This document shows positions 1-64,000 of a stretch of 64,000 bases of DNA, piece after piece. Location of the stretch: positions 62,001-126,000 of the forward strand of contig CALUNG010000002.1 of the NCBI GenBank assembly GCA_944321955.1, given 5' to 3'. The notes under the pieces were generated by a model. That model was given only the letters and a program-made list of their open reading frames with translations, had not been told where the DNA came from and ran no database searches. This DNA is from an uncultured Alistipes sp. (GTDB lineage: Bacteria > Bacteroidota > Bacteroidia > Bacteroidales > Rikenellaceae). The position numbers and the translations under genes are program-made. The stretch's first letter is position 1. Each line of letters begins with the position of its first letter.

Positions 1-723
1 GCCAGCACTCCGTTGCCGTTCAACCTGCTGCTTGCCTTGTCGGCCGAGGAGGAGCGCTCCGGCGAGCACGGGATGAGGGCTCTGCTTCCGGAACTCAGAC
101 GGATTGATATGGCCATAGTAGGAGAGCCCACCGGCATGCAGGCCGCCATAGGAGAACGCGGTCTCGTCGTACTCGACTGCGAAGCACACGGGCGCAGCGG
201 ACATGCAGCACACGGCAACGGTGTCAACGCCCTCTACATAGCCCTGGACGACATAAACCGGCTTCGTAATTTCCGCTTTGCGAAGGTTTCGCCGCTGCTG
301 GGCGACATACGCATGACAGCCACCATGATTTCGGCCGGCACGCAGCACAATATAGTGCCCGACAGCTGCCGGTTCGTGGTCGATGTCCGCACAACGGATG
401 CCTATACCAACGAACAGACCGTCGAAATAATCAGTGAGGTACTCAAATCCGATGTAACGCCGCGTTCGACGCGCATACGCGCATCGGCAATCGACGAATC
501 GCATCCACTGGTTCGTGCCGCAAAGGCAATCGGCCGAGATACTTTTGTATCGGAAACCACGTCGGACATGGCCCTCATGCCGTTTCCGACCGTAAAGATG
601 GGCATCGGGGACTCCATGCGATCACACTCGGCCAACGAGCATGTCATGATCGATGAAATTATCGAAGGTTTGGATATTTACAAGAGATACATAAAGCAAA
701 TTGCAGAAGAATATGGCCACTAA
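1..723 (+). CDS. M20-family deacetylase, 3' part (acetyl-/succinyl-ornithine deacetylase type)
   Basis: The reading frame is open from the first base, so the gene begins before the window; 240 C-terminal codons are present. It shows M20 metallopeptidase features: the SAEEE metal/catalytic glutamate motif near the start, a GRSGHAAH segment opening the dimerisation domain, and a C-terminal HSANEH metal-ligand motif. Its end overlaps argH by 11 bases, which argues for an arginine-biosynthesis role: removal of the N-acyl group from N-acetyl- or N-succinyl-ornithine. Bacteroides are known to use N-succinyl intermediates, so the substrate may be succinylornithine. A DapE-like or general M20 peptidase role cannot be excluded from this fragment. 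Confidence 0.85.
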   Translation, partial: ASTPLPFNLLLALSAEEERSGEHGMRALLPELRRIDMAIVGEPTGMQAAIGERGLVVLDCEAHGRSGHAAHGNGVNALYIALDDINRLRNFRFAKVSPLLGDIRMTATMISAGTQHNIVPDSCRFVVDVRTTDAYTNEQTVEIISEVLKSDVTPRSTRIRASAIDESHPLVRAAKAIGRDTFVSETTSDMALMPFPTVKMGIGDSMRSHSANEHVMIDEIIEGLDIYKRYIKQIAEEYGH

Positions 724-2014
724 ACTTTGGGACAAGGGCATCGAGCCCGACCGGATGATCGAAGAGTACACCGTAGGCAACGACCGCGAACTCGACATGC
801 GCCTGGCAAAATACGACGTCGAGGGGTCGAAGGCCCACATACGGATGCTCGAAAGTATCGGGCTGCTGACCGGCGAAGAGCTCAAGACACTGCTTGGAGG
901 TCTCGACCGCATAGCCGACATGATAGAGCGTGGAGAGTTCAGCATCGAGGAGGATGTCGAGGATATCCACTCGCAGGTCGAACTGATGCTCACGCGCGAA
1001 TTGGGCGACGTAGGCAAGAAGATACATTCGGGCCGTTCGCGCAACGACCAGATACTTGTCGACATAAAACTCTTCATGCGGGACGAGATACGTGCCATCG
1101 CCAGATCGGTGGAGGCCGTATTCGACAAACTGATAACATGCAGCGACCGCTACAAGGATGTACTGATGCCCGGATACACGCATCTGCAGATCGCAATGCC
1201 ATCATCGTTCGGATTGTGGTTCGGGGCCTACGCCGAAACGTTCGTAGATGACCTGCAGCTGCTTGCGGCCGCATACCGTATCGCCGATCAGAATCCGCTC
1301 GGATCGGCGGCCGGATACGGTTCGTCGTTTCCGCTCGACCGCACGATGACTACACGGCTGTTGGGATTCGCCGATTTGCACTACAACGCCGTTGCGGCAC
1401 AAATGAGCCGCGGCAAGACCGAGCGAGCTACGGCTTATGCCGTGGCCTCGATCGCCTCGACGCTGGGCCGTTTCGCCATGGACGTCTGCCTTTTCATGAG
1501 TCAGAATTTCGGCTTCATATCTCTGCCGCCCGAATTCACCACCGGCTCGAGCATCATGCCCCACAAGCAGAATCCCGACGTATTCGAGGTTATGCGCGGC
1601 AAATGCAACCGTCTGCAGTCCGTCCCGAACGAGATATCGCTGCTCACGACCAACCTTCCGACAGGATACCACCGGGACCTGCAGCTGCTCAAAGACATAA
1701 TCTTCCCGGCAACCGAAGAGTTGAAGCGCAGCCTTGCAATGTGCGACTTCATGCTGGATCACATAAAGGTCAGAACAGACATCCTCGACGATTCGAAATA
1801 CGATACGCTCTTCACGGTCGAGGACGTTAACCGCATGACGCTGTCGGGAGTGCCTTTCCGCGAGGCGTACAGGAGCATCGGACTTGCCGTCAAGGAGGGC
1901 ACATACAAGCCCACGCGCGAACTTCACCATACACATGAAGGCAGCATCGGCAACCTGTGCAACGACAAGATCCGGTTGAAGATGCGGAAGGTCATGTCGC
2001 AGTTCGGCGAGTAG
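713..2014 (+). CDS. argH: Argininosuccinate lyase
   Basis: 433 residues, about the usual ArgH length. It cleaves argininosuccinate to arginine and fumarate, the last step of arginine synthesis, in the cytoplasm. The fumarase/aspartase superfamily signature is clear: SGRSRNDQ near residue 110, the YTHLQIAMP segment, and the GSSIMPHKQNP loop near residue 285 carrying the catalytic serine. ATG at 713 was chosen because it opens the conserved MATKLW start; it overlaps the upstream deacetylase by 11 bases, so the two are probably co-transcribed and translationally coupled. A strong hairpin terminator follows. Confidence 0.97.
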   Translation: MATKLWDKGIEPDRMIEEYTVGNDRELDMRLAKYDVEGSKAHIRMLESIGLLTGEELKTLLGGLDRIADMIERGEFSIEEDVEDIHSQVELMLTRELGDVGKKIHSGRSRNDQILVDIKLFMRDEIRAIARSVEAVFDKLITCSDRYKDVLMPGYTHLQIAMPSSFGLWFGAYAETFVDDLQLLAAAYRIADQNPLGSAAGYGSSFPLDRTMTTRLLGFADLHYNAVAAQMSRGKTERATAYAVASIASTLGRFAMDVCLFMSQNFGFISLPPEFTTGSSIMPHKQNPDVFEVMRGKCNRLQSVPNEISLLTTNLPTGYHRDLQLLKDIIFPATEELKRSLAMCDFMLDHIKVRTDILDDSKYDTLFTVEDVNRMTLSGVPFREAYRSIGLAVKEGTYKPTRELHHTHEGSIGNLCNDKIRLKMRKVMSQFGE

Positions 2015-2029
2015 CCGTTATCCCGCAAA

Positions 2030-2062
2030 AAAAGCCGGTGCCTTCTAAAGACACCGGCTTTT
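2030..2062. terminator. Bidirectional terminator between argH and rubrerythrin
   Basis: An 11-base perfect inverted repeat (AAAAGCCGGTG at 2030-2040, CACCGGCTTTT at 2052-2062) with A/T ends on both sides serves the two converging genes. Confidence 0.9.
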
Positions 2063-2081
2063 ACATGCGATATGCGGAATA

Positions 2082-2657
2082 TCAATAATTCTCCTTCTTG
2101 GGCTCGAAATATGCCTGCGGATGCTGGCATGCGGGGCACTTCTGCGGAGCCTCCTTGCCTTTGTATACGAATCCGCAGTTGCGGCACTGCCACCATATCT
2201 CCTGATCGCGGATGAAGAAATTCCCGTCGGTAATGCGGCTCAGCAATTTGAGATAGCGCTTCTCGTGCTCGGCCTCGACCAGCGCGATATTGCGGAATGT
2301 AAGTGCGATCTCTGGAAATCCCTCCTCTTCCGCAACCTTGGCAAATTCGGGATACAGCACGTCCCACTCCTCGTTTTCGCCCATGGCTGCAGCGGCCAGA
2401 TTGTCCATGGTCGTCGAGATCTTGCCGGCAGGATACGACGAAGTAATGGTCACGTCGCCGCCTTCGAGATACTTGAAGAACTTCTTGGCGTGCTCTTTCT
2501 CCTGCTCGGCGGTCTCAGTGAATACGCCGGCAATCTGTTCATAGCCCTCCTTCTTGGCTACGCTTGCAAAAAATGTGTAGCGGTTGCGAGCCTGGCTCTC
2601 ACCGGCGAATGCCTTGAGCAGATTCTGCTCGGTCAATGTTCCTTTTACGCTTTTCAT
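2082..2657 (-). CDS. rbr: Rubrerythrin
   Basis: 191 residues with the classic two-domain layout. The N-terminal ferritin-like four-helix domain carries the di-iron ligands: E20, the E53-x-x-H56 motif, E94, E97 and E128-x-x-H131. The C-terminal rubredoxin domain has CxxC pairs C158/C161 and C174/C177. Rubrerythrin reduces hydrogen peroxide in the cytoplasm of anaerobes, taking electrons through the rubredoxin centre. The gene is monocistronic: it has its own promoter and a shared terminator with argH. Confidence 0.97.
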
Positions 2658-2696
2658 AATCGAATATGTTTAGTGGTTTATAATCTGTTTCTGTTG

Positions 2697-2727
2697 CGAA
2701 GATAAGTATTACCAGGCAATTTACACA
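2697..2727 (-). promoter_or_regulatory. Promoter of rubrerythrin
   Basis: On the minus strand TGTG, 19 bases, TATCTTCG: a near match to the Bacteroidetes TTTG-N19-TAnnTTTG promoter, about 40 bases before the start codon. Confidence 0.55.
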
Positions 2728-2768
2728 TAAAAGCCGATTATTAATTTTTATATTCATATCACCGTAAC

Positions 2769-3863
2769 TTATACGTCGTCTCTCGAGAAGAGTAACTCGG
2801 TGTCTTTCATGAAGGTCTCATATTCCATACGTTGGGTTTGGGTCATCGATGTCGTGTCACCGACATGCGGCGGCAGTATCCGATAACCGGGCGTCATGAC
2901 CCATGCAGGAGTAACCGATACCCTGTACTCAAGCGGGAGCGTATCGCGCTTCACGACTTCGATCTCTGCAATTATCCCGCCATCGCAGAAGCGTTTGCGC
3001 TGATTCGACACGAAATTTCCGAGTGAGTAGAACACCGGACGCCCGTCATCACGTATTTCAGCATGCTGCACCACGTGCGGATGGCTGCCGACGACAATGT
3101 CGGCCCCGTGCTCAAACAGGAAATCGGCAAGTTCCCGTTGGTGTCGGTTCGGCCTGCGTACATACTCGTCGCCCCAATGCATGCATACGATCCTGCAGTC
3201 GGCTTCAGCCGCCTCGGCCAGATCCTTCTCGATGGCAAGCGTATCCGTAAGATTTACGACATGACCGTCGGGAATGTACATGCCGTTGGTTCCGTACGTG
3301 TAATTCATAACGGCGAACTTGAGGCCGTTACAAACTATCCACAGCGGGTTGTCGGAACGGTACTCGGACAAGTCACGAAATACGCCCGTATGGGCTATCC
3401 CGCATTCGTCAAGCTTGTCAATCGTAGCCTTTATGCCGCGTCTGCCACGGTCGCAACAGTGGTTGTTGGCCAGAAGAGCCACATCCACGCCGAGCCACTT
3501 CAAGGCATCGATGAATTCGGCCGGAGACGAGAAATTTGGATAACCGGCATACCGTCCGTCCGGTGATATTGTCGTTTCAAGATTTACAATTGATATGTCG
3601 GCCCGGTCGAACCACGGTTTTACGGCAGCGAACGACGGCCGGAAATCGTATCCCGAATCGGTACGCGCGGCAACAATCTGAGGTGTATGGCACATCATGT
3701 CTCCGACAAACATAAGTTTGACACTGCGAACTTCGGATACCGTATCTATCGGCTCGTCAACAGCCGTTTCGCATTTGCCGAACACGCCGCATGCATCGGC
3801 CAAAGATACGGCCAATACAACCGAGGCAATACAGATTACCGTATGTCTGAGAAAACGGCACAT
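2769..3863 (-). CDS. CapA-family (PgsA-type) metallophosphatase-like protein, exported
   Basis: 364 residues. After an N-terminal hydrophobic signal segment (about residues 5-22; Cys25 could be a weak lipobox) comes the CapA fold: FVGDMM (D55), VNLETT, LLANNHCCDRG, MHWGDEY and GSHPHVVQ, the metal- and phosphate-binding motifs of the calcineurin-like superfamily. CapA/PgsA proteins take part in poly-gamma-glutamate or capsule synthesis, but no capB/capC partner lies nearby, so the substrate is unknown. ATG at 3863 was chosen because it directly precedes the signal peptide and lies just downstream of a promoter element; an in-frame extension upstream would overlap that promoter. Confidence 0.85.
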   Translation of the reverse strand: MCRFLRHTVICIASVVLAVSLADACGVFGKCETAVDEPIDTVSEVRSVKLMFVGDMMCHTPQIVAARTDSGYDFRPSFAAVKPWFDRADISIVNLETTISPDGRYAGYPNFSSPAEFIDALKWLGVDVALLANNHCCDRGRRGIKATIDKLDECGIAHTGVFRDLSEYRSDNPLWIVCNGLKFAVMNYTYGTNGMYIPDGHVVNLTDTLAIEKDLAEAAEADCRIVCMHWGDEYVRRPNRHQRELADFLFEHGADIVVGSHPHVVQHAEIRDDGRPVFYSLGNFVSNQRKRFCDGGIIAEIEVVKRDTLPLEYRVSVTPAWVMTPGYRILPPHVGDTTSMTQTQRMEYETFMKDTELLFSRDDV

Positions 3864-3869
3864 CGGATA

Positions 3870-3877
3870 CAAAGATA
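3870..3877 (-). promoter_or_regulatory. -7 element for the CapA-like gene (possible leaderless start)
   Basis: TATCTTTG on the minus strand ends only 6 bases before the ATG at 3863. Confidence 0.6.
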
Positions 3878-3919
3878 CGATAATAGGCCAAAACTGCAAC
3901 TTCGGTGGCAAATTAATTG

Positions 3920-3927
3920 TATTTTTG
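3920..3927 (+). promoter_or_regulatory. -7 element for the EamA transporter gene (possible leaderless start)
   Basis: TATTTTTG ends 6 bases before the ATG at 3934. It faces the minus-strand element at 3870-3877, so the two divergent promoters share about 50 bases. Confidence 0.6.
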
Positions 3928-3933
3928 CAGGCC

Positions 3934-4812
3934 ATGAAGAGTCTCGGAGGATCATTGTACGCCATTGTGTCATCGGCCACGTTCGGTCTGGTGCCGCTGT
4001 TTTCGATCCCGCTGCTGGCGGCGGGATTGAGTTCGCCGCAGATATTGTTTTACCGTATGGTATTCGCTGCCGCAATCATCGGAGCGGCCTCCAAACTGAT
4101 ATTCGGCAAGAGTCTTGGATTGCCGTTCGGCACATTGTGCCGTGTGGCCATACTCAGTACGCTATACGCCGCCACGGCCCTCGGACTGATCGAATCGTAC
4201 AAATACATTCCGAGCGGTGTCGCCACCACCATACACTTCCTATATCCGTTGGCCGTTACGATCATCATGGCCCTGCTTTTCAAGACCGGAACTTCGAAAC
4301 TGATACTTCTGGCAGTCGTCCTGTCTCTTGCCGGAGTGGCGTTGCTTTCATGGGGCGACATGGGACATGCCGATCTCCGCAAGGGTGTTGCATGGGCCGG
4401 CATGACCGTGCTGACGTATGCGTCATACATAACGGGAGTAATGAAAAGCCGCGTGTCGCGTGTGGACTCCACGGTGCTGACATTTTATGTTCTGCTGTTT
4501 TCCGCCGCGATATTTTTCATATTTGCGGTCGTTTCGGACGGTATCGTCGTGCCGCATTCGGGCAACGTGTGGTGCAACATACTGCTTCTTGCGCTGATAC
4601 CGACGGCCATATCCAACCTTACGCTGGTAGTGGCCATCAAACGCATAGGATCGGTCATGACGTCGATACTCGGTTCGATGGAGCCCCTCACGGCCGTCAT
4701 GGTCGGAGTGCTGCACTTCGGTGAGGCGTTCGGCTTAGAAACGTTTGCCGGACTTGTCCTCGTAGTCGCAGCCGTTATGATCGTGATAACGCAGTCTGGC
4801 AGGAAGTCCTAA
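3934..4812 (+). CDS. EamA/DMT-family membrane transporter
   Basis: 292 residues, almost entirely hydrophobic, with about ten predicted membrane helices in two repeated EamA halves (roughly 5-135 and 150-290); the second half ends with the typical SMEPLTAVMVG stretch. Family members export metabolites or take up small molecules; the substrate cannot be told from sequence. ATG at 3934 gives a first helix at the usual position and follows a promoter element; the longer in-frame extension overlaps the divergent gene's promoter. Its stop overlaps the end of the converging DUF4491 gene by 4 bases. Confidence 0.9.
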   Translation: MKSLGGSLYAIVSSATFGLVPLFSIPLLAAGLSSPQILFYRMVFAAAIIGAASKLIFGKSLGLPFGTLCRVAILSTLYAATALGLIESYKYIPSGVATTIHFLYPLAVTIIMALLFKTGTSKLILLAVVLSLAGVALLSWGDMGHADLRKGVAWAGMTVLTYASYITGVMKSRVSRVDSTVLTFYVLLFSAAIFFIFAVVSDGIVVPHSGNVWCNILLLALIPTAISNLTLVVAIKRIGSVMTSILGSMEPLTAVMVGVLHFGEAFGLETFAGLVLVVAAVMIVITQSGRKS

Positions 4813-5099
4813 TTCTTCTTGCGTTTTGGGAACCAGCCTCGTGCCACACGCTTGCGCTGTTCGAAGAGTTCGCCTATGCTCCAGAACGACGAAGCCCCGA
4901 ATACGGCCAGCAGAGTAGACCACACGATGTTTTCAACGAACAGCGATCCGGCAATCGACGCGATGCCGGCCAGCATAAATACCCACCAGCATTTGACCCC
5001 GAAATAGTATTCGCCCTTTATGACCAGCGGATGGAACAGTCCTATGATCAGAAATGTCGATACACCTATTATGATTCCCGTATAATGCAGCGTTTCCAT
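4809..5099 (-). CDS. Small membrane protein, DUF4491 family
   Basis: 96 residues with about three membrane helices. The GLFHPLVIKGEYYFG segment and the C-terminal WSIGELFEQRKRVARGWFP segment match what I know of the DUF4491 family of Bacteroidetes and Firmicutes, whose function is unknown. The short basic tail should face the cytoplasm. The gene has its own promoter element and converges on the EamA transporter gene with a 4-base overlap. Confidence 0.85.
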   Translation of the reverse strand: METLHYTGIIIGVSTFLIIGLFHPLVIKGEYYFGVKCWWVFMLAGIASIAGSLFVENIVWSTLLAVFGASSFWSIGELFEQRKRVARGWFPKRKKN

Positions 5100-5131
5100 A
5101 TTTTATGATTTTAGTACAGCGTTATCGCTCG

Positions 5132-5139
5132 CAAAAATA
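5132..5139 (-). promoter_or_regulatory. -7 element for the DUF4491 gene
   Basis: TATTTTTG on the minus strand, 32 bases before the start codon and downstream of the porin gene's terminator. Confidence 0.5.
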
Positions 5140-5156
5140 CGAAATATTGGCAAACA

Positions 5157-5186
5157 AAAAGCCGCGGTCCGGTTACCGCGGCTTTT
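5157..5186 (-). terminator. Terminator of the DcaP-like porin gene
   Basis: Perfect 12-base inverted repeat AAAAGCCGCGGT / ACCGCGGCTTTT separated by 6 bases, 19 bases past the porin stop codon. Confidence 0.85.
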
Positions 5187-5204
5187 GCAGTCGGTCTTGT
5201 GACG

Positions 5205-6560
5205 TCAGAAATTATACTGAGCCATCAGGTTTACGCGATTGGCGTGATTTCTCGCTCCGTCCATATTGCGGCGCGTACCGTAAAGGTATTCTGCGGCAAT
5301 CTTGAAACGCGGCGTGATGTGGTAAAATATGTTTCCGAAGATGTACTGGCCTTCGCGATACTCGTCATTCGAATAGAACGTATTTTTCTTGAGCACCTTT
5401 ACTACCGAATATCCGCCGGAGATAAAGAGATTCTTGAGCAGATTTATTCTTGCCGCTGCCTGCCATCCGTACATGGGTGTAACCTGGCTGTAACGCGGAT
5501 CGAGCGGATTGGGTGTAAAGTCGAGGCCCGAACCTGTAAGATCCTGTATGTAAGGAGTGATTCCTTCACCGTATACACCATTGAAATAGATGTTCAAAGC
5601 CTTGCCCACGGCCATGTTGCCGCTGGCCTGCACGCCCCATCCGAAGTGCGACGAAACCTTTTCGGAGGCCACATTATAATAGTACATGTCACGGAATACG
5701 GCCGATGCACGGAAGTGGTTCTGGCGCTGCTTGCCCCATGCATACTGGAAATATACCGGGAAATCGGGGACACGCTGCGGTATCGGCTCCATACGGTCTT
5801 CGCCGTACGTTGCGCTTACGTTCGGCAACTCGGCGGCCATACCCAGTGTAAAGTGGTCCCGGCAGAACGAATATTCATAACGTATCATCGTAGCAAAGTT
5901 GAGATTGTAGGCATTTGGACCCTGAAAGTCTACGGTCTCGGGAGCAGCCGTAAGGTCACAGAACGTCGATACGTCGCGGCCGAGCGTCAGGCCCTTGAAC
6001 GACACGTATGCCGAGCGCAGGCGAGGCGTGTAGCTGTTAACATCGCCTCCGCGGAAGTCGGCATCGATAAATACCACGACGCGTCCCAAGTCCCTCGTAT
6101 TGGCTATACCTTTGAGGTATATGCGCGAGGTCGAGGCATCCATCTGCAGGCGCTGGCGGGTTGCGAAGTTGCCCGGGATTGGAATATCGTAAGGAACGAA
6201 GTCGATATTGTCGGTAATGCCGTCGAAACTGTAAGCGGCGCGCAAATTTACATATCCGCCGACGGCAAACGAGAATTTGTTGTTTTTGGTGCTGAAGATG
6301 AATTGCGGCTTCTCGACCTGCTGGAAACCGGGACGGTGCGTCTCATTGTAGTCGGCAACGGCCTGCTTCATTGCGGCGTTGTTGAGGGCCATGCGCTGCT
6401 GAACCTGGCAGGGAGAACATTTATAAATGGTATCGGTCTCCTGTACCGAAATAAAGTAGACCGTCGGTTCATAGCCTTTACCCTTGTGGCGATGGTGGCG
6501 TTGAGCCGAGGCTGTTGATACGACCAAAAGGGCCAACAATAAAAGTCGAAATGTTTTCAT
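5205..6560 (-). CDS. DcaP-like outer membrane porin
   Basis: 451 residues. A signal peptide (residues 1-19, ending in ASAQ) is followed by a His/Lys-rich linker, a short helical segment (about 45-75) and then a long run of alternating hydrophobic beta strands ending in the aromatic terminus AQYNF, as expected for a beta-barrel. The overall layout, including the VGGYVNLRAAYSFDG opening strand, resembles the DcaP trimeric porin family, which passes small anionic solutes. ATG at 6560 was chosen because it opens the signal peptide. It is monocistronic with a strong terminator. The specific family is inferred from memory of pattern, not a search. Confidence 0.8.
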   Translation of the reverse strand: MKTFRLLLLALLVVSTASAQRHHRHKGKGYEPTVYFISVQETDTIYKCSPCQVQQRMALNNAAMKQAVADYNETHRPGFQQVEKPQFIFSTKNNKFSFAVGGYVNLRAAYSFDGITDNIDFVPYDIPIPGNFATRQRLQMDASTSRIYLKGIANTRDLGRVVVFIDADFRGGDVNSYTPRLRSAYVSFKGLTLGRDVSTFCDLTAAPETVDFQGPNAYNLNFATMIRYEYSFCRDHFTLGMAAELPNVSATYGEDRMEPIPQRVPDFPVYFQYAWGKQRQNHFRASAVFRDMYYYNVASEKVSSHFGWGVQASGNMAVGKALNIYFNGVYGEGITPYIQDLTGSGLDFTPNPLDPRYSQVTPMYGWQAAARINLLKNLFISGGYSVVKVLKKNTFYSNDEYREGQYIFGNIFYHITPRFKIAAEYLYGTRRNMDGARNHANRVNLMAQYNF

Positions 6561-6706
6561 AACAGAATAATTTTGGTTTGTAATAACTTGAACTTGTCTG
6601 TATCGGACATCTGTTTTTCGTTGTCTTGCCATGCAATCAGCAAGATATATGCCAAACGGCTGTGGCCCAAATTGCCGACATGCATGGATTTTTGAATAAA
6701 AATTGC

Positions 6707-6714
6707 TATATTTG
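6707..6714 (+). promoter_or_regulatory. -7 element for the phosphoesterase gene (possible leaderless start)
   Basis: TATATTTG ends 7 bases before the ATG at 6722. Confidence 0.6.
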
Positions 6715-6721
6715 GCATATT

Positions 6722-7921
6722 ATGAAATGGGTCTTCGCAATCATATACCTGTTGATATTCACCGGCGACATTGCAGCCGTCCGTCGCATTGGGCGCAGCT
6801 CCGCAGGCAGATGGAAGGCGATTTCGTGGGCCGTACTGGCAGCCATTACGGACTTGCTTCCGTTGGTTGCGATCACGGTCTCCGCAGCGGCTGCGGACAA
6901 TACTCCGGCGATCATGAGAATTGCGATGTGGCTGTTTACGGCGTATACTATAACAGTTCTGCCCCGTGGAGTTTTCTATCTGTTCGCAATCATATCGCAA
7001 AAACGTCCATTTATTGCAACAGGATGCCTTGCAGCACTGTTCGTTGCCGGTTATCTGATTTACGGCCTGATTGTTGGACGCAAACAAATTGTGGTAAACG
7101 AAACGACCATATGTTCCGACATGCTTCCGGCTTCATTCGACGGATTCCGCATCGTGCACTTTTCGGATCTGCACGTCGGGACGCTGCTGTCTACATTGGA
7201 CGAAACGAAGGCAATAGTCGACACGATAAACAGCCTCGACGCAGACCTTGTGGTATTCAGCGGCGATCTCGTCACTGTACGCTACTCAGAACTCGACGAC
7301 GGGATCATGAGTATGCTTGCACGAATATCCGCCCGATGCGGGGTAGTGTCATCCATCGGGAATCACGATACGGGACTGTACGTCAAGGATACCGTTGCGC
7401 TTCCGAAAGAGGAAAACAGACGCCGGCTCATAAGGCGCGAAAGGGAACTGGGATGGATCGTGCTCGACGATTCGACCATGTATCTGCGCCATGGGAACGA
7501 TTCAATATCCCTGTCGGGCATTTCGTTTCCCGACGAGTTCTACGAATTCAGACATCTGACCGAGGTCCCCGAGTATGACATATCGCATGTTTACGACAGC
7601 GTACCGTCAGACATGTTCAATATCACCATATCGCACATACCGCAAATGTGGAGGCGAATAACTTCGCTCGGATATGGAGACCTGACACTTGCGGGACATG
7701 TACACGCCATGCAGACCAAAATCCGTTTCGGCAAACGGGTCTATTCTCCGGCCGAGTTGATCTACGAGCAGTGGAGCGGGGCATACGAAAGCAATGGCAG
7801 CACGCTGTACATAAACGACGGCACGGGATATGTTGGACTTTACATGAGGCTGGGAGCGCCTCCCGAGATCACTGTACTGACGCTGAAGAGTTGCAAAAAG
7901 GAACCAAAACGCTCAAAATAA
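6722..7921 (+). CDS. Membrane-anchored calcineurin-like metallophosphoesterase
   Basis: 399 residues. Four N-terminal membrane helices (about 3-20, 38-56, 66-92 and 98-118) are followed by a metallophosphoesterase domain with all the metal-binding motifs in order: HFSDLHVG (D149, H151), FSGDLV, IGNHD, ISHIP and AGHVH. The family (YkuE/YaeI-like) hydrolyses phosphoesters, in some cases UDP-diacylglucosamine or lipid-linked phosphates; here the membrane anchor suggests a lipid or envelope substrate, which is inference. ATG at 6722 directly follows the promoter element. It is transcribed divergently from the porin gene. Confidence 0.88.
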   Translation: MKWVFAIIYLLIFTGDIAAVRRIGRSSAGRWKAISWAVLAAITDLLPLVAITVSAAAADNTPAIMRIAMWLFTAYTITVLPRGVFYLFAIISQKRPFIATGCLAALFVAGYLIYGLIVGRKQIVVNETTICSDMLPASFDGFRIVHFSDLHVGTLLSTLDETKAIVDTINSLDADLVVFSGDLVTVRYSELDDGIMSMLARISARCGVVSSIGNHDTGLYVKDTVALPKEENRRRLIRRERELGWIVLDDSTMYLRHGNDSISLSGISFPDEFYEFRHLTEVPEYDISHVYDSVPSDMFNITISHIPQMWRRITSLGYGDLTLAGHVHAMQTKIRFGKRVYSPAELIYEQWSGAYESNGSTLYINDGTGYVGLYMRLGAPPEITVLTLKSCKKEPKRSK

Positions 7922-7985
7922 ACAGAGAAACATTCTAAAGGTCGACTCATTGGAACTTTTTAATATAAGCGAATGAAATATGTAA

Positions 7986-7993
7986 TACATTTG
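7986..7993 (+). promoter_or_regulatory. Possible -7 element for the TolC/HlyD/ABC-2 operon
   Basis: TACATTTG, 20 bases before the TolC-family start codon; no clear -33 element. Confidence 0.45.
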
Positions 7994-8013
7994 CATGATG
8001 CAATAGGAATAAT

Positions 8014-9450
8014 ATGAAAAGAGTGGTATTTTTAGTATGCGGGGTTATTGCAGCGATGCAGCTTTCGGCTCAGGAGCAGTTGCACTCCTTGACGTTCGAC
8101 GACGCGCTGCAGATGACCATGGAGAACAATCCGGCCATGAAGGCCACCGAGTACGAAGAGAAGGCGGCAAGGCGTGAACGGCAAGCCGCAATCGGTCTGA
8201 GGATGCCTACCATCAGCGTAAACGGTGCATACTCCTATCTCGGAGATGACATTGCACTCGACCTGAACGATCTCAAGGCTCCAATCCAGAACGGCGCGAG
8301 CCAGCTGCTGCCGGCACTCGATCCGGCAATAGGACAGGCCGTAATGGGTCTTCTCACCCCGCTCATGGGGCAGAACTGGGAGTATGTACTTCAGAAGCGC
8401 AGCGTAGGATTTGTCGGAGGCAGCGTGTCGATGCCCATATTCATGGGCGGCAAGATCAACGTTGCCAACAAGGCGGCCAAGATCAACGAAGCAAATGTCA
8501 AACAGCAGAGTGCACAGACCCGTAATGCTCTGGTATCGGAGCTTGTCGAGCGCTATTTCGGATATGCGCTTGCGTCTCATGTCGTGGAGGTTCGCCAGCA
8601 GGCGCTCGACGGAGTCAAGCAACACCTTTCGGATGCCCGCGCGCTCGAGCGCAACGGCATGATAGCATCGAGCGAACGCCTCTATGTCGAGTTCAAGGTT
8701 TCGGAAGCGGAACGCGACCTGCAGAATGCCATACTCCAGCTTGAAACCATAAAATCCGCATTGTGCAATACGCTCGGTCTTCAGACCGAAAGCCGGCCGA
8801 TAACGGCCATGTTCATACTCGAACAGATCGAAGGCCTCGACTACTATCAGCAAATGGCCGGAGACTACAATCCGCTGCTCAATCAGGTCGGACTGCAGAA
8901 ACAGCTTGCCAAACAAAACGTACGGCTGCAGCGTGCCGATTTTTATCCGCAGATCGTGGCAATGGGCGGCGGTACGTTCTATAACTATCAGGTCAGCAAG
9001 CTGATTCCGCGCTGGGCAGTAGGCGTCGGCGTCAACTTCAAGATATTCAACGGCCTGAACCGCGAATACAAATACTCGGCTGCCAAACAGACGGCTCGTC
9101 GTGTCGAGACGCTCGAGGTAAAGGCCTCCAACGACGTGTCGGTTCTGATCGAGAGCCTCTATACGCAGATGGACAACTATCGCAACCAGATGAACTCGAT
9201 CGAGGCGTCGATGTCCTTTGCCAAGGAGTATCTCAAGGCAAAGAACGCGGCCTTTCTCGAGGGCATGAGTTCGTCAAGCGATCTGGTGGATGCCGAGCTC
9301 AATCTGGCCAGGGTACGTATCGAACGCATGCAGGTGGCATACAACTACGATGTGGCGCTTGCACGCCTTCTCGAGGCGGCGGGTATCAGCGACGAATTCC
9401 AGAGTTACATGCGTCGCGACAACGCCAGACAAATAACATTCGATGAATAA
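8014..9450 (+). CDS. TolC-family outer membrane efflux protein
   Basis: 478 residues. A signal peptide (1-19, ending in LSAQ) is followed by the long amphipathic helices of the OEP/TolC fold in two repeats; LTFDDALQMTMENNP is the typical first-helix motif. It forms the outer membrane duct of a tripartite exporter. First gene of an operon with an HlyD adaptor and two ABC-2 permeases; its stop overlaps the adaptor's most upstream start by 8 bases. Confidence 0.95.
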   Translation: MKRVVFLVCGVIAAMQLSAQEQLHSLTFDDALQMTMENNPAMKATEYEEKAARRERQAAIGLRMPTISVNGAYSYLGDDIALDLNDLKAPIQNGASQLLPALDPAIGQAVMGLLTPLMGQNWEYVLQKRSVGFVGGSVSMPIFMGGKINVANKAAKINEANVKQQSAQTRNALVSELVERYFGYALASHVVEVRQQALDGVKQHLSDARALERNGMIASSERLYVEFKVSEAERDLQNAILQLETIKSALCNTLGLQTESRPITAMFILEQIEGLDYYQQMAGDYNPLLNQVGLQKQLAKQNVRLQRADFYPQIVAMGGGTFYNYQVSKLIPRWAVGVGVNFKIFNGLNREYKYSAAKQTARRVETLEVKASNDVSVLIESLYTQMDNYRNQMNSIEASMSFAKEYLKAKNAAFLEGMSSSSDLVDAELNLARVRIERMQVAYNYDVALARLLEAAGISDEFQSYMRRDNARQITFDE

Positions 9451-10462
9451 AAACAACAAACGACATATGAAACGAATCAACATTTTAGGAATTGTCATAA
9501 CCGTTGTTGTCATTGTTGCGGCGGTTATTCTGCTCGGGTGGTATCTGGTCAAGAGCGCACCCGTACTCATTCAGGGAACCGTCGAGTGCACGACCTACAA
9601 GGCCTCGTCCAAGATTGCGGGCCGTATAGACGAGATGAAGGTGATACAGGGACAGCAGGTCGAGAAGGGAGAACTCCTCTATGTGCTTTCGACGCCCGAA
9701 CTCAATGCCAAACTGCAGCAGGCCGAGGCTGTCAAGAGTGCGGCTTACGCCCTCGACCAGAAAGCGCTGAACGGAGCGCGTTCACAGCAGATCGAGGCCG
9801 CCATGAACATGTGGCAGAAGGCCCAGGTCGGCAAAGTGCTTGCACAAAAGACATTCGAACGCGTACAGAACCTCTACAAGGAGGGAGTTGTTCCGGCTCA
9901 GAAACTCGATGAGGCAGAAGCGAACTATCGGGCTATGGTAGCAACCGAGCTTGCAGCCAAGGCTCAGTACGACCTTGTTCTCGACGGAGCCAGCAAGGAG
10001 GACAAGGCAGCCGCTGCCGCACAGGTCAAACAGGCGCAGGGAGCCGTAAACGAGGTCGAGTCCTATATCAGCGACGCAATGGTATATTCGCCGGTTACGG
10101 GAGAGGTTTCGTCCATCATCGCCGAGCAGGGCGAACTTGTAGGCAGCGGATATCCCGTAGTGACCGTTCTCGACCTGAGCGACACGTGGGTAACGTTCAA
10201 CATCAAGGAGGACATGCTTCCCAAGATACATGTCGGCACTCGCATGACCGGCCATATTCCCGCACTTGACCGCGACGTCGAGTTCGAAGTGACATACATC
10301 GCCGTACAGGCCGACTTCGCAACGTGGAATGCGACCCGCACGCAGGGAGGTTTCGACATCCGTACATTCGCCGTAAAGGCCAAACCCGTAAACGACGTGG
10401 CGAACATACGCCCCGGAATGAGCGTCATAGTAAACTGGAGCCAGCTCGAGAAACAGGAGTAG
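9443..10462 (+). CDS. HlyD-family periplasmic adaptor protein
   Basis: 339 residues. One N-terminal membrane helix (about 10-32), a split biotinyl-lipoyl domain (SSKIAGRIDEMKVIQGQQV and YSPVTGEVSSIIAEQGELV), a long coiled-coil hairpin between them and a C-terminal beta-barrel: the layout of YbhG/EmrA-type membrane fusion proteins linking an inner membrane transporter to TolC. Two starts are plausible: ATG at 9443, overlapping the previous stop, and ATG at 9467, which has a more A-rich upstream context; I cannot decide between them. Confidence 0.93.
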   Translation: MNKNNKRHMKRINILGIVITVVVIVAAVILLGWYLVKSAPVLIQGTVECTTYKASSKIAGRIDEMKVIQGQQVEKGELLYVLSTPELNAKLQQAEAVKSAAYALDQKALNGARSQQIEAAMNMWQKAQVGKVLAQKTFERVQNLYKEGVVPAQKLDEAEANYRAMVATELAAKAQYDLVLDGASKEDKAAAAAQVKQAQGAVNEVESYISDAMVYSPVTGEVSSIIAEQGELVGSGYPVVTVLDLSDTWVTFNIKEDMLPKIHVGTRMTGHIPALDRDVEFEVTYIAVQADFATWNATRTQGGFDIRTFAVKAKPVNDVANIRPGMSVIVNWSQLEKQE

Positions 10463-10465
10463 GGT

Positions 10466-11641
10466 ATGAAATCCTTCATACATAACACCTATGCGGTATT
10501 CCGGCGCGAAGTGCATCGCATCTTCCATTGGAAGATCTACCTGCTGCTGATGTTCGTGCTGCCGGCAATATCGTTTTTTCTCTTCTCGGTCATCTTCCAC
10601 AACAGTCTCGACAGCCTGCCGATAGCCGTGCTCGACCAGGACAACACGCCGCTGTCGCGACAGCTCGTCTCGATGGTCGACGAGACACCTACGGCGCTTG
10701 TCGCTTACGAGATACAGGACATGGAAGAGGGCATGGCGCTGATGCGTCAGGGCAAGATATACGCCATACTGCAGATACCGGCGCTCTTCGAGAAGAATGT
10801 CATGGGCAACACGCAAGCCAAGGTCGTATTCTACAACTCCGGATGCAACATCACCATAAACGGATTGCTGGAAAAGGACGTGCAGACGACCGTCAGGACC
10901 TTTTCGACCGGAATACAGTTGCAGTTGCTGCAGTCGCAGGGGCTTACGGCAAGACAGGCCATGGCTCTTGCCCTGCCGATAAACTTCGACAAGCACATAC
11001 TTTTCAATCCCTACATCAACTATTCGTACTATCTGGCACCGTGCTTCCTGGCAATGATGCTGTTGATATTCACGGTGCTGTTGACGGTGTATGCGATAGG
11101 GACGGAGCTCAAGTTCGGATCGGCCCGCGAGTGGCTCGATACGGCCGACGGCTCGATCATGGCCGCATTGCTCGGCAAGCTGTTGCCGACGACCATTGCC
11201 ATGTCACTGATGACGATGATAATGTACGTGGTTGTATTCAAGATCATCGGTGCTCCGATGAACGGCAGTGCCGCCATGCTCATACTTTCGGCGCTGGTCT
11301 TCGTGATCAGCTATCAGGCCATAGGCATCTTTTTCATCGCCGTATTCGACAATCTGCGTCTGGCGCTCTCGTTCGGAGGCGGATATTCGGTCCTGGCATT
11401 CACATTCTCGGGACTTACGTTCCCGATAATGGCCATGTATCCGGCGATGCAATGGTTCAGCTATCTCTTTCCGTTCACGTTCTACATGCGCATATATGTC
11501 GATATCGCCATGCGCGGAGCCCCGGCAATGTTTGCAATGGCCGACCTTGCATGCATGTTCCTGTTCCTGATACCGGCCATCGTCATGATGCCGAGACTCA
11601 GGAAACTCTGTTCAGATGAAAAATATTGGGGTAAACTGTAA
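10466..11641 (+). CDS. ABC-2 type transporter permease (first of a pair)
   Basis: 391 residues with the ABC2_membrane_3 layout: one N-terminal helix (about 24-45), a large periplasmic domain (about 46-185) and five C-terminal helices. It starts 3 bases after the adaptor stop and ends 2 bases before the second permease, so translation is coupled. Such permeases normally form a heterodimer and need an ATP-binding subunit; none is encoded in this operon. Similar permease pairs without a linked ATPase are known in Bacteroidetes genomes, from general knowledge. Confidence 0.92.
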   Translation: MKSFIHNTYAVFRREVHRIFHWKIYLLLMFVLPAISFFLFSVIFHNSLDSLPIAVLDQDNTPLSRQLVSMVDETPTALVAYEIQDMEEGMALMRQGKIYAILQIPALFEKNVMGNTQAKVVFYNSGCNITINGLLEKDVQTTVRTFSTGIQLQLLQSQGLTARQAMALALPINFDKHILFNPYINYSYYLAPCFLAMMLLIFTVLLTVYAIGTELKFGSAREWLDTADGSIMAALLGKLLPTTIAMSLMTMIMYVVVFKIIGAPMNGSAAMLILSALVFVISYQAIGIFFIAVFDNLRLALSFGGGYSVLAFTFSGLTFPIMAMYPAMQWFSYLFPFTFYMRIYVDIAMRGAPAMFAMADLACMFLFLIPAIVMMPRLRKLCSDEKYWGKL

Positions 11642-11643
11642 CG

Positions 11644-12912
11644 ATGAAACTGAAAAAATACATATCGCTATATATCAAGGAGACCGCAGCCGTCATGCGC
11701 AACGAATATCGCGAGATATTCTCGGATGGAGGCGTAATGCTCATCATGATATTCGCGCTGTTCATATATGCAACGTTGTATGGCCTTGCATACGGCAATC
11801 AGGTGCTGCGCAACGTGCCGTTGGGAGTAATTGACAACAGCAAGACGACTTCGAGCCGAATGCTTATCGATTCGTTCAATGCCGGGCCCAATACCTATGT
11901 TGCATATGAAGCGGCCGACATGGAGGAGGCCAAGCGTCTCTTTTATGAACGCGACATATACGGCATAGTGTATATTCCGGAAGATTACGAGCGCAAACTG
12001 GAAGGAGGGCTTCAGGCCAACGTAGGGCTCTACTGCGACGCCAGCTATTTTCTGATGTACCGTCAGGTATTTCAGGAGATAGTGGGGGCCATCACCACAA
12101 AGGGTGCGATGGTCGAGTTCCAGCGCCTCGTGGCCAAGGGTATAAATACATATCAGGCCAAAAACGTATCGCAACCGGTGATATATCAGTCGCACAACAT
12201 GTTCAACCCCTATTTGGGATACGGTACGTTCGTCATGCCGGCGATAATAATAGTCATCATACAGCAGACGCTGCTTATAGGCATAGGCATGATCGGAGGA
12301 ACATGGCGCGAGTTCAATCTTTACCACAAGCTGACACCGCACGGACAGGCCCGCATGTCTACCATCCCTGTGGTATTGGGCAAGGCGCTTACCTACTTTT
12401 CGATATATGCCGTGTCGGTATCCTACATACTGACGATCCACTATCATCTATACGGATATCCGATGAACGGCAATCCGCTGACCGTGATAGCGCTCATATT
12501 GCCGTATCTGCTGGCCTGCATATTCATGGGAATTGCCATATCGACGCTCTTTACCAAGCGTGAAAATTCGATATTGTGGATGCTGTGGTCTTCGATCATC
12601 ATACTTCTTCTTTCGGGCATATCGTATCCGAAGGAGGCCATACCCGAGTGGTTGTTCACCATCGGCAAGATCTTCCCGAGCAGCCATGCGGTCGAAGCCT
12701 TCATACGTGTACAGGACATGGGAGCGACGATCGATGACATAATGCCGCAAATCGCCGCACTGTGGCAGCAGGTGTTCATATACGGAGGTCTTGCACTGAT
12801 CGCCATACACTTTATCCTCAATCAGGAACTCAGCGAGCGTATAAGGAACAAGGTAGCCAAAATGGCGAAGTCGGTTCCTCATAAAATCGTACGCAAGATC
12901 AAGAAAGCATAA
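11644..12912 (+). CDS. ABC-2 type transporter permease (second of a pair)
   Basis: 422 residues with the same layout as the preceding permease: one N-terminal helix (about 26-45), a periplasmic domain and five or six C-terminal helices, then a basic cytoplasmic tail rich in Lys/Arg. It is the last gene of the operon and is followed by a strong bidirectional terminator. The pair probably forms a heterodimeric channel exporting an unknown substrate through the HlyD/TolC duct. Confidence 0.92.
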   Translation: MKLKKYISLYIKETAAVMRNEYREIFSDGGVMLIMIFALFIYATLYGLAYGNQVLRNVPLGVIDNSKTTSSRMLIDSFNAGPNTYVAYEAADMEEAKRLFYERDIYGIVYIPEDYERKLEGGLQANVGLYCDASYFLMYRQVFQEIVGAITTKGAMVEFQRLVAKGINTYQAKNVSQPVIYQSHNMFNPYLGYGTFVMPAIIIVIIQQTLLIGIGMIGGTWREFNLYHKLTPHGQARMSTIPVVLGKALTYFSIYAVSVSYILTIHYHLYGYPMNGNPLTVIALILPYLLACIFMGIAISTLFTKRENSILWMLWSSIIILLLSGISYPKEAIPEWLFTIGKIFPSSHAVEAFIRVQDMGATIDDIMPQIAALWQQVFIYGGLALIAIHFILNQELSERIRNKVAKMAKSVPHKIVRKIKKA

Positions 12913-12925
12913 TCCAATCCTCATC

Positions 12926-12967
12926 AAAAAATCAGGTCCCTCATATAAAATGGGGGACCTGATTTTT
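12926..12967. terminator. Bidirectional terminator between the export operon and the TonB-receptor-type gene
   Basis: Left arm 12926-12940 and right arm 12954-12967 pair nearly perfectly (ATCAGGTCCC / GGGACCTGAT) with A- and T-runs on the flanks. Confidence 0.9.
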
Positions 12968-12981
12968 GCATATGATTTATA

Positions 12982-15957
12982 TCAGTGGCGCGGAGGCATC
13001 GGAGGGCCGACTCGTGTAGCACCCATGCCTACACCGCCTTTGGATTCACGGTAATCGTAATCATTCATGTTCTTTGAACCTCTCTTGCCGAATGAACGAA
13101 GGTTGTATACGAACTGAATACTGAAATAACGACCTATAACACTGTTGTACAGGTTCTGAGTATAACCGGATCCGGTATTGCGGACAAATGCGGTATTCTG
13201 GTTTGCAACGTCGTTCACACCGATCTGGATTTCACCCAGCTGATTGCGGAAAAGCTTCTTGCCAAGATAGAGGTTGCACAGCACGTAACTTTCATTGTAG
13301 TCGGTCGTAAAACCGATATATTGCACGTACGAGCAGCTTGCCGTGAAGGTAAAACCTTTCCAGAATACCCACTTTAGATTGCCCGATGCCGTGTGGCTGA
13401 AGTAATTGTTCTTGGCATTGCCAGATGCTGCGGTATTCCATGCCTGGTTGTATGTCCCGTTCCACGATAAGGTGAAGTCGATGTTCTCCGAAATGTTGCT
13501 GCCCAAAGTAACATTGGCGTCATATCCTATGTTGTTGGCATAGTTGGTCGAATATACATGGTCCAACATGTCCTGATATGATCCGTATATGGCCGACGGC
13601 GTAACGGTATAATCGACTCCGAACATAAGATTGAGATTGCACTTCATGAACGACAGCGGCAGACCGAGACTCAAATGCGTACGCAGGAACCAATAGCCGT
13701 CCATATTCTCGTAAGAGGTTATCTGTTGGGGCGTATATGTCTTGTCACCGATCTCTATCTGTGTTCCGCTGTTATACCACGTCGATGTAGAAATATAGTT
13801 CTGCTGGTGGCGCATCATAGCCATCCACATGAACGTACGGCCTTTCTCTACATTTGAATTTATGTAGTGAAAATTGATGCTGTGCGTATACGACGGGTTG
13901 AGGTTCTTGTTGCCGACACTCAGGTACTGAGGCGTAGATACATCGAATATGTCCTGCAATTGTGTGACTGACGGATTGTCCGTGTACGAACGGAAGAATA
14001 CGCGTATCGAATTCTCACGATTGATCATGTAGTTGAGCATCGCGAAATAGAGCACGTTGTTGTAGTTCTTCCTTATGTCGTCCGACTGTCCGCCAACGAC
14101 ACGGCCGTCAAGCGTCGCGTTCTGATAGTAGACGTTGGCCACGAATGTGTTTTTGTTCTTGGAGTAACGGTAACCCGGACCTATGCGATGCGTCATGTAT
14201 CCGCTCTCGTATGAATTGGTCATGTCATCGTTTACGGATGTCATGTTGAAGTCGGAATCGGTGTAATATGCCCGCTGGTCCTTTTTCTCGCTCTCGTACG
14301 AAATGCGGTATTGGAGGCTCACCTGCATGTTCTTGGCAATCGGTTCATTGTACTCGACATTACCGCGCAGCGTGTATGTCCGCGATGGCGTGTGTATGTA
14401 CTGATATATCGGATCATACAACTGAGGTACGCCATCTATCCCATACTCGCGATAATTGTCGAGCGCCTGCCAGTACTCGGAATCCGGATCTTCGGAATAG
14501 GGTATGGACGTTGCATTGTTCGACGATATGTAACGGTTGCGCGTATTTTCATTATAGTTGATACGGCCGTCCACCGTCATTGTTCGTCCGGCCTTGCCGA
14601 GGCGCACGCGGTACTGCAGAAACTCGTTAAGTCGCCATCCGGAGTATTTGTTCTTGGAATAGTCGTCGATATACGAGAGACCGCTATCGCCATACTTGTA
14701 ACCGAGCGTATTCTCAATCGGGTTGTTGCCCTGATAGCTGAACGACGTACGCGACATAAGCGAATGGTTTGGGGCTATGCGCCAGTCGATGCGTGCATTA
14801 AGTCGGTGATTGTTGTTGATGGTACGTGAATTGCCGCTTTGAAGCAGTGTGTCTACCGGCGACGGCGACTCATACCAAGTTTCTTCGCTGGAAAGATTCT
14901 TCGTGTCAGTATTGTTGAAGAAGTAACTGCCCTGAAACTTTACCTGATCCTTCTTGCCCCACGTGTCTGAGTAGTTCAAACCTATGGAGTTGACAAGCGC
15001 AACACCATCCTGCGGGCGCACCATGTACTGACCCACGCCACGGGGACGTCCGCCTCCCGTATTGCCGCTTACGCCGAGAATATCCTCGAACGAGAAGTTC
15101 TGCTGGTTGATGTTGTTGAACAGTCCGATGACCGATATGCGGCTGTCGTCACGGAAGAAATTGACATTACCGCCGACCGTGTATTTGTGGTGCGAGGTAA
15201 CGGCATCAGTTTCGGGCTGATATCCGTATCCGGCATATACCTTACCGAACTGTGCGTTTCGCATGTTCTCGCGCGTAACGATATTGAGGGCCTTGTAACC
15301 TTCACCGTCGTCCATTCCCGAGAATTCGGCCTCGTCGCTGAGTTTGTTGTAGACCTCGATGCGCTCGACGGCCTGCGCCGGGAGCGACTGTATGGCCGTA
15401 TTGACATCCTCTCCGAAAAACTCCTTGCCGTCGACAAAGACTTTCTGAATGGTCTCGCCCTGAGCCTCGACCGTGCCGTTCGTTATGGTTATACCAGGCA
15501 TCTTCTTGAGCAGGCCTTCGACATCGGCATCGTTGGCTACCTTGAATGCTCCGGCATTATAACTCAGTGTATCGCCATACTGGGACGTACGCATCGACTT
15601 GACCTCCTTGACAACGGTGTCGATACGTGTAGAGCTTTCGACCATCTCGAGATTGCCGAGATTCTGATTTGCAGCCGAAACCTTAATGGTGGTCTCCAGG
15701 TCGTTGTACCCGAGGAATGTGATAATCAACTTGTATTCGCCGTAATTCAATGCCGGAATCTCGAGTTTGCCGCCATATCCAGTCGTGTAATATCGCTTGT
15801 CGTCAGGATTAGTCACTGAGCCGACCTCGACTACTGCTCCCATAACTCCTTCTTTGGATTCAGAATCAATAACAGTAGCCGACAATTTGCCTTTTTGTTG
15901 GGCAACCGCTGAGCCACATGCAAAAAGCAGCATGAAAATCAAAATGACCCTTTTCAT
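12982..15957 (-). CDS. TonB-dependent-receptor-like outer membrane beta-barrel protein
   Basis: 991 residues. Signal peptide 1-19 (ending AVA-Q), then a carboxypeptidase-regulatory-like beta-sandwich (about 22-105), a plug-like domain containing LLKKMPGITITNGTVEAQG and VFVDGKEFFGED (about 140-215), and a long C-terminal beta-barrel with many aromatic strands. This is the outer_membrane_beta-barrel/TonB-receptor group common in Bacteroidetes; no SusD partner is adjacent, so it is probably not a polysaccharide-uptake SusC. The C-terminus is Gly/Pro/Arg rich and does not end in the usual aromatic residue. ATG at 15957 was chosen because it opens the signal peptide. Confidence 0.9.
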   Translation of the reverse strand: MKRVILIFMLLFACGSAVAQQKGKLSATVIDSESKEGVMGAVVEVGSVTNPDDKRYYTTGYGGKLEIPALNYGEYKLIITFLGYNDLETTIKVSAANQNLGNLEMVESSTRIDTVVKEVKSMRTSQYGDTLSYNAGAFKVANDADVEGLLKKMPGITITNGTVEAQGETIQKVFVDGKEFFGEDVNTAIQSLPAQAVERIEVYNKLSDEAEFSGMDDGEGYKALNIVTRENMRNAQFGKVYAGYGYQPETDAVTSHHKYTVGGNVNFFRDDSRISVIGLFNNINQQNFSFEDILGVSGNTGGGRPRGVGQYMVRPQDGVALVNSIGLNYSDTWGKKDQVKFQGSYFFNNTDTKNLSSEETWYESPSPVDTLLQSGNSRTINNNHRLNARIDWRIAPNHSLMSRTSFSYQGNNPIENTLGYKYGDSGLSYIDDYSKNKYSGWRLNEFLQYRVRLGKAGRTMTVDGRINYNENTRNRYISSNNATSIPYSEDPDSEYWQALDNYREYGIDGVPQLYDPIYQYIHTPSRTYTLRGNVEYNEPIAKNMQVSLQYRISYESEKKDQRAYYTDSDFNMTSVNDDMTNSYESGYMTHRIGPGYRYSKNKNTFVANVYYQNATLDGRVVGGQSDDIRKNYNNVLYFAMLNYMINRENSIRVFFRSYTDNPSVTQLQDIFDVSTPQYLSVGNKNLNPSYTHSINFHYINSNVEKGRTFMWMAMMRHQQNYISTSTWYNSGTQIEIGDKTYTPQQITSYENMDGYWFLRTHLSLGLPLSFMKCNLNLMFGVDYTVTPSAIYGSYQDMLDHVYSTNYANNIGYDANVTLGSNISENIDFTLSWNGTYNQAWNTAASGNAKNNYFSHTASGNLKWVFWKGFTFTASCSYVQYIGFTTDYNESYVLCNLYLGKKLFRNQLGEIQIGVNDVANQNTAFVRNTGSGYTQNLYNSVIGRYFSIQFVYNLRSFGKRGSKNMNDYDYRESKGGVGMGATRVGPPMPPRH

Positions 15958-15978
15958 TATAATGCACTTTTCCGCTTG

Positions 15979-15986
15979 CGAAGATA
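15979..15986 (-). promoter_or_regulatory. -7 element for the TonB-receptor-type gene
   Basis: TATCTTCG on the minus strand, 21 bases before the start codon and downstream of the terminator at 16017-16046. Confidence 0.55.
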
Positions 15987-16016
15987 ATAAATAATCCTCA
16001 ATTATTCTTAATAAAT

Positions 16017-16046
16017 AAAGGGTGTCGTATAAGGCGACACCCTTTT
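16017..16046 (-). terminator. Terminator closing the candidate RNA upstream of the TonB-receptor-type gene
   Basis: AAAGGGTGTCG / CGACACCCTTT inverted repeat (16017-16027 and 16035-16045) followed by U residues on the minus strand. No protein gene ends here, so it probably ends a non-coding transcript. Confidence 0.75.
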
Positions 16047-16155
16047 GACTTCCGCCATACAAACCCATAAATGATTCCCCCTTGCATGCCTTGCCTATAA
16101 AGCGGAAGCGTTTTCACAAAATACCAACGACAATCAAGCATCGTTTTTTTCTACG
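16017..16155 (-). ncRNA. Candidate structured small RNA or conditional leader
   Basis: A non-coding stretch of roughly 140 bases lies between a promoter-like TAATTTTG (16159-16166, minus) and the terminator at 16017-16046. Two nested helices are visible: 16102-16108 with 16049-16055 (CUUCCGC/GCGGAAG) enclosing 16082-16088 with 16056-16062 (CAUGCAA/UUGUAUG, one G-U pair). In addition 16152-16159 is complementary to 16022-16029 inside the terminator, so the 5' end could pair with the 3' end or disturb the terminator. It does not match an RNA family that I recognise. The exact ends are guesses. Confidence 0.4.
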
Positions 16156-16158
16156 ACA

Positions 16159-16166
16159 CAAAATTA
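16159..16166 (-). promoter_or_regulatory. -7 element for the candidate RNA
   Basis: TAATTTTG on the minus strand, just downstream of the terminator of the LytTR regulator gene; the -33 region (about 16185-16189) reads only ATTG. Confidence 0.4.
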
Positions 16167-16170
16167 GTCA

Positions 16171-16202
16171 CAAAAAACGGTACGGCAATAAGCCGCACCG
16201 TT
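16171..16202 (-). terminator. Terminator of the mazG-to-LytTR operon
   Basis: Arms 16176-16186 and 16192-16202 form an 11-base stem with one G-U pair on the minus-strand RNA, followed by six U residues; 34 bases past the regulator's stop codon. Confidence 0.85.
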
Positions 16203-16235
16203 AAACGTCTGAAAATGGCGGTGAAACGACCTGTT

Positions 16236-17003
16236 TCATGGTTGAACCGCCTGCAGCCATCTCTTGAAATCGGGCACTCTTGCCTTGGAGACGACTATAC
16301 GCTCAGGCGTAGCAATCACCATGTTCACCGACAAGCGGCTGCCGAACCAGACGGATATGTCCTTGATGGCATTGCGTGATATAATGAACTGACGGTTGGC
16401 CCTGTAAAAATCGTATTCGGGCAACTGGGCCTGCAGCGCCTCAAGCGTCTTGTCAATGGGATACGTATTTCCGTCGACGGAATAGGCCGTCACCCGTTCA
16501 TTGAACGTGTAGAAAAAGGCGATATCCTTGATCTTTAGCGGGATGATCTTGTCCTTGACATGAACGAGAAAGACATCGCTCTTCACGTTGCGTTCGGCTA
16601 CGAGACGGTTGACGTTCGACCGGTATTCGCTCTTTTCCGTATTGGTAAGGCGTCGCCATTTGTCGAGGGCCCGTTTGAGGTCGGCTTCTTTCAGCGGTTT
16701 GAGAAGGTAATCTATACTGTTGACCTTGAATGCCTCGAGAGCATACTGGTCATATGCCGTAGTGAAAATAATCGGGGCGTCGATATCCGTAAGGTCGAAT
16801 ATGCGGAACGATTCGCCGTCGGCGATATGGATATCCATGAATACGAGATCCGGCATCGGATTGTGCCCGAGCCACTCGACCGTATCCACTATGCTTTCGG
16901 TTATGCCGACGACTTCGGCATCTGGTTCGATCTGCAACAACAGCGTTTTCAGATTTCTGACGGCTGCAGTTTCATCTTCTATTATCAGAACTTTCATTTT
17001 CAT
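16236..17003 (-). CDS. LytTR-family response regulator
   Basis: 255 residues. Receiver domain (about 3-120) with the acidic pair E9/D10, phospho-acceptor D57 in VFMDIHIADG and the lysine motif in LLKPL; then a LytTR DNA-binding domain (about 145-250) with VHVKDKIIPLKIKDIAFF and FYRANRQFIISRNAI. It controls transcription in response to the adjacent kinase. Its ATG overlaps the kinase stop codon in an ATGA arrangement, so the pair is translationally coupled. A terminator follows. Confidence 0.95.
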   Translation of the reverse strand: MKMKVLIIEDETAAVRNLKTLLLQIEPDAEVVGITESIVDTVEWLGHNPMPDLVFMDIHIADGESFRIFDLTDIDAPIIFTTAYDQYALEAFKVNSIDYLLKPLKEADLKRALDKWRRLTNTEKSEYRSNVNRLVAERNVKSDVFLVHVKDKIIPLKIKDIAFFYTFNERVTAYSVDGNTYPIDKTLEALQAQLPEYDFYRANRQFIISRNAIKDISVWFGSRLSVNMVIATPERIVVSKARVPDFKRWLQAVQP

Positions 17004-18334
17004 GCGTGTGATTTCCGCAACGGCAACTTGACAGTAAAACGTTCCTTGCCGTCTATTATTTCAATATCGCTGCCCGTTATCAACAGCCAGCGGCTGCTGA
17101 GGTTCTTCAGACCGATACCCGTACTCGAGGTCTCGTTGAGCAACGGATACTTGGGATTGGAGACGACCAGCTGTTCATCCTCGATACGGATCGTGACATG
17201 CATCGGCCGTTTCTGCGTTATTGCGTTGTGCTTTACGGCATTGTCGATCAGCGGCTGAAGCGACAGCGACGGCAGGGTATAGTCATAATACTTCTCGTCG
17301 ACATCGACATCGAAGAAGAGTTTGTCCTCATACCGTATCTTGAACTGGTAGCCGTATGCCTCGGCGAAGTTCAGCTCCTCACGCAACGTAACCGTCATGT
17401 TCTGTCCGGTCCGCAATATGTATCTGAACGTATATGACAAGCGGTCGATGTATGTCAGAGCCTTCTCCTTGTCATCCTCGCGGATAAGCATCGCCAGTGA
17501 ATTCAGCGAATTGAAGAAGAAATGCGGATTAATCTGGTTGACAAGAACATTGTAACGCGTCGCCAGATTTTCGCTTTTGAGACGTTCGTTCTCGAGGACG
17601 ATGGCCTGACGCTGATATATCAGCATGTATATGTACGAATAGAGAATTGCCGCCACAAGCGTGAACGAGCATTTCAGTATCACTATCGAGTTGAACCCGG
17701 GATCGGTGTGCAGAACGAATATCGGCATTATGTCTCCGGTACGTCTGTCAGGCATCGGAGCGAGGAAATATATGCCTACCGCCAAAAGCAGGCACCATGC
17801 GCTGCGTTTAAGAAACAGCCTGAACGACAGATTGTGCCGGTCGATATTGGCCGTAAGTATCGAAATCATCAAAAGCGAAGAAGCCATGAAAAACAGGATC
17901 TGTATTATGGAATCGACGCTCTTTCTCGGCCTGTTGTAGAGCGTTCCGTAATCGAAGTCCATGTCGTTGATCGTTTTGATTTCGACCAGACGGTAGTGGC
18001 CTCCTGTACGGTTCGACGGCATTGCAGTCGCAGCAATTCGGTCGCCGTCCGAAACCTCGATACGCTTTATGCTCCACTGCGATATGTATACGCTGTCTAC
18101 GGACGATCCTTCGTCGCACAGTAGATATCCATATCCGTCGGGGTTTAGAGAGAGTCTGCCGGTTACATTGACCATCATCTCCTGTTGGTCGGCCTCTCGC
18201 AATTCCGGCGGGCCGTAATCACGATCGTCGGCTATCAATATAAGCAAATAGGAGAAATTGACAACCAGACTGATTGCCAATGCCACCAGTATATGCGTTA
18301 CGACAGTCGAATATTTACCGTTGAGCCTTTTCAT
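17000..18334 (-). CDS. LytS/YehU-type sensor histidine kinase
   Basis: 444 residues. Four likely membrane helices (about 12-34, 144-163, 178-193 and 217-240) with an extracytoplasmic region between the first two (about 36-140), then a His_kinase domain: NQINPHFFFNSLNSL with phospho-acceptor H271, and an ATPase domain with LQPLIDNAVKH and GIGLKNLSSR. This is the kinase type that pairs with LytTR regulators, and the regulator is the next gene. ATG at 18334 lies 16 bases after the carbonic anhydrase stop and opens just before the first helix. The signal is unknown. Confidence 0.93.
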   Translation of the reverse strand: MKRLNGKYSTVVTHILVALAISLVVNFSYLLILIADDRDYGPPELREADQQEMMVNVTGRLSLNPDGYGYLLCDEGSSVDSVYISQWSIKRIEVSDGDRIAATAMPSNRTGGHYRLVEIKTINDMDFDYGTLYNRPRKSVDSIIQILFFMASSLLMISILTANIDRHNLSFRLFLKRSAWCLLLAVGIYFLAPMPDRRTGDIMPIFVLHTDPGFNSIVILKCSFTLVAAILYSYIYMLIYQRQAIVLENERLKSENLATRYNVLVNQINPHFFFNSLNSLAMLIREDDKEKALTYIDRLSYTFRYILRTGQNMTVTLREELNFAEAYGYQFKIRYEDKLFFDVDVDEKYYDYTLPSLSLQPLIDNAVKHNAITQKRPMHVTIRIEDEQLVVSNPKYPLLNETSSTGIGLKNLSSRWLLITGSDIEIIDGKERFTVKLPLRKSHA

Positions 18335-18350
18335 GCGCCAAACCTGACAG

Positions 18351-18881
18351 TCACTCCTTGTCGTACCATGAAGCATACATTCGGTAATCCGTCGCCGTAC
18401 GGCGAATTATCTCGTCACGCTGTTCGGGAGTAACCTCCTTGACCTTGCGCGCCGGAATACCGGCATATACGGAATTGGGCTCGAGCCGGGCGTTGGAGAG
18501 GACAAGGGCATTTGCAGCCACAATGCATCCCGATGCCACAACGGCGTTGTCCAGAATCGTAGCACCCATACCAATCAGACAATTATCCTCTATTATCGCG
18601 CCGTGAATGGTCGCATTGTGACCGACCGACACGTCATTGCCTATATGCGTCTGTGACGGGTGTTTCGATCCGTCGTACAGAGTGTGTATGACCGTACCGT
18701 CCTGAATATTGGTGCGATCGCCGATCGTAATGCTGTTCACGTCGCCGCGCAACACGACATTATACCAGATCGAACAATCCTTGCCGATCTTAACGTCTCC
18801 CAACAGGACTGCCGTTTCGGCAAGGAACGTTCCTTCGCCGACTTCGGGTTTGTGTCCCCTAACGCTCTTGATCAATGCCAT
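18351..18881 (-). CDS. Gamma-class carbonic anhydrase-like hexapeptide protein
   Basis: 176 residues of left-handed beta-helix hexapeptide repeats. The three zinc-ligand histidines of the gamma-carbonic anhydrase/YrdA/PaaY group are present (H66, H88, H93), as are R45 and D47 near the active site. Members hydrate carbon dioxide or hydrolyse thioesters; many have low or unmeasured activity, so the reaction is uncertain. It lies 12 bases after mazG and 16 before the kinase gene, apparently in one operon. Confidence 0.92.
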   Translation of the reverse strand: MALIKSVRGHKPEVGEGTFLAETAVLLGDVKIGKDCSIWYNVVLRGDVNSITIGDRTNIQDGTVIHTLYDGSKHPSQTHIGNDVSVGHNATIHGAIIEDNCLIGMGATILDNAVVASGCIVAANALVLSNARLEPNSVYAGIPARKVKEVTPEQRDEIIRRTATDYRMYASWYDKE

Positions 18882-18893
18882 ATCTCGTAATTG

Positions 18894-19673
18894 TTAATGT
18901 TCCTTCTGTTTCTGTTGTTCCCATAATTCGTTCTTCTCGGCAGCCGACAGCTCTCGGAAAGCTCGTCCCTGTGCAGCAGCCTGCTCTTCCATGCCGTTGA
19001 AACGGGCAATAAACTTTTTGTTGGTACGCTCGAGCGCCAGTTCCGGATCGATGTCATAGAGTCGGCAGGCATTTACCAGCGCGAAGAACAGGTCTCCGAA
19101 TTCGCTTTCGAGGCGCTGCTTGTCCTTGGACCCTATTTCGGTTTCGACCTCGGCGGTCTCCTCCTTGACCTTGTCCCATACGTCTTCGCGTTTCTCCCAG
19201 TCGAAACCTACACCTGCGGCCTTCTCTCCTATGCGGTATGCCTTGACAAGCGCCGGCAGGCTTTGCGGCACACCTCCAAGCGAGCCGTTCTTGCGGTTCT
19301 TCTTGCGCAGTTTCAGGGCTTCCCAGTTGCGTTTCACCTCTTCGGGCGTATCGGCGTGAATATCGCCGTAAACGTGAGGATGGCGGTATATGAGCTTGTC
19401 GCACTCGGCATTGGCCACATCCGCAAAATCGAAGGCCCCGCGCTCCTGCGCAAGCTTCGAATAGAAGACCACATGCAGCAGCAGGTCACCGAGCTCTTCC
19501 TTTATTCCGTCCATGTTGCCGTCCGTGATGGCATCTACAAGTTCATACGTCTCCTCGATCGTATTGTGACGCAGCGAATCGAAAGTCTGCTCGCGGTCCC
19601 ATGGACACTGTTCGCGAAGCGTGTCCATGACCTCTATCAGGCGCAGCATGGCGTCGGCATTCTTGTTACTCAT
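18894..19673 (-). CDS. mazG: Nucleoside triphosphate pyrophosphohydrolase MazG
   Basis: 259 residues with two tandem MazG domains, as in the E. coli enzyme. The first has EETYE (E40, E41, E44) and EELGD (E59, E60, D63); the second has EETAEVETE and ESEFGD. It hydrolyses NTPs to NMP and pyrophosphate, cleaning the nucleotide pool. First gene of a minus-strand operon leading into a carbonic anhydrase-like gene and a two-component system; its promoter is divergent from that of the GH20 gene. Confidence 0.96.
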   Translation of the reverse strand: MSNKNADAMLRLIEVMDTLREQCPWDREQTFDSLRHNTIEETYELVDAITDGNMDGIKEELGDLLLHVVFYSKLAQERGAFDFADVANAECDKLIYRHPHVYGDIHADTPEEVKRNWEALKLRKKNRKNGSLGGVPQSLPALVKAYRIGEKAAGVGFDWEKREDVWDKVKEETAEVETEIGSKDKQRLESEFGDLFFALVNACRLYDIDPELALERTNKKFIARFNGMEEQAAAQGRAFRELSAAEKNELWEQQKQKEH

Positions 19674-19705
19674 GATGATTAGTGAATTTATAAAACCTTT
19701 GTCCG

Positions 19706-19713
19706 CAAAGTTA
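19706..19713 (-). promoter_or_regulatory. -7 element for the mazG operon
   Basis: TAACTTTG on the minus strand, 32 bases before mazG. Confidence 0.5.
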
Positions 19714-19733
19714 GCGATTTCGCCGAAAAATAT

Positions 19734-19741
19734 TATCTTTG
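19734..19741 (+). promoter_or_regulatory. -7 element for the GH20 gene
   Basis: TATCTTTG, 27 bases before the ATG at 19769; it lies back to back with the mazG promoter, 20 bases apart. Confidence 0.55.
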
Positions 19742-19768
19742 TTGCAAACTATTTACCTTGCACATCAT

Positions 19769-21931
19769 ATGAAATCAAAAATCCTCTGCCTGGCGATTGC
19801 AGCAACATGCAGTGTCGCTTCCTTCGCCATTGTCCCACAGCCTGTTTCGGTCCAGCGCAACGATGGGGCATTTGTCATCAAGCCTTCGACAACGATATCT
19901 TACACGGATGAGAGCATACGTCCGCTCGTTGTTTACCTGCTCGATTACGTACCGGTCAAACACGTCTCCAAAGCACCGGTGGAAGAGAATGTCATTGCCA
20001 TTGGCATCGATCCCAAGTTGCAAGCCGAAGAGTACCGGCTGCTTGTCGAAGGCAAGCGAATCGAGATCACCGGAGGTGACTACGGAGGTGTCTTCAACGG
20101 CATACAGACTCTTTTCCAGCTTATGCCGAGTGAGGTTTACACCCGTAGCGGACGCCTTCCCATAACGGTATCGTGCTGTCTGATAGAGGATCGTCCGCAG
20201 TTTGCCTACCGCGGATTCATGCTCGACGTGGCACGCACATGGATGAACATGGATAAAGTAAAACATTATATAGATATACTTTCTTATCACAAAATAAATA
20301 AGTTACATTTTCATCTAACCGACGATGAGGGATGGCGCATCGAGATTAAGTCCCATCCCGAGCTTACGCAGATCGGTGCATACCGCGGCGGTTCATCGTT
20401 GATCGACGCCGTATACGGCAAGTGGGGAGAGCGTTACGGTGGTTATTTTACCCAGCAGCAACTTCGCGAACTGATCGACTACGCACGTGTCCGCAACATC
20501 GAAATCATACCTGAAATCGACCTGCCAGGTCACAGCCGCGCCTTCGCACGTATCCATCCCGAGATTCTGTGCGACAATCCGCCCGAGTTCGAACGCAGGA
20601 ACAATTACGAACGCCGTTCGGCTTGGTGCGCCACCAAGGAGAGCAACTACGAACTGGTCGATGATGTCCTTAAGGAGGTTTGCGAGCTCTTCCCGTCGAA
20701 ACATATCCATGTCGGAGGCGATGAGGTAGCATTGTCGCAATGGAAGAACTGTCCTCACTGCATGGCGTACATGAAACGTCACGGATACACCGACGCACAC
20801 AAACTCGAGGATTACTTTATGGCCCGCGTAGAGAAGATCCTCGAGAAATACGGCAAAACTCCTGCGGTATGGAACGAGGCTGTCAACGGCGGCGACCTCT
20901 CTCTCGGAACGAGAGTCCACGGATGGGAGAACGTCGAGGAATGCATCAAGGCCACAACCAAGGGATACGAAACCGTAGTCATGCCCGGCAAATATTTCTA
21001 TTTCGACATGCGCCAGTCTCCATACGAAGACGGACACAACTGGGCGGCAATATTCGATACCGAGGATTGCTACTCGTTCGACTTCGCCAAGAGCGGATTT
21101 ACCGAAGAGCAGATGAAAAAGGTCGCAGGCGTCGAGGCTACCTTCTTCAGCGAACTCTACATCGCGCATACGCCCGAAAAGCTCGACTACATCGAATACA
21201 TGACATTCCCGCGAATGTGCGCCGTTTCGGAGATTGCATGGGGCAAGAACGGCGGCGACTGGAGTGAATTCTATGACCGTCTCAAAGGCAAACATTACGA
21301 CCGCATGGCGTCTATGGACATCCATTTCCGCCTTAATCCGCCGACGGTAAAATACGAAGACGGCGAATTGACCGCGACCGTCGACGATAATTCCATAATA
21401 TACTATGCCGTCGAGAATGAAAACAGCAGTACACGTTACGTTCGGCCGATCAAGACAGACAAGCCGGCGCAATACGTCTTCTGGAGCGAATACAGAACAG
21501 CCACCAGCCCCCGCACTGCCGTACCTGAACACTACGCAACGCTTAAGCCTGCGATGAAGATAACTTCATCGATGACCGATAACGAAGCCGTATTCAACCG
21601 TGCAAACGAATACAGGGGCACGGCATTCATCCACGAGGTTTGCAAGAACGGCGACTGGATACTCTTCGAGTTCGACAAGCCGGTAAACTGCCGCGAGATC
21701 GAGTTCATCACCGGATATGCCCACATACCCAAATTCATTTTCAATTCGGGATATCTTGAAACGAGTACCGACGGTGTAACGTTCGAGCGTGTCGCCGTGC
21801 TGCATGCCGGTAGGGCGAAACTCGTAAATCCCACACAGATTAAGGCCGCCCGCATCGTATCCACGTGCGACGGCAACGGAACATATCTCGTTGTGGTGAC
21901 GCCACCTGTAATAAAACCGATTCTGCAATAA
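19769..21931 (+). CDS. Beta-N-acetylhexosaminidase, glycoside hydrolase family 20
   Basis: 720 residues. Signal peptide 1-20, GH20b N-terminal domain (about 21-140), then the GH20 TIM barrel (about 145-490) opening with YRGFMLDVARTW and carrying the catalytic Asp-Glu pair D318-E319 in HVGGDEVAL. The C-terminal 200 residues look like a discoidin-type beta-sandwich that may bind sugar. It removes terminal N-acetylglucosamine or N-acetylgalactosamine from glycans, probably in the periplasm or at the surface, fitting a gut bacterium using mucin or host glycans. The gene stands alone, without SusCD neighbours. ATG at 19769 opens the signal peptide. Confidence 0.95.
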   Translation: MKSKILCLAIAATCSVASFAIVPQPVSVQRNDGAFVIKPSTTISYTDESIRPLVVYLLDYVPVKHVSKAPVEENVIAIGIDPKLQAEEYRLLVEGKRIEITGGDYGGVFNGIQTLFQLMPSEVYTRSGRLPITVSCCLIEDRPQFAYRGFMLDVARTWMNMDKVKHYIDILSYHKINKLHFHLTDDEGWRIEIKSHPELTQIGAYRGGSSLIDAVYGKWGERYGGYFTQQQLRELIDYARVRNIEIIPEIDLPGHSRAFARIHPEILCDNPPEFERRNNYERRSAWCATKESNYELVDDVLKEVCELFPSKHIHVGGDEVALSQWKNCPHCMAYMKRHGYTDAHKLEDYFMARVEKILEKYGKTPAVWNEAVNGGDLSLGTRVHGWENVEECIKATTKGYETVVMPGKYFYFDMRQSPYEDGHNWAAIFDTEDCYSFDFAKSGFTEEQMKKVAGVEATFFSELYIAHTPEKLDYIEYMTFPRMCAVSEIAWGKNGGDWSEFYDRLKGKHYDRMASMDIHFRLNPPTVKYEDGELTATVDDNSIIYYAVENENSSTRYVRPIKTDKPAQYVFWSEYRTATSPRTAVPEHYATLKPAMKITSSMTDNEAVFNRANEYRGTAFIHEVCKNGDWILFEFDKPVNCREIEFITGYAHIPKFIFNSGYLETSTDGVTFERVAVLHAGRAKLVNPTQIKAARIVSTCDGNGTYLVVVTPPVIKPILQ

Positions 21932-21934
21932 ACG

Positions 21935-21966
21935 AAAAGAGCGGTACCGAACGGTACCGCTCTTTT
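21935..21966. terminator. Bidirectional terminator between the GH20 gene and pheT
   Basis: Perfect 15-base inverted repeat (AAAAGAGCGGTACCG / CGGTACCGCTCTTTT) with a very small loop, between two converging genes. Confidence 0.92.
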
Positions 21967-21985
21967 TCTATCATCGTATTTTCCC

Positions 21986-24448
21986 TTATCGGATCTGTGC
22001 ACCGGCACGCGTCTCGAACTGCTTCTGCAGGTTCGCCATCGTGCGCTCGATCACCTTGTCGTTGAGGGTCTGGGTCTTGTCCTCGAGGATAAAACTCAAC
22101 GCATACGACTTCTTGCCTTCCGGGAGTTTGTCGCCTTCATATACATCGAACAGCGATACGCTCTTAAGCAGTTTCTTCTCCGTTGCAAAGGCAATGTCGC
22201 GCAACTGCGAGAAGGTAACAGACTTGTCGACGAGCAGAGCGAGGTCACGACGTACTTCGGGATACTTGGGCAGCTCTTCGGCTTCGATCCTGTGCTTCTT
22301 GGTAGCCTTGACCAGGCGGTCGAAATTGAATTCGGCAAAATAGACCGGCTGCTTGAGATCGAACGTCTTGAGAATCTTCGGGCTGACGGATCCCATCTGC
22401 ACCAGTTCCTTGCCGTTGAGCGACAATACTATCGCTTCACCGAACAGATCGCTTGAGAGCGTATCGGTCGTCAACTTGTATATGTCGAGTCCGAAACGAC
22501 GCAGAAGCAGTTCTACGGCCGCCTTCAGCGTAAAGAAGTTCGAACGCTCCGACTTCGAATTCCAGCTCTGCTCGGCGCTCTCACCTGTAACAACCATTCC
22601 GAGGTGGTAGTCCTCCGAATATGGCGACAGCGCATCCTCGGCAGTACGGTTTTCGGCATGATAGAAATAGCAGTTGCCGAATTCGTAAAGCTTCAGATTG
22701 CCGTTGCGGTGGTTTACATTCAGCTGCACGGCCTCCATCATGTTGAAGAGCAATGTCTGACGCAGCACGTTGAGGTCCGAGCTGAGCGGATTGAGTATGC
22801 GTACGCAATTTTCGGCCTTGTATGATGCCAGTCCGTCGTAATATGCGGCCTTTGTCAGCGAATTGGACATGATCTCCGTAAATCCGCGGTCGGTCAGGAA
22901 ATCCGACGCAAGGTTTACAAGACGCGGTTTGTCGGGTTTCTGCACGTACGACAGGGTAGAGTTGACGTGTTCCGGGATCTCGACGTTGTTGTATCCGTAT
23001 ATGCGGAGAATATCCTCTATGAGGTCGGCTTCACGCTGAACATCGACACGATACGGCGGTACGGCCACACTGAGCACGCCATCCTTTTCGGCTTCGATCT
23101 TCACCTCGAGAGCCGCAAGAATCTCGCGCACGGTCTGCTCGGGAATCTTCTTGCCGACAAGGGCATCGAGACGCTCGAACGACATGTCGAAACGGAAATA
23201 TTCGGCAGGTTTCGGACAAATATCGGTTATCTCGCTCGAGATCTTGCCTCCGGCCAGCTCCTTCATGAGCAGGGCGGCACGTTTCAGCGCATAGATCTGA
23301 ATATTGGGATCTATTCCACGCTCGAAACGGAACGACGAATCGGTATTAAGGCCGAAACGTTTGGCAGTCTTGCGTACCCAAACGGGATTGAAATAGGCGC
23401 TCTCGATAAATACGTTGCGCGTCGTGTCGCTGATACCCGAATCGAGGCCACCGAATACGCCGGCGATACACATCGGGCGTTCGTCCGAGCAGATCATCAG
23501 ATCCTGCGAGGTAAGCTTGCGCTCCACTCCGTCGAGCGTTACGAACGGAGTTCCATCCTCGCAGCACTTGACCACGACGTGATGTCCGTCGATCTTGTCT
23601 GCATCGAACGCGTGCAGCGGCTGGCCGAGTTCGAACAGGACGAAATTGGTTATATCCACCAGATTGTTGTGCGGGTTAAGGCCGGCGGCACGCAGGTAGT
23701 TCTGCATCCATTCGGGCGAAGGGCCGATCTTGCAACCGGTAACCGTAATACCGGTATATCTGGGGCATGCTTCGCTGTTTTCGACAGTAATGTCGATCGG
23801 CATGTCGTGGTTGTCGACGGCAAAAGCATCGACACTCGGCAATTTGAGCGACACGTTCTGACCGCGGCTGCGGAGATATGCCGCCAGGTCACGCGCCACT
23901 CCTATATGCGAAGCGGCATCGATACGGTTCGGCGTAAGGCCTATGCCGATCAGATAGTCGTCATGTATGTGGAGGTATTCTCGTGCGGGAGTACCGACTA
24001 CGGCATCGTCGGGCAGTTCCATGATACCGGCATGATCGGTGCCAATGCCGAGTTCATCCTCTGCACAGAGCATGCCCAGAGACTCCACACCTCGTATCTT
24101 GCTGCGTTTGATCTTGAACTCTTCATCGCCGCCGTTGGGGTAGAGCACGGAACCTACCGTGGCGCATAAGACCTTCAGACCGGCACGGCAGTTTGATGCA
24201 CCGCAAACGATTTGCAGGGGTTCGCCGCTGCCGACATCGACTGTCGTGATGTGCAGGTGGTCGCTGTCGGGATGATCGACGCAGGTCAGCACCTGACCTA
24301 CAACAACGCCGGCGAGGCCGCCGCGAATGGTCTCGACCTTTTCAAAGCTTTCGACTTCGAGACCGATATCCGTCAGGATGACCGATATCTGTTCGGCCGA
24401 CAGGTCGGTGTCGATATAATTCTTCAGCCAGTTGTATGAGATATTCAT
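21986..24448 (-). CDS. pheT: Phenylalanine-tRNA ligase beta subunit
   Basis: 820 residues, the full bacterial PheT length. Visible domains: N-terminal tRNA-binding EMAP-like domain (about 40-150, GVVVGQVLTCVDHPDSD), B3/B4 editing domain (about 210-390), B5 domain (about 400-475), catalytic-like core and C-terminal anticodon-binding ferredoxin fold (about 725-820, PKYPEVRRDLALLVDKSV). It pairs with PheS, which is not in this window, to charge tRNA-Phe and edit mischarged Tyr. The gene is monocistronic with its own promoter and terminator. Confidence 0.97.
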   Translation of the reverse strand: MNISYNWLKNYIDTDLSAEQISVILTDIGLEVESFEKVETIRGGLAGVVVGQVLTCVDHPDSDHLHITTVDVGSGEPLQIVCGASNCRAGLKVLCATVGSVLYPNGGDEEFKIKRSKIRGVESLGMLCAEDELGIGTDHAGIMELPDDAVVGTPAREYLHIHDDYLIGIGLTPNRIDAASHIGVARDLAAYLRSRGQNVSLKLPSVDAFAVDNHDMPIDITVENSEACPRYTGITVTGCKIGPSPEWMQNYLRAAGLNPHNNLVDITNFVLFELGQPLHAFDADKIDGHHVVVKCCEDGTPFVTLDGVERKLTSQDLMICSDERPMCIAGVFGGLDSGISDTTRNVFIESAYFNPVWVRKTAKRFGLNTDSSFRFERGIDPNIQIYALKRAALLMKELAGGKISSEITDICPKPAEYFRFDMSFERLDALVGKKIPEQTVREILAALEVKIEAEKDGVLSVAVPPYRVDVQREADLIEDILRIYGYNNVEIPEHVNSTLSYVQKPDKPRLVNLASDFLTDRGFTEIMSNSLTKAAYYDGLASYKAENCVRILNPLSSDLNVLRQTLLFNMMEAVQLNVNHRNGNLKLYEFGNCYFYHAENRTAEDALSPYSEDYHLGMVVTGESAEQSWNSKSERSNFFTLKAAVELLLRRFGLDIYKLTTDTLSSDLFGEAIVLSLNGKELVQMGSVSPKILKTFDLKQPVYFAEFNFDRLVKATKKHRIEAEELPKYPEVRRDLALLVDKSVTFSQLRDIAFATEKKLLKSVSLFDVYEGDKLPEGKKSYALSFILEDKTQTLNDKVIERTMANLQKQFETRAGAQIR

Positions 24449-24481
24449 ATTATTTAATGTATATGATTTTCAAAAAACATA

Positions 24482-24489
24482 CAAAGATA
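24482..24489 (-). promoter_or_regulatory. -7 element for pheT
   Basis: TATCTTTG on the minus strand, 33 bases before the start codon. Confidence 0.55.
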
Positions 24490-24527
24490 CATATTTTGCC
24501 AAAACGATAAAATAAAAACCGCAGTAA

Positions 24528-24558
24528 TTTGTTTTTAGCCGAAAAAGCGTTATATTTG
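24528..24558 (+). promoter_or_regulatory. Promoter of the trp leader and trpB
   Basis: TTTG (24528-24531), exactly 19 bases, then TATATTTG (24551-24558): a full match to the Bacteroidetes primary-sigma promoter. Transcription should begin about 24562-24566, placing the leader peptide 15-18 bases downstream. Confidence 0.8.
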
Positions 24559-24579
24559 CAGAAACGAAGACAGCGAAAC

Positions 24580-24663
24580 ATGATTCTCAATGCACAATAT
24601 TGGTGGTGGCACTCTTTGGCTTTCGTAGACAATGAGGTGACACATCGTGTGCATGTGAGATGA
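24580..24663 (+). CDS. trp leader peptide with three consecutive Trp codons
   Basis: A 27-codon ORF begins [13 protein letters not shown] and ends VHVR before a TGA at 24661. Codons 8-10 (24601-24609) are TGG TGG TGG, the hallmark of a tryptophan-sensing leader peptide. A promoter lies just upstream and an intrinsic terminator (24690-24726) just downstream, before trpB. A ribosome stalled on the Trp codons would cover roughly to 24622 and leave ACAATG (24629-24634) free to pair with CATTGT in the left terminator arm, blocking termination; a ribosome that reaches the stop codon would not. The mechanism is inferred; the codons and hairpin are seen directly. Confidence 0.8.
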
Positions 24664-24689
24664 CATAAAAGGCATATTTTTACAAACCG

Positions 24690-24726
24690 ATCCCATTGTT
24701 TACGTGTTGAACAATGGGATTTTTTC
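24690..24726 (+). terminator. Attenuator terminator before trpB
   Basis: Perfect 11-base stem ATCCCATTGTT (24690-24700) / AACAATGGGAT (24710-24720) followed by a run of T, lying 25 bases before the trpB start. Confidence 0.88.
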
Positions 24727-24751
24727 TTTAATAACCAAACCAGTTTCCATC

Positions 24752-26113
24752 ATGAAGACAAAGAAATTCGAGCTCTCCGAGAGCCAGATGCCCAGGCAAT
24801 GGTACAACATTGTGGCCGACATGCCCAACAAGCCGCTGCCGCCATTGCATCCTGCAACCAAGAAACCCGTAACGTTCGAGCAGATGCGCGCCATCTTCGC
24901 CGATGAACTCATCCGTCAGGAGATGTCCACCGAACGCTACATCGACATACCCGAAGAGGTTCAGGAGATATACCGCATCTGGCGTCCGACGCCGCTTGTG
25001 CGTGCATACGGGCTCGAAAAGGCCCTCGATACCCCCGCCCGCATCTTCTTCAAGAACGAGAGCGTCTCACCCGCCGGCTCGCACAAGCCCAACACGGCCG
25101 TTCCGCAGGCATACTACAACTACAAACAGGGCATCAAACACCTGACGACCGAAACTGGTGCCGGTCAGTGGGGTTCGGCCATTGCCTTCGCCGGCAGCCA
25201 CTTCGGCATCGACGTGCAGGTATTCATGGTCAAGGTCAGCTATGATCAGAAACCGTACCGTCGTCTGATGATGAATACATGGGGAGCCGAATGCCTGCCG
25301 TCGCCGACGACGCTGACGGCATCGGGACGTGCCGCACTCGAACGCGACCCGAATTGTCCCGGCAGTCTCGGACTGGCCATATCCGAAGCCGTCGAAATGG
25401 CCCTGCAGCGCCCCGAGGATACGCGTTACTGTCTGGGCAGCGTACTGAACCACGTCCTGTTGCATCAGACCGTAATAGGTCAGGAGGCCGTTGCGCAGAT
25501 GGAGATGGCCGATGCCGAGCCCGACATGGTCATCGGCTGTTTCGGAGGCGGCAGCAACTTTGCCGGCATAGGATTCCCGTTCCTGCGCAAGAATCTGACC
25601 GAAGGGAAGAAGATGCGCGTCATAGCCGTCGAACCGGCAAGCTGCCCCAAACTCACTCGCGGAGAGTTCCAGTACGATTTCGGAGATGTGGCCGGTTATA
25701 CGCCGCTCATGCCGATGTATACGCTCGGACACAACTTCCAGCCGTCGAACATCCATGCCGGTGGTCTGCGCTATCACGGCGCCGGATCGATAGTCAGCCA
25801 GCTGCTCAAGGACAATCTGATCGAGGCGCAGTCCGTCGGACAGAACGAGACCCTTGCAGCAGGTATCCTGTTCGCCAAGGCCGAGGGCATAATTCCGGCT
25901 CCGGAGTCTACTCATGCCATAGCGGTAGCCATACGCGAGGCACTGAAGGCCAAAGAGGCAGGGGAGTCGAAGACCATACTGTTCAACCTGTCGGGTCACG
26001 GCGTGATAGATCTCTACGCCTACGAGCAGTATCTGGCCGGAGCGCTCAAGGATTATTCACCGAGCGACAACGAGATACGCAAGACAATCGATCAGTTGGA
26101 GAAGTTGATTTAA
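24752..26113 (+). CDS. trpB: Tryptophan synthase beta chain, TrpB2 type
   Basis: 453 residues, longer than classic TrpB (about 400) and with the N-terminal extension typical of the TrpB2/TrpB-like group. The PLP lysine is K112 in [20 protein letters not shown] (about 133-141) and the glycine loop CFGGGSNF are the substrate and phosphate sites. It joins indole and serine to make tryptophan. It is not in a trp operon and has no trpA next to it, so it may act as an indole-salvaging enzyme. The leader-peptide attenuator directly upstream ties its expression to Trp supply. ATG at 24752 follows the attenuator; it ends with a 4-base overlap with the converging EamA gene. Confidence 0.95.
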
Positions 26114-27012
26114 CGCGTGCCGAGATAGAGAAATACCATACCGATGAGTATGAAACACAGGTCGAGGGCCTTGCTGCGGAGATTCTTCTCATGAAACAGC
26201 AGGGCCCCGCACGCAAATGATACTATGACAGAACTGCGGCGCACCATCGACACGATCGAGATCATGGCTCCATCCTGGCTGAGCGCCGTAAGGTATGCGA
26301 AGTCGGCACACGACAGGAATATGGAGATGCAGGGTATCGCCCACGACCAGTGGAAGGCCTTGTCTTCGTGCCGATGCCGTGGCACCCATACCGCTGCGAC
26401 GAACAGCCCCATCATGACGAACTGATAAAACGTGTACCAGCTCTGCACGAATATCGGGTCGAGATGCTGCATGATGAATTTGTCGTACAGGCCGCTTGCC
26501 GCGCCTGTAATCGCGGCTGCAGCCACGAACAGGATCCAGATGTTGTGCGTGAAGTCGAGGCCTTCGCTCTTGCCTGCACGGCTCAGCAGGAACAGCGACA
26601 GTATGGCGAGCAGTACGCCGATCCACTGGAATAGATTGAGATGCTCACCGAAGATAAGCATTGCTCCGACAAGCGTAAGCACCGGTCGGGTAGCGTTGAT
26701 CGGGCCGACGATCGTAATCGGCAGGTGCTTTATGCCATAATATCCGAATACCCACGAAACCAACACTATGGCCGACTTTATGATAACCATTGCATGAGCT
26801 CCGGCATCACCTGCAGGCATGTCGAACCGTGTTCCCTCGAACCATCCGAGTCCGAACTCGGCGGAGATTATGAACGGGCTGAAGATGAGAGCAGAGAACA
26901 GTGTATTGAGCAGCAATACCGGAGGTACGGCATTGTCGGTCAGCGCCTTTTTCTTTGCAACGTCATAGAGGCCGAGCAGTGCGGCGGAAAGGAAAGCGAG
27001 AGCAAGCCACAT
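26110..27012 (-). CDS. EamA/DMT-family membrane transporter
   Basis: 300 residues with about ten membrane helices in two EamA halves (about 1-140 and 155-300); the first half ends in [21 protein letters not shown], a typical EamA segment. The substrate is unknown. It lies 5 bases downstream of lysA and is probably co-transcribed with it, which raises the idea of amino-acid export, but that is a guess. It differs clearly in sequence from the other EamA protein at 3934-4812. Confidence 0.9.
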
Positions 27013-27017
27013 ACTGT

Positions 27018-28175
27018 TTACAATTTATCGCTGTAAACGGCCGACGGGAGGTCGTGCAGGTTATATCGCGAAGCCATCGACATGCCGTATGCGCCGGCCG
27101 ACTTTATAGTAAGCAGGTCGCCGCGCCTGCTTTTGCGCAGGCTGACGTTTTCGTCGAATACATCGGTCGATTCACAGGCCGTACCCACAACCGTGTACTT
27201 CTCCATGGCACTCTCCTGCGACGTTATATTCTCGATGTTGTGGTACGATCCGTACATTGCAGGACGGACAAGTTCCGTCATGCTGGCGTCGACGATCAGC
27301 AGTTTGCGGCCCGTGGCCGTAGTCTTGTTGAAGAGTACGCGTGTTATCAATTCGCCGCATTCGCCGACGATGGAGCGTCCGAATTCGAAATGCACTTCGC
27401 GGCTGCCGACATCGAGATGCTTCTGCACGATCGAAAATAGCGAGGCAAAGTTCGGTATGGGCTCATTCTCGGGCACATCGTAGTTGATGCCGAGCCCGCC
27501 GCCCACATCCACGAACCGGAGATCGAAACCGAGCGATGCGAGATTTGCCACGATGACGTTCACCTTGTCGCACATGTTCTCGAAGACATGCAGCTCGCGT
27601 ATTTGAGAACCGATATGCAGATGCAGACCGATGATATTGATGTTTTTCAGCGATTTTATATCCTCAACATGTTCGAGTACCTCTTCGTATGATATTCCGA
27701 ACTTGCTGTCCGCCTGACCGGTATCGATACAATGGTTGGTTTTGGGGTCGATATCGGGATTGATTCGCAGAGCCACGTCCGTGCAGCGGCCGCACTCTGC
27801 CGAGAAGGCGTCGATGACGTGCAGCTCCTCGATCGATTCGCAGTTTATGGCCAGGATGTTCCGTTCTATGGCGTAGTGCAACTCCTTGTCGCGCTTGCCT
27901 ACACCGGCATATACGATCCCTTTCGGATCGAAACCCAGTTCGAGCGCCTTGCGTATCTCGTTGCCGCTGGCGCAGTCGATACCGAGACCGTATTCGCGTA
28001 TTACGCCCAGAATATGGTCATCGTAATTGGCCTTGATTGCATAATGCACCTTGTATCCGTACTTCTCGGATTCATAGACAAGGCTCTCGAGTGTACGGCG
28101 CAACAAGTCGATGTCGTATAGATAAAACGGCGTCTCGTAATTCAACAGTTTCGACGCTATCTGTCTGCTCAGCAT
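27018..28175 (-). CDS. lysA: Diaminopimelate decarboxylase
   Basis: 385 residues, alanine racemase-like TIM barrel plus beta domain. The PLP lysine is K48 in VHYAIKANY; other family marks are LHLHIGSQI, VDVGGGLGINY, the EFGRSIVGECG phosphate-binding region and ACESTDVF, which carries the catalytic cysteine from the partner subunit. It makes lysine from meso-diaminopimelate, the last step of lysine synthesis. It has its own promoter inside the end of the upstream prenyltransferase gene. Confidence 0.95.
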   Translation of the reverse strand: MLSRQIASKLLNYETPFYLYDIDLLRRTLESLVYESEKYGYKVHYAIKANYDDHILGVIREYGLGIDCASGNEIRKALELGFDPKGIVYAGVGKRDKELHYAIERNILAINCESIEELHVIDAFSAECGRCTDVALRINPDIDPKTNHCIDTGQADSKFGISYEEVLEHVEDIKSLKNINIIGLHLHIGSQIRELHVFENMCDKVNVIVANLASLGFDLRFVDVGGGLGINYDVPENEPIPNFASLFSIVQKHLDVGSREVHFEFGRSIVGECGELITRVLFNKTTATGRKLLIVDASMTELVRPAMYGSYHNIENITSQESAMEKYTVVGTACESTDVFDENVSLRKSRRGDLLTIKSAGAYGMSMASRYNLHDLPSAVYSDKL

Positions 28176-28199
28176 AAATCGACAATATTAAAATTTTTG

Positions 28200-28231
28200 C
28201 AAAATTAGCAAAAATCCGTCATACCAGCAAA
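28200..28231 (-). promoter_or_regulatory. Promoter of lysA
   Basis: On the minus strand TTTG (28231-28228), 20 bases, TAATTTTG (28207-28200), 24 bases before lysA and overlapping the 3' end of the prenyltransferase gene. Confidence 0.65.
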
Positions 28232-29091
28232 TCTGCAATGACGAAGACCGCAAGCGTAAGACTTGCAAGTCCGTTGAGCGTGCCGAAGGCTATGCCGATG
28301 TTTTTCTGACGTGAAGGCGTTACGAGCAGATGTTCGAGCAGAAGCAGACCGACGAATATGACACAGCCGATCCACAGAAACCAGTGTTGCGGCAAGAATG
28401 CGACGAACCATACCAGCGACGCGATGCTGACCATATGCAGGCCGAGACTAATGGCGAGAGCCGTGCGCGCCGAGAATTTCGACGGGATGGAATGCAGTCC
28501 GTGGTTGCGGTCGAAATCGACATCCTGCAATGCATATATTATGTCGAAGCCGCCGCACCATGTCATGACGAGCAGCGCGAGTATGCACGGCTCTATTGCG
28601 AAGCGTCCGGTTACGGCGATGAAAGCGCCTACGGGAGCTATTCCGAGCGACAGTCCGAGGACCAGATGCGCCAACGACGTAAAGCGCTTGCAATAGCTGT
28701 AAAACATTATCACGAAAAGCGCTACGGGCGACAGCCATGCCGTCAGGCTGTTGATCGTTGAGGCCGTAATCACGAAGAGCGCAGCGTTAATTACGTCGAA
28801 AGCCAATGCCTTGCGCGGCGATATTTTGCCGGCCGGTATCTCGCGAGATGCCGTACGCGGATTCTCGCCGTCGATTTTGCGGTCTGCCCAGCGGTTGAAT
28901 CCCATGGCCGTATTTCTGGCGAAGACCATGCACAGCACGACCTGCACCAACAACAGAATCCACCGGCCGGGAGTGTAGGCGTCGCCGCCCGACACGTAAG
29001 CTCCGTACGTGAATCCTATAAGGGCGAAAGGCATCGCAAAAATCGTATGGGCGAATCTTACAAGATGAAAATAATCCTTAATGCGTGTCAT
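28219..29091 (-). CDS. UbiA-family prenyltransferase (menaquinone pathway candidate, MqnP-like)
   Basis: 290 residues with about eight or nine membrane helices. The two Asp-rich motifs of UbiA enzymes are NRWADRKIDGENPRT (first) and DVDFDRNHGLHSIPSKF (second), which bind the prenyl diphosphate through magnesium. The sequence style resembles the ubiA_other group used in the futalosine route to menaquinone, where it attaches the polyprenyl tail; MenA-type or UbiA-type chemistry is possible too. ATG at 29091 opens the MTRIKDYF start usual for the family; a longer frame upstream would run over its promoter. Confidence 0.88.
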   Translation of the reverse strand: MTRIKDYFHLVRFAHTIFAMPFALIGFTYGAYVSGGDAYTPGRWILLLVQVVLCMVFARNTAMGFNRWADRKIDGENPRTASREIPAGKISPRKALAFDVINAALFVITASTINSLTAWLSPVALFVIMFYSYCKRFTSLAHLVLGLSLGIAPVGAFIAVTGRFAIEPCILALLVMTWCGGFDIIYALQDVDFDRNHGLHSIPSKFSARTALAISLGLHMVSIASLVWFVAFLPQHWFLWIGCVIFVGLLLLEHLLVTPSRQKNIGIAFGTLNGLASLTLAVFVIADLLV

Positions 29092-29111
29092 GATAAAACC
29101 GAATTGCGGTG

Positions 29112-29119
29112 CAAAAATA
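29112..29119 (-). promoter_or_regulatory. -7 element for the UbiA-family gene
   Basis: TATTTTTG on the minus strand, 20 bases before the start codon at 29091. Confidence 0.5.
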
Positions 29120-29147
29120 CAAAAGAACCCGCAAACGTTCGCATTAA

Positions 29148-29179
29148 TTTGCATTTTCAAGCGTAATGAGCTATATTTG
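29148..29179 (+). promoter_or_regulatory. Promoter of the rSAM/lipoprotein pair
   Basis: TTTG (29148-29151), 20 bases, TATATTTG (29172-29179); 28 bases before the lipoprotein start. It is divergent from the prenyltransferase promoter. Confidence 0.7.
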
Positions 29180-29207
29180 TTCAAACCCGCTTAATTTCCC
29201 CGATGCC

Positions 29208-29681
29208 ATGAAAGAGAAAATCCTCAAAATGCTTCTTGTACTGCTCGGATTCGGAGCAGCCGCCTGCGAAGAAAAGAACATCGACGCCTATGGTTGCCCG
29301 GCCGTCGATTTTTCGCTGAAAGCCAGAGTTACGGACAATACCGGCAGGCCGATCAAGGGGATAAAGGTTCGGACCGTCAACTATGCATATTACTATTACG
29401 GTGCAGAATACGAATTCGACAGCAACGGTGAGGGTTACACCGACAGTGACGGCAATGCAGAACTCAAAGCAAAGATAGCCGCTTTCGATTCGCCTCCGTA
29501 TTATGTAAATGTAGGATTCGAAGATGTCGACGTCGCAGAAAACGGAGGTGAATTCGCCATGAAACAGGTGGAGATCAAGGTCACCGAAAGTGACAGAAGC
29601 ATGTCAAGCACATGGATCAAGGCATATTCCGTCGATCTGGGCGATGTCGCACTCGACGGGAATGGCGAAACGGAGCAATAA
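29208..29681 (+). CDS. Putative lipoprotein of the rSAM/lipoprotein system
   Basis: 157 residues. Short hydrophobic signal followed by GAAAC with Cys20 as lipidation site, then CEEKN, an acidic start compatible with surface export in Bacteroidetes. The rest is a small beta-sandwich with a carboxypeptidase-regulatory-like turn (DNTGRPIKGIKVRT) and a Tyr-rich strand YAYYYYGAEYEF. Position directly before a radical SAM/SPASM enzyme matches the family pair lipo_with_rSAM / rSAM_w_lipo that I recall from Bacteroides. The protein may be the substrate of the enzyme; its function is unknown. ATG at 29208 was chosen because it opens the signal sequence. Confidence 0.8.
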   Translation: MKEKILKMLLVLLGFGAAACEEKNIDAYGCPAVDFSLKARVTDNTGRPIKGIKVRTVNYAYYYYGAEYEFDSNGEGYTDSDGNAELKAKIAAFDSPPYYVNVGFEDVDVAENGGEFAMKQVEIKVTESDRSMSSTWIKAYSVDLGDVALDGNGETEQ

Positions 29682-29688
29682 CCGGCCC

Positions 29689-30771
29689 ATGAAAGCCCGA
29701 AAGTTATCACTGCGCCAACGTCTGGCCCTCGAAATAGAACGCCGACTGCAGGACAGGCGTGTCGCGGAGCACAAGCTCGACACTCTGTTCTGGGAGTGCA
29801 CGCTGCGGTGCAATCTCATGTGCCGCCACTGCGGCAGCGACTGCACGAGCGACCCTGCATATCGGGACATGCCTGCCGAGGAGTTCTTCCGTGTACTCGA
29901 CACGCAGATAACGCCGCACGTGGACCCTCACAAGGTATTCATCATTTTGTCGGGTGGCGAGGTACTCGTACGCAATGACATTGAACGGATAGGCCTCGAT
30001 CTATATCGCAGGGAGTATGCATGGGGGCTCGTCACAAACGGCATGGCGCTGTCGCGCCGCCGCTTCGATTCGCTGCTCGCGGCAGGCCTGCACGGCATGA
30101 CCGTCTCGCTCGACGGTTTCGAGCCGCAGCATACCCACATAAGACGCAACCCCGACAGTTTCAAGCGTGCAGTAGAGGCAGTACGGATGGCGGCAGCCGA
30201 ACCGTCGCTGGCATTCGACGTGGTAACATGCGCCACGCCGGCATTGATGCCGCATCTGGACGAATTCAAGGAGTTTCTCATATCGCTCGGCCTGAAACGC
30301 TGGCGCATATTTACGATCTTTCCGACGGGCCGCGCGGCAACCGATCCGACGCTTCGATTGTCAGACGGGGATTTCGTGTCGCTGATGGAGTTCATACAAC
30401 GTACACGCCGGGAGAACCGCATAAGCCTCAATTACGGATGCGAAGGTTTTCTCGGAGGGTATGAAGCCGGAGTGCGCACCTCGTTCTACGAATGCCACGC
30501 CGGAATCGGAACGGCATCGATACGCATCGACGGGGCCATATCGGGCTGCACGAGCATACGTGCCGACTACAATCAGGGCAACATCTACGAGGACGACTTC
30601 TGGGATGTATGGCAAAACCGTTTCGACGTATTCCGCAACCGCGAATGGATGCACCGCGACGAATGTGCCGAATGCGGCATGTTCCGCTACTGCCGCGGCG
30701 GCGGCATGCACCTGCGCGATGACAACGGCCGCATGACCGACTGTGCATACCGGCGTTTGTACGGCAAATAG
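29689..30771 (+). CDS. Radical SAM/SPASM enzyme of the rSAM/lipoprotein system
   Basis: 360 residues. The radical SAM cluster motif is C41-x3-C45-x2-C48 (CNLMCRHC), followed by the LSGGEVL glycine-rich SAM-binding motif. The C-terminal SPASM-like region has many cysteines (FYECHAGIGTASIRIDG, GCTSI, DECAECGMFRYCRGGGMHL, DCAY), enough for one or two auxiliary iron-sulfur clusters. SPASM enzymes usually modify a peptide or protein; the lipoprotein 7 bases upstream is the obvious candidate. ATG at 29689 was chosen for spacing; an in-frame ATG at 29662 inside the lipoprotein gene is an alternative. Confidence 0.9.
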   Translation: MKARKLSLRQRLALEIERRLQDRRVAEHKLDTLFWECTLRCNLMCRHCGSDCTSDPAYRDMPAEEFFRVLDTQITPHVDPHKVFIILSGGEVLVRNDIERIGLDLYRREYAWGLVTNGMALSRRRFDSLLAAGLHGMTVSLDGFEPQHTHIRRNPDSFKRAVEAVRMAAAEPSLAFDVVTCATPALMPHLDEFKEFLISLGLKRWRIFTIFPTGRAATDPTLRLSDGDFVSLMEFIQRTRRENRISLNYGCEGFLGGYEAGVRTSFYECHAGIGTASIRIDGAISGCTSIRADYNQGNIYEDDFWDVWQNRFDVFRNREWMHRDECAECGMFRYCRGGGMHLRDDNGRMTDCAYRRLYGK

Positions 30772-30781
30772 CGTACGGGGT

Positions 30782-30811
30782 TTTGTATTACATGCAAAAT
30801 TCGTATCTTTG
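30782..30811 (+). promoter_or_regulatory. Promoter of lepA (possible leaderless start)
   Basis: TTTG (30782-30785), 18 bases, TATCTTTG (30804-30811), ending 8 bases before the lepA ATG. Confidence 0.75.
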
Positions 30812-30819
30812 CCTTCGCT

Positions 30820-32610
30820 ATGAAAAACATAAGGAATTTTTGCATTATCGCCCATATCGACCACGGCAAATCGACGCTGGCCGACCGTCTTCTCGAAATA
30901 ACGCACACGCTCAACCAGCGTGAAATGCAGGCGCAGGTGCTCGATGACATGGACCTCGAACGTGAAAAAGGCATCACCATCAAGAGCCACGCCATACAGA
31001 TGGAATACACGGCACATGACGGCGAGCACTACATACTGAACCTTATAGATACCCCGGGACACGTCGATTTTTCATACGAAGTGTCGAGGGCGATAGCCTC
31101 GTGCGAAGGGGCTTTGCTGGTTGTAGACGCGACACAGGGCATACAGGCCCAGACCATATCGAACCTTTATCTGGCTCTGGGCAACGATCTCGAGATAATA
31201 CCTGTTCTCAACAAGATTGACATGGAGTCGGCCATGGTCGACGAGGTCAAGGATCAGGTCGTGGATCTGCTCGGATGCAAGCATGAAGACATACTGTGCG
31301 CATCGGGCAAGACCGGTCAGGGAGTTGAGGAGATACTCGAGGCCATCGTACAGCGCGTGCCGGCTCCGAAAGGGGATGACGATGCCCCGCTGCAGGCCCT
31401 GATTTTCGACTCCGTCTTCAATCCGTTCCGCGGAATCATAGCATACTACCGCATATTCAACGGCACCATACGCAAAGGCGAACACGTCAAGTTCTTCAAT
31501 ACGGGCAGTGAGTACGACGCCGACGAAATAGGCGTACTCAAGCTCAAGATGCAGCCGCGCGAGGAGTTGCGCGCGGGCGACGTGGGCTACATCTGCTCGG
31601 GAATCAAGGTTTCGGCCGACGTGAAGGTCGGCGATACGATTACGTCGGTTGCAAATCCATGCAGCGAGGCCATATCCGGATTCGAGGATGTGAAACCGAT
31701 GGTCTTCGCCGGAGTCTATCCGGTCGAGGCCGACCAGTACGAGGACCTGCGCGCCTCGCTCGAGAAGCTGCAGTTGAACGACGCCTCGCTGACATTCGAA
31801 CCGGAGAGTTCGCTGGCCCTCGGATTCGGATTCCGATGCGGCTTTCTGGGCCTGCTGCACATGGAGATCATACAGGAACGTCTGTACCGCGAATTCGACA
31901 TGGACGTTATAACTACCGTTCCGAACGTATCGTACCGTATCACCACCACGCAGGGCAACGTTCTCGAGGTGCACAATCCCTCGGGCCTTCCCGAGATCAC
32001 CAAGATCGCCAAGATCGAAGAGCCGTATATCCTTGCGCAGGTGATCACCAAGACCGACTTTCTGGGCAATGTCATCAAGCTGTGCATCGACAAGCGCGGA
32101 GTGATGAAGAATCAGACCTTCATTACGCAGGATCGCGTGGAGATAAACTTCGAGATGCCGCTCTCCGAGATCGTTTTCGACTTCTACGACAAGCTGAAAA
32201 GCATATCGAAAGGGTATGCCTCGTTCGACTATCACCGCACGGGATACCAGCCGAGCCGTCTTGCCAAGCTCGACATACTGCTCAACGGAGAGCCTGTCGA
32301 CGCGTTGTCGTCGCTCATATACGCCGATCATGCCTACGATTTCGGACGCAAGATGTGCGAGAAGCTCAAGGAACTGATCCCGCGCCAGCAGTTCGACATA
32401 GCCATACAGGCGGCAATCGGCGCCAAGATCATAGCCCGCGAAACAGTCAAGGCTGTCCGCAAGGATGTTACGGCCAAGTGCTACGGCGGCGATATTTCGC
32501 GCAAGCGCAAACTTCTGGAGAAACAGAAGGCCGGAAAGAAACGAATGCGCCAGATCGGATCGGTTCAGGTGCCGCAATCGGCATTCCTCGCCGTTCTGAA
32601 AATGGACTGA
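30820..32610 (+). CDS. lepA: Elongation factor 4 (LepA), back-translocating GTPase
   Basis: 596 residues, the normal LepA length. GTPase motifs: AHIDHGKST (G1, K17), the EKGITIKS switch region, DTPGHVDF (G3) and NKIDME (G4). Domains II, III and V follow, and the LepA-specific C-terminal domain ends with [18 protein letters not shown]. It binds ribosomes and aids translation or ribosome assembly under stress. Start chosen at the only ATG following the promoter; the next gene begins 19 bases after its stop and is probably in the same transcript. Confidence 0.98.
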
Positions 32611-32629
32611 CATAATCCCTACCTAACCT

Positions 32630-34540
32630 ATGAAAAAGAAGACCATCATCGACCTGTTCGAGACCTCGGTGGCCGAATACGGTCCCAAGACATTCCTGCT
32701 CGAAAAGAAGAAGGACAAGTTCGAGTCCACAACCTATGCAGAGACCAAACGCATAGCACTTGCAACCGGTGCAGGACTTGCCGCATTGGGTATAAAGCCA
32801 AAACAGACGGTTTCAATACTTGCCGAAGGGTGCAACGACTGGATAACCTCCGAATTGGGTCTGTTATATGCAGGGGCCATCAGTGTTCCCCTTTCGATAA
32901 AGCTCGAGGAGGCCAACGACCTTCTTTTCCGTCTGCGCCATGCCGACGTCTGCGCGATATTCGTATCCAGGAACCAGCTGCCCAAGATACGCAAGATCCG
33001 CGAACAGCTGCCGTTGTTGAAACATGTAATCGTCTTCGGAGATACCAAACTCGAAGACGGGGAGACCAGCCTGGCCGATGTCATGGCAATGGGAGAGAAG
33101 TATCTTTCCGAACACCGCGATGAGTTTCTCGCCATCGGGCGCAACATACGCAACGACGACTACGCAACCATTACATATACGTCCGGCACGACGGCCGACC
33201 CGAAAGGTGTCGTGCTGACGCACCGCAACTATACGGCTAATGTCGAACAGTCGCTTTCACGCATAAGTATTCCGTCGAGCTACCGGACTCTTATAATACT
33301 GCCGCTTGATCACTGTTTCGCGCATGTCGTCGGCTTCTACATCATGATTGCCTGCGGAGCGTCGGTTGCCACCGTACAGGTCGGAGCTACACCGATGGAG
33401 ACCCTGAAGAACATCCCGGTAAACATCCGCGAAGTAAAGCCGCACTTCCTGCTGTCGGTACCAGCGCTGGCAAAGAATTTCCGCAAGAATATCGAGAGCT
33501 CGATACGGGCCAAAGGCAAATCGACCGAGCGCTTGTTCAACTTTGCCATGAAGGTTGCCTACGAATACAATCAGGACGGCTATCACAAGGGCCGAGGATG
33601 GCGTTTCATTCTCAAGCCGCTCGTTGCGTTGTTCGACAGGATACTCTTCCGCAAGGTACGTGAAGCCTTCGGCGGCGAGATGAAGTTCTTCGTAGGCGGC
33701 GGAGCACTGCTCGACGCCGAGTTGCAACGCTTCTTCTATGCGATAGGCATTCCCATGTTCCAGGGCTACGGTCTGTCGGAGGCTACGCCCGTCATATCGA
33801 CCAACTCGCCGCATTATCACTGGCACCGTTTCGGATCATCGGGCAAGATTATCATACCGCTCGAGCTGAAGATCCTTGACGAAGAGGGCCACGAAGTCCC
33901 CAACGGACAAAAGGGCGAAATCGTAATCAAGGGCGAGAACGTCATGGCCGGATACTGGAAGAATCCGGAATCCACGGCCGATACCATACGTGACGGCTGG
34001 CTGCATACGGGAGATATGGGATATGTCACCGACGACGAATTTCTCTATGTGTTGGGGCGATTCAAGAGTCTGCTCATCGCAAGCGACGGCGAGAAATACT
34101 CACCCGAAGGTATGGAAGAGGCGATAGTTGACAAGTCGCCTTACATCGACCAGATCATCATCTACAACAACCAGAGCCCTTATACGGGAGCCATAGTTGT
34201 TCCCAACAGGGATGCATTACGCCGCGAGTTGGACGGTCGGGGAGTTTCCGGAGACGGCCGGGCAACGGTCGCCGCAGAGATAATCGGGGATGAGATAGCC
34301 AAATACAAGAGCGGAGGCGAGTATGGCGACGAATTTCCGGATCGATGGTTGCCGGCTGCACTTGCAATCGTTGACGAAGCCTTTACCGAACAGAATGGTC
34401 TGGTAAACAGTACCATGAAGATAGTTCGCGGCAAGGTGGAGACATATTTCAAGGATAGAATCGACTATATGTATACGCCTGAAGGCAAGACATTGAAGAA
34501 TCCGAAGAATCTGGCGTCGCTGAAAAAATTGGTTCTATGA
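32630..34540 (+). CDS. AMP-binding long-chain acyl-CoA synthetase-like protein
   Basis: 636 residues of the ANL superfamily. The ATP-binding loop is YTSGTTADPKG (183-193), with Ala-Asp where many members have Gly-x; further marks are FQGYGLSEATPV, GWLHTGDMG and the lysine-bearing hinge. It should activate a fatty acid to acyl-AMP and then acyl-CoA. It has two insertions typical of the FadD15/long-chain group. It follows lepA closely, a pairing without obvious functional logic; the tRNA-Gly gene and its own promoter come next. Confidence 0.92.
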   Translation: MKKKTIIDLFETSVAEYGPKTFLLEKKKDKFESTTYAETKRIALATGAGLAALGIKPKQTVSILAEGCNDWITSELGLLYAGAISVPLSIKLEEANDLLFRLRHADVCAIFVSRNQLPKIRKIREQLPLLKHVIVFGDTKLEDGETSLADVMAMGEKYLSEHRDEFLAIGRNIRNDDYATITYTSGTTADPKGVVLTHRNYTANVEQSLSRISIPSSYRTLIILPLDHCFAHVVGFYIMIACGASVATVQVGATPMETLKNIPVNIREVKPHFLLSVPALAKNFRKNIESSIRAKGKSTERLFNFAMKVAYEYNQDGYHKGRGWRFILKPLVALFDRILFRKVREAFGGEMKFFVGGGALLDAELQRFFYAIGIPMFQGYGLSEATPVISTNSPHYHWHRFGSSGKIIIPLELKILDEEGHEVPNGQKGEIVIKGENVMAGYWKNPESTADTIRDGWLHTGDMGYVTDDEFLYVLGRFKSLLIASDGEKYSPEGMEEAIVDKSPYIDQIIIYNNQSPYTGAIVVPNRDALRRELDGRGVSGDGRATVAAEIIGDEIAKYKSGGEYGDEFPDRWLPAALAIVDEAFTEQNGLVNSTMKIVRGKVETYFKDRIDYMYTPEGKTLKNPKNLASLKKLVL

Positions 34541-34572
34541 TTTCATAAAAACAAAAAAGCGGTGTATATTTG
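34541..34572 (+). promoter_or_regulatory. Promoter of tRNA-Gly
   Basis: TTTC (34541-34544), 20 bases, TATATTTG (34565-34572), 11 bases before the mature tRNA 5' end. Confidence 0.65.
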
Positions 34573-34583
34573 TACATCGCAAT

Positions 34584-34655
34584 GCGGGAGTAGCTCAGTG
34601 GTAGAGCATCAGCTTCCCAAGCTGAGGGTCGCGGGTTCGACCCCCGTTTCCCGCT
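34584..34655 (+). tRNA. tRNA-Gly(CCC)
   Basis: 72-base cloverleaf: acceptor GCGGGAG pairs with TTCCCGC (one G-U), D arm GCTC/GAGC, anticodon stem TCAGC/GCTGA with loop TTCCCAA (anticodon CCC), and T arm GCGGG/CCCGT with the TTCGACC loop. CCA is not encoded. It reads GGG codons. Confidence 0.93.
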
Positions 34656-34667
34656 CGAGAGAAAATG

Positions 34668-34694
34668 GACGGTCCGTGTGGCCGTCTGTTTTTT
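34668..34694 (+). terminator. Terminator of tRNA-Gly (first copy)
   Basis: GACGG (34668-34672) / CCGTC (34682-34686) stem followed by TGTTTTTT. The same element recurs 158 and 316 bases downstream. Confidence 0.7.
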
Positions 34695-34825
34695 GTCTTC
34701 CCAAAAATGCAGGGGTCGGCAAGCGACTCTCATACACCCCTTTCAGGGGCCGGGGGTATAAACATAAATTCGCACATCACGTGCATACGTGAGTTCGACC
34801 CCCGTTTCCCGCTCGAGAGAAAATG

Positions 34826-34852
34826 GACGGTCCGTGTGGCCGTCTGTTTTTT
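34826..34852 (+). terminator. Second copy of the tRNA-Gly terminator
   Basis: Identical to 34668-34694, in repeat unit two. Confidence 0.6.
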
Positions 34853-34983
34853 GTCTTCCCAAAAATGCAGGGGTCGGCAAGCGACTCTCATACACCCCTT
34901 TCAGGGGCCGGGGGTATAAACATAAATTCGCACATCACGTGCATACGTGAGTTCGACCCCCGTTCCCCGCTCAGTAGAAAATG

Positions 34984-35010
34984 GACGGTCCATGTGGCCG
35001 TCTGTTTTTT
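34984..35010 (+). terminator. Third copy of the tRNA-Gly terminator
   Basis: GACGG / CCGTC stem with one loop change (CCATG for CCGTG) and a longer T run; in the partial third unit. Confidence 0.6.
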
Positions 35011-35060
35011 TGTATTATCAACCAACTACTGTGGCAGAGATGATATTGCGCATACAGCAG

Positions 35061-35090
35061 ACAGCCGATATCCGTTGAGATATCGGCTGT
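35061..35090. terminator. Hairpin after the efflux operon
   Basis: Perfect 12-base inverted repeat ACAGCCGATATC / GATATCGGCTGT with a 6-base loop, 5 bases past the MFS gene's stop. There is no strong U tract on the minus strand, so termination efficiency is uncertain. Confidence 0.55.
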
Positions 35091-35094
35091 CAAT

Positions 35095-36702
35095 TTATTG
35101 ACTGCAATCTACGCGTTTTGACGATCCGAGACCGTATTCGCGCTTTATCATGTTGCGAATCGATTTGAACGTCGGATGAATGGCCTTGTATGGACGTATC
35201 AGATCGCTTTCACGAATGAGAAACAGCAGCAGGAACAGTATGCCGAGCAGCGAAAGCCATCCGAATATCTCCTTCATCGAGACCATCATTGCCTGCTGTT
35301 GCAGAGCGCCGATCAGTTCGCCGAAAGGTATGTGCGGTACAATGGGATTGACATTGTCGAGCGCCGATCCGAGCACCAGCGCATTGTGTTTTGTGATGAC
35401 CTTGAACAGGTGATCGATAACGGCACCGCCGAAGGCTCCGCCGAACGAAGCGCTGAAGAATGCCTGCAGCGACAACGACTGTGCGAAGTGCGGGAATACC
35501 GGAATACGTGTCAAAGCCGTCAGGAAGCATGCCCCGAGGATGACACACGCCATGCCGCGCAGGAAAAGCGGCAATATGAGCGCTTCCTTGGGCAGGTTGT
35601 AGTCGATGGTGAAATAGAACGATATGCAATATAGCGCCGCAAAGGCAAAGGCTATGGCTGTTGTCGTCTTGTATGGCCACTTGCGCACGGCAAACGTTCG
35701 CCATGTGAATAACACTCCGACGACAACGCCGGCGATTACGGCCCAGTTGAGCGATATGGAGTTTAGCGAATCGTAATCGAGTACTGCTCCGAGGTATAGT
35801 TGCTCGAGCATGTGCGACGGGGCCAGCAACAGATCGAAGAAGATATAGAGCAACAGCGTTTTCCACACTACGGGATAGCATATCGTATCGATAGCTATAT
35901 ATGGATGTCGTATAAACGAAGCCCTCCACAGATTCAAGGCCAAAGCCACAACTGCCACGACTGTTGCGATGCGTATGTAGACCGATTCGAACCAGTCGTA
36001 GTAGTCGCCATAGTTGCAGACGAACAGAGCCGAGAGTATCGTAATTCCCCACAAGGCTCCGCCGAGCCAGTCGATGCCGTATAGCGGCAATTTGCGCATG
36101 GCGCGGAACGTGCGCATGAATACGGTAGTCACCAGCAACAGGAACATCTGCAGGCCTATGACCAGCCAGTGCATGTATCTCCATTCGGAAAGGAATGCCA
36201 CGTAGGTAGTGGTTATGCCGGTCAGCTGTATCGATCCATGCACCATGAACTGTATGCAGCAGAAGAATACCGACATGTCACGTACGGGCGTAATCCACAG
36301 TTGTATCGTCGACATGCATTCGAATGTTCCCCACATGCGGAATATACCGGCGATGAAACATGCGGCAAACAATACGGGCAGGCTCTTCGTGTTCATGCAT
36401 ACGAGGTTGCATGCTATTATCACGATCGAACAGACGGTCAGCGCGAATTTTGTCGGGAACCTGAACTTGAGACGGAACATCACCGTGAAGGTCAGAGCCA
36501 TACCCACCATCGAGGCGTATCCGGCCATCATGATATCCTCCTGCATCAGGGTCGTCGATCCGACCATCTCGCTGACGGCAGCGAGATAGACACCTCCCGA
36601 CAGCTGAAAGATCAACGCAAAGAGTACGAAAATCCAAGGCTTCAGCTTCTCGGGAACGATGTTCCTGACGGCCGGAATCGAGAATGGAGCTGTTTCGTGC
36701 AT
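35095..36702 (-). CDS. MFS transporter, EmrB/DHA2-like
   Basis: 535 residues with about 14 membrane helices, the size of DHA2 drug/proton antiporters. The usual DHA2 motif C is poorly conserved, so it is a divergent member. It follows an EmrA-type adaptor by 4 bases and a TolC-family gene, forming an apparent tripartite EmrAB-TolC-like efflux system driven by the proton gradient. The substrate is unknown; drugs, bile acids or fatty acids are possible for a gut bacterium, by inference. Confidence 0.88.
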   Translation of the reverse strand: MHETAPFSIPAVRNIVPEKLKPWIFVLFALIFQLSGGVYLAAVSEMVGSTTLMQEDIMMAGYASMVGMALTFTVMFRLKFRFPTKFALTVCSIVIIACNLVCMNTKSLPVLFAACFIAGIFRMWGTFECMSTIQLWITPVRDMSVFFCCIQFMVHGSIQLTGITTTYVAFLSEWRYMHWLVIGLQMFLLLVTTVFMRTFRAMRKLPLYGIDWLGGALWGITILSALFVCNYGDYYDWFESVYIRIATVVAVVALALNLWRASFIRHPYIAIDTICYPVVWKTLLLYIFFDLLLAPSHMLEQLYLGAVLDYDSLNSISLNWAVIAGVVVGVLFTWRTFAVRKWPYKTTTAIAFAFAALYCISFYFTIDYNLPKEALILPLFLRGMACVILGACFLTALTRIPVFPHFAQSLSLQAFFSASFGGAFGGAVIDHLFKVITKHNALVLGSALDNVNPIVPHIPFGELIGALQQQAMMVSMKEIFGWLSLLGILFLLLFLIRESDLIRPYKAIHPTFKSIRNMIKREYGLGSSKRVDCSQ

Positions 36703-36706
36703 GGTG

Positions 36707-37741
36707 TCAATATTTTACCTCACACTCGACATTCATACCGGCACGCAGACGTGCCATGTCGGTACTGTCGTTATCATCCGTAAACTCGATACGTACCGGT
36801 ATGCGCTGTTCGACCTTGACGAAGTTACCGGCGGAGTTGTCCTGGGGTATCAGCGAGAAACTTGCACCCGTAGCGCGCGATATGGACCTGACAACGCCCG
36901 AAAATACCACGTCGGGAACGGCATCAACCTTTATCTCTACGTTTTGACCTTCGGCGATATTGGCCGTCTGCGTCTCCTTGTAGTTGGCAACGATCCAGAT
37001 GTCGTTTGCGTCCACTATGTCCACAATCGTCTGTCCGGGCTGGATCAACTGTCCCTCCTGGATGTTCTTGCGACCGGTTGTACCATCGCACGGAGCGATT
37101 ATCACGGTGTACGAAAGGTTCAGACGTGCCAGATCGAGTGCCGCCTCGGCGAGCTTGATGCCGGCCTCGGTCTGATCGAGACGCTGCGTCTGCTCCTGCT
37201 TCATCAGCGAGGTGGATCTGCGTTGACGCAACAGCAGTTCATAACGGGCTTTCGATGCATCGTAAGTGGTTTTCTTTGCATCGTACTGCTGACGTGTAAC
37301 GGCCTCCTGCCTGAAAAGATTCTCGTAACGTTTGTATTCGCGTTCGGCATTCTCCATCAGCACGCGGGCCTCTTCGATTCCGGCATCGGATACCGAGATG
37401 TTGTTGTCCGCAGCGGTTATGGATGTAACCATGGCCGAATTTCCCGAAAGAGCATTGCGGTAATCCGCCTCGGCCTGGGCAAGACGATAACGATACTCGG
37501 TATCTTCGATCAAGGCAAGCGTATCACCCTTGTGCACGGTCTGGTACTCGTCGAAAAAGATGCGCTGGACAAATCCCTGCACTCGCGAGTTGACGGGAAC
37601 GATCAACTGTTTAATCTGGGCATTGTCCGTGTACTCGACACGTCCAAGATGTACGAATCGCGATGCAACCCATACGATGCCGCACAATATCAGCACAACG
37701 ACTACAACGTTGTAGATCAACTTTTTGGTTTGGTATTTCAT
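36707..37741 (-). CDS. HlyD/EmrA-family periplasmic adaptor protein
   Basis: 344 residues. N-terminal membrane helix (about 8-26), EYTDNAQIKQLIVPVNSRVQGFV as the first half of the lipoyl domain (the TDNA motif is typical of EmrA), a long coiled-coil hairpin (about 85-210), IIAPCDGTTGRKNIQEGQLIQPGQ as the second half, and a beta-barrel. It bridges the MFS pump and the TolC duct. It is the middle gene of the three-gene operon. Confidence 0.95.
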   Translation of the reverse strand: MKYQTKKLIYNVVVVVLILCGIVWVASRFVHLGRVEYTDNAQIKQLIVPVNSRVQGFVQRIFFDEYQTVHKGDTLALIEDTEYRYRLAQAEADYRNALSGNSAMVTSITAADNNISVSDAGIEEARVLMENAEREYKRYENLFRQEAVTRQQYDAKKTTYDASKARYELLLRQRRSTSLMKQEQTQRLDQTEAGIKLAEAALDLARLNLSYTVIIAPCDGTTGRKNIQEGQLIQPGQTIVDIVDANDIWIVANYKETQTANIAEGQNVEIKVDAVPDVVFSGVVRSISRATGASFSLIPQDNSAGNFVKVEQRIPVRIEFTDDNDSTDMARLRAGMNVECEVKY

Positions 37742-37762
37742 GGTTTCTGGATTTTGATCGGT

Positions 37763-39088
37763 TTATAGATTTCCGGCGGCCTTCCTGAGCCTGTAATAAT
37801 TGAAAAGCACGTTTATGCGGGCATTGGCCACATCGAGTTCGGCACTCAGTTTCGAGTTGCTGGCATCGAGCATGTCGGTGATAAGGGCCAGATCATTCAG
37901 GTAGCGGTTTTCGATGACCTCATAGTTCTCGGTGGCCAGTTCGAGGTTGGTTTCATACATTTCGCAGGTCGTAAATGCCTCCGTAAGGCGCACGTATGCA
38001 TCCTTCACGCCGGTCTGCACCTGATCCTGCACAAGGCGCTCGGCTTCGGCGGCACGGTCTACGGCATACTTTGCGCGGCGAATGTTCTTTCCGGCCTTGT
38101 AGAGCGATCCGATGTTGAACTTGAACCCTACGCCGGCGAACCAGTAGTTGAAGTTCTTGTTGATCGGCGGGACCTCAATCGTGATCGGTCCGTCGAGGTG
38201 ATCGCCGGCGAACACCGAGAATGCAGGTATGCGCTCCGAACGTGCCAGCTTGACTCCGTATTCCGACTGGTTGACGGCGATGCGGGCCTGCTTCAATACC
38301 GGTGACTCTTCGGTTGCGGTCTGCTGCCATTGCATCTCGGAGAGAAGCTGCGGCATGTCGTTCAACATGGTCGAATCCGGCACGATAACGCTATCATGCG
38401 GCAAACCGAGAGTGGTAATCAATCGATTGTTTATGATTATGCGGCTGTTCTCGACCTGCGTAAGGGCAAGTTCGAGCGTCTGCAGCTGAAGTTCGTAACG
38501 GGTAATGTCGTTCTTAATGGCCAGACCCTCACGATGCTTTGCACGGATATCTGACAGAAGCCTCCGCGTCTGTTCAATGTTTTTGCGATAGACGGCCGAC
38601 TGGTTGCCGAGTTTGTAGAGTTCGAGAAAATCGCCTACCAACAGAAAACGTATGTCCTGCCTGTTGCGTTCAGTATCGAGTTTGGCCTTCCTGTAGTTGA
38701 GTTCGGCCATGGCGATGTTGCTCGACACGGCACCGCCGGCGTATACCACCTGCGAAGCCTCCAGAGCAAAGTTGTTTCCGAAGTGAGGCATAGGGGCATT
38801 CATTCCATTCGAGAAGTTGCGGTCGGCCATCCATCCGTCGCCGAGATAACTTGCCGATGCAGAGAATTCGACAGAAGGCAAACGGTCATTGCGTGCTGTA
38901 CGAACCGACTGTTCGGCCTCGTTTTCGTAGATTTCGTATGTCCTTATGCTTTTACTGTTGGCATCTGCCAGTTCGAACATCTGCTCGACCGTAAGCATGT
39001 AACTGTTTTGCTGTCGGTCTTGCGCTGATGCACACACGGATATGCCCATCAAGGACAGAATGAACACAACCGTAACTCTTTTTCCCAT
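37763..39088 (-). CDS. TolC-family outer membrane efflux protein
   Basis: 441 residues. Signal peptide (about 1-22, ending ASAQ) and two OEP repeats of long amphipathic helices (YMLTVEQMFELADANSKSIR opens the first). First gene of the minus-strand efflux operon, divergent from an AraC-family regulator 134 bases away. ATG at 39088 starts the signal peptide; a longer upstream frame has no signal sequence. No clean promoter element was found for this operon, which would fit activation by the divergent regulator. Confidence 0.94.
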   Translation of the reverse strand: MGKRVTVVFILSLMGISVCASAQDRQQNSYMLTVEQMFELADANSKSIRTYEIYENEAEQSVRTARNDRLPSVEFSASASYLGDGWMADRNFSNGMNAPMPHFGNNFALEASQVVYAGGAVSSNIAMAELNYRKAKLDTERNRQDIRFLLVGDFLELYKLGNQSAVYRKNIEQTRRLLSDIRAKHREGLAIKNDITRYELQLQTLELALTQVENSRIIINNRLITTLGLPHDSVIVPDSTMLNDMPQLLSEMQWQQTATEESPVLKQARIAVNQSEYGVKLARSERIPAFSVFAGDHLDGPITIEVPPINKNFNYWFAGVGFKFNIGSLYKAGKNIRRAKYAVDRAAEAERLVQDQVQTGVKDAYVRLTEAFTTCEMYETNLELATENYEVIENRYLNDLALITDMLDASNSKLSAELDVANARINVLFNYYRLRKAAGNL

Positions 39089-39168
39089 AAACGTGTTGAT
39101 TTTGACGCTGCAAATGTCGCCAAAACCGCGTTCCCGCGAAAAATCCAAAATACACAAAATTGGTTTAA

Positions 39169-39200
39169 TTTGGACATTACATGCTTTTCATGTATATTTG
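39169..39200 (+). promoter_or_regulatory. Promoter of the AraC-family gene
   Basis: TTTG (39169-39172), 20 bases, TATATTTG (39193-39200), 22 bases before the start codon. Confidence 0.7.
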
Positions 39201-39222
39201 CAGCATATAACATACTATCCAA

Positions 39223-40119
39223 ATGAAACCCGCGCAACCTGTCATAAGGAGCATATCCGAAATTGCGGCCTCGATCGGCCGGAATGATCCAGTGCGGCGG
39301 ACTGTCGACTGTCAACGGCTCAATGCGAATGATGCCGTCCGCATGTTTTCCGTCGAATCGTACATCGATGCTGCTACCGCCATACTCATCGAGGAGGGCA
39401 GGGGAGAGATGCATATCAATGATAAGATGTATGAACTGCAGACTGGAACCGTCATATTGATATCGGTAGCACACCTGTGCCGCATGGATAGTTGTTCGGA
39501 AGACTTCAGGTGCATCTACATGATGGCCAGCGAGGAGTTCATGAACCAGATGGATGCCACCGACATGATATATCGCCGCATAAAATACGGAGCACGGCTA
39601 TACAATACGCCCGTAATACAACTCGACGCCGACGACACGGCCAGGATCAGCTCACGCCTCGAGGCCGTAAATGATGCGATTGAGGACATGCTCCATCTCT
39701 ACCGCAACGAGGTAATACTGAACCGCCTGTTCGCGTTCTATCTCGACATGAGCGACATAATCGATCGCCGCGAGTTGTCGCCCGTCGATACCGCACGCGA
39801 TCAGGGTATCGTCAAGTCATTCATAGAATTGCTTGTCGCCAACTATCGTCGTGAACACAAGGTCGAGTTCTACTCTTCGAGGCTGAACATATCGGACCAC
39901 TATCTTACGCTGATAGTCAAGCGAATAACCGGGCAGAGCGCCTCGGATTTCATCTTCGGTATGCTGTACAGCGATGCCCGTGCGCTGCTTTCGTCGTCGC
40001 AGATGTCGATACAGGAGATAACGTCGCTGCTCAACTTCTCCGACCAGTCGGCATTCGGCAAATTCTTCAAACGCAAATCGGGCATGTCACCGCTCGACTA
40101 CCGCAAACGTCAGCAATAA
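39223..40119 (+). CDS. AraC-family transcriptional regulator
   Basis: 298 residues. An N-terminal cupin-like sensing domain (about 20-150) and a C-terminal double helix-turn-helix (about 200-298): NISDHYLTLIVKRITGQSASDFI and MSIQEITSLLNFSDQSAFGKFFKRKSGMSPLDYRKRQ, the standard AraC signature. It is divergent from the TolC-HlyD-MFS operon and is the likely regulator of it, with the inducer probably an efflux substrate; this is inference from position. Confidence 0.93.
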   Translation: MKPAQPVIRSISEIAASIGRNDPVRRTVDCQRLNANDAVRMFSVESYIDAATAILIEEGRGEMHINDKMYELQTGTVILISVAHLCRMDSCSEDFRCIYMMASEEFMNQMDATDMIYRRIKYGARLYNTPVIQLDADDTARISSRLEAVNDAIEDMLHLYRNEVILNRLFAFYLDMSDIIDRRELSPVDTARDQGIVKSFIELLVANYRREHKVEFYSSRLNISDHYLTLIVKRITGQSASDFIFGMLYSDARALLSSSQMSIQEITSLLNFSDQSAFGKFFKRKSGMSPLDYRKRQQ

Positions 40120-40127
40120 AACAAGGA

Positions 40128-40153
40128 GGCGGAACCACTTCGGTGATTCCGCC
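40128..40153. terminator. Bidirectional terminator between the AraC and S1/P1 nuclease genes
   Basis: GGCGGAACCAC-TTCG-GTGATTCCGCC: 11-base stem with one mismatch closed by a stable C(UUCG)G loop. Confidence 0.8.
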
Positions 40154-40175
40154 AAATTTCAATCGGCCAGGGCTG

Positions 40176-40952
40176 TTATCTATCGGCATATATGTCGTTG
40201 AGCAACCTGGCAAGCCTGTGCCCGCCGCGCACGAGCTGTCGTTCCACCACCGGCGTATACCTTGCAATGTAATCATACGATACCACGCTCTTGGGTGGGG
40301 TGTCTCGGTACACCTCCGTACAGATATCGAATGTCTCCTTGAACCAGTCGACAGGCTCACCGGCAACCGTTGCCGCCTTCTCGTCATCAGTCAGGCGGTC
40401 GATCTGGCTTTGCCACTCGGTATATCCCCACCTGTGGGCAGCCTCGACAAGCGACGTGTCCCATACCGAGTGCAGATTGGTCTTCTCCGAAAAGAAACGT
40501 ACAGGAATACGGTTGCCGCCCAGATCCGACAAATAGCCCGCATGCATGGGACAATGCATGTCGCCGACAAGATGTATCAACATCTTGAGATACAACGCCT
40601 CCGTTTCGGCATCGACATCTCCGGCCTTCAGTTTGGCAACGATATCCGTTACGGCCGAAACCACGTCGCCCTTACGGTTCCGCGGCATTGTCTCGAATGT
40701 CAGCCCTTCGTCCACATTGGCATAATGCCACGTCTTCGTATATGCATACTCGGGAGTATGACTCGCATTGTCGAGCCAGTTGGCGTGATACACGAGCGAA
40801 TGTCCGCCCAAAGCCTTCACAACCTTGCGATAGACTTCAGGAGTGAGATTGCACTCGGCAATATACGCCGTAACGTCGTGCCCCTTCTGCCCCCAGCCGA
40901 ACGACTGGGCGAAGACCGGCAGCATCATGAACAATATGACAATCTTCTTCAT
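40176..40952 (-). CDS. S1/P1-type nuclease, exported
   Basis: 258 residues. The signal peptide (1-19) is followed directly by WGQKGHD; in S1/P1 nucleases the mature N-terminal Trp and the His five residues later (here W20 and H25) bind zinc. Further zinc-site motifs are HLVGDMHCPMHAG and the downstream HSVWD. It cleaves single-stranded nucleic acids and 3'-nucleotides, probably in the periplasm, for nutrient phosphate or nucleoside supply. ATG at 40952 was chosen from the signal peptide. It lies 5 bases after rho and may be co-transcribed. Confidence 0.93.
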   Translation of the reverse strand: MKKIVILFMMLPVFAQSFGWGQKGHDVTAYIAECNLTPEVYRKVVKALGGHSLVYHANWLDNASHTPEYAYTKTWHYANVDEGLTFETMPRNRKGDVVSAVTDIVAKLKAGDVDAETEALYLKMLIHLVGDMHCPMHAGYLSDLGGNRIPVRFFSEKTNLHSVWDTSLVEAAHRWGYTEWQSQIDRLTDDEKAATVAGEPVDWFKETFDICTEVYRDTPPKSVVSYDYIARYTPVVERQLVRGGHRLARLLNDIYADR

Positions 40953-40957
40953 CCGCG

Positions 40958-42631
40958 CTACTGGTTCATCGTTGCCAGGAACTCTTCGTTCGAATCGGTC
41001 AGATTCATCTGTTTCTGGAGGAACTCCATGGCCTCCACGGTAGTCATGTCCGACAGATATTTGCGCAGCACCCACGTGCGGTTCATGACATCGCGCGACA
41101 ACAGCAGATCCTCGCGACGAGTTCCAGAAGCAATGACATCGACGGCAGGGTAGATACGCTTGTTGGCGAGTTTGCGGTCGAGCTGCAACTCCATGTTGCC
41201 GGTACCCTTGAACTCCTCGAAGATCACCTCGTCCATTTTCGATCCCGTATCTATAAGGGCTGTGGCAATGATAGTCAGTGATCCCTTCTCCTCGGTATTA
41301 CGGGCTGCACCGAAGAAGCGTTTGGGTTTGTGCAGCGCATTGGCATCGACACCGCCAGACAGTACCTTGCCCGATGCCGGCTGCACAGAGTTGTATGCAC
41401 GCGCCAGACGCGTTATCGAGTCGAGGAAGATCACCACATCATGGCCGCATTCGACCATACGTTTCGCTTTCTCGAGCACCATCTCGGCCACCTTGACATG
41501 GCGCGACGCCTGCTCGTCGAATGTCGATGCGACAACTTCGGCCTTGACGTTGCGGGCCATTTCGGTCACCTCCTCGGGTCGTTCGTCGATAAGCAGCACG
41601 ATCATGTAGACCTCGGGATGGTTATCAGCTATGGCATTTGCTATCGACTGCAGCAGCATCGTCTTACCGGTCTTGGGCTGCGCCACGATCAAACCGCGCT
41701 GTCCCTTGCCGATAGGCGAAAAGAGATCCACCACGCGATTCGACAGATTGTTGTGACCGTTGCCCGTAAGGTTGAACTTCTCGCTCGGGAACAGCGGTGT
41801 CATGTATTCGAACTGCACACGGTCGCGGATATATTCCGGAGCGAGTCCGTTTATCTCGGTAACCTTGACCAGCGGGAAATACTTTTCACCCTCCTTCGGA
41901 GGACGGATTACACCGCATACCGTATCGCCTGACTTGAGACCGAACAACTTGATCTGCGACGGCGAGACATATATGTCATCGGGCGAGTTGAGATAGTTGT
42001 AGTCGGCAGAACGCAGAAATCCGTATCCGTCGGGAATGATTTCAAGCACGCCTTCGCCTGCAATCTCACCGGTAAAGTCATCCTTGGTAACAACCTCATT
42101 CCTGGAAGTCTCCTCAGCATGCTTCTGTTCCTGTTGCTCATGTACGGCAGCCGCATTTTCAACCTCGGTAGCCTTGTTTTCGTGCTCTGCGTTATTGAAA
42201 GGAAGTGTCTCATTGGACTTGCTCTCTTCAACAACAGCCGACTTGGGCTTGCGGCCGCGACGTTTCGGTTGTACGACTGCCTGAGCGGCAGCGTCACCAT
42301 TCTCTTCCACGGTATGTATCGGTTCGGCAACAGGTTTTTCCACTGATTGCGCCGGCTCTTCGTGTGCCTGCGGAGCGGCTTTGGGAGCTCCGCCCACCTT
42401 TACCCCGCTCATACGGGGACGACGCCCGCGTTTGGCCGGCTGTGCTGCCGGTTGTTCCATAGGTTTTTCGGCTGTATTGCCATCGTTGGAGGGCTCTTCA
42501 GCGGTTGCCACTTCCATTATTTTGGCAATAAGGGCCTTTTTCTTCAACGAGGTATCGGCGATTCCCAACACCTTGCCAATCTCGCGCAATTCGGCAATCG
42601 TTTTGCCCTCGAGCGCAGCTAAATCTTGCAT
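40958..42631 (-). CDS. rho: Transcription termination factor Rho with N-terminal insertion
   Basis: 557 residues against about 420 for E. coli Rho. Order: Rho_N helical domain (about 1-45), a disordered Ala/Pro/Glu/Lys-rich insertion (about 46-185) holding two AT-hook-like motifs (RGRRP 68-72, RGRKP 125-129), the cold-shock RNA-binding domain (about 188-262) and the RecA-like ATPase with Walker A AQPKTGKT (317-324), then [10 protein letters not shown] and [13 protein letters not shown]. It is an RNA-dependent helicase ending transcription. Long insertions are known in Bacteroidetes Rho. A leader of about 70 bases precedes it. Confidence 0.97.
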
Positions 42632-42670
42632 ATTTTTCGGTTAAGCGTTAAATATAATCGTGATTTCAAG

Positions 42671-42688
42671 AGTGGTCGGACGACCGCT
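42671..42688 (-). promoter_or_regulatory. Hairpin in the rho leader
   Basis: AGTGGTC / GACCGCT arms with a GGAC loop (one G-U pair) inside the untranslated leader, about 20 bases after the expected transcription start. It could stabilise the leader or take part in autoregulation; no U tract follows. Confidence 0.4.
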
Positions 42689-42705
42689 TTTCTGAATTAC
42701 GGGTA

Positions 42706-42735
42706 CAAAGATAGTGCATTTTTTGAGAAATCAAA
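42706..42735 (-). promoter_or_regulatory. Promoter of rho
   Basis: On the minus strand TTTG (42735-42732), 18 bases, TATCTTTG (42713-42706); the start codon is 74 bases away. Confidence 0.7.
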
Positions 42736-42788
42736 ACCCTGAATGCCCGAATGCAGTAGAAAAAAGCATTATTTTATCGGTATATAAA

Positions 42789-42820
42789 CAAAAAAAGGAA
42801 GAATCCAACGGATTTTTCCT
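42789..42820 (-). terminator. Terminator of tRNA-Leu
   Basis: AGGAAAAATCC / GGATTCTTCCT stem (one mismatch, arms 42810-42820 and 42796-42806) followed by a run of U on the minus strand. Confidence 0.8.
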
Positions 42821-42836
42821 GCATTATTTACGATCG

Positions 42837-42922
42837 TACTCGAAGCCGGGGTCGAACCGGCACGGCCATTACTGGCCACAGGATTTTAAGTCCGGCGTGT
42901 CTACCTATTCCACCATTCGAGC
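42837..42922 (-). tRNA. tRNA-Leu(UAA)
   Basis: 86-base class II tRNA with a long variable arm (TGGCCAGTAATGGCC region). The anticodon loop is CTTAAAA, anticodon TAA, and the T loop is TTCGACC. The acceptor GCTCGAA pairs with TTCGAGT, with G1-U72 at the end. The anticodon stem CCGGA/TCCTG has one C-U mismatch (28:42). CCA is not encoded. It reads UUA and UUG codons. Confidence 0.9.
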
Positions 42923-42946
42923 GACACAGCCTCTTGCGAAGCGTTG

Positions 42947-42978
42947 CAAAAATAGCACTTTATATTGTATTATCCAAA
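42947..42978 (-). promoter_or_regulatory. Promoter of tRNA-Leu inside the end of miaA
   Basis: On the minus strand TTTG (42978-42975), 20 bases, TATTTTTG (42954-42947); the -33 element lies within the last codons of miaA. Confidence 0.65.
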
Positions 42979-43865
42979 ACATATTTCACCATGGCGTCGA
43001 ACTCACCGTTCGCGAACCAGCGTATTTCTTTGTCGCGCCGGAACCACGTCAGCTGACGCTTGGCATAACGTCTGGTATTGCGTTTGATCAATTCGACCGC
43101 CTCGTCACGCGATATCTTGCCGTCGAAAAAGTCAAACAGCTCCTTGTATCCGACCGTCTGCAGCGAATTGAGTTGACGATATGGATACACCGCGCGAGCC
43201 TCTTCCTCGAGACCTGCGGCCATCATGGCGTCGACACGGCGGTTGATACGGTCATACAACTCTTCGCGCGGCATGTCGATGCCTGTCTTTATTATCTTGA
43301 AATCACGCTTGCGGCGTATTCCCGTGCGCAACGACGAATATGGACGCCCGGTCTGGAGACACACTTCGACAGCCCGAAGAACACGTGCAGGATTGTTACG
43401 ATCAACAGCCTCGTAATATTCCGGATCGAGACGCTGCAACTCTTCGAGCAGCGACGGCAGGCCTTCGCGCCCGAGGCGATTGTTCAACTCCCCGCGTAAT
43501 GTTTCATCGGCATGCGGAAGATCGTCCATACCTTCGCACAAGGCACGCACATACAGGCCCGAACCTCCGACAGCAATAACCGTATCGTGTTTTTCGAATA
43601 AATCGTTCAAAAGATCCAGCGCACGAACTTCATATTCACCGCAGCTGAAATTCTCGCTTATGTCATGGGTAGCGATAAAGTGGTGTTCGACAGCAGCGAG
43701 CTGTTCGGCCGACGGTTGAGCAGTGCCTATCGGCAACCCGCGATATATCTGCCGCGAGTCGGTCGATATGACGGGCGCGCCGAACCTCTCGGCGAGACGA
43801 ATACTCAAGTCCGTCTTGCCGGATCCGGTAGCGCCCACAAGCACTATCAGACGCCTAATACTCAT
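42960..43865 (-). CDS. miaA: tRNA dimethylallyltransferase
   Basis: 301 residues. P-loop GATGSGKT (11-18), STDSRQIYRGLPIGTAQ (substrate binding), AVGGSGLYVRAL, and the C-terminal RRYAKRQLTWFRRD motif are all MiaA signatures. It adds the dimethylallyl group to A37 of tRNAs reading UNN codons. The next gene downstream is tRNA-Leu(UAA), with A37 next to its anticodon and so a natural substrate. Its start overlaps the preceding gene by 11 bases. Confidence 0.97.
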   Translation of the reverse strand: MSIRRLIVLVGATGSGKTDLSIRLAERFGAPVISTDSRQIYRGLPIGTAQPSAEQLAAVEHHFIATHDISENFSCGEYEVRALDLLNDLFEKHDTVIAVGGSGLYVRALCEGMDDLPHADETLRGELNNRLGREGLPSLLEELQRLDPEYYEAVDRNNPARVLRAVEVCLQTGRPYSSLRTGIRRKRDFKIIKTGIDMPREELYDRINRRVDAMMAAGLEEEARAVYPYRQLNSLQTVGYKELFDFFDGKISRDEAVELIKRNTRRYAKRQLTWFRRDKEIRWFANGEFDAMVKYVLDNTI

Positions 43866-44355
43866 CGTCGTAGTTGTCGTCGCCTTCGAAATCGTTGAAG
43901 TCGCCCATCATCTCCTTGAATATCGAGCCTTCATCCGCGCTGACGGCATCTGGATCGTATTGATCCGGTGCAGGGGCATTTTCAAACATCACACGCGGGT
44001 ATTCAAATCCCTTCTCTGGTTTCTTTGCCCCGGTAAGTTCAAGGTAGAAGGCCCTGTCGGCAAACATGTCGAACAGATATATGAGACGATCGCGATTGTT
44101 GTGAATGATCTGACCGAGGGTAATATCGCCCATGGGGGACGTAAACCCGTTCTCTTCACCCATATCCTCAGCCGTATATTCGTGTATCTTTTCCCAACGG
44201 TCATCGGCCGTAAAGAACGACGCCATGCAGTTGTCGTACCCGAGCGAATCGAGTATGAACTTGTGGAAATCATACAGAGTCATATCGTACATCACCTCGT
44301 AATCGCGTACGAAATTGTCATTCTCATCGCTGAGCATGCGGAATTGGAAAACCAT
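43855..44355 (-). CDS. PRiA4_ORF3-like protein (IS1096 passenger TnpR-like family)
   Basis: About 166-168 residues. The segment VFQFRMLSDENDNFVRDYEVMYDMTLYDFHKFILDSLGY matches the start of the plasmid pRiA4b ORF-3 family (also named IS1096 passenger TnpR), found widely in chromosomes and of unknown function. The C-terminus is very acidic (EGDDNYDDEY). ATG at 44355 or 44361 (two residues longer) both fit. Despite the family name, there is no mobile element here; the gene overlaps miaA by 11 bases and is co-transcribed with it. Confidence 0.82.
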   Translation of the reverse strand: MVFQFRMLSDENDNFVRDYEVMYDMTLYDFHKFILDSLGYDNCMASFFTADDRWEKIHEYTAEDMGEENGFTSPMGDITLGQIIHNNRDRLIYLFDMFADRAFYLELTGAKKPEKGFEYPRVMFENAPAPDQYDPDAVSADEGSIFKEMMGDFNDFEGDDNYDDEY

Positions 44356-44384
44356 CGACATAATTCAACTGTTTTAACACTACA

Positions 44385-44392
44385 CAAAGGTA
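44385..44392 (-). promoter_or_regulatory. -7 element for the PRiA4_ORF3/miaA operon
   Basis: TACCTTTG on the minus strand, about 23-29 bases before the start. Confidence 0.5.
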
Positions 44393-44461
44393 AAAATAAA
44401 TAGTTATCCGGAGCATCGCGCGGCAATAATTTTACATGTTCGGTGTATCGTCATTTTTTCG

Positions 44462-44469
44462 TAACTTTG
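44462..44469 (+). promoter_or_regulatory. -7 element for the acyl-CoA reductase gene (possible leaderless start)
   Basis: TAACTTTG ends 5 bases before the ATG at 44475. Confidence 0.6.
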
Positions 44470-44474
44470 CCGCC

Positions 44475-45452
44475 ATGAAAACGGCTGTTGACATATTCAC
44501 GCGACTCGGCGAGCGTCTTGCCGCATTCGGTGCGGACGAGGTATCGAAAAAAGCTATTGAGCAGGCACAACACGAGAACGGGTGGTTCACCCCTGATGAC
44601 ATGAAATATTCGGTCGAGGCCATACGCGAAGAGATGCTCGATGCCGGCAAACTGCAAACGTGGCTTTCGCGGTACGACTGCTCTCGCAGCCGCCATGCCG
44701 ATGTGGCCATCATCATGGCAGGCAACATTCCGCTCGTGGGCTTCTACGATCTGCTGTGCGTCATTACAGCCGGCCACAAGGCCCGTGTCAAACCGTCGAA
44801 CAAGGATCGCGTTCTCATGTCATACATAATCGAACTGCTGCGCGATATTGAACCCGAGATACCGGTATTCGACTACGACCGGAGGCATGTCGACGCCGTC
44901 ATAGCTACCGGCAGCGACAATGCCAACCGCTACTTCAAGGCCGAATACGCCGGTATTCCGTCGCTGTTGCGCGGCAACCGCCATTCCGTAGCCGTACTCT
45001 CGGGACACGAAACGGCAAAGCAGATCGAAGGTCTCAAATCCGACATATTCAGATATTCGGGTCTCGGCTGCCGCAACGTATCGTTGATATTTGTGCCGCG
45101 CGGGTATGATTTCCGTCTTCCCGAAGCTGAGGCAAGCGCAAAATACCGCAACAACTACCTGCAAAACAGGGCTGTACTGGCAATGACCGGACGGACATTC
45201 GAAGATCACGGAAGCTGCGTCACGGTCGAAAGCGACGAGTTTCCGACAGCTCTCAGCCAGATAAATATTGTCCGTTATGACAATATCGGTGAGGTCGAAG
45301 AGTGGCTGCATCGACATGACGATGAACTGCAGTGTGTCGTATCGGAGACAATAGGCCATTCACGCCGTGTCGATTTCGGACGGGCACAACGTCCCGGTCT
45401 GGACGACTGTCCCGACGACAAGGATGTCATGGAGTTCCTGCTTGATCTCTGA
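44475..45452 (+). CDS. Acyl-CoA reductase (LuxC-like)
   Basis: 325 residues of an aldehyde-dehydrogenase-like fold matching the LuxC acyl-CoA reductase family: IMAGNIPLVGFYDLLCVITAGHKARVKPSNKD in the N-terminal half and the likely catalytic cysteine in FRYSGLGCRNVSLIFVP. It would reduce an acyl-CoA or acyl-protein to the aldehyde with NADPH. There are no luciferase genes. Homologues in Bacteroidetes may take part in aryl polyene, wax or plasmalogen-like lipid synthesis; no partner is visible here. The gene converges on the MFS gene with only one base between stops. Confidence 0.88.
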   Translation: MKTAVDIFTRLGERLAAFGADEVSKKAIEQAQHENGWFTPDDMKYSVEAIREEMLDAGKLQTWLSRYDCSRSRHADVAIIMAGNIPLVGFYDLLCVITAGHKARVKPSNKDRVLMSYIIELLRDIEPEIPVFDYDRRHVDAVIATGSDNANRYFKAEYAGIPSLLRGNRHSVAVLSGHETAKQIEGLKSDIFRYSGLGCRNVSLIFVPRGYDFRLPEAEASAKYRNNYLQNRAVLAMTGRTFEDHGSCVTVESDEFPTALSQINIVRYDNIGEVEEWLHRHDDELQCVVSETIGHSRRVDFGRAQRPGLDDCPDDKDVMEFLLDL

Positions 45453-45453
45453 T

Positions 45454-46665
45454 CTACTTTTTCTTCGAGGAGTAATACGAGGAATCGAGTCCGAGCGTAT
45501 ATCCGCTACGGCCGACCCAGGCCGCGATCATCACCAGTACGGTCAGAGCCGCATTGAACATAAACGGAAAAGTTTCGCCGTTGGCATGCATCACGTCGCG
45601 GAAAAAGTCCACAATGAATGGGCAGACCATGACCGACAGGTAATTGACGGCCATAACGAACGAAAGGGCGAGCGTTGCGAGCCGCGGCGGAGCTATGACT
45701 GCGGCCTTGTCGTAAATCAATGGCTGCATCACGCCGTAACCGAGACCGGCAAGAACACTTCCGGCAAGCAACAGGTATGGCGACCTGAAGATTCCCACGG
45801 CAACAAGTCCAGCTGCAATGGATGCCAACGACACGACATTCACATACGACCTCAATACACTTATGATGTAGTTGATAAAGAAACCCGGCAACATTATGGC
45901 CAGGAAAAAGGCAGAGATCATGAAACCGGAGAAAGAGCTGTCGATCTTGTAATCGTCTATCAAGAATGACGCATAGAACGTTATTACCAGCACGCTGTAT
46001 GTTATGAAGAAATAGAGCAGCATCAGACCGATAAGTTTGCGGCGGTCGATTGCCGTGTGTTTGAGCTGATCGCTGCCGGCAGGTTCCGGTGCGGATTTCT
46101 GTCTGTGCAGGAACGGTATCAGGGCCAGCGACACTGCAGGCAGCGTATATACCAGAAACGGCAGATGCCAGTCTCGGGTAGCGAGGTAACCGGTCAGCGA
46201 AGTTGCAAGGACAAGCGTCAGATTGTTTATCGCCGAGCTTATGCCGAGCTGCTTCACGCGATAGTCTCCGGTAAAATAGTCGACGACCAGCCCCGTCGAT
46301 AGCGGAATTACCATGCCGGCTCCCATGCCGAGTATGCAACTGATGACTATAAGCGCCGTCATGCTCCTGGCGAAGAAGCATGCTATACCGCTCAACAGGA
46401 ATATTACAAGCCCCGTCGTGAGAATACGCAGTTTGTACTTGCCGACCGAGAATCTGCCAGAAAGCAGGACGAACGGGATGATCAGCAACGACGGCAGTGA
46501 CGTCAGCATCTGAATTTCGAGGTCGCTGGCTTTTGGGAATATGTGGTTGAGATCGCCGAGAATGGGGGAGATGGCGAGTCCCGGCAACGACACCACGGCC
46601 GATACCGACCATATGGCCAGCAATACGGCGAGCGATATGGTACCCTTTCCTGTCTTGATTGTCAT
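45454..46665 (-). CDS. MFS transporter
   Basis: 403 residues with about 12 membrane helices, the usual MFS size. The segment LSGRFSVGKYKLRILTTGL between helices 2 and 3 is a degenerate motif A, and LGMGAGMVIPLSTGLVVDYF resembles motif C of the DHA1 drug-efflux group. The acidic/aromatic tail ends SYYSSKKK. The substrate is unknown. ATG at 46665 was chosen because the preceding in-frame residues look uncoded and the next helix starts a normal distance after it. Confidence 0.9.
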   Translation of the reverse strand: MTIKTGKGTISLAVLLAIWSVSAVVSLPGLAISPILGDLNHIFPKASDLEIQMLTSLPSLLIIPFVLLSGRFSVGKYKLRILTTGLVIFLLSGIACFFARSMTALIVISCILGMGAGMVIPLSTGLVVDYFTGDYRVKQLGISSAINNLTLVLATSLTGYLATRDWHLPFLVYTLPAVSLALIPFLHRQKSAPEPAGSDQLKHTAIDRRKLIGLMLLYFFITYSVLVITFYASFLIDDYKIDSSFSGFMISAFFLAIMLPGFFINYIISVLRSYVNVVSLASIAAGLVAVGIFRSPYLLLAGSVLAGLGYGVMQPLIYDKAAVIAPPRLATLALSFVMAVNYLSVMVCPFIVDFFRDVMHANGETFPFMFNAALTVLVMIAAWVGRSGYTLGLDSSYYSSKKK

Positions 46666-46713
46666 AGTATTTCTGTTTTTGCAGAAACCGACGCAAGTGT
46701 CGTACCAAAACAA

Positions 46714-46744
46714 CGCAGGCGTCGCGAATAACGCGACGCCTGCG
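46714..46744 (-). terminator. Terminator of the FISUMP-like lipoprotein gene
   Basis: Perfect 13-base inverted repeat CGCAGGCGTCGCG / CGCGACGCCTGCG, followed on the minus strand by TTGTTTTGG. Confidence 0.75.
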
Positions 46745-46764
46745 GCATATCGATCGATTTATCC

Positions 46765-48243
46765 TTACTGCACCTTGACGCAACGGATCTGCATGGCATT
46801 GGCGCGATACTGGTCCGAAGTAGCGTTGAATGCATTGATTACGGCGCGACTCGTATTCAGATCGAAGAACATGGCATTGGCCTTTGTGGCAGTAGCCGAG
46901 CCTGCGGCATTAGTCCAATAGTAGCCGACCCACGGCATCGGAGTATAGGGATACTCGTCCTTGTAGTTCATGTTCGAAAGTATGCCGTCGAAATAGCTGC
47001 GGTAACCCGATCCGGGATAGAAATATTTTTGTCCCGATCCGGTATCCGTAAGTTGCCAACCGTACAGCTTCTTCGCCTCGTCGAGATTCATGTTGTCCTC
47101 GGCCTCGGCAATGTCCAGAACGGCGAAGTCATTCTTTGCAGGCACACGCCAGCCCTTCGGGCAGGGATCGTACAGACTCTTTTCGCTTCCGGCACCCCAC
47201 AATGCATCATTACGGCTACCATACAGCCAGTCGCAGTCGTTTTCCGAAGTAGATGTTATGAACGTAGTCGGATGCTTGACCGTATATTCCACCGTTCCGG
47301 TCCCGGCCGTCGAAGCTTCGTATGAAACATATACGTACCCGCCGTCAACATTGTAGACCGTTTCGTCCGCATTTCTCGCGCAGTCGTAATATTCTGGACG
47401 CAGGAACGGATCCTTGCGGCCCCACTGGTAATAAAGACCATATCCGTCATGTATGGCGTCCGTATCTGTCGATCCGTCAGGATTTGCAAGAGCACCCAAG
47501 TTGCGAACCATGAACGTCACGCCGTTGGAATACGTCGCAACTCCGTCTGTCCGCGGATCTTTGCTTGCAGACCATACGTGCCAGCTCCACAGTATGTTGC
47601 CCGCATTGTCGTATGCTGCAATCAGCGCATTGCCATCCGTTATGTCGGTTGTCTCATTGCCTTCCTCATCCTTGGCATATCCCATATAGAAGTTAGCATA
47701 TCCGTCGGCATCAAGATTGATATACCTGAGAAGGTTGTTCTCAGACTGCCATAGAATGCCTATCGAAGAGGTCGCCAATGTTTCGGACGTTTCACCCTTG
47801 ACCTTGGCATTGAAGCGGTATTTCATGTTCGGTTGAGTCACCACATAGCAGTTAGACTGCGTGCCGTCGGCACTCAGGTCAACAGTAGCATCGACAATAT
47901 ATGCCACCAGCACGGCTCCGGCCGACCCGCCTTTCGGAGAGGTCGCCGAGAGGGTAATATTTGATGTGCGGGCTGCACCTTCGGCTTCTTCGCTCTCTGG
48001 AGCCGTTACGGTAACCGTACGCGATGCAAGATCCACTTCGGCGGACCATCCGCCCGTAACCGATGTTACACTGATATTCTTGACATTGACGGCATTGAAC
48101 TTTACTGTCGTACTTTCACCCCAGTCGTTGACGAATGCACCTGCAACAGGAAACGATACTTTGCACAAATCGTCCTTCTTGCACGACACGGCCGACAGCA
48201 GAGCGATGGCAGCAATTGCGAATATCCTGAAAAACTTATTCAT
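46765..48243 (-). CDS. Surface lipoprotein with BACON-like and FISUMP-like domains
   Basis: 492 residues. Signal LLSAVSC with lipidation at Cys21, followed by KKDD. Residues about 30-115 (SVTSVTGGWSAEVDLASRTVTV and the following ARTSNITLSATSPKGG) resemble a BACON/Ig-like domain. The C-terminal half has YDPCPKGWRVPAKNDF and YYWTNAAG, the signature of the FISUMP (Fibrobacter succinogenes major paralogous) fold, which resembles C-type-lectin-like or fimbrial-tip proteins. It is probably a surface adhesin or glycan-binding lipoprotein; this is inferred. It stands alone with its own promoter and terminator. Confidence 0.82.
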   Translation of the reverse strand: MNKFFRIFAIAAIALLSAVSCKKDDLCKVSFPVAGAFVNDWGESTTVKFNAVNVKNISVTSVTGGWSAEVDLASRTVTVTAPESEEAEGAARTSNITLSATSPKGGSAGAVLVAYIVDATVDLSADGTQSNCYVVTQPNMKYRFNAKVKGETSETLATSSIGILWQSENNLLRYINLDADGYANFYMGYAKDEEGNETTDITDGNALIAAYDNAGNILWSWHVWSASKDPRTDGVATYSNGVTFMVRNLGALANPDGSTDTDAIHDGYGLYYQWGRKDPFLRPEYYDCARNADETVYNVDGGYVYVSYEASTAGTGTVEYTVKHPTTFITSTSENDCDWLYGSRNDALWGAGSEKSLYDPCPKGWRVPAKNDFAVLDIAEAEDNMNLDEAKKLYGWQLTDTGSGQKYFYPGSGYRSYFDGILSNMNYKDEYPYTPMPWVGYYWTNAAGSATATKANAMFFDLNTSRAVINAFNATSDQYRANAMQIRCVKVQ

Positions 48244-48259
48244 AATCCAACGGATTCAT
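48236..48259 (-). other. Seven-codon upstream ORF overlapping the FISUMP-lipoprotein start
   Basis: MNPLDYE-stop in the leader; its stop codon TAA lies inside the first three codons of the main gene (ATGAATAAG). It could couple translation or be chance. Confidence 0.25.
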
Positions 48260-48274
48260 TGTTATAAATCCTTG

Positions 48275-48282
48275 CAAAGATA
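48275..48282 (-). promoter_or_regulatory. -7 element for the FISUMP-like lipoprotein gene
   Basis: TATCTTTG on the minus strand, 31 bases before the start codon. Confidence 0.55.
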
Positions 48283-48378
48283 TTAAAAACCTTATAAAAA
48301 GCGAATGTCCCGGGTATTTATTTCCACTTGGGAACAATTATTGTCATTGAGTAAACGAAATCAAATCACAATTATTAT

Positions 48379-49146
48379 ATGTCGGATAACAAAACAGCCG
48401 AGCGGAAAAATCCGGTGGATGCCGGATACCGCATAATCGTAGAAGAGGGAGGGCCGTTCCTGGTATACGGACGGCCTCCATTGGCCGAGCAGTTCATCAT
48501 GAGCAACGAGATGAACGAAAGCTGGTATTTTCAGGAAGGTCGCCACTTTTCGACCGAGACCGAACCCACGGCCCTGTGCCGTTGCGGTGCATCCCATAAC
48601 AAGCCATATTGCGACGGTACGCACAAGACGCACGCATGGAGCGGATCGCTTCCCGAAGAGGAGTCCATATCCGAATACGACACCGAAATTGTCGAAGGCC
48701 GGACGTTGACCATGACCGACGATCGCAAATATTGCACTTTTGCACGGTTCTGCGAGGCAGCCGGAGGCGTATGGCGCCATCTCGAGCACTCGGACAATCC
48801 CGAGTCGCGCCGAATAGCCATACGCGAAACGACATTGTGTCCAGGCGGTCGCCTCACGTCACACGACAACGCTACGGGCGAAGTCTTCGAACCGCACTAT
48901 GATCCGAGCCTCGGACTTGTCGAGGATCATACGGTCGGGGCGAGCGGAGGATTGTGGGTCCGCGGAGGAATACCCGTACAGCGCAAAGACGGCAAGACCA
49001 TTGCCGCACGGAACAGGGTGATGCTGTGCCGGTGCGGACAATCGGGCAACATGCCGTATTGCGACGGCACGCACGCGACGCTCAAATGGCGCGACAACCT
49101 CGACGGGACACCGGTCGGGGAGACCGTTCCCGAAGAGGTGTATTGA
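48379..49146 (+). CDS. Double-CDGSH iron-sulfur protein
   Basis: 255 residues with two CDGSH motifs: C67-x-C69...C78-D-G-x-H82 (CRCGASHNKPYCDGTH) and C217-x-C219...C228-D-G-x-H232 (CRCGQSGNMPYCDGTH). Each can hold a 2Fe-2S cluster with three Cys and one His. Between them a Fer4_19-like region (C119, C125 and CPGG at 154) may hold another centre. Proteins of this type are thought to act in electron transfer or iron-sulfur handling, but the role is not known. No clear promoter was seen in the 100 bases upstream. Confidence 0.92.
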   Translation: MSDNKTAERKNPVDAGYRIIVEEGGPFLVYGRPPLAEQFIMSNEMNESWYFQEGRHFSTETEPTALCRCGASHNKPYCDGTHKTHAWSGSLPEEESISEYDTEIVEGRTLTMTDDRKYCTFARFCEAAGGVWRHLEHSDNPESRRIAIRETTLCPGGRLTSHDNATGEVFEPHYDPSLGLVEDHTVGASGGLWVRGGIPVQRKDGKTIAARNRVMLCRCGQSGNMPYCDGTHATLKWRDNLDGTPVGETVPEEVY

Positions 49147-49211
49147 CACAATCGTCCACGAACCGATGTCCGCCTGCCGCATTCCGGTGGGCGGACATTT
49201 TCCCATATGAT

Positions 49212-49241
49212 TTTGAGTTTTCGGTTTTTTGAATATCTTTG
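49212..49241 (+). promoter_or_regulatory. Promoter of the antiporter gene
   Basis: TTTG (49212-49215), 18 bases, TATCTTTG (49234-49241). The 77-base leader holds a hairpin CCGCTG (49256-49261) / CAGCGG (49297-49302). Confidence 0.7.
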
Positions 49242-49318
49242 CGGCGACAAACGCACCGCTGTTCAACAACAACGGCCCTACGTATCCGGTCAATGTCAGC
49301 GGACAACAACATTAACCG

Positions 49319-50503
49319 ATGAAAAAAGTTCTTGCTTTTTCCTGTTTTCTGATGTTGGGGCTTGCCGCCTCGCAAATCCTTCCCGGAGTATTCGGCGACA
49401 GTTACGGGACATTCCGTATGGCTACGAATACCATGCTCTATATCTGCCTTTCGTTCATAATGATCAATGTGGGCCGCGAATTCGAGCTCGACAAATCCAA
49501 ATGGCGGACATACACGAAAGACTACTTCATAGCCATGGCAACGGCAGCTGCTCCATGGCTTCTCATAGCCTTGTACTACATGTTCGTACTGATGCCGTCG
49601 GTATACTGGAGCGACGGCACGGCATGGAAAGAGAACCTGCTGCTCAGCCGTTTTGCCGCTCCGACATCGGCCGGAATACTCTTCACGATGCTGGCGGCAC
49701 TCAAACTCAAGGAGAGCTGGATATACAAAAAGATACAGGTGCTGGCCATATTCGATGACCTCGACACGATACTGCTCATGATACCGCTGCAGATCATGAT
49801 GATGGGCATGCGCTGGCAGCTTTTCGCCGTGATCGTGATTGTCGTGGTGCTGCTGTGGTGGGGCTGGAAACGGCTCGAGGCATACGACATGCGCCAAAGC
49901 TGGCGGTACATTCTGTTGTATGCTGTTCTCGTATTCGCCGCAACCCAATCAGTCTACATCATATCGAAATATCTCTACGGAGAGCAGGGCAGCATCCACA
50001 TCGAAGTTCTGCTGCCGGCGTTCGTTCTCGGCATGGTAATGAAGAAACGCCATATCCATACCACAGAAGAGTACAAGGCATCGACCGCCATATCGTTTCT
50101 CTTCATGTTCCTTGTGGGCCTTAGCATGCCGCTGTTCATCGGCATAGGCTCTGCTGCCACGGCTTCGGCAGCTTCATTGACGGCGGCCCAGCCAATGATG
50201 CCATGGGGGACCATTGCCATGCACGTGGTCATGGTATCGTTCCTGTCGAACTTCGGCAAACTCTTCCCGATGTTCTTCTACCGCGACCGCAAACTCAGCG
50301 AACGTCTTGCACTGTCTATCGGCATGTTTACGCGAGGCGAGGTCGGTGCAGGCGTAATATTCATAGCACTCGGGTACAACCTCGGCGGCCCGGCACTTGT
50401 CATATCGGTGCTTACGCTGGTACTCAACCTCGTTCTGACCGGCATATTCGTCGTATGGGTCAAGAAACTCGCATTACGGACATATCGTCCAGAAACAGCA
50501 TAA
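49319..50503 (+). CDS. Sodium/proton antiporter-like membrane protein (CPA2/NhaA-like)
   Basis: 394 residues with about 11-12 membrane helices. SRFAAPTSAGILFTMLAALKLKESW, the conserved acidic pair IFDDLDTILLMI and the C-terminal GMFTRGEVGAGVIFIALGYNLGGPALVISVLTLVLNL motif are typical of monovalent cation/proton antiporters of Bacteroidetes. It should exchange Na+ or K+ for H+ at the inner membrane for pH and salt balance. The gene is monocistronic with a long leader containing a possible hairpin. Confidence 0.88.
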   Translation: MKKVLAFSCFLMLGLAASQILPGVFGDSYGTFRMATNTMLYICLSFIMINVGREFELDKSKWRTYTKDYFIAMATAAAPWLLIALYYMFVLMPSVYWSDGTAWKENLLLSRFAAPTSAGILFTMLAALKLKESWIYKKIQVLAIFDDLDTILLMIPLQIMMMGMRWQLFAVIVIVVVLLWWGWKRLEAYDMRQSWRYILLYAVLVFAATQSVYIISKYLYGEQGSIHIEVLLPAFVLGMVMKKRHIHTTEEYKASTAISFLFMFLVGLSMPLFIGIGSAATASAASLTAAQPMMPWGTIAMHVVMVSFLSNFGKLFPMFFYRDRKLSERLALSIGMFTRGEVGAGVIFIALGYNLGGPALVISVLTLVLNLVLTGIFVVWVKKLALRTYRPETA

Positions 50504-50520
50504 CCCGTGTCAATAAAACA

Positions 50521-50552
50521 GACAGGCGCCCGCTTTCGAGCGTGCGCCTGTC
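50521..50552. terminator. Bidirectional terminator between the antiporter and DUF3784 genes
   Basis: 14-base stem (one mismatch) GACAGGCGCCCGCT / AGCGTGCGCCTGTC closed by a TTCG loop. Confidence 0.8.
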
Positions 50553-50571
50553 GTTCTGTAAAACGCGGACT

Positions 50572-50862
50572 CTATCTGCGTTTGGCCCATGTATTGGCAA
50601 GAACCAAAGCCAAAGCAACGACAGCAATTATAGTAAAGGTTATGGCTATCTCGTTAATACCGCACAATCCGTCCACGGCTATCAATATCGCAACGGCGGC
50701 ACATACCGACGACATTACGGCCCTTAACCGTCCGCGGTAATAGTGCGACCGCTCCTCCTTGCTTGCCGTATTGTAACCGGCAATAAGCCAATCGCCCCAA
50801 CCGACGGCAATCAACACCGCCAGCAGCGCAAAAATAGCAGCCAGAACGAGATACGTCACCAT
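50572..50862 (-). CDS. Small membrane protein, DUF3784 family
   Basis: 96 residues with three predicted membrane helices. The segment GWGDWLIAGYNTASKEERSHYYRGRLRA between the first two is the DUF3784 signature (GxxxLIAGYNTxSKEE). The function is unknown. It lies 2 bases downstream of floA, apparently the last gene of the nfeD-floA operon, which hints at a role in membrane organisation. Confidence 0.87.
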   Translation of the reverse strand: MVTYLVLAAIFALLAVLIAVGWGDWLIAGYNTASKEERSHYYRGRLRAVMSSVCAAVAILIAVDGLCGINEIAITFTIIAVVALALVLANTWAKRR

Positions 50863-50864
50863 GT

Positions 50865-51842
50865 CTATTCCTGTTTTTTGTCGTGCTTGGCAAGTGACTC
50901 ACGCATCGAGGTATCCGCCATCACGTTTTTCATTCTGTAATAGTCCATGATGCCGAGATTGCCGTTGCGGAATGCTTCGGCCATGGCCAACGGCACTTCT
51001 GCCTCGGCCAGAATAACCTTGGCTCGGGCCTCCTGAGCCTTTGCACGGTTCTCCTGCTCGAGAGCAACGGCCATGGCACGACGCTCTTCGGCCTTGGCCT
51101 GAGCGATGTTCTTGTCGGCATCGGCCTGATCCATCTGCAGCTGCGCACCGATATTCTTGCCCACATCAATGTCTGCGATATCTATCGAGAGAATTTCGAA
51201 TGCCGTACCTGCATCAAGGCCCTTCTCCAATACTACGCGCGAAATGAAATCGGGATTCTCGAGGACGCTCTTGTGCGATACGGCCGAACCGATCGACGAC
51301 ACGATGCCCTCGCCGACACGCGCCAGAACGGTCTCTTCACCCGCGCCTCCGACCAGCTGCTTGATGTTCGCACGCACCGTTACGCGGGCCTTGGCAATAA
51401 GCTGAATACCGTCCTTGGCCACGGCTGCTACCGGAGGAGTATTGATGACCTTGGGGTTCACCGACATCTGCACGGCCTCAAATACGTCGCGTCCCGCCAG
51501 GTCGATGGCCGTAGCCATCTTGAAGTCGAGCATGATGCTCGCTTTCTGGGCCGAAACAAGGGCATGCACCACGTTTGTAACGTTACCACCGGCCAGATAG
51601 TGCGCCTCAAGCTCGTTGGGATTGAGATGTAGACCGGCCTTCGTACCCTCGATCATCGAAGAGACTATGACCGAAGGCGGCACCTTTCGCCAGCGCATGA
51701 GAATAAGTTGCAGAAGATTGATCTTCACGCCCGACACCAGCGCCGAAAACCACAATCCTACCGGGATGAAGTAGAATACGAGCCACAGCGCAACGAGGAC
51801 CAGAAAGACCACAAGAGCGATGATTCCGATTTCGAATTCCAT
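50865..51842 (-). CDS. floA: Flotillin-like protein FloA
   Basis: 325 residues. An N-terminal hydrophobic region (about 5-50) anchors the protein in the inner membrane, then a PHB/flotillin domain ([50 protein letters not shown]) and a long Ala/Glu-rich coiled coil (about 235-300). It belongs to the FloA/UPF0365 group that forms functional membrane microdomains. Its partner nfeD lies 12 bases upstream and the two are almost always paired. Confidence 0.96.
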
Positions 51843-51854
51843 AAAACTAATTAT

Positions 51855-52319
51855 TTATTTGGTTGATTTTCTTACAATGACGGTAAAGTTCTCGAAACCG
51901 ACCACTTCGATTTCGCATTTGGGGTCGATATATGCATCGACCGATTTGGCTTCATAGTTTTCGCCGCCTATTTCGACACGTCCCATGGGCGAAAGGCGCG
52001 ATACGGTCACACCGCGATCGCCGATTTTCAACTTGCTGTCGGGTTTGTTCATGCTCGATGAGCCGATCTCCTGTTTCAGGGAGAGTCGTTGCCATGTCTT
52101 GGCACGCAACGACAGGACGGTCGAGACAAGCGACACCACTATCACAACACCAACCACGACCAGGCCGACAACCATGCCGTAATCACGGAAAGCCATATAT
52201 ATGGCACTGCCGTAACATACGAGAGACAATATGCCGCCGATGGCCGATCCCGTTATAAGGACGAGTTCAGCAACAAGAAACAGTACACCGAGTATGATCA
52301 ACAGGATAACAAAAAACAT
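51855..52319 (-). CDS. NfeD-family membrane protein
   Basis: 154 residues. Two or three N-terminal membrane helices (about 2-23, 25-45 and 47-70) and a C-terminal OB-fold (about 95-154: KIGDRGVTVSRLSPMGRVEIGGENYEAKS and IEVVGFENFTVIVRK), the short NfeD form that goes with FloA. It probably regulates assembly of FloA microdomains. First gene of the nfeD-floA-DUF3784 operon. Confidence 0.94.
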   Translation of the reverse strand: MFFVILLIILGVLFLVAELVLITGSAIGGILSLVCYGSAIYMAFRDYGMVVGLVVVGVVIVVSLVSTVLSLRAKTWQRLSLKQEIGSSSMNKPDSKLKIGDRGVTVSRLSPMGRVEIGGENYEAKSVDAYIDPKCEIEVVGFENFTVIVRKSTK

Positions 52320-52339
52320 AAGGCAGTCATTTTATTGGT

Positions 52340-52371
52340 TAAAGATAGCCATTTATCGGCATTTATGCAAA
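52340..52371 (-). promoter_or_regulatory. Promoter of the nfeD-floA operon
   Basis: On the minus strand TTTG (52371-52368), 20 bases, TATCTTTA (52347-52340), 20 bases before the nfeD start. Confidence 0.65.
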
Positions 52372-52455
52372 CAGGCGACCGGTTTTTTGAGCATCACTCA
52401 CATCTTCAATCACGTAACACGAACCGATTTACGTACAACGGGAAGATAAAAACGC

Positions 52456-52463
52456 TATCTTTG
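52456..52463 (+). promoter_or_regulatory. -7 element for the duplicated-domain lipoprotein gene
   Basis: TATCTTTG, 40 bases before the start codon; no clear -33 element. Confidence 0.5.
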
Positions 52464-52503
52464 CGGATGATATTTACAAACATATACCTTACAATCAAAG
52501 CCT

Positions 52504-53520
52504 ATGAAAAAATCTTTATTCCTGATTGCGACGTTCGCATTGGCGCTTGCCGGATGCGATAAAGGAGCTACAGACAACACTGATGACGGCAACAAGCCCC
52601 CTGTAACACCGACTCTTACGGAAGGCGTAACAGCCGAAGCCTATTATGCAGGCGCATTCGACGAAAATGCCGATCTTGGCAGCTATTGGATCAACTTCTA
52701 TCCCGACGACAACGAAATGGACGATTTCGGCGAACTTCTCAACGAATCGGGATACATATTCTGCATTTCGTTCAGCGCACCGGTAGCCGAGAATCCCGAT
52801 CTGGCCGTACTGCCCGACGGTACATATACCGGATCGGAAGAGATTTCCGACATGACGTTCAGAATCAATGACGAGAACGAGTCCTACGTAATCCGCCTTG
52901 TAGACGGCTCAACGGTACAGACTGCCGTAACCGGCGGCACGGTCAACCTTACAGTAACCGACGGCATATATCAGATTGAGTGCGACCTCACGCTCGAAGG
53001 CGACGAGGCTTACACATATTCATATACCGGCGAGGTTGTCTTCCACAATCGTTCGGCCGAGGGCATGTACACCACACTCAAAGATGACGTATCGATCACG
53101 GGACTCAGCCAGGGCTACGTAGAGTTGTTCGGTGAGAGCATGTTCGAAGATGCCGACTCCGAAATGGCCCGCATAGTCCTCGGGGATGACAATTTCGACA
53201 TATTGACCCTGCTGGGCAAGGGACACGGCGTAGTCATCGACTTCAACATACCAATAGGTTCCGAATCTATTCCCGACGGTCAGTACGAGATACTGCCGAG
53301 CGATGCAACATCTATTCCGGCCGGGACACTTGTTCCGGGCATGATCTATTACTCGATGTTCTACGGATGCTGGTATTTCTCCGGTCAGAACGAAGCTGCC
53401 CTGTGCGACGGCACTGTCGAGATATCGCATAGCGGAAGCGAGTACCAGCTGTCATTCTCGCTCAAGGACGGATATGGACATACCGTAACCGGCTCATACA
53501 ACGGAGAGCTTTACGAGTAA
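52504..53520 (+). CDS. Lipoprotein with an internal duplication, function unknown
   Basis: 338 residues. Signal peptide ending LALAGC with lipidation at Cys18, then an acidic/Thr-Pro linker. Two similar all-beta domains follow (about 40-180 and 200-338): both contain PDGTY or PDGQY, a GTV strand (GGTVNLTVTDGIYQIECDL against DGTVEISHSGSEYQLSFSL) and end in SYTGEV or SYNGEL. I do not recognise the family. The protein is very acidic and probably sits in the outer membrane. The gene stands alone between a promoter element and a strong terminator. Confidence 0.8.
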   Translation: MKKSLFLIATFALALAGCDKGATDNTDDGNKPPVTPTLTEGVTAEAYYAGAFDENADLGSYWINFYPDDNEMDDFGELLNESGYIFCISFSAPVAENPDLAVLPDGTYTGSEEISDMTFRINDENESYVIRLVDGSTVQTAVTGGTVNLTVTDGIYQIECDLTLEGDEAYTYSYTGEVVFHNRSAEGMYTTLKDDVSITGLSQGYVELFGESMFEDADSEMARIVLGDDNFDILTLLGKGHGVVIDFNIPIGSESIPDGQYEILPSDATSIPAGTLVPGMIYYSMFYGCWYFSGQNEAALCDGTVEISHSGSEYQLSFSLKDGYGHTVTGSYNGELYE

Positions 53521-53540
53521 CATCTTAAACCGATACTAAA

Positions 53541-53575
53541 GAAGAATGCCAGGCAATGCCTGGCATTCTTCTTTT
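53541..53575. terminator. Bidirectional terminator between the lipoprotein and SPOR-protein genes
   Basis: Perfect 14-base inverted repeat GAAGAATGCCAGGC / GCCTGGCATTCTTC followed by TTTTT. Confidence 0.9.
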
Positions 53576-53590
53576 TACATCCGATGCAAC

Positions 53591-55147
53591 TCATTCAGCG
53601 TTGGCACCTGCACCGGTCTCGCCGACGGTTGTACGCAGCGATGAGTCGACAGACTGTATGCTGCGAGCAATCAGTTCGGCGGCCTCCTTCGACTTGAAGT
53701 TGTTCACGACGAACAAGCCCGAACCGGTTCGCGATATCTCGCATTCGGGGGCATTCTGTTCAATGATTCGCTTCACCTCGGGAGACAACTCATCCGCACC
53801 GGAGATTTCGATATGAAAATGTCTGCTTGCAAGCTGTTCCAGCTCTTCACGGCTGTTGGCATAAGCACCGTCGATCCATGCCGCTACGTCGGCCGAACGG
53901 AATCCGAGTCTCTTGACCGTTTCCAGGTCCTTCTCGAGCGCCTCTACCGAAGGATATCCGCCGGCATAATATCGCCATCCGCCATCCGCCGTACGCAAAT
54001 ATGCCACAGGCTGCAGACCCTTGAACTTAGAAACAGGTTGCCGTGCCGAAAATTCACCCAGCTTTATACGAAACATCTCGCCATTCTCGTATACGACACA
54101 TTCGGGCACCGGGTTTTTCGATGTATATACATATTTCGACGAGAACTTCAACGGTTCATAATCGAGGAAGTATCGACGTTTGAAGTTTAGCTTGTCGAAA
54201 CGGTAGCGTAATCCGTCCAATGACTTTCGCACCGTAGAAAGAGAGTCGACAGCCTTCGACAATCCGGCAGCCTTTGCGACGGTAATTTCATAATCGACAA
54301 CATATCTTTTCTGGAAGAAGTAGTCGACAACCGCATCCGACGCATACATGCCATGCATCTGCTCGATGTCGCGCCGCATGTTCTGCAGCTTCTGCTCCGA
54401 CTCGTCGAGTATGTCGACACGTCCCTGCTTGTCGAAAAGCAGATCGTATAGATAGGTCTTGTTATCGAATACGAATCCCCATACAGTCGCTATGGAGTCG
54501 GATATCGTGTTGCACTCACCCTGACGCGTCAGGAACAACGACATCAGACTGTCGGCCGACGATTCGTTTTCGGCAACCGCATACATGTGCTGAACGTTTG
54601 CCAGCGAGTCGTAACATGCGGCATAGGCCTTCAGCATGCCGGCGACATCCGATTCACGTTTCTGCGCCCTGCGCAATACTGCATAATCGTCAGCCGACAA
54701 CTCCTGTGAGAAGTATTTGTTGCGCGTCAGGTCGGCATATTGGACTCCTGGAGCATCTGGAAGAGGTTTCGGGGTAGGATTCGCGCCAGAATCAGGCAAC
54801 GTACCGTTCGCCATATTGGCGAGAATCCATTCCTGCTCTATGTCGTTTATACGCTGAGCCGTACGGCTGTTCTCTCCTCGCAGAGCATATATTTCGCCCT
54901 CCAGGCGCAATATTTCCGTCGAATACTGCTTCCTGTTCGAGTTGCTGTTAAGGAACTCGTGACGTATATCATCGGCAACTCTCTGCAGCGAATCGATACG
55001 ATGGCGCATCGATGCGTCGTCACGCAACAGCGACATGTACTCCACGTTGCTCTCGAGACCTGCAATGCGGGCCCGAGGCTGCTCCTGCGCCTTTATGGCC
55101 AACGGCAGCAACACAAAGCACACCAATATAGAAAAAACACGTTTCAT
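53591..55147 (-). CDS. Exported coiled-coil protein with C-terminal SPOR-like domains
   Basis: 518 residues. Signal peptide (about 1-20), long helical/coiled-coil region rich in Arg/Glu/Leu (about 25-300), and two SPOR-like beta-alpha-beta segments near the end (about 345-425, VYENGEMFRIKLGEFSARQPV and GWRYYAGGYPSVEALEKDLETVK; and about 440-505). SPOR domains bind peptidoglycan, often at division sites. The gene overlaps the trkH stop in an ATGA arrangement, so it is coupled to potassium transport, an unexpected pairing. ATG at 55147 was chosen for that overlap; an ATG at 55156 adds three residues. Confidence 0.8.
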   Translation of the reverse strand: MKRVFSILVCFVLLPLAIKAQEQPRARIAGLESNVEYMSLLRDDASMRHRIDSLQRVADDIRHEFLNSNSNRKQYSTEILRLEGEIYALRGENSRTAQRINDIEQEWILANMANGTLPDSGANPTPKPLPDAPGVQYADLTRNKYFSQELSADDYAVLRRAQKRESDVAGMLKAYAACYDSLANVQHMYAVAENESSADSLMSLFLTRQGECNTISDSIATVWGFVFDNKTYLYDLLFDKQGRVDILDESEQKLQNMRRDIEQMHGMYASDAVVDYFFQKRYVVDYEITVAKAAGLSKAVDSLSTVRKSLDGLRYRFDKLNFKRRYFLDYEPLKFSSKYVYTSKNPVPECVVYENGEMFRIKLGEFSARQPVSKFKGLQPVAYLRTADGGWRYYAGGYPSVEALEKDLETVKRLGFRSADVAAWIDGAYANSREELEQLASRHFHIEISGADELSPEVKRIIEQNAPECEISRTGSGLFVVNNFKSKEAAELIARSIQSVDSSLRTTVGETGAGANAE

Positions 55148-56589
55148 CGCCACCATTTCATGAAGAACAGTTGAATAAATCCGAATATTTCAAGACGGCC
55201 GAGCAGCATCAGTACCGTACTTTGCAAACGTACGACCGCAGGCAGGGCCGAATAGTTGTCCATGGTTCCGACATCGCCGAATCCGGGGCCTACATTACCT
55301 ATGCATGCGATCGGAGCGGTAATGCTCGTTACGAGATCGAGACCGAACAAGGCATTTATTATGGCACCGAGGAAGATCAATGCTATATACGTCACGATAA
55401 ATATTGCCACGGCATTGAGATGCTCGCTCTCCTGAATGACGCCGTCGACCTTCAGCCTGATTACGGCATTCGGGTGCTGCTGGCGACGCAACCGCGCCAT
55501 GAACATCTTGCCGAACAACAGTACACGGTCGATCTTGATACCTCCGGCCGTGGATCCGGCGCAGGCGCATACAATCGATGCGAATATCAGCAGCATGACG
55601 GCGAATGACGGCCATACGTTGCAATCGGCGGTTGTAAGGCCGGTCGTCGTGATCAGCGACACGAACTGGAAAGTGCCGTGTCGCAACGATGACCACAAGT
55701 CGGGATATACACCTGTCACGAACAGGCTGGCTGCAACAAGTATGCTTCCAACGATCAGCGTGGCGAAATAGAATCGCGTCACCTCCGACCTGAATATGTT
55801 CTTGGACTTGCCGACAACGGTCGAATAGATCAACCCGAAATGTACGCCCGAGAAGGCCATTGCAAAGATTAAAACCAGCTCGATCATCGGATTGTCGTAA
55901 TAGGCGATGCTGGCGTTTTTCGTACCGAAACCGCACGTGGCACATGCCGACATGGCGTGGTTCACCGAATCGAACCATCCCATTCCGGCGAGTTTCAGCA
56001 GCAGGGTAGTTATGGCCGTAAGTCCTACATATACGACCAGAAGTATCTGCACGACCTGCTGTGTACGATAGCGGTAATTATCCTTGGCCAACGACGACAA
56101 CTCGACATTCGAAAGTGTCATTTTGGTTTTTCCCAGCGACGGAAGGATGGCAAGGGCGAACATCACTACGCCGATACCGCCCATCCATGCCGTAGCCGAA
56201 CGCCAGAACATCAGCCCCTTTGGCAGTGCCTCTACATCATTCAATATCGTAGCACCGGTTGTGGTGAATCCCGAGACACTCTCGAACCATGCGTTCAGCA
56301 TCGAGAATTCGCCGCCCCACATCATATATGGAAATGTTCCGACAAAACAAGCCAGAACCCATGCACCGACCACGATGCAGAATCCCTCCTTGTTGTTTAT
56401 CTGTTCGGTCTTGGGGACGAACAACATGGGGAATATACCCAACAGGGCCGTCAGCAACGACGAGAGTATGAGCGGATAGAACGACGAATCCATTCCGTCG
56501 AGCAACGAAATGACCGCCGACACGAGCATGAATGCCGCCACGTACAGCATCACCACTCCGACATATCTCAATATGACATTGAACCGCAT
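55144..56589 (-). CDS. trkH: TrkH-family potassium uptake transporter
   Basis: 481 residues with about 10-12 membrane helices and four pore loops: VSGFTTTGATI, SACATCGFGTKN, SLITTTGLTTADC and ACIGNVGPGFG, the degenerate selectivity filters of Trk/Ktr channels. It takes up potassium, usually together with a cytosolic TrkA regulatory subunit; no trkA gene is in the window. It lies between a HAMP-type membrane protein (6-base gap) and a SPOR protein (ATGA overlap), all in one operon. Confidence 0.94.
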   Translation of the reverse strand: MRFNVILRYVGVVMLYVAAFMLVSAVISLLDGMDSSFYPLILSSLLTALLGIFPMLFVPKTEQINNKEGFCIVVGAWVLACFVGTFPYMMWGGEFSMLNAWFESVSGFTTTGATILNDVEALPKGLMFWRSATAWMGGIGVVMFALAILPSLGKTKMTLSNVELSSLAKDNYRYRTQQVVQILLVVYVGLTAITTLLLKLAGMGWFDSVNHAMSACATCGFGTKNASIAYYDNPMIELVLIFAMAFSGVHFGLIYSTVVGKSKNIFRSEVTRFYFATLIVGSILVAASLFVTGVYPDLWSSLRHGTFQFVSLITTTGLTTADCNVWPSFAVMLLIFASIVCACAGSTAGGIKIDRVLLFGKMFMARLRRQQHPNAVIRLKVDGVIQESEHLNAVAIFIVTYIALIFLGAIINALFGLDLVTSITAPIACIGNVGPGFGDVGTMDNYSALPAVVRLQSTVLMLLGRLEIFGFIQLFFMKWWR

Positions 56590-56595
56590 ATTCCG

Positions 56596-57366
56596 TCAGG
56601 CCTTGTTCTGTTTCGAGGTATTTATGAGGGTTTCGATATTCTCCTTCAGATCCTGCAGTTCGTCACGGCACTCGGTCTTGACCGTAAAAGGCAGTTTGAA
56701 CGTAAGGTAATCCGAAAGGCTCTTGTTTATGCCGAGTATCGGGTTCACGCAATATATCGTAATGAAATAGAAGAGCATCAGTACAATCGCAATCATTACC
56801 AGCAGCGATATGAGCACCGGTGTAACGGCACGGTAGGCGTTGTGGCTCAACTGTTCGGCACGCGGAGCGAGACGGTTGTACGTAAAGGTCATGTATCCGT
56901 TCACCTGATCCCTGATTTTCGATATTTCCGCATCGTATGTGGTATCGTACCATACGGCTCCGGGAACGATATTCAGGCTGTCGGGTTTCGAGGCCAGCAG
57001 GCCACCCGTCATTACCCTCAGTTCGGATACCGACGTAGTCAGCGAATCGAGATATGCGTTGCTTTTCGATGTATCGTAAGCCGCGAGCAGCGATGTTTCG
57101 AGACGCGAAATGCTGTTCAAACAGAGAGAGTCGTAACGGCTGTCCCGTTCACCGAGAACGGCGATACGCGACACTGCTCTGTCGTGATCCTGCAGCGCAA
57201 GCAACATATCCTTGCCCAGCTCCATGTTCCGGCGTGAATTGTTCAGTATGCTTTCCGCATCCGTACTGAGATGCCCCAATTCGAAAAGCGATATCATGCC
57301 CGATATAAACAGCAGGGTAACGATGCTTAAGAAACCGATCGTCACTCGCTTGCGGATTCCTTTCAT
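56596..57366 (-). CDS. Membrane protein with four-helix sensor and HAMP-like region but no output domain
   Basis: 256 residues: a membrane helix (about 8-28), a helical extracytoplasmic domain (about 30-180) like the 4HB sensor of chemoreceptors and kinases, a second helix (about 185-208) and a short HAMP-like stretch (about 210-250, NPILGINKSLSDYLTFKLPF and LQDLKENIETLINTSKQNK). It ends there, so there is no kinase, cyclase or methyl-acceptor domain. It may pass a signal to a partner, perhaps TrkH, the next gene. First gene of the operon; the product could also be a truncated receptor, but the ORF is intact. Confidence 0.72.
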   Translation of the reverse strand: MKGIRKRVTIGFLSIVTLLFISGMISLFELGHLSTDAESILNNSRRNMELGKDMLLALQDHDRAVSRIAVLGERDSRYDSLCLNSISRLETSLLAAYDTSKSNAYLDSLTTSVSELRVMTGGLLASKPDSLNIVPGAVWYDTTYDAEISKIRDQVNGYMTFTYNRLAPRAEQLSHNAYRAVTPVLISLLVMIAIVLMLFYFITIYCVNPILGINKSLSDYLTFKLPFTVKTECRDELQDLKENIETLINTSKQNKA

Positions 57367-57398
57367 AAAACCATGTTTTTTATCAACACTTTGTATCG

Positions 57399-57406
57399 CA
57401 AATATA
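57399..57406 (-). promoter_or_regulatory. -7 element for the HAMP/trkH/SPOR operon
   Basis: TATATTTG on the minus strand, 32 bases before the start codon. Confidence 0.55.
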
Positions 57407-57465
57407 AGAATAAATCCCGAATATGAGAAACTCCTGCATTCTGCAACTGATGCTGAGGCTCACTG

Positions 57466-58764
57466 CTACTCGAGTATTTCCCCGACGGTATCGGCCGCAG
57501 GTTCAATGGACTTTATCCGTACGCAACATACGGTATTTATACGGGAGCGGTCGTAACGGCACTTAACCCTTACGTAGTTACCGGTAAATCCGTACATGTA
57601 TCCTCCATGCATTGTGCTTTCAAACAATACGTTATACTCCTTACCTAAAGTATTCTCGCAGAAGTTGTAGTGCAGCCTGGCGCACAACTCCTCGAGACGT
57701 TTCACCCGTTCGGTCGCAACCGAAGCCGGAACCTTGTCGGGCATATCTACGGCCGGTGTACCGGGACGCTCCGAGAATGGGAAAATATGGATGAATGCCG
57801 GAGCGAGTTTCTCGAGAAACTCGTACGTCGTCTGAAAATCCGCATCCGTCTCACCCGGGAAACCGACAATAACGTCGATACCGATAAAGGCATCTGGCAT
57901 CAACGACCGGATCTTTGCAATACGGTCTGCATATTTGGCTGTAGTATAGCGTCGGCGCATGGCTCCCAGGATCTTGTCCGAACCGCTCTGCAACGGAACA
58001 TGGAAATGATGCTGGAACTTCGGCGACGAAGCGCAGAACTCTATTATCTCGTCCGTCAGCAGATTTGGCTCTATCGACGATATACGGTAACGCTCTATGC
58101 CGTCGACATCGTTAAGAGCCCGCAGCAGATCGATGAACTTTTCGCCGGTAGTGCGTCCGAAATCGCCGGTATTCACTCCGGTAATGACTATTTCGCGCTG
58201 TCCGGCGGCAGCTATGCGTCGGGCCTGTTCAACGATCTCGGCTATCGGTATGTTGCGGCTCGAACCACGGGCGTAATGTATCGTACAATACGCACACTTG
58301 TAATCGCAACCGTCCTGAACCTTGAGGAAGGCACGCGTCCGGTCGTTGCTTGAAAAGGCGGCAAAGAAATTTGTCAACTGCTCGGTTTCGCAACTGTAAA
58401 CCTGCGGTTTGCCACCGTGGCCGACGAGATCGACCACTCGTTTATATAAATCGCCCTTATCGTTATTGCTCAGCACAATATCCACGCCGTCTATTGCTGC
58501 TATTTCGTCCGGTTTCAGCTGAGCATAACACCCCGTAACGGCAATGATGGCCGACGGGTTGCGGCGGTGGAGTTTGCGTATCAGATTGCGGCACTTCTTG
58601 TCGGCATGCTCGGTAACCGAACAGCTGTTTATCACGCATATGTCGGCATCGGCGGTCGGAGCTACACGCTCGAATCCGCCAGCCTCGAATTCGCGGGCAA
58701 GGGTAGAACTCTCTGAAAAATTGAGTTTGCAACCCAATGTATGGAAACTTACTCTGCGGGACAT
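57466..58764 (-). CDS. mtaB: tRNA (t6A37) methylthiotransferase MtaB
   Basis: 432 residues. Order: UPF0004 domain with cluster cysteines C12, C48 and C79 (LGCKLN, INSCSV, TGCYAQ), radical SAM domain with C153-x3-C157-x2-C160 (CDYKCAYC), and a TRAM-like C-terminal domain. It adds a methylthio group to t6A at position 37 of tRNAs reading ANN codons. Length and motifs fit MtaB rather than MiaB or RimO. ATG at 58764 was preferred to an upstream TTG at 58785. Monocistronic. Confidence 0.94.
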   Translation of the reverse strand: MSRRVSFHTLGCKLNFSESSTLAREFEAGGFERVAPTADADICVINSCSVTEHADKKCRNLIRKLHRRNPSAIIAVTGCYAQLKPDEIAAIDGVDIVLSNNDKGDLYKRVVDLVGHGGKPQVYSCETEQLTNFFAAFSSNDRTRAFLKVQDGCDYKCAYCTIHYARGSSRNIPIAEIVEQARRIAAAGQREIVITGVNTGDFGRTTGEKFIDLLRALNDVDGIERYRISSIEPNLLTDEIIEFCASSPKFQHHFHVPLQSGSDKILGAMRRRYTTAKYADRIAKIRSLMPDAFIGIDVIVGFPGETDADFQTTYEFLEKLAPAFIHIFPFSERPGTPAVDMPDKVPASVATERVKRLEELCARLHYNFCENTLGKEYNVLFESTMHGGYMYGFTGNYVRVKCRYDRSRINTVCCVRIKSIEPAADTVGEILE

Positions 58765-58796
58765 GAGTTTTGTTGTTTTCGTCAAAAAATCGACAA

Positions 58797-58804
58797 CGAA
58801 GGTA
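58797..58804 (-). promoter_or_regulatory. Possible -7 element for mtaB
   Basis: TACCTTCG on the minus strand, 32 bases before the ATG at 58764. Confidence 0.4.
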
Positions 58805-58891
58805 TAAAAAGTGAATGAAAGTAGGAAAACTTTAAGGATAATAGAATAAAAAAATGTATTTTTACGGGCTTAAATCGAGAATACCGCCAGG

Positions 58892-59737
58892 ATGAATTTC
58901 ATTCACGACATCATACAATACGGATACCTCTCAAATGCACTCGCTGCCTGCATACTGTCGGGCATATTATGCGGCATTGCAGGCACTTACGTCGTATGTC
59001 GCCGTATGGTGTTTCTGAGCGGAGGAATAACCCACGCTTCATTCGGAGGTCTGGGCATAGCCTTCTATCTCGGCACAAACCCCATACTCGGGGCCATGTT
59101 GTTCGCCGTGGCATCGTCGCTCGGCATCGAATGGGCAAGCTCGAAAGGCAAGATTCGCGAGGACTCGGCAATCGGCATAATGTGGGGTTTCGGCATGGCA
59201 GTAGGTGCACTGTTCATGAGCCTGCGCCCGGGTTATACTTCCGGAGATCTGTCGAGCTATCTGTTCGGAAGCATCATAACCGTAACCGACTCCGACGTCA
59301 TAGCCCTCGGCATATTGACAGTCGCGATAGTTCTGGGCACGATTCTGTGGCTTAGGCCGGTAATGTACGTCGCATTCGACCGTGAATTTGCAAGCAGCCA
59401 GGGCGTACACACCAAAATCGTCTCGTATGCCATGGCGGCGATTCTGGCCGTGACGATCGTCATGTCGATACGCATAATGGGCATAGTTCTGCTCATTTCG
59501 TTGCTGACGATGCCCGTAGCGATAGTCAACCTCTTCAGCAAATCGTACGCAAGAATCACATTATGGTCGGCCATAACGGCCTCGGTGTCAAGCGTTTCCG
59601 GCGTCGTTGCGAGCTACTATCTCGAAGTTCCTTCGGGTGCCGCCATAATATTTATACTCACAATTACGCTTATTATAGCAAAGTGTTATCTTTGCATAAC
59701 GAAAGTCAGGAAAAAGGCCGATGAAAACCATACATAA
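58892..59737 (+). CDS. ABC-3 family metal-type permease (ZnuB/MntB-like), orphan
   Basis: 281 residues with about eight membrane helices, matching the ABC-3 family (AGTYVVCRRMVFLSGGITHASFGGLGIAFYLG, then SAIGIMWGFGMAVGALFM). The family imports zinc, manganese or iron with an ATPase and a binding protein; neither gene is nearby, so they must be elsewhere or a shared ATPase is used. It overlaps the next gene by 17 bases. The C-terminal tail is basic. Confidence 0.9.
   Translation: MNFIHDIIQYGYLSNALAACILSGILCGIAGTYVVCRRMVFLSGGITHASFGGLGIAFYLGTNPILGAMLFAVASSLGIEWASSKGKIREDSAIGIMWGFGMAVGALFMSLRPGYTSGDLSSYLFGSIITVTDSDVIALGILTVAIVLGTILWLRPVMYVAFDREFASSQGVHTKIVSYAMAAILAVTIVMSIRIMGIVLLISLLTMPVAIVNLFSKSYARITLWSAITASVSSVSGVVASYYLEVPSGAAIIFILTITLIIAKCYLCITKVRKKADENHT
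59687..59694 (+). promoter_or_regulatory. Possible internal -7 element inside the metal permease gene
   Basis: TATCTTTG within the end of the permease gene, 26 bases before the LptF/G-like start; no -33 element. It may give the lptF/G-fmt block a promoter of its own. Confidence 0.35.
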
Positions 59738-61211
59738 ACTTGTCCTCAAGGCATATCTGGGCCCGATGCTCATGACATTCTTCATCGTCATATTCGTGCT
59801 GATGATGAATTTCGTGTGGCGTTACATCGACGAGCTTGTCGGCAAGGGTCTCGACGCCATGGTCATCATCGAGCTGCTCTGTTACGCCACGGTCAACATG
59901 ATTACGATGGGATTGCCGCTTGCCATGCTTCTGGCAGCCATAATGACCATGGGCAACCTCGGCGAAAACTACGAGTTGCTTGCCATGAAATCGGCCGGCA
60001 TGTCGCTTCCGAGAATACTCAAGCCGCTCATAATCGTCGTCGGGTTGATATCCATAAGCGGCTTTTTCATCATCAACGACCTCGTACCGTACTGCAACCG
60101 CAAGATGTACAGTATCATATACGACATCCGGCAGCAGAAACAGACGCTCGAGTTTCAGGACGGACTCTTCTTCACCGGTATCGAGAACATGAGCATCCGC
60201 GTCGAAAAGCAGGACCCCAAGACGCATCTGCTTCGCGGCATTCTCATCTACGACAACCGCAACATCAACGGCAACATGACCACGACGGTGGCCGATTCGG
60301 GATACATACGTCTCTCGGACAACAAGAAGTTTCTGCTCGTAACGCTCTATCACGGTGAAACATACGAACAGACCCGAAACAATCAGTGGTACAAGAAGAG
60401 CGCCCTGCGCCACCACACGTTCGACCGGCAGGACGGTACCATACCGATGTCAGGATTCGATTTCGAGCGCAGCGACGCGAGTGCGTTCGGCGGCAGCAGC
60501 CAGACCCGCAACATAACGGAGTTGCAACACGCCATCGACTCGCTCGACATCCTCGTAAACAACGCCACGACAAGCTCCTATGAACCTCTGCTCAAGCAAC
60601 AGATATTCCAGAAGGACGAGAATATCCTTGCCCGTCCGGGTGATTCGCTATATGTGGACCGAAGCGACTATCGCGCCATGCTGGCCACAGACTCGATACC
60701 CGATCTCGGCATGCGCGACAAGAACAGCATCTGGAAATCGGCGCGCAATGCAGCCAAGAGCTCCCGCAACATGTTCGCCTTCGACGAATCGACGGCCAAG
60801 GAGGCGCTCAACCAGCTGTACCGAAGCAAGAACGAATGGCATCGCAAACTTGCGTTCCCCGTTTCGATCATGATATTCTTCCTGATCGGGGCACCGCTCG
60901 GGGCGATCATCCGCAAGGGAGGTCTCGGAATGCCGATAGTCGTCTCGGTCATATTCTTCGTCATATACTACATCATAAGTATATCGGGCGAGAAGATGGC
61001 ACGCGAGGGTGACTGGAGCTCGCTTCTGGGCATGTGGATATCATCCATAATACTTGCTCCGGTAGCCGTCTACCTGACCTACAAGGCAACCAACGACTCG
61101 GCACTGCTCGATGTCGACTGGTATGTCGGCAAATACAAATATTACAAGGAAAAGTTTATAGCCCGCCTGCCCCGGAAGTGGCAAGAGAGACTAAACAAGG
61201 AAAAGAAATGA
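59721..61211 (+). CDS. LptF/LptG-family (YjgP/YjgQ) permease
   Basis: 496 residues. Six membrane helices in a 3+3 layout (about 15-34, 55-85, 100-120 and three after about 380) around a large periplasmic beta-jellyroll-like domain (about 130-370). This is the inner-membrane part of the LPS transport bridge (LptF or LptG), which extracts lipopolysaccharide for transfer to the outer membrane. It is longer than E. coli LptF (about 366) because of an insertion in the periplasmic domain, usual in Bacteroidetes. It overlaps the upstream permease gene by 17 bases and its stop overlaps fmt as ATGA. Confidence 0.93.
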   Translation: MKTIHKLVLKAYLGPMLMTFFIVIFVLMMNFVWRYIDELVGKGLDAMVIIELLCYATVNMITMGLPLAMLLAAIMTMGNLGENYELLAMKSAGMSLPRILKPLIIVVGLISISGFFIINDLVPYCNRKMYSIIYDIRQQKQTLEFQDGLFFTGIENMSIRVEKQDPKTHLLRGILIYDNRNINGNMTTTVADSGYIRLSDNKKFLLVTLYHGETYEQTRNNQWYKKSALRHHTFDRQDGTIPMSGFDFERSDASAFGGSSQTRNITELQHAIDSLDILVNNATTSSYEPLLKQQIFQKDENILARPGDSLYVDRSDYRAMLATDSIPDLGMRDKNSIWKSARNAAKSSRNMFAFDESTAKEALNQLYRSKNEWHRKLAFPVSIMIFFLIGAPLGAIIRKGGLGMPIVVSVIFFVIYYIISISGEKMAREGDWSSLLGMWISSIILAPVAVYLTYKATNDSALLDVDWYVGKYKYYKEKFIARLPRKWQERLNKEKK

Positions 61212-62191
61212 TTATGAACGCCAAGGATCTGCGCATAGTTTTCATGGGCACGCCCGAATTTGCCGTGCCGTCGCTTACGGCTCTGGTCGAGAACGGATAC
61301 AACGTCGTCGCCGTGGTGACGACACCGGACAAGCCGGCCGGCCGTGGACTGAAGATGCACGAAAGCGAGGTAAAGCAGGCCGCCGTGAAATTCGGGTTGC
61401 CGATACTGCAACCGGTAAAACTGAAGGATCCTGAGTTTGTCGAATCCATGAAGGCGCTGCGGCCCGATCTCGGAATAGTCATAGCGTTCCGCATGCTGCC
61501 CGAGATAATATGGGCCATGCCTACGTTCGGAACGTTCAACCTGCACGCATCGCTGCTGCCTCAATACCGAGGGGCCGCCCCGATAAACTGGGCCATCATC
61601 AACGGCGAAAAGGAGACGGGCGTGACCACCTTCATGCTCAATCGCGAGATAGACAAGGGCGGCATAATCGGCCAGATACACGAACCGATAAACGATGATG
61701 ATACGGTCGGCACGCTGTACGACCGTCTCATGATGATCGGCACAGGTCTCGTCCTCGACACCGTGAACAGGATTGCGGCAGGGGATATCAACCCCGTGGA
61801 GCAGCAGAACATCGACGAAAGTACGCTCAAGCCTGCACCCAAGATATTCAAGGAGGACTGCCGTATTGAGTGGAACCGGGAAGGGCGTCGAATAGTCGAT
61901 TTCATTCGCGGTCTGTCTCCATATCCGGCTGCATGGACCGAATTTCATTCGGCTGACGGTTCAGCGCCTCTTGCCGTAAAGATCTACTCGGTGCGCTTCA
62001 TGCCCGGCAATAACGACGGGACGGCTCCCGGAACATTGTCGAGCGACGGCAAAAGCTACATACGCATATCGTGTGCGGATGGCAGCATAGATATATCGGA
62101 GCTTCAGATAGCAGGCAAGAAACGCATGTCTGTCAAGGAGTTGCTTCTCGGGTTCCGCAATATATACAAATATAAGTGCAGCCTGCAATGA
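61208..62191 (+). CDS. fmt: Methionyl-tRNA formyltransferase
   Basis: 327 residues. IVFMGTPEFAVPSL opens the fold; FNLHASLLPQYRGAAPINWAI holds the catalytic residues of the family (His and Asn in FNLH, the SLLPxYRG signature); the C-terminal domain binds the tRNA acceptor arm. It formylates initiator Met-tRNA. Start at 61208 gives an ATGA overlap with the upstream gene; a second ATG six bases later is possible. Its own stop overlaps the next gene in the same way. Confidence 0.97.
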   Translation: MIMNAKDLRIVFMGTPEFAVPSLTALVENGYNVVAVVTTPDKPAGRGLKMHESEVKQAAVKFGLPILQPVKLKDPEFVESMKALRPDLGIVIAFRMLPEIIWAMPTFGTFNLHASLLPQYRGAAPINWAIINGEKETGVTTFMLNREIDKGGIIGQIHEPINDDDTVGTLYDRLMMIGTGLVLDTVNRIAAGDINPVEQQNIDESTLKPAPKIFKEDCRIEWNREGRRIVDFIRGLSPYPAAWTEFHSADGSAPLAVKIYSVRFMPGNNDGTAPGTLSSDGKSYIRISCADGSIDISELQIAGKKRMSVKELLLGFRNIYKYKCSLQ

Positions 62192-62682
62192 TTTACAACA
62201 ACGACAATGTGCGACGTCAGGATCGTCTGCTGCCGCACGACAGAGCCGTGCAGCTGCTTACCGAGGGAGAGTTCGGCATTCTGTCGATGCAGGCCGAAGA
62301 GGGCGGAGGTTACGGCGTCCCGGTAAATTTCGTATGGGACGGCAGTGACCGCATCTACATACACTGCGCTCCCGAAGGTCGCAAGTTGCGATGCCTGACA
62401 CATTGCGACAGGGTGTCGTTCTGTGTCATCGGCCACACACGTCCCATTCCCAAAATGTTCACAACGGAGTACGAAAGCATCATTCTCTCTTGCCGGGCAG
62501 CCATTGGTCTGACGGAAGCGGAGCGCATGTCCGCCCTCGAGGCCATCATCGACAAATATTCGCCAGCAAACAAGGCTGTCGGACTCAAGTACGCCGAAAA
62601 GTCGTTTCACCGCACCGAGATCATCCGGTTGACGATCGAAGAGTGGAGCGGCAAAAGCAAGTCGCTCGGCCGCAGGCAATAA
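62188..62682 (+). CDS. Pyridoxamine 5'-phosphate oxidase-like flavoprotein (NimA-like)
   Basis: 164 residues. The split-barrel FMN fold of the Nim/PNPOx-like group: MIYNNDNVRRQDRLLP, YGVPVNFVWDGSDRIYIHCAPEGRKLRCL, VSFCVIGHT, ending SIRLTIEEWSGK-type strand. Nim proteins can reduce 5-nitroimidazoles, but most family members have no known substrate and there is no evidence for resistance here. ATG at 62188 gives an ATGA overlap with fmt; an upstream GTG is less likely. Confidence 0.88.
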   Translation: MIYNNDNVRRQDRLLPHDRAVQLLTEGEFGILSMQAEEGGGYGVPVNFVWDGSDRIYIHCAPEGRKLRCLTHCDRVSFCVIGHTRPIPKMFTTEYESIILSCRAAIGLTEAERMSALEAIIDKYSPANKAVGLKYAEKSFHRTEIIRLTIEEWSGKSKSLGRRQ

Positions 62683-62687
62683 TCAAT

Positions 62688-63413
62688 CTACAGACTCTTT
62701 ACTGTCTCCTTATCGTGTTCGGCCGGTGCTGTGACATCGCGCCACGACTTCACGCAGAAGTACCAGTCGTAACAACGCTCGCCATCCTTTTTACGGCCCT
62801 CCATATTGCGGTCAGCCTCGGCATGCGAATCCGTGGCCGGTACGATGATGTCGTCACCGGGCCTCCAGTCGGCCGGCAAGGCAACACCATATCGATCTAC
62901 GGCCTGCAGTCCCTGCAGCGTCCGCTTTATCTCGTCGAAATTACGACCCAACGTAGGCGGATAATAGATGATGGCCCGCACGATTGCGGCCGGATCGATA
63001 AAAAATACGGCACGTACGGCCTTTGTCGAGCTGACCGACTGCGAGACCATACCGTACTTGCGGGCGATCTCCATCGTCGGGTCGGCCACGAGCGGGAACC
63101 GCACATCGACATTACGCAATCCCTTGAATTCGATCTTCTCACGAATGGAACGCAACCATGCGATATGGCTGGCGACATTGCCTACCGACAGCCCCACAAG
63201 TGCACAGTTCATCTTTTCCAGTTCCGGCCGCAGCTTCTCGAACATCATGAATTCGGTTGTGCACACCGGTGTGAAATCCGAAGGGTGGCTGAACAGAATC
63301 ACCCATTTACCTTTGTAGTCGGACGGGAACATCATAGTTCCCTGCGTTGTCTCGGCAGTAAACTCCGGAGCGCGTTCGCCTATGAGAGGCATGTGTAAAG
63401 TTTCATTCTCCAT
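62688..63413 (-). CDS. Peroxiredoxin, Prx6/AhpC-type
   Basis: 241 residues. The peroxidatic cysteine is C51 in HPSDFTPVCTTEF. Two C-terminal cysteines, C214 and C220, five residues apart (GERCYDWYFC), match the Prx6-type enzymes of thermophilic archaea in which the second forms the resolving disulfide. It reduces hydrogen peroxide and organic hydroperoxides. It converges on the PNPOx-like gene with only five bases between stops. ATG at 63413 opens the MENET start; 63422 adds three residues. Confidence 0.94.
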   Translation of the reverse strand: MENETLHMPLIGERAPEFTAETTQGTMMFPSDYKGKWVILFSHPSDFTPVCTTEFMMFEKLRPELEKMNCALVGLSVGNVASHIAWLRSIREKIEFKGLRNVDVRFPLVADPTMEIARKYGMVSQSVSSTKAVRAVFFIDPAAIVRAIIYYPPTLGRNFDEIKRTLQGLQAVDRYGVALPADWRPGDDIIVPATDSHAEADRNMEGRKKDGERCYDWYFCVKSWRDVTAPAEHDKETVKSL

Positions 63414-63480
63414 AACGAGCATATATTTGTTATCTGTTCACAATGCAAAATCGATACCCGCATAATGGAAAATGCGCAAA

Positions 63481-63512
63481 AAAAGGCGTTCCGAATATCC
63501 GGAACGCCTTTT
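63481..63512 (-). terminator. Terminator of the 2-oxoacid oxidoreductase subunit gene
   Basis: Perfect 13-base inverted repeat AAAAGGCGTTCCG / CGGAACGCCTTTT with a 6-base loop, 19 bases past the stop codon. Confidence 0.9.
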
Positions 63513-63530
63513 ACCTGAATACATCGGGAG

Positions 63531-64000
63531 TCAGACCTTGTGGATGATCTCTCCTCCGTGTTTGATAGCCTCTTCGTTGGCCGGCAACATCTTCCATGCA
63601 CGCTCGGGCAGCGACTTCTTGAGTCCGGCCATGACATTGTCCATGCTTACGACGGGACACACCTTGAGGTAACCGCCCAGAATCATCGTATTGAACAGAC
63701 GTGCATTGCCCATCCTTGCGCACTCCTCGGTCGCATTGATCGTATAGACATGTATGTCCTTGCGCACTGGATGGCGCGTAATACCGTTCACGTCATAGAT
63801 AAGCGTACCACCCGGTTTTACCAGAGGTTCGAACTTGTCCATCGACTGCTGGTTGAGAATGATGGCCGTATCGTACTCGTGCGCTATGGGCGATGAAATG
63901 CGCTTGTCCGAAAGGATAACGGTAACGTTGGCCGTACCACCACGCATCTCGGGGCCGTACGAAGGCATCCACGTAACCTCGTAATCCTGCATGACACCGG
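63531..64000 (-). CDS. 2-oxoacid:ferredoxin oxidoreductase gamma subunit, partial
   Basis: The C-terminal 156 or so residues; the gene continues beyond the window edge because the frame stays open past the apparent Met at 63992. The sequence VMQDYEVTWMPSYGPEMRGGTANVTV is the gamma-subunit signature (VorC/KorC/PorG type), which with alpha, beta and ferredoxin-like subunits oxidises a 2-oxoacid (pyruvate, 2-oxoglutarate or branched-chain) to acyl-CoA, reducing ferredoxin. The other subunits should lie just outside the window. It is the last gene of its operon. Confidence 0.92.
   Translation of the reverse strand, partial: GVMQDYEVTWMPSYGPEMRGGTANVTVILSDKRISSPIAHEYDTAIILNQQSMDKFEPLVKPGGTLIYDVNGITRHPVRKDIHVYTINATEECARMGNARLFNTMILGGYLKVCPVVSMDNVMAGLKKSLPERAWKMLPANEEAIKHGGEIIHKV

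Follow-up and report, generated by a model that had tools for sequence, protein, structure and literature searches.

The window, which is the whole 64 kb stretch of DNA analysed, belongs to a genome of 2.06 Mb in 30 contigs that is 92% complete. It carries trpB2 (24752-26113, + strand, ATG at 24752), a gene for a TrpB-like PLP enzyme. The product scores 625.7 bits with TIGR01415 (cut-off 518.85) and 727.6 bits with NF009057 (cut-off 366), and among solved structures it is best matched by 6hul, 4qys, and 6hte, all tryptophan synthase beta chains. The best match in named records is from Alistipes sp. RGIG9040 (90% identity), with the records nearest to the window's genome possibly excluded; the window is accordingly regarded as Alistipes-like. 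The 5' neighbour is pheT (21986-24448), which lies divergently on the opposite strand and has one intergenic region in common with trpB2. An unnamed gene (26110-27012), whose TIGR03340 match is weak and below the cut-off, is convergent with trpB2, and lysA comes after it. With these divergent and convergent flanks, trpB2 is located outside any trp operon, as the original prediction had stated.

The leader of trpB2, with all its parts on the + strand, starts from a promoter-like pair, TTTG-N19-TATATTTG (24528-24558), in which TTTG (24528-24531) and TATATTTG (24551-24558) are separated by 19 nt. The pair follows what we take to be the Bacteroidetes promoter pattern. As raw, uncontrolled counts, TAnnTTTG is observed within 120 nt upstream in 40 of 47 leaders from the window's family, and the whole pair (spacer 17-21) in 20 of the 47. 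Downstream is a leader ORF of 27 codons (24580-24663), conserved upstream of the trpB2 genes of relatives, with three consecutive TGG (Trp, WWW) codons at 24601-24609. No other ATG ORF of 60 codons or fewer, on either strand of the window, contains a run of three Trp codons. An intrinsic terminator (24689-24729) of 14 pairs, with arms at 24689-24702 and 24708-24721 and a U-rich tract to 24729, separates the ORF from trpB2. Since pheT is divergent, this terminator serves no upstream gene. The promoter-like pair, the ORF with its Trp codons, and the terminator had all been proposed before and are confirmed from the sequence. Two features expected of an attenuator, consecutive Trp codons in a short leader ORF and an intrinsic terminator between leader and gene, are thus present.

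The leader is strongly folded, at -49.3 kcal/mol against a mean of -35.3 (sd 3.67) for shuffled sequences, none of 200 of which was as low. The MFE fold has an outer helix around the Trp codons (arms 24585-24596 and 24648-24660). In an alignment of 45 trpB2 leaders, A1, strand 1 (24612-24618) pairs with 24630-24636 as helix 1:2. Strand 2 (24625-24636) is, from the helices of A1 and the masking folds described below, both the protector partner and the antiterminator strand. Strand 3 (24694-24703) comprises those positions of the left terminator arm and loop with which strand 2 pairs as helix 2:3, and the terminator itself is helix 3:4. The original prediction had the hexamer ACAATG (24629-24634) pairing with the left terminator arm. 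The pairing holds, but the hexamer is part of a longer strand, 24625-24634, whose ten pairs with 24694-24703 include one G-U. That prediction lacked strand 1 and the outer helix, which are added here. At the site, no match to any Rfam family attained the gathering score, and at a permissive E-value only sub-threshold matches to L10_leader and mir-451 were obtained. The search for further copies in the same genome returned the trpB2 leader and three weak matches, one to its own reverse strand (E 0.035) and two others (E 0.17 and E 0.27).

Neither TrpA nor indoleglycerol-phosphate synthase was found in the genome, and the model of each matched in 14 of 14 control genomes; as the genome is 92% complete, these absences are not certain. 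TrpA is found in one of 81 genomes of the genus, or one of 35 if only the more complete genomes are counted. As assigned from sequence, the conversion of indole and serine to tryptophan is the sole tryptophan-making step found in the genome, and the bacterium seems to lack de novo synthesis of tryptophan. The tryptophanase model TIGR02617 matched nothing in the genome, which says little because a Bacteroides control genome was also unmatched. Given the missing TrpA and indoleglycerol-phosphate synthase and the rarity of TrpA in the genus, TrpB2 probably uses indole from outside. In the available text of one study (PMC11535334), TrpB2 of B. thetaiotaomicron gave a growth benefit to an E. coli trpA mutant only beside a wild-type, indole-secreting strain, which its authors read as the use of secreted indole. 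It is likely that the role of TrpB2 here is indole salvage, with indole presumably taken up by the cell. The description of the enzyme as an indole-salvage type fits the two absences.

Trp leaders upstream of trpB2 are conserved in the family. The search of 150 family genomes gave 65 upstream regions, counted after the exclusion of L001, which repeats the window's gene, and L013, which has a truncated trpB2. A leader was defined as an ORF that starts with ATG, spans no more than 60 codons, and contains at least two, or at least three, consecutive Trp codons, and dinucleotide shuffles were the control. Two or more consecutive Trp codons were found in 50 of the 65 regions vs. 27 of 2600 shuffles, and three or more in 43 of the 65 vs. 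1 of 2600. With L057, whose WWW frame the stricter filter rejected, there are 51 leaders. For the other 14 trpB2 genes, a leader could not be recognised; six of these genes belong to genomes in which canonical TrpB was not found. No leader was found for trpB2 of L053, L055, and L056. In L059, L061, and L062, the Trp leader is observed 330-444 nt upstream of trpB2. Leaders are more frequent in cases with TrpB2 as the sole TrpB found (39/45) than in those with canonical TrpB as well (12/20; Fisher p = 0.023, with genomes counted as independent and some incomplete), which is a weak link.

A collection with organism names contains 80 trpB2 loci, 77 of them with sufficient upstream DNA. A leader was matched in 55 of the 77, of which L169 and L197 were judged to be chance matches, L141 has no terminator, and the other 52 largely repeat genomes of the family set. 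The matches include Alistipes, Odoribacter, Butyricimonas, and Sanguibacteroides. Five loci from Parabacteroides, Tannerella, and Tannerellaceae in this collection gave no leader match. In Alistipes as in other Bacteroidales, the Trp codons, the terminator, and the competing strand are thus conserved ahead of trpB2, as seen in the alignment that had been suggested as a check on the locus.

Six of the 51 leaders are outside A1: L052, L057, and L065 for their unusual spacing, and L059, L061, and L062 for their position over 300 nt upstream. L060, with no clean leader, is also outside. The aligned leaders have a common plan of ATG, Trp codons, strand 1 (CTCnTTG), strand 2 (GTAAACAATGAG), strand 3 (CCCGTTGTTTAC), strand 4, and a U-rich tract. 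Invariant columns are mostly those of the TGG codons, and the CTCnTTG of strand 1 would account for the conserved residues after WWW. Helix 1:2 is formed in 81.2% of the cells of A1, helix 2:3 in 93.8%, and helix 3:4 in 93.6%; changes on both sides are seen in 6 of 7, 4 of 10, and 10 of 14 pairs, respectively. Structures slid by 1-3 columns pair in only 35-63%, 35-53%, and 38-58% of the cells, and the covariation scores of the three helices exceed those of all slid versions. The observed pairing and covariation scores were reached by none of 500 shuffles for each helix, where related sequences are treated as independent. Some counts of double changes go the other way. For helix 1:2, double-change cells (19 vs. 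14) and pair types (18 vs. 15) are both more numerous in the version slid by +3. For helix 2:3, a slide of +1 yields more double-change pairs (5 vs. 4), and four such pairs were reached by 76 of 500 shuffles. Apart from these counts, A1 contains the mutually exclusive protector (1:2) and antiterminator (2:3) expected of an attenuator. The outer helix is present in many relatives, where its sequence varies; in 20 of the 45 leaders it pairs as well as, or better than, the top 5 of 100 shuffles, and the mean z is -1.5.

The geometry of the switch was analysed by folding each leader to just beyond strand 3 with the RNA hidden up to a chosen point, an equilibrium proxy for co-transcriptional folding. 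Strand 2 starts at a median of 15 nt (10-20) beyond the last Trp codon. When the RNA is hidden to 0-12 nt past that codon, as by a stalled ribosome, helix 2:3 is formed in 43 of the 45 leaders, so that a ribosome on the control codons frees strand 2 in silico. The two that fail, L058 and L066, have strands similar to those of operon leaders. Hiding more of the RNA abolishes the helix: it is formed in 38 of 45 leaders at 18 nt, in 3 at 21 nt, and in none at 24 nt. Helix 2:3 is already formed in 28 of 45 leaders when the mask stops 12 nt short of the end of the last Trp codon, and in 9 of 45 when it stops 30 nt short. Without a mask, 37 of the 45 leaders have strand 2 paired upstream, and 4 of the 45 have it in helix 2:3.

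It is probable, at roughly 90%, that a classic, ribosome-sensed transcription attenuator controls the stand-alone trpB2; from its parts, conservation, covariation, and in silico geometry, we infer the response in the cell and the supply of indole from outside. When charged tRNA-Trp is ample, or the leader is not translated, strand 1 and the outer helix would hold strand 2, the 3:4 terminator would then form, and transcription would stop before trpB2. When charged tRNA-Trp is short, a ribosome would stall at the three Trp codons and cover strand 1. Strand 2, which starts about 15 nt past the last Trp codon, would be freed to pair with the left terminator arm, and trpB2 would be transcribed. TrpB2 would then join serine to indole from outside. 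The original prediction of classic attenuation is supported, at the level of sequence, by the conserved leader parts and by compensatory changes in the competing helices.

Other explanations for the leader were considered. Short ORFs are common and terminators are ordinary, and a plain terminator beside a chance ORF, with no regulation, would need nothing more; but the divergent pheT leaves no upstream gene for the terminator to serve, three-Trp leaders are far more frequent than in shuffles (43/65 vs. 1/2600), and strand 2 covaries with strand 3, so that this is the least probable of the explanations, with hardly any weight. Control by a riboswitch, a T-box, or a bound protein, with the ORF incidental, would suit a long, well-folded leader ahead of a tryptophan gene. 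It is nonetheless very improbable, as the site gives no Rfam match at the gathering score, and the invariant columns of A1 belong mostly to the TGG codons, placed where a stalled ribosome would switch the fold. A more serious alternative is that the leader is nothing distinct but a diverged copy of the Bacteroid-trp leader, and it depends on the relation of the two, as follows.

The Bacteroid-trp leader RNA of Bacteroidetes is Rfam RF01692 (gathering threshold, 49 bits), as described in the available part of Weinberg et al. 2010 (PMC2864571). RF01692 matched none of 40 trpB2 leaders at the gathering score. It gave no match in the window at the gathering score or at a permissive E-value, and none in the window's genome at E up to 10. 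It matched 2 of 17 trp-operon leaders of the family and 5 of 20 loci of the order, all five of which precede canonical trpB. As most operon leaders are missed as well, the misses on trpB2 leaders are weak evidence alone. R1, a covariance model built from A1, has matches at E up to 0.1 in 251 of 393 order genomes; at so permissive a threshold, chance alone could account for a few dozen. TrpB2 was found in 142 of the 393, and by-eye comparison placed an R1 match directly upstream of trpB2 in at least 17 of the 142, the window included. Of 30 R1 loci (L070-L099), 6 precede trpB2 (the window included), 15 canonical trpB, and 6 TrpE-like genes, identified by eye from the protein sequence, which was seen for five of the six; for the remaining 3, the script found no leader.

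The wiring of strand 2 differs between the two groups. In trp-operon leaders, strand 2 (GTCGTGAG) is complementary to the terminator loop and right arm (CTCACGAC), unlike in trpB2 leaders. Duplex energies for family operon leaders (L100-L119; 17 of 20 regions, with none in L101, L105, which has 286 bases, and L107) favour the loop and right arm in 14 of 17, with 3 ties and no case of the left arm. In the family trpB2 set, the left arm is preferred by 37 of the 43 leaders scored and the right side by 4, and 2 are ties. In L027 and L045, the two A1 leaders outside this set, no terminator was obtained; the hairpin scored was clearly the wrong one in L039 and L050 and was truncated in L037. The contrast is less sharp in loci of the order, where operon-type leaders (n = 19, L082 being from the window's family) split into 13 right, 4 left, and 2 ties, and trpB2 leaders (n = 5) into 4 left and 1 tie. 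In A2, an alignment of 30 of 36 operon-type leaders that leaves out L081 and five trpE-like ones, the right-side helix is formed in 94.6% of cells. Both sides have changed in 4 of its 8 pairs, and loop positions that are not part of the terminator stem are among these. Helix 3:4 of A2 is formed in 99.1% of cells, and helix 1:2 in 80.8%; in the latter, 25 of the 30 leaders leave one position unpaired, and the count of double-change pairs was reached by 81 of 500 shuffles. One member of the genus, G128, has both types, a left-wired leader before trpB2 (L006) and a right-wired leader before the trp operon (L116). In L204 (G209:C131, reverse strand), two Trp leader-plus-terminator units, each with WWW, stand in series before a gene read as trpE. 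L203 (G415:C1, about 180-450) also has two units in series before a gene read as trpE, the first leader reading by eye Trp-His-Trp-His and the second WWW.

Descent from Bacteroid-trp without distinction would explain why both leaders, compared by eye with the RF01692 alignment, have a Trp-run leader ORF inside an extended 1:2 hairpin, why R1, built from trpB2 leaders, also finds canonical trp-operon leaders, and why some trpB2 leaders of one genus (L057, L058, and L066) have strands like those of operon leaders. Against it, the two are wired differently, to the left arm in 37/43 and to the loop and right arm in 14/17, and RF01692 finds none of the 40 trpB2 leaders, the latter with little weight of its own. 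A mere diverged copy is considered unlikely, although far less so than the two explanations above. The trpB2 leader is called here a trpB2-specific variant of the classic attenuator. A broader and tentative proposal, which we hold at somewhat less than even odds, is that Bacteroidales have two separate Trp attenuators of opposite wiring, the operon one using the loop and right arm and the indole-salvage trpB2 one the left arm, and that lineages in which de novo synthesis was lost kept only the latter, as a switch for the use of neighbours' indole in tryptophan shortage. As a guess, the right-side antiterminator may nucleate on the terminator loop to beat the local hairpin. Such a loop-first, right-arm antiterminator, if true, would be an unusual antitermination geometry.

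For gut Bacteroidales, the predicted mechanism leads to a rule of indole salvage that can be tested, namely that TrpB2 should be produced only while charged tRNA-Trp is in short supply. Gut bacteria classed as plain tryptophan auxotrophs may in some cases recycle indole instead; in the available part of a pathway survey (PMC9026213), the partial tryptophan pathways given all include TrpA, with no TrpB2-only class. The leaders add an attenuator group that the models of Rfam 15 missed in the 40 leaders tested, and the related switches of opposite pairing form a pair for studying the evolution of attenuators. A Trp attenuator before a stand-alone trpB2 in Bacteroidetes was not recognised among the literature matches listed, a scope that does not cover a 2010 comparative study (Lopatovskaya et al., cited in PMC4833913). 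The mechanism is classic; as far as these searches show, the target and lineage, the non-recognition by Rfam models, and the opposite wiring are new.

The classic trp attenuator of the E. coli trpL type has tandem Trp codons, strands 1-4, an intrinsic terminator, and a left-arm antiterminator. The trpB2 leader shares all of these. It differs in that it would control one indole-using TrpB2 rather than a full trp operon, in that its outer helix encloses the Trp codons, and in that it is found in another phylum. In Corynebacterium diphtheriae, the accessible part of one report (PMC1262725) gives candidate attenuators before trpB1EDGC and trpB2A. As in the present case, a Trp leader peptide and a terminator are predicted ahead of a gene called trpB2, a likeness based on the name, but that trpB2 shares its operon with trpA and does not stand alone. 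The trpRBA salvage genes of Chlamydia trachomatis are, in the accessible portions of two reports (PMC6504234, PMC7755916), regulated via TrpR and the iron-dependent repressor YtgR. They are similar to trpB2 here as tryptophan salvage genes under the control of tryptophan supply, but they include both trpB and trpA and are controlled by repressors.
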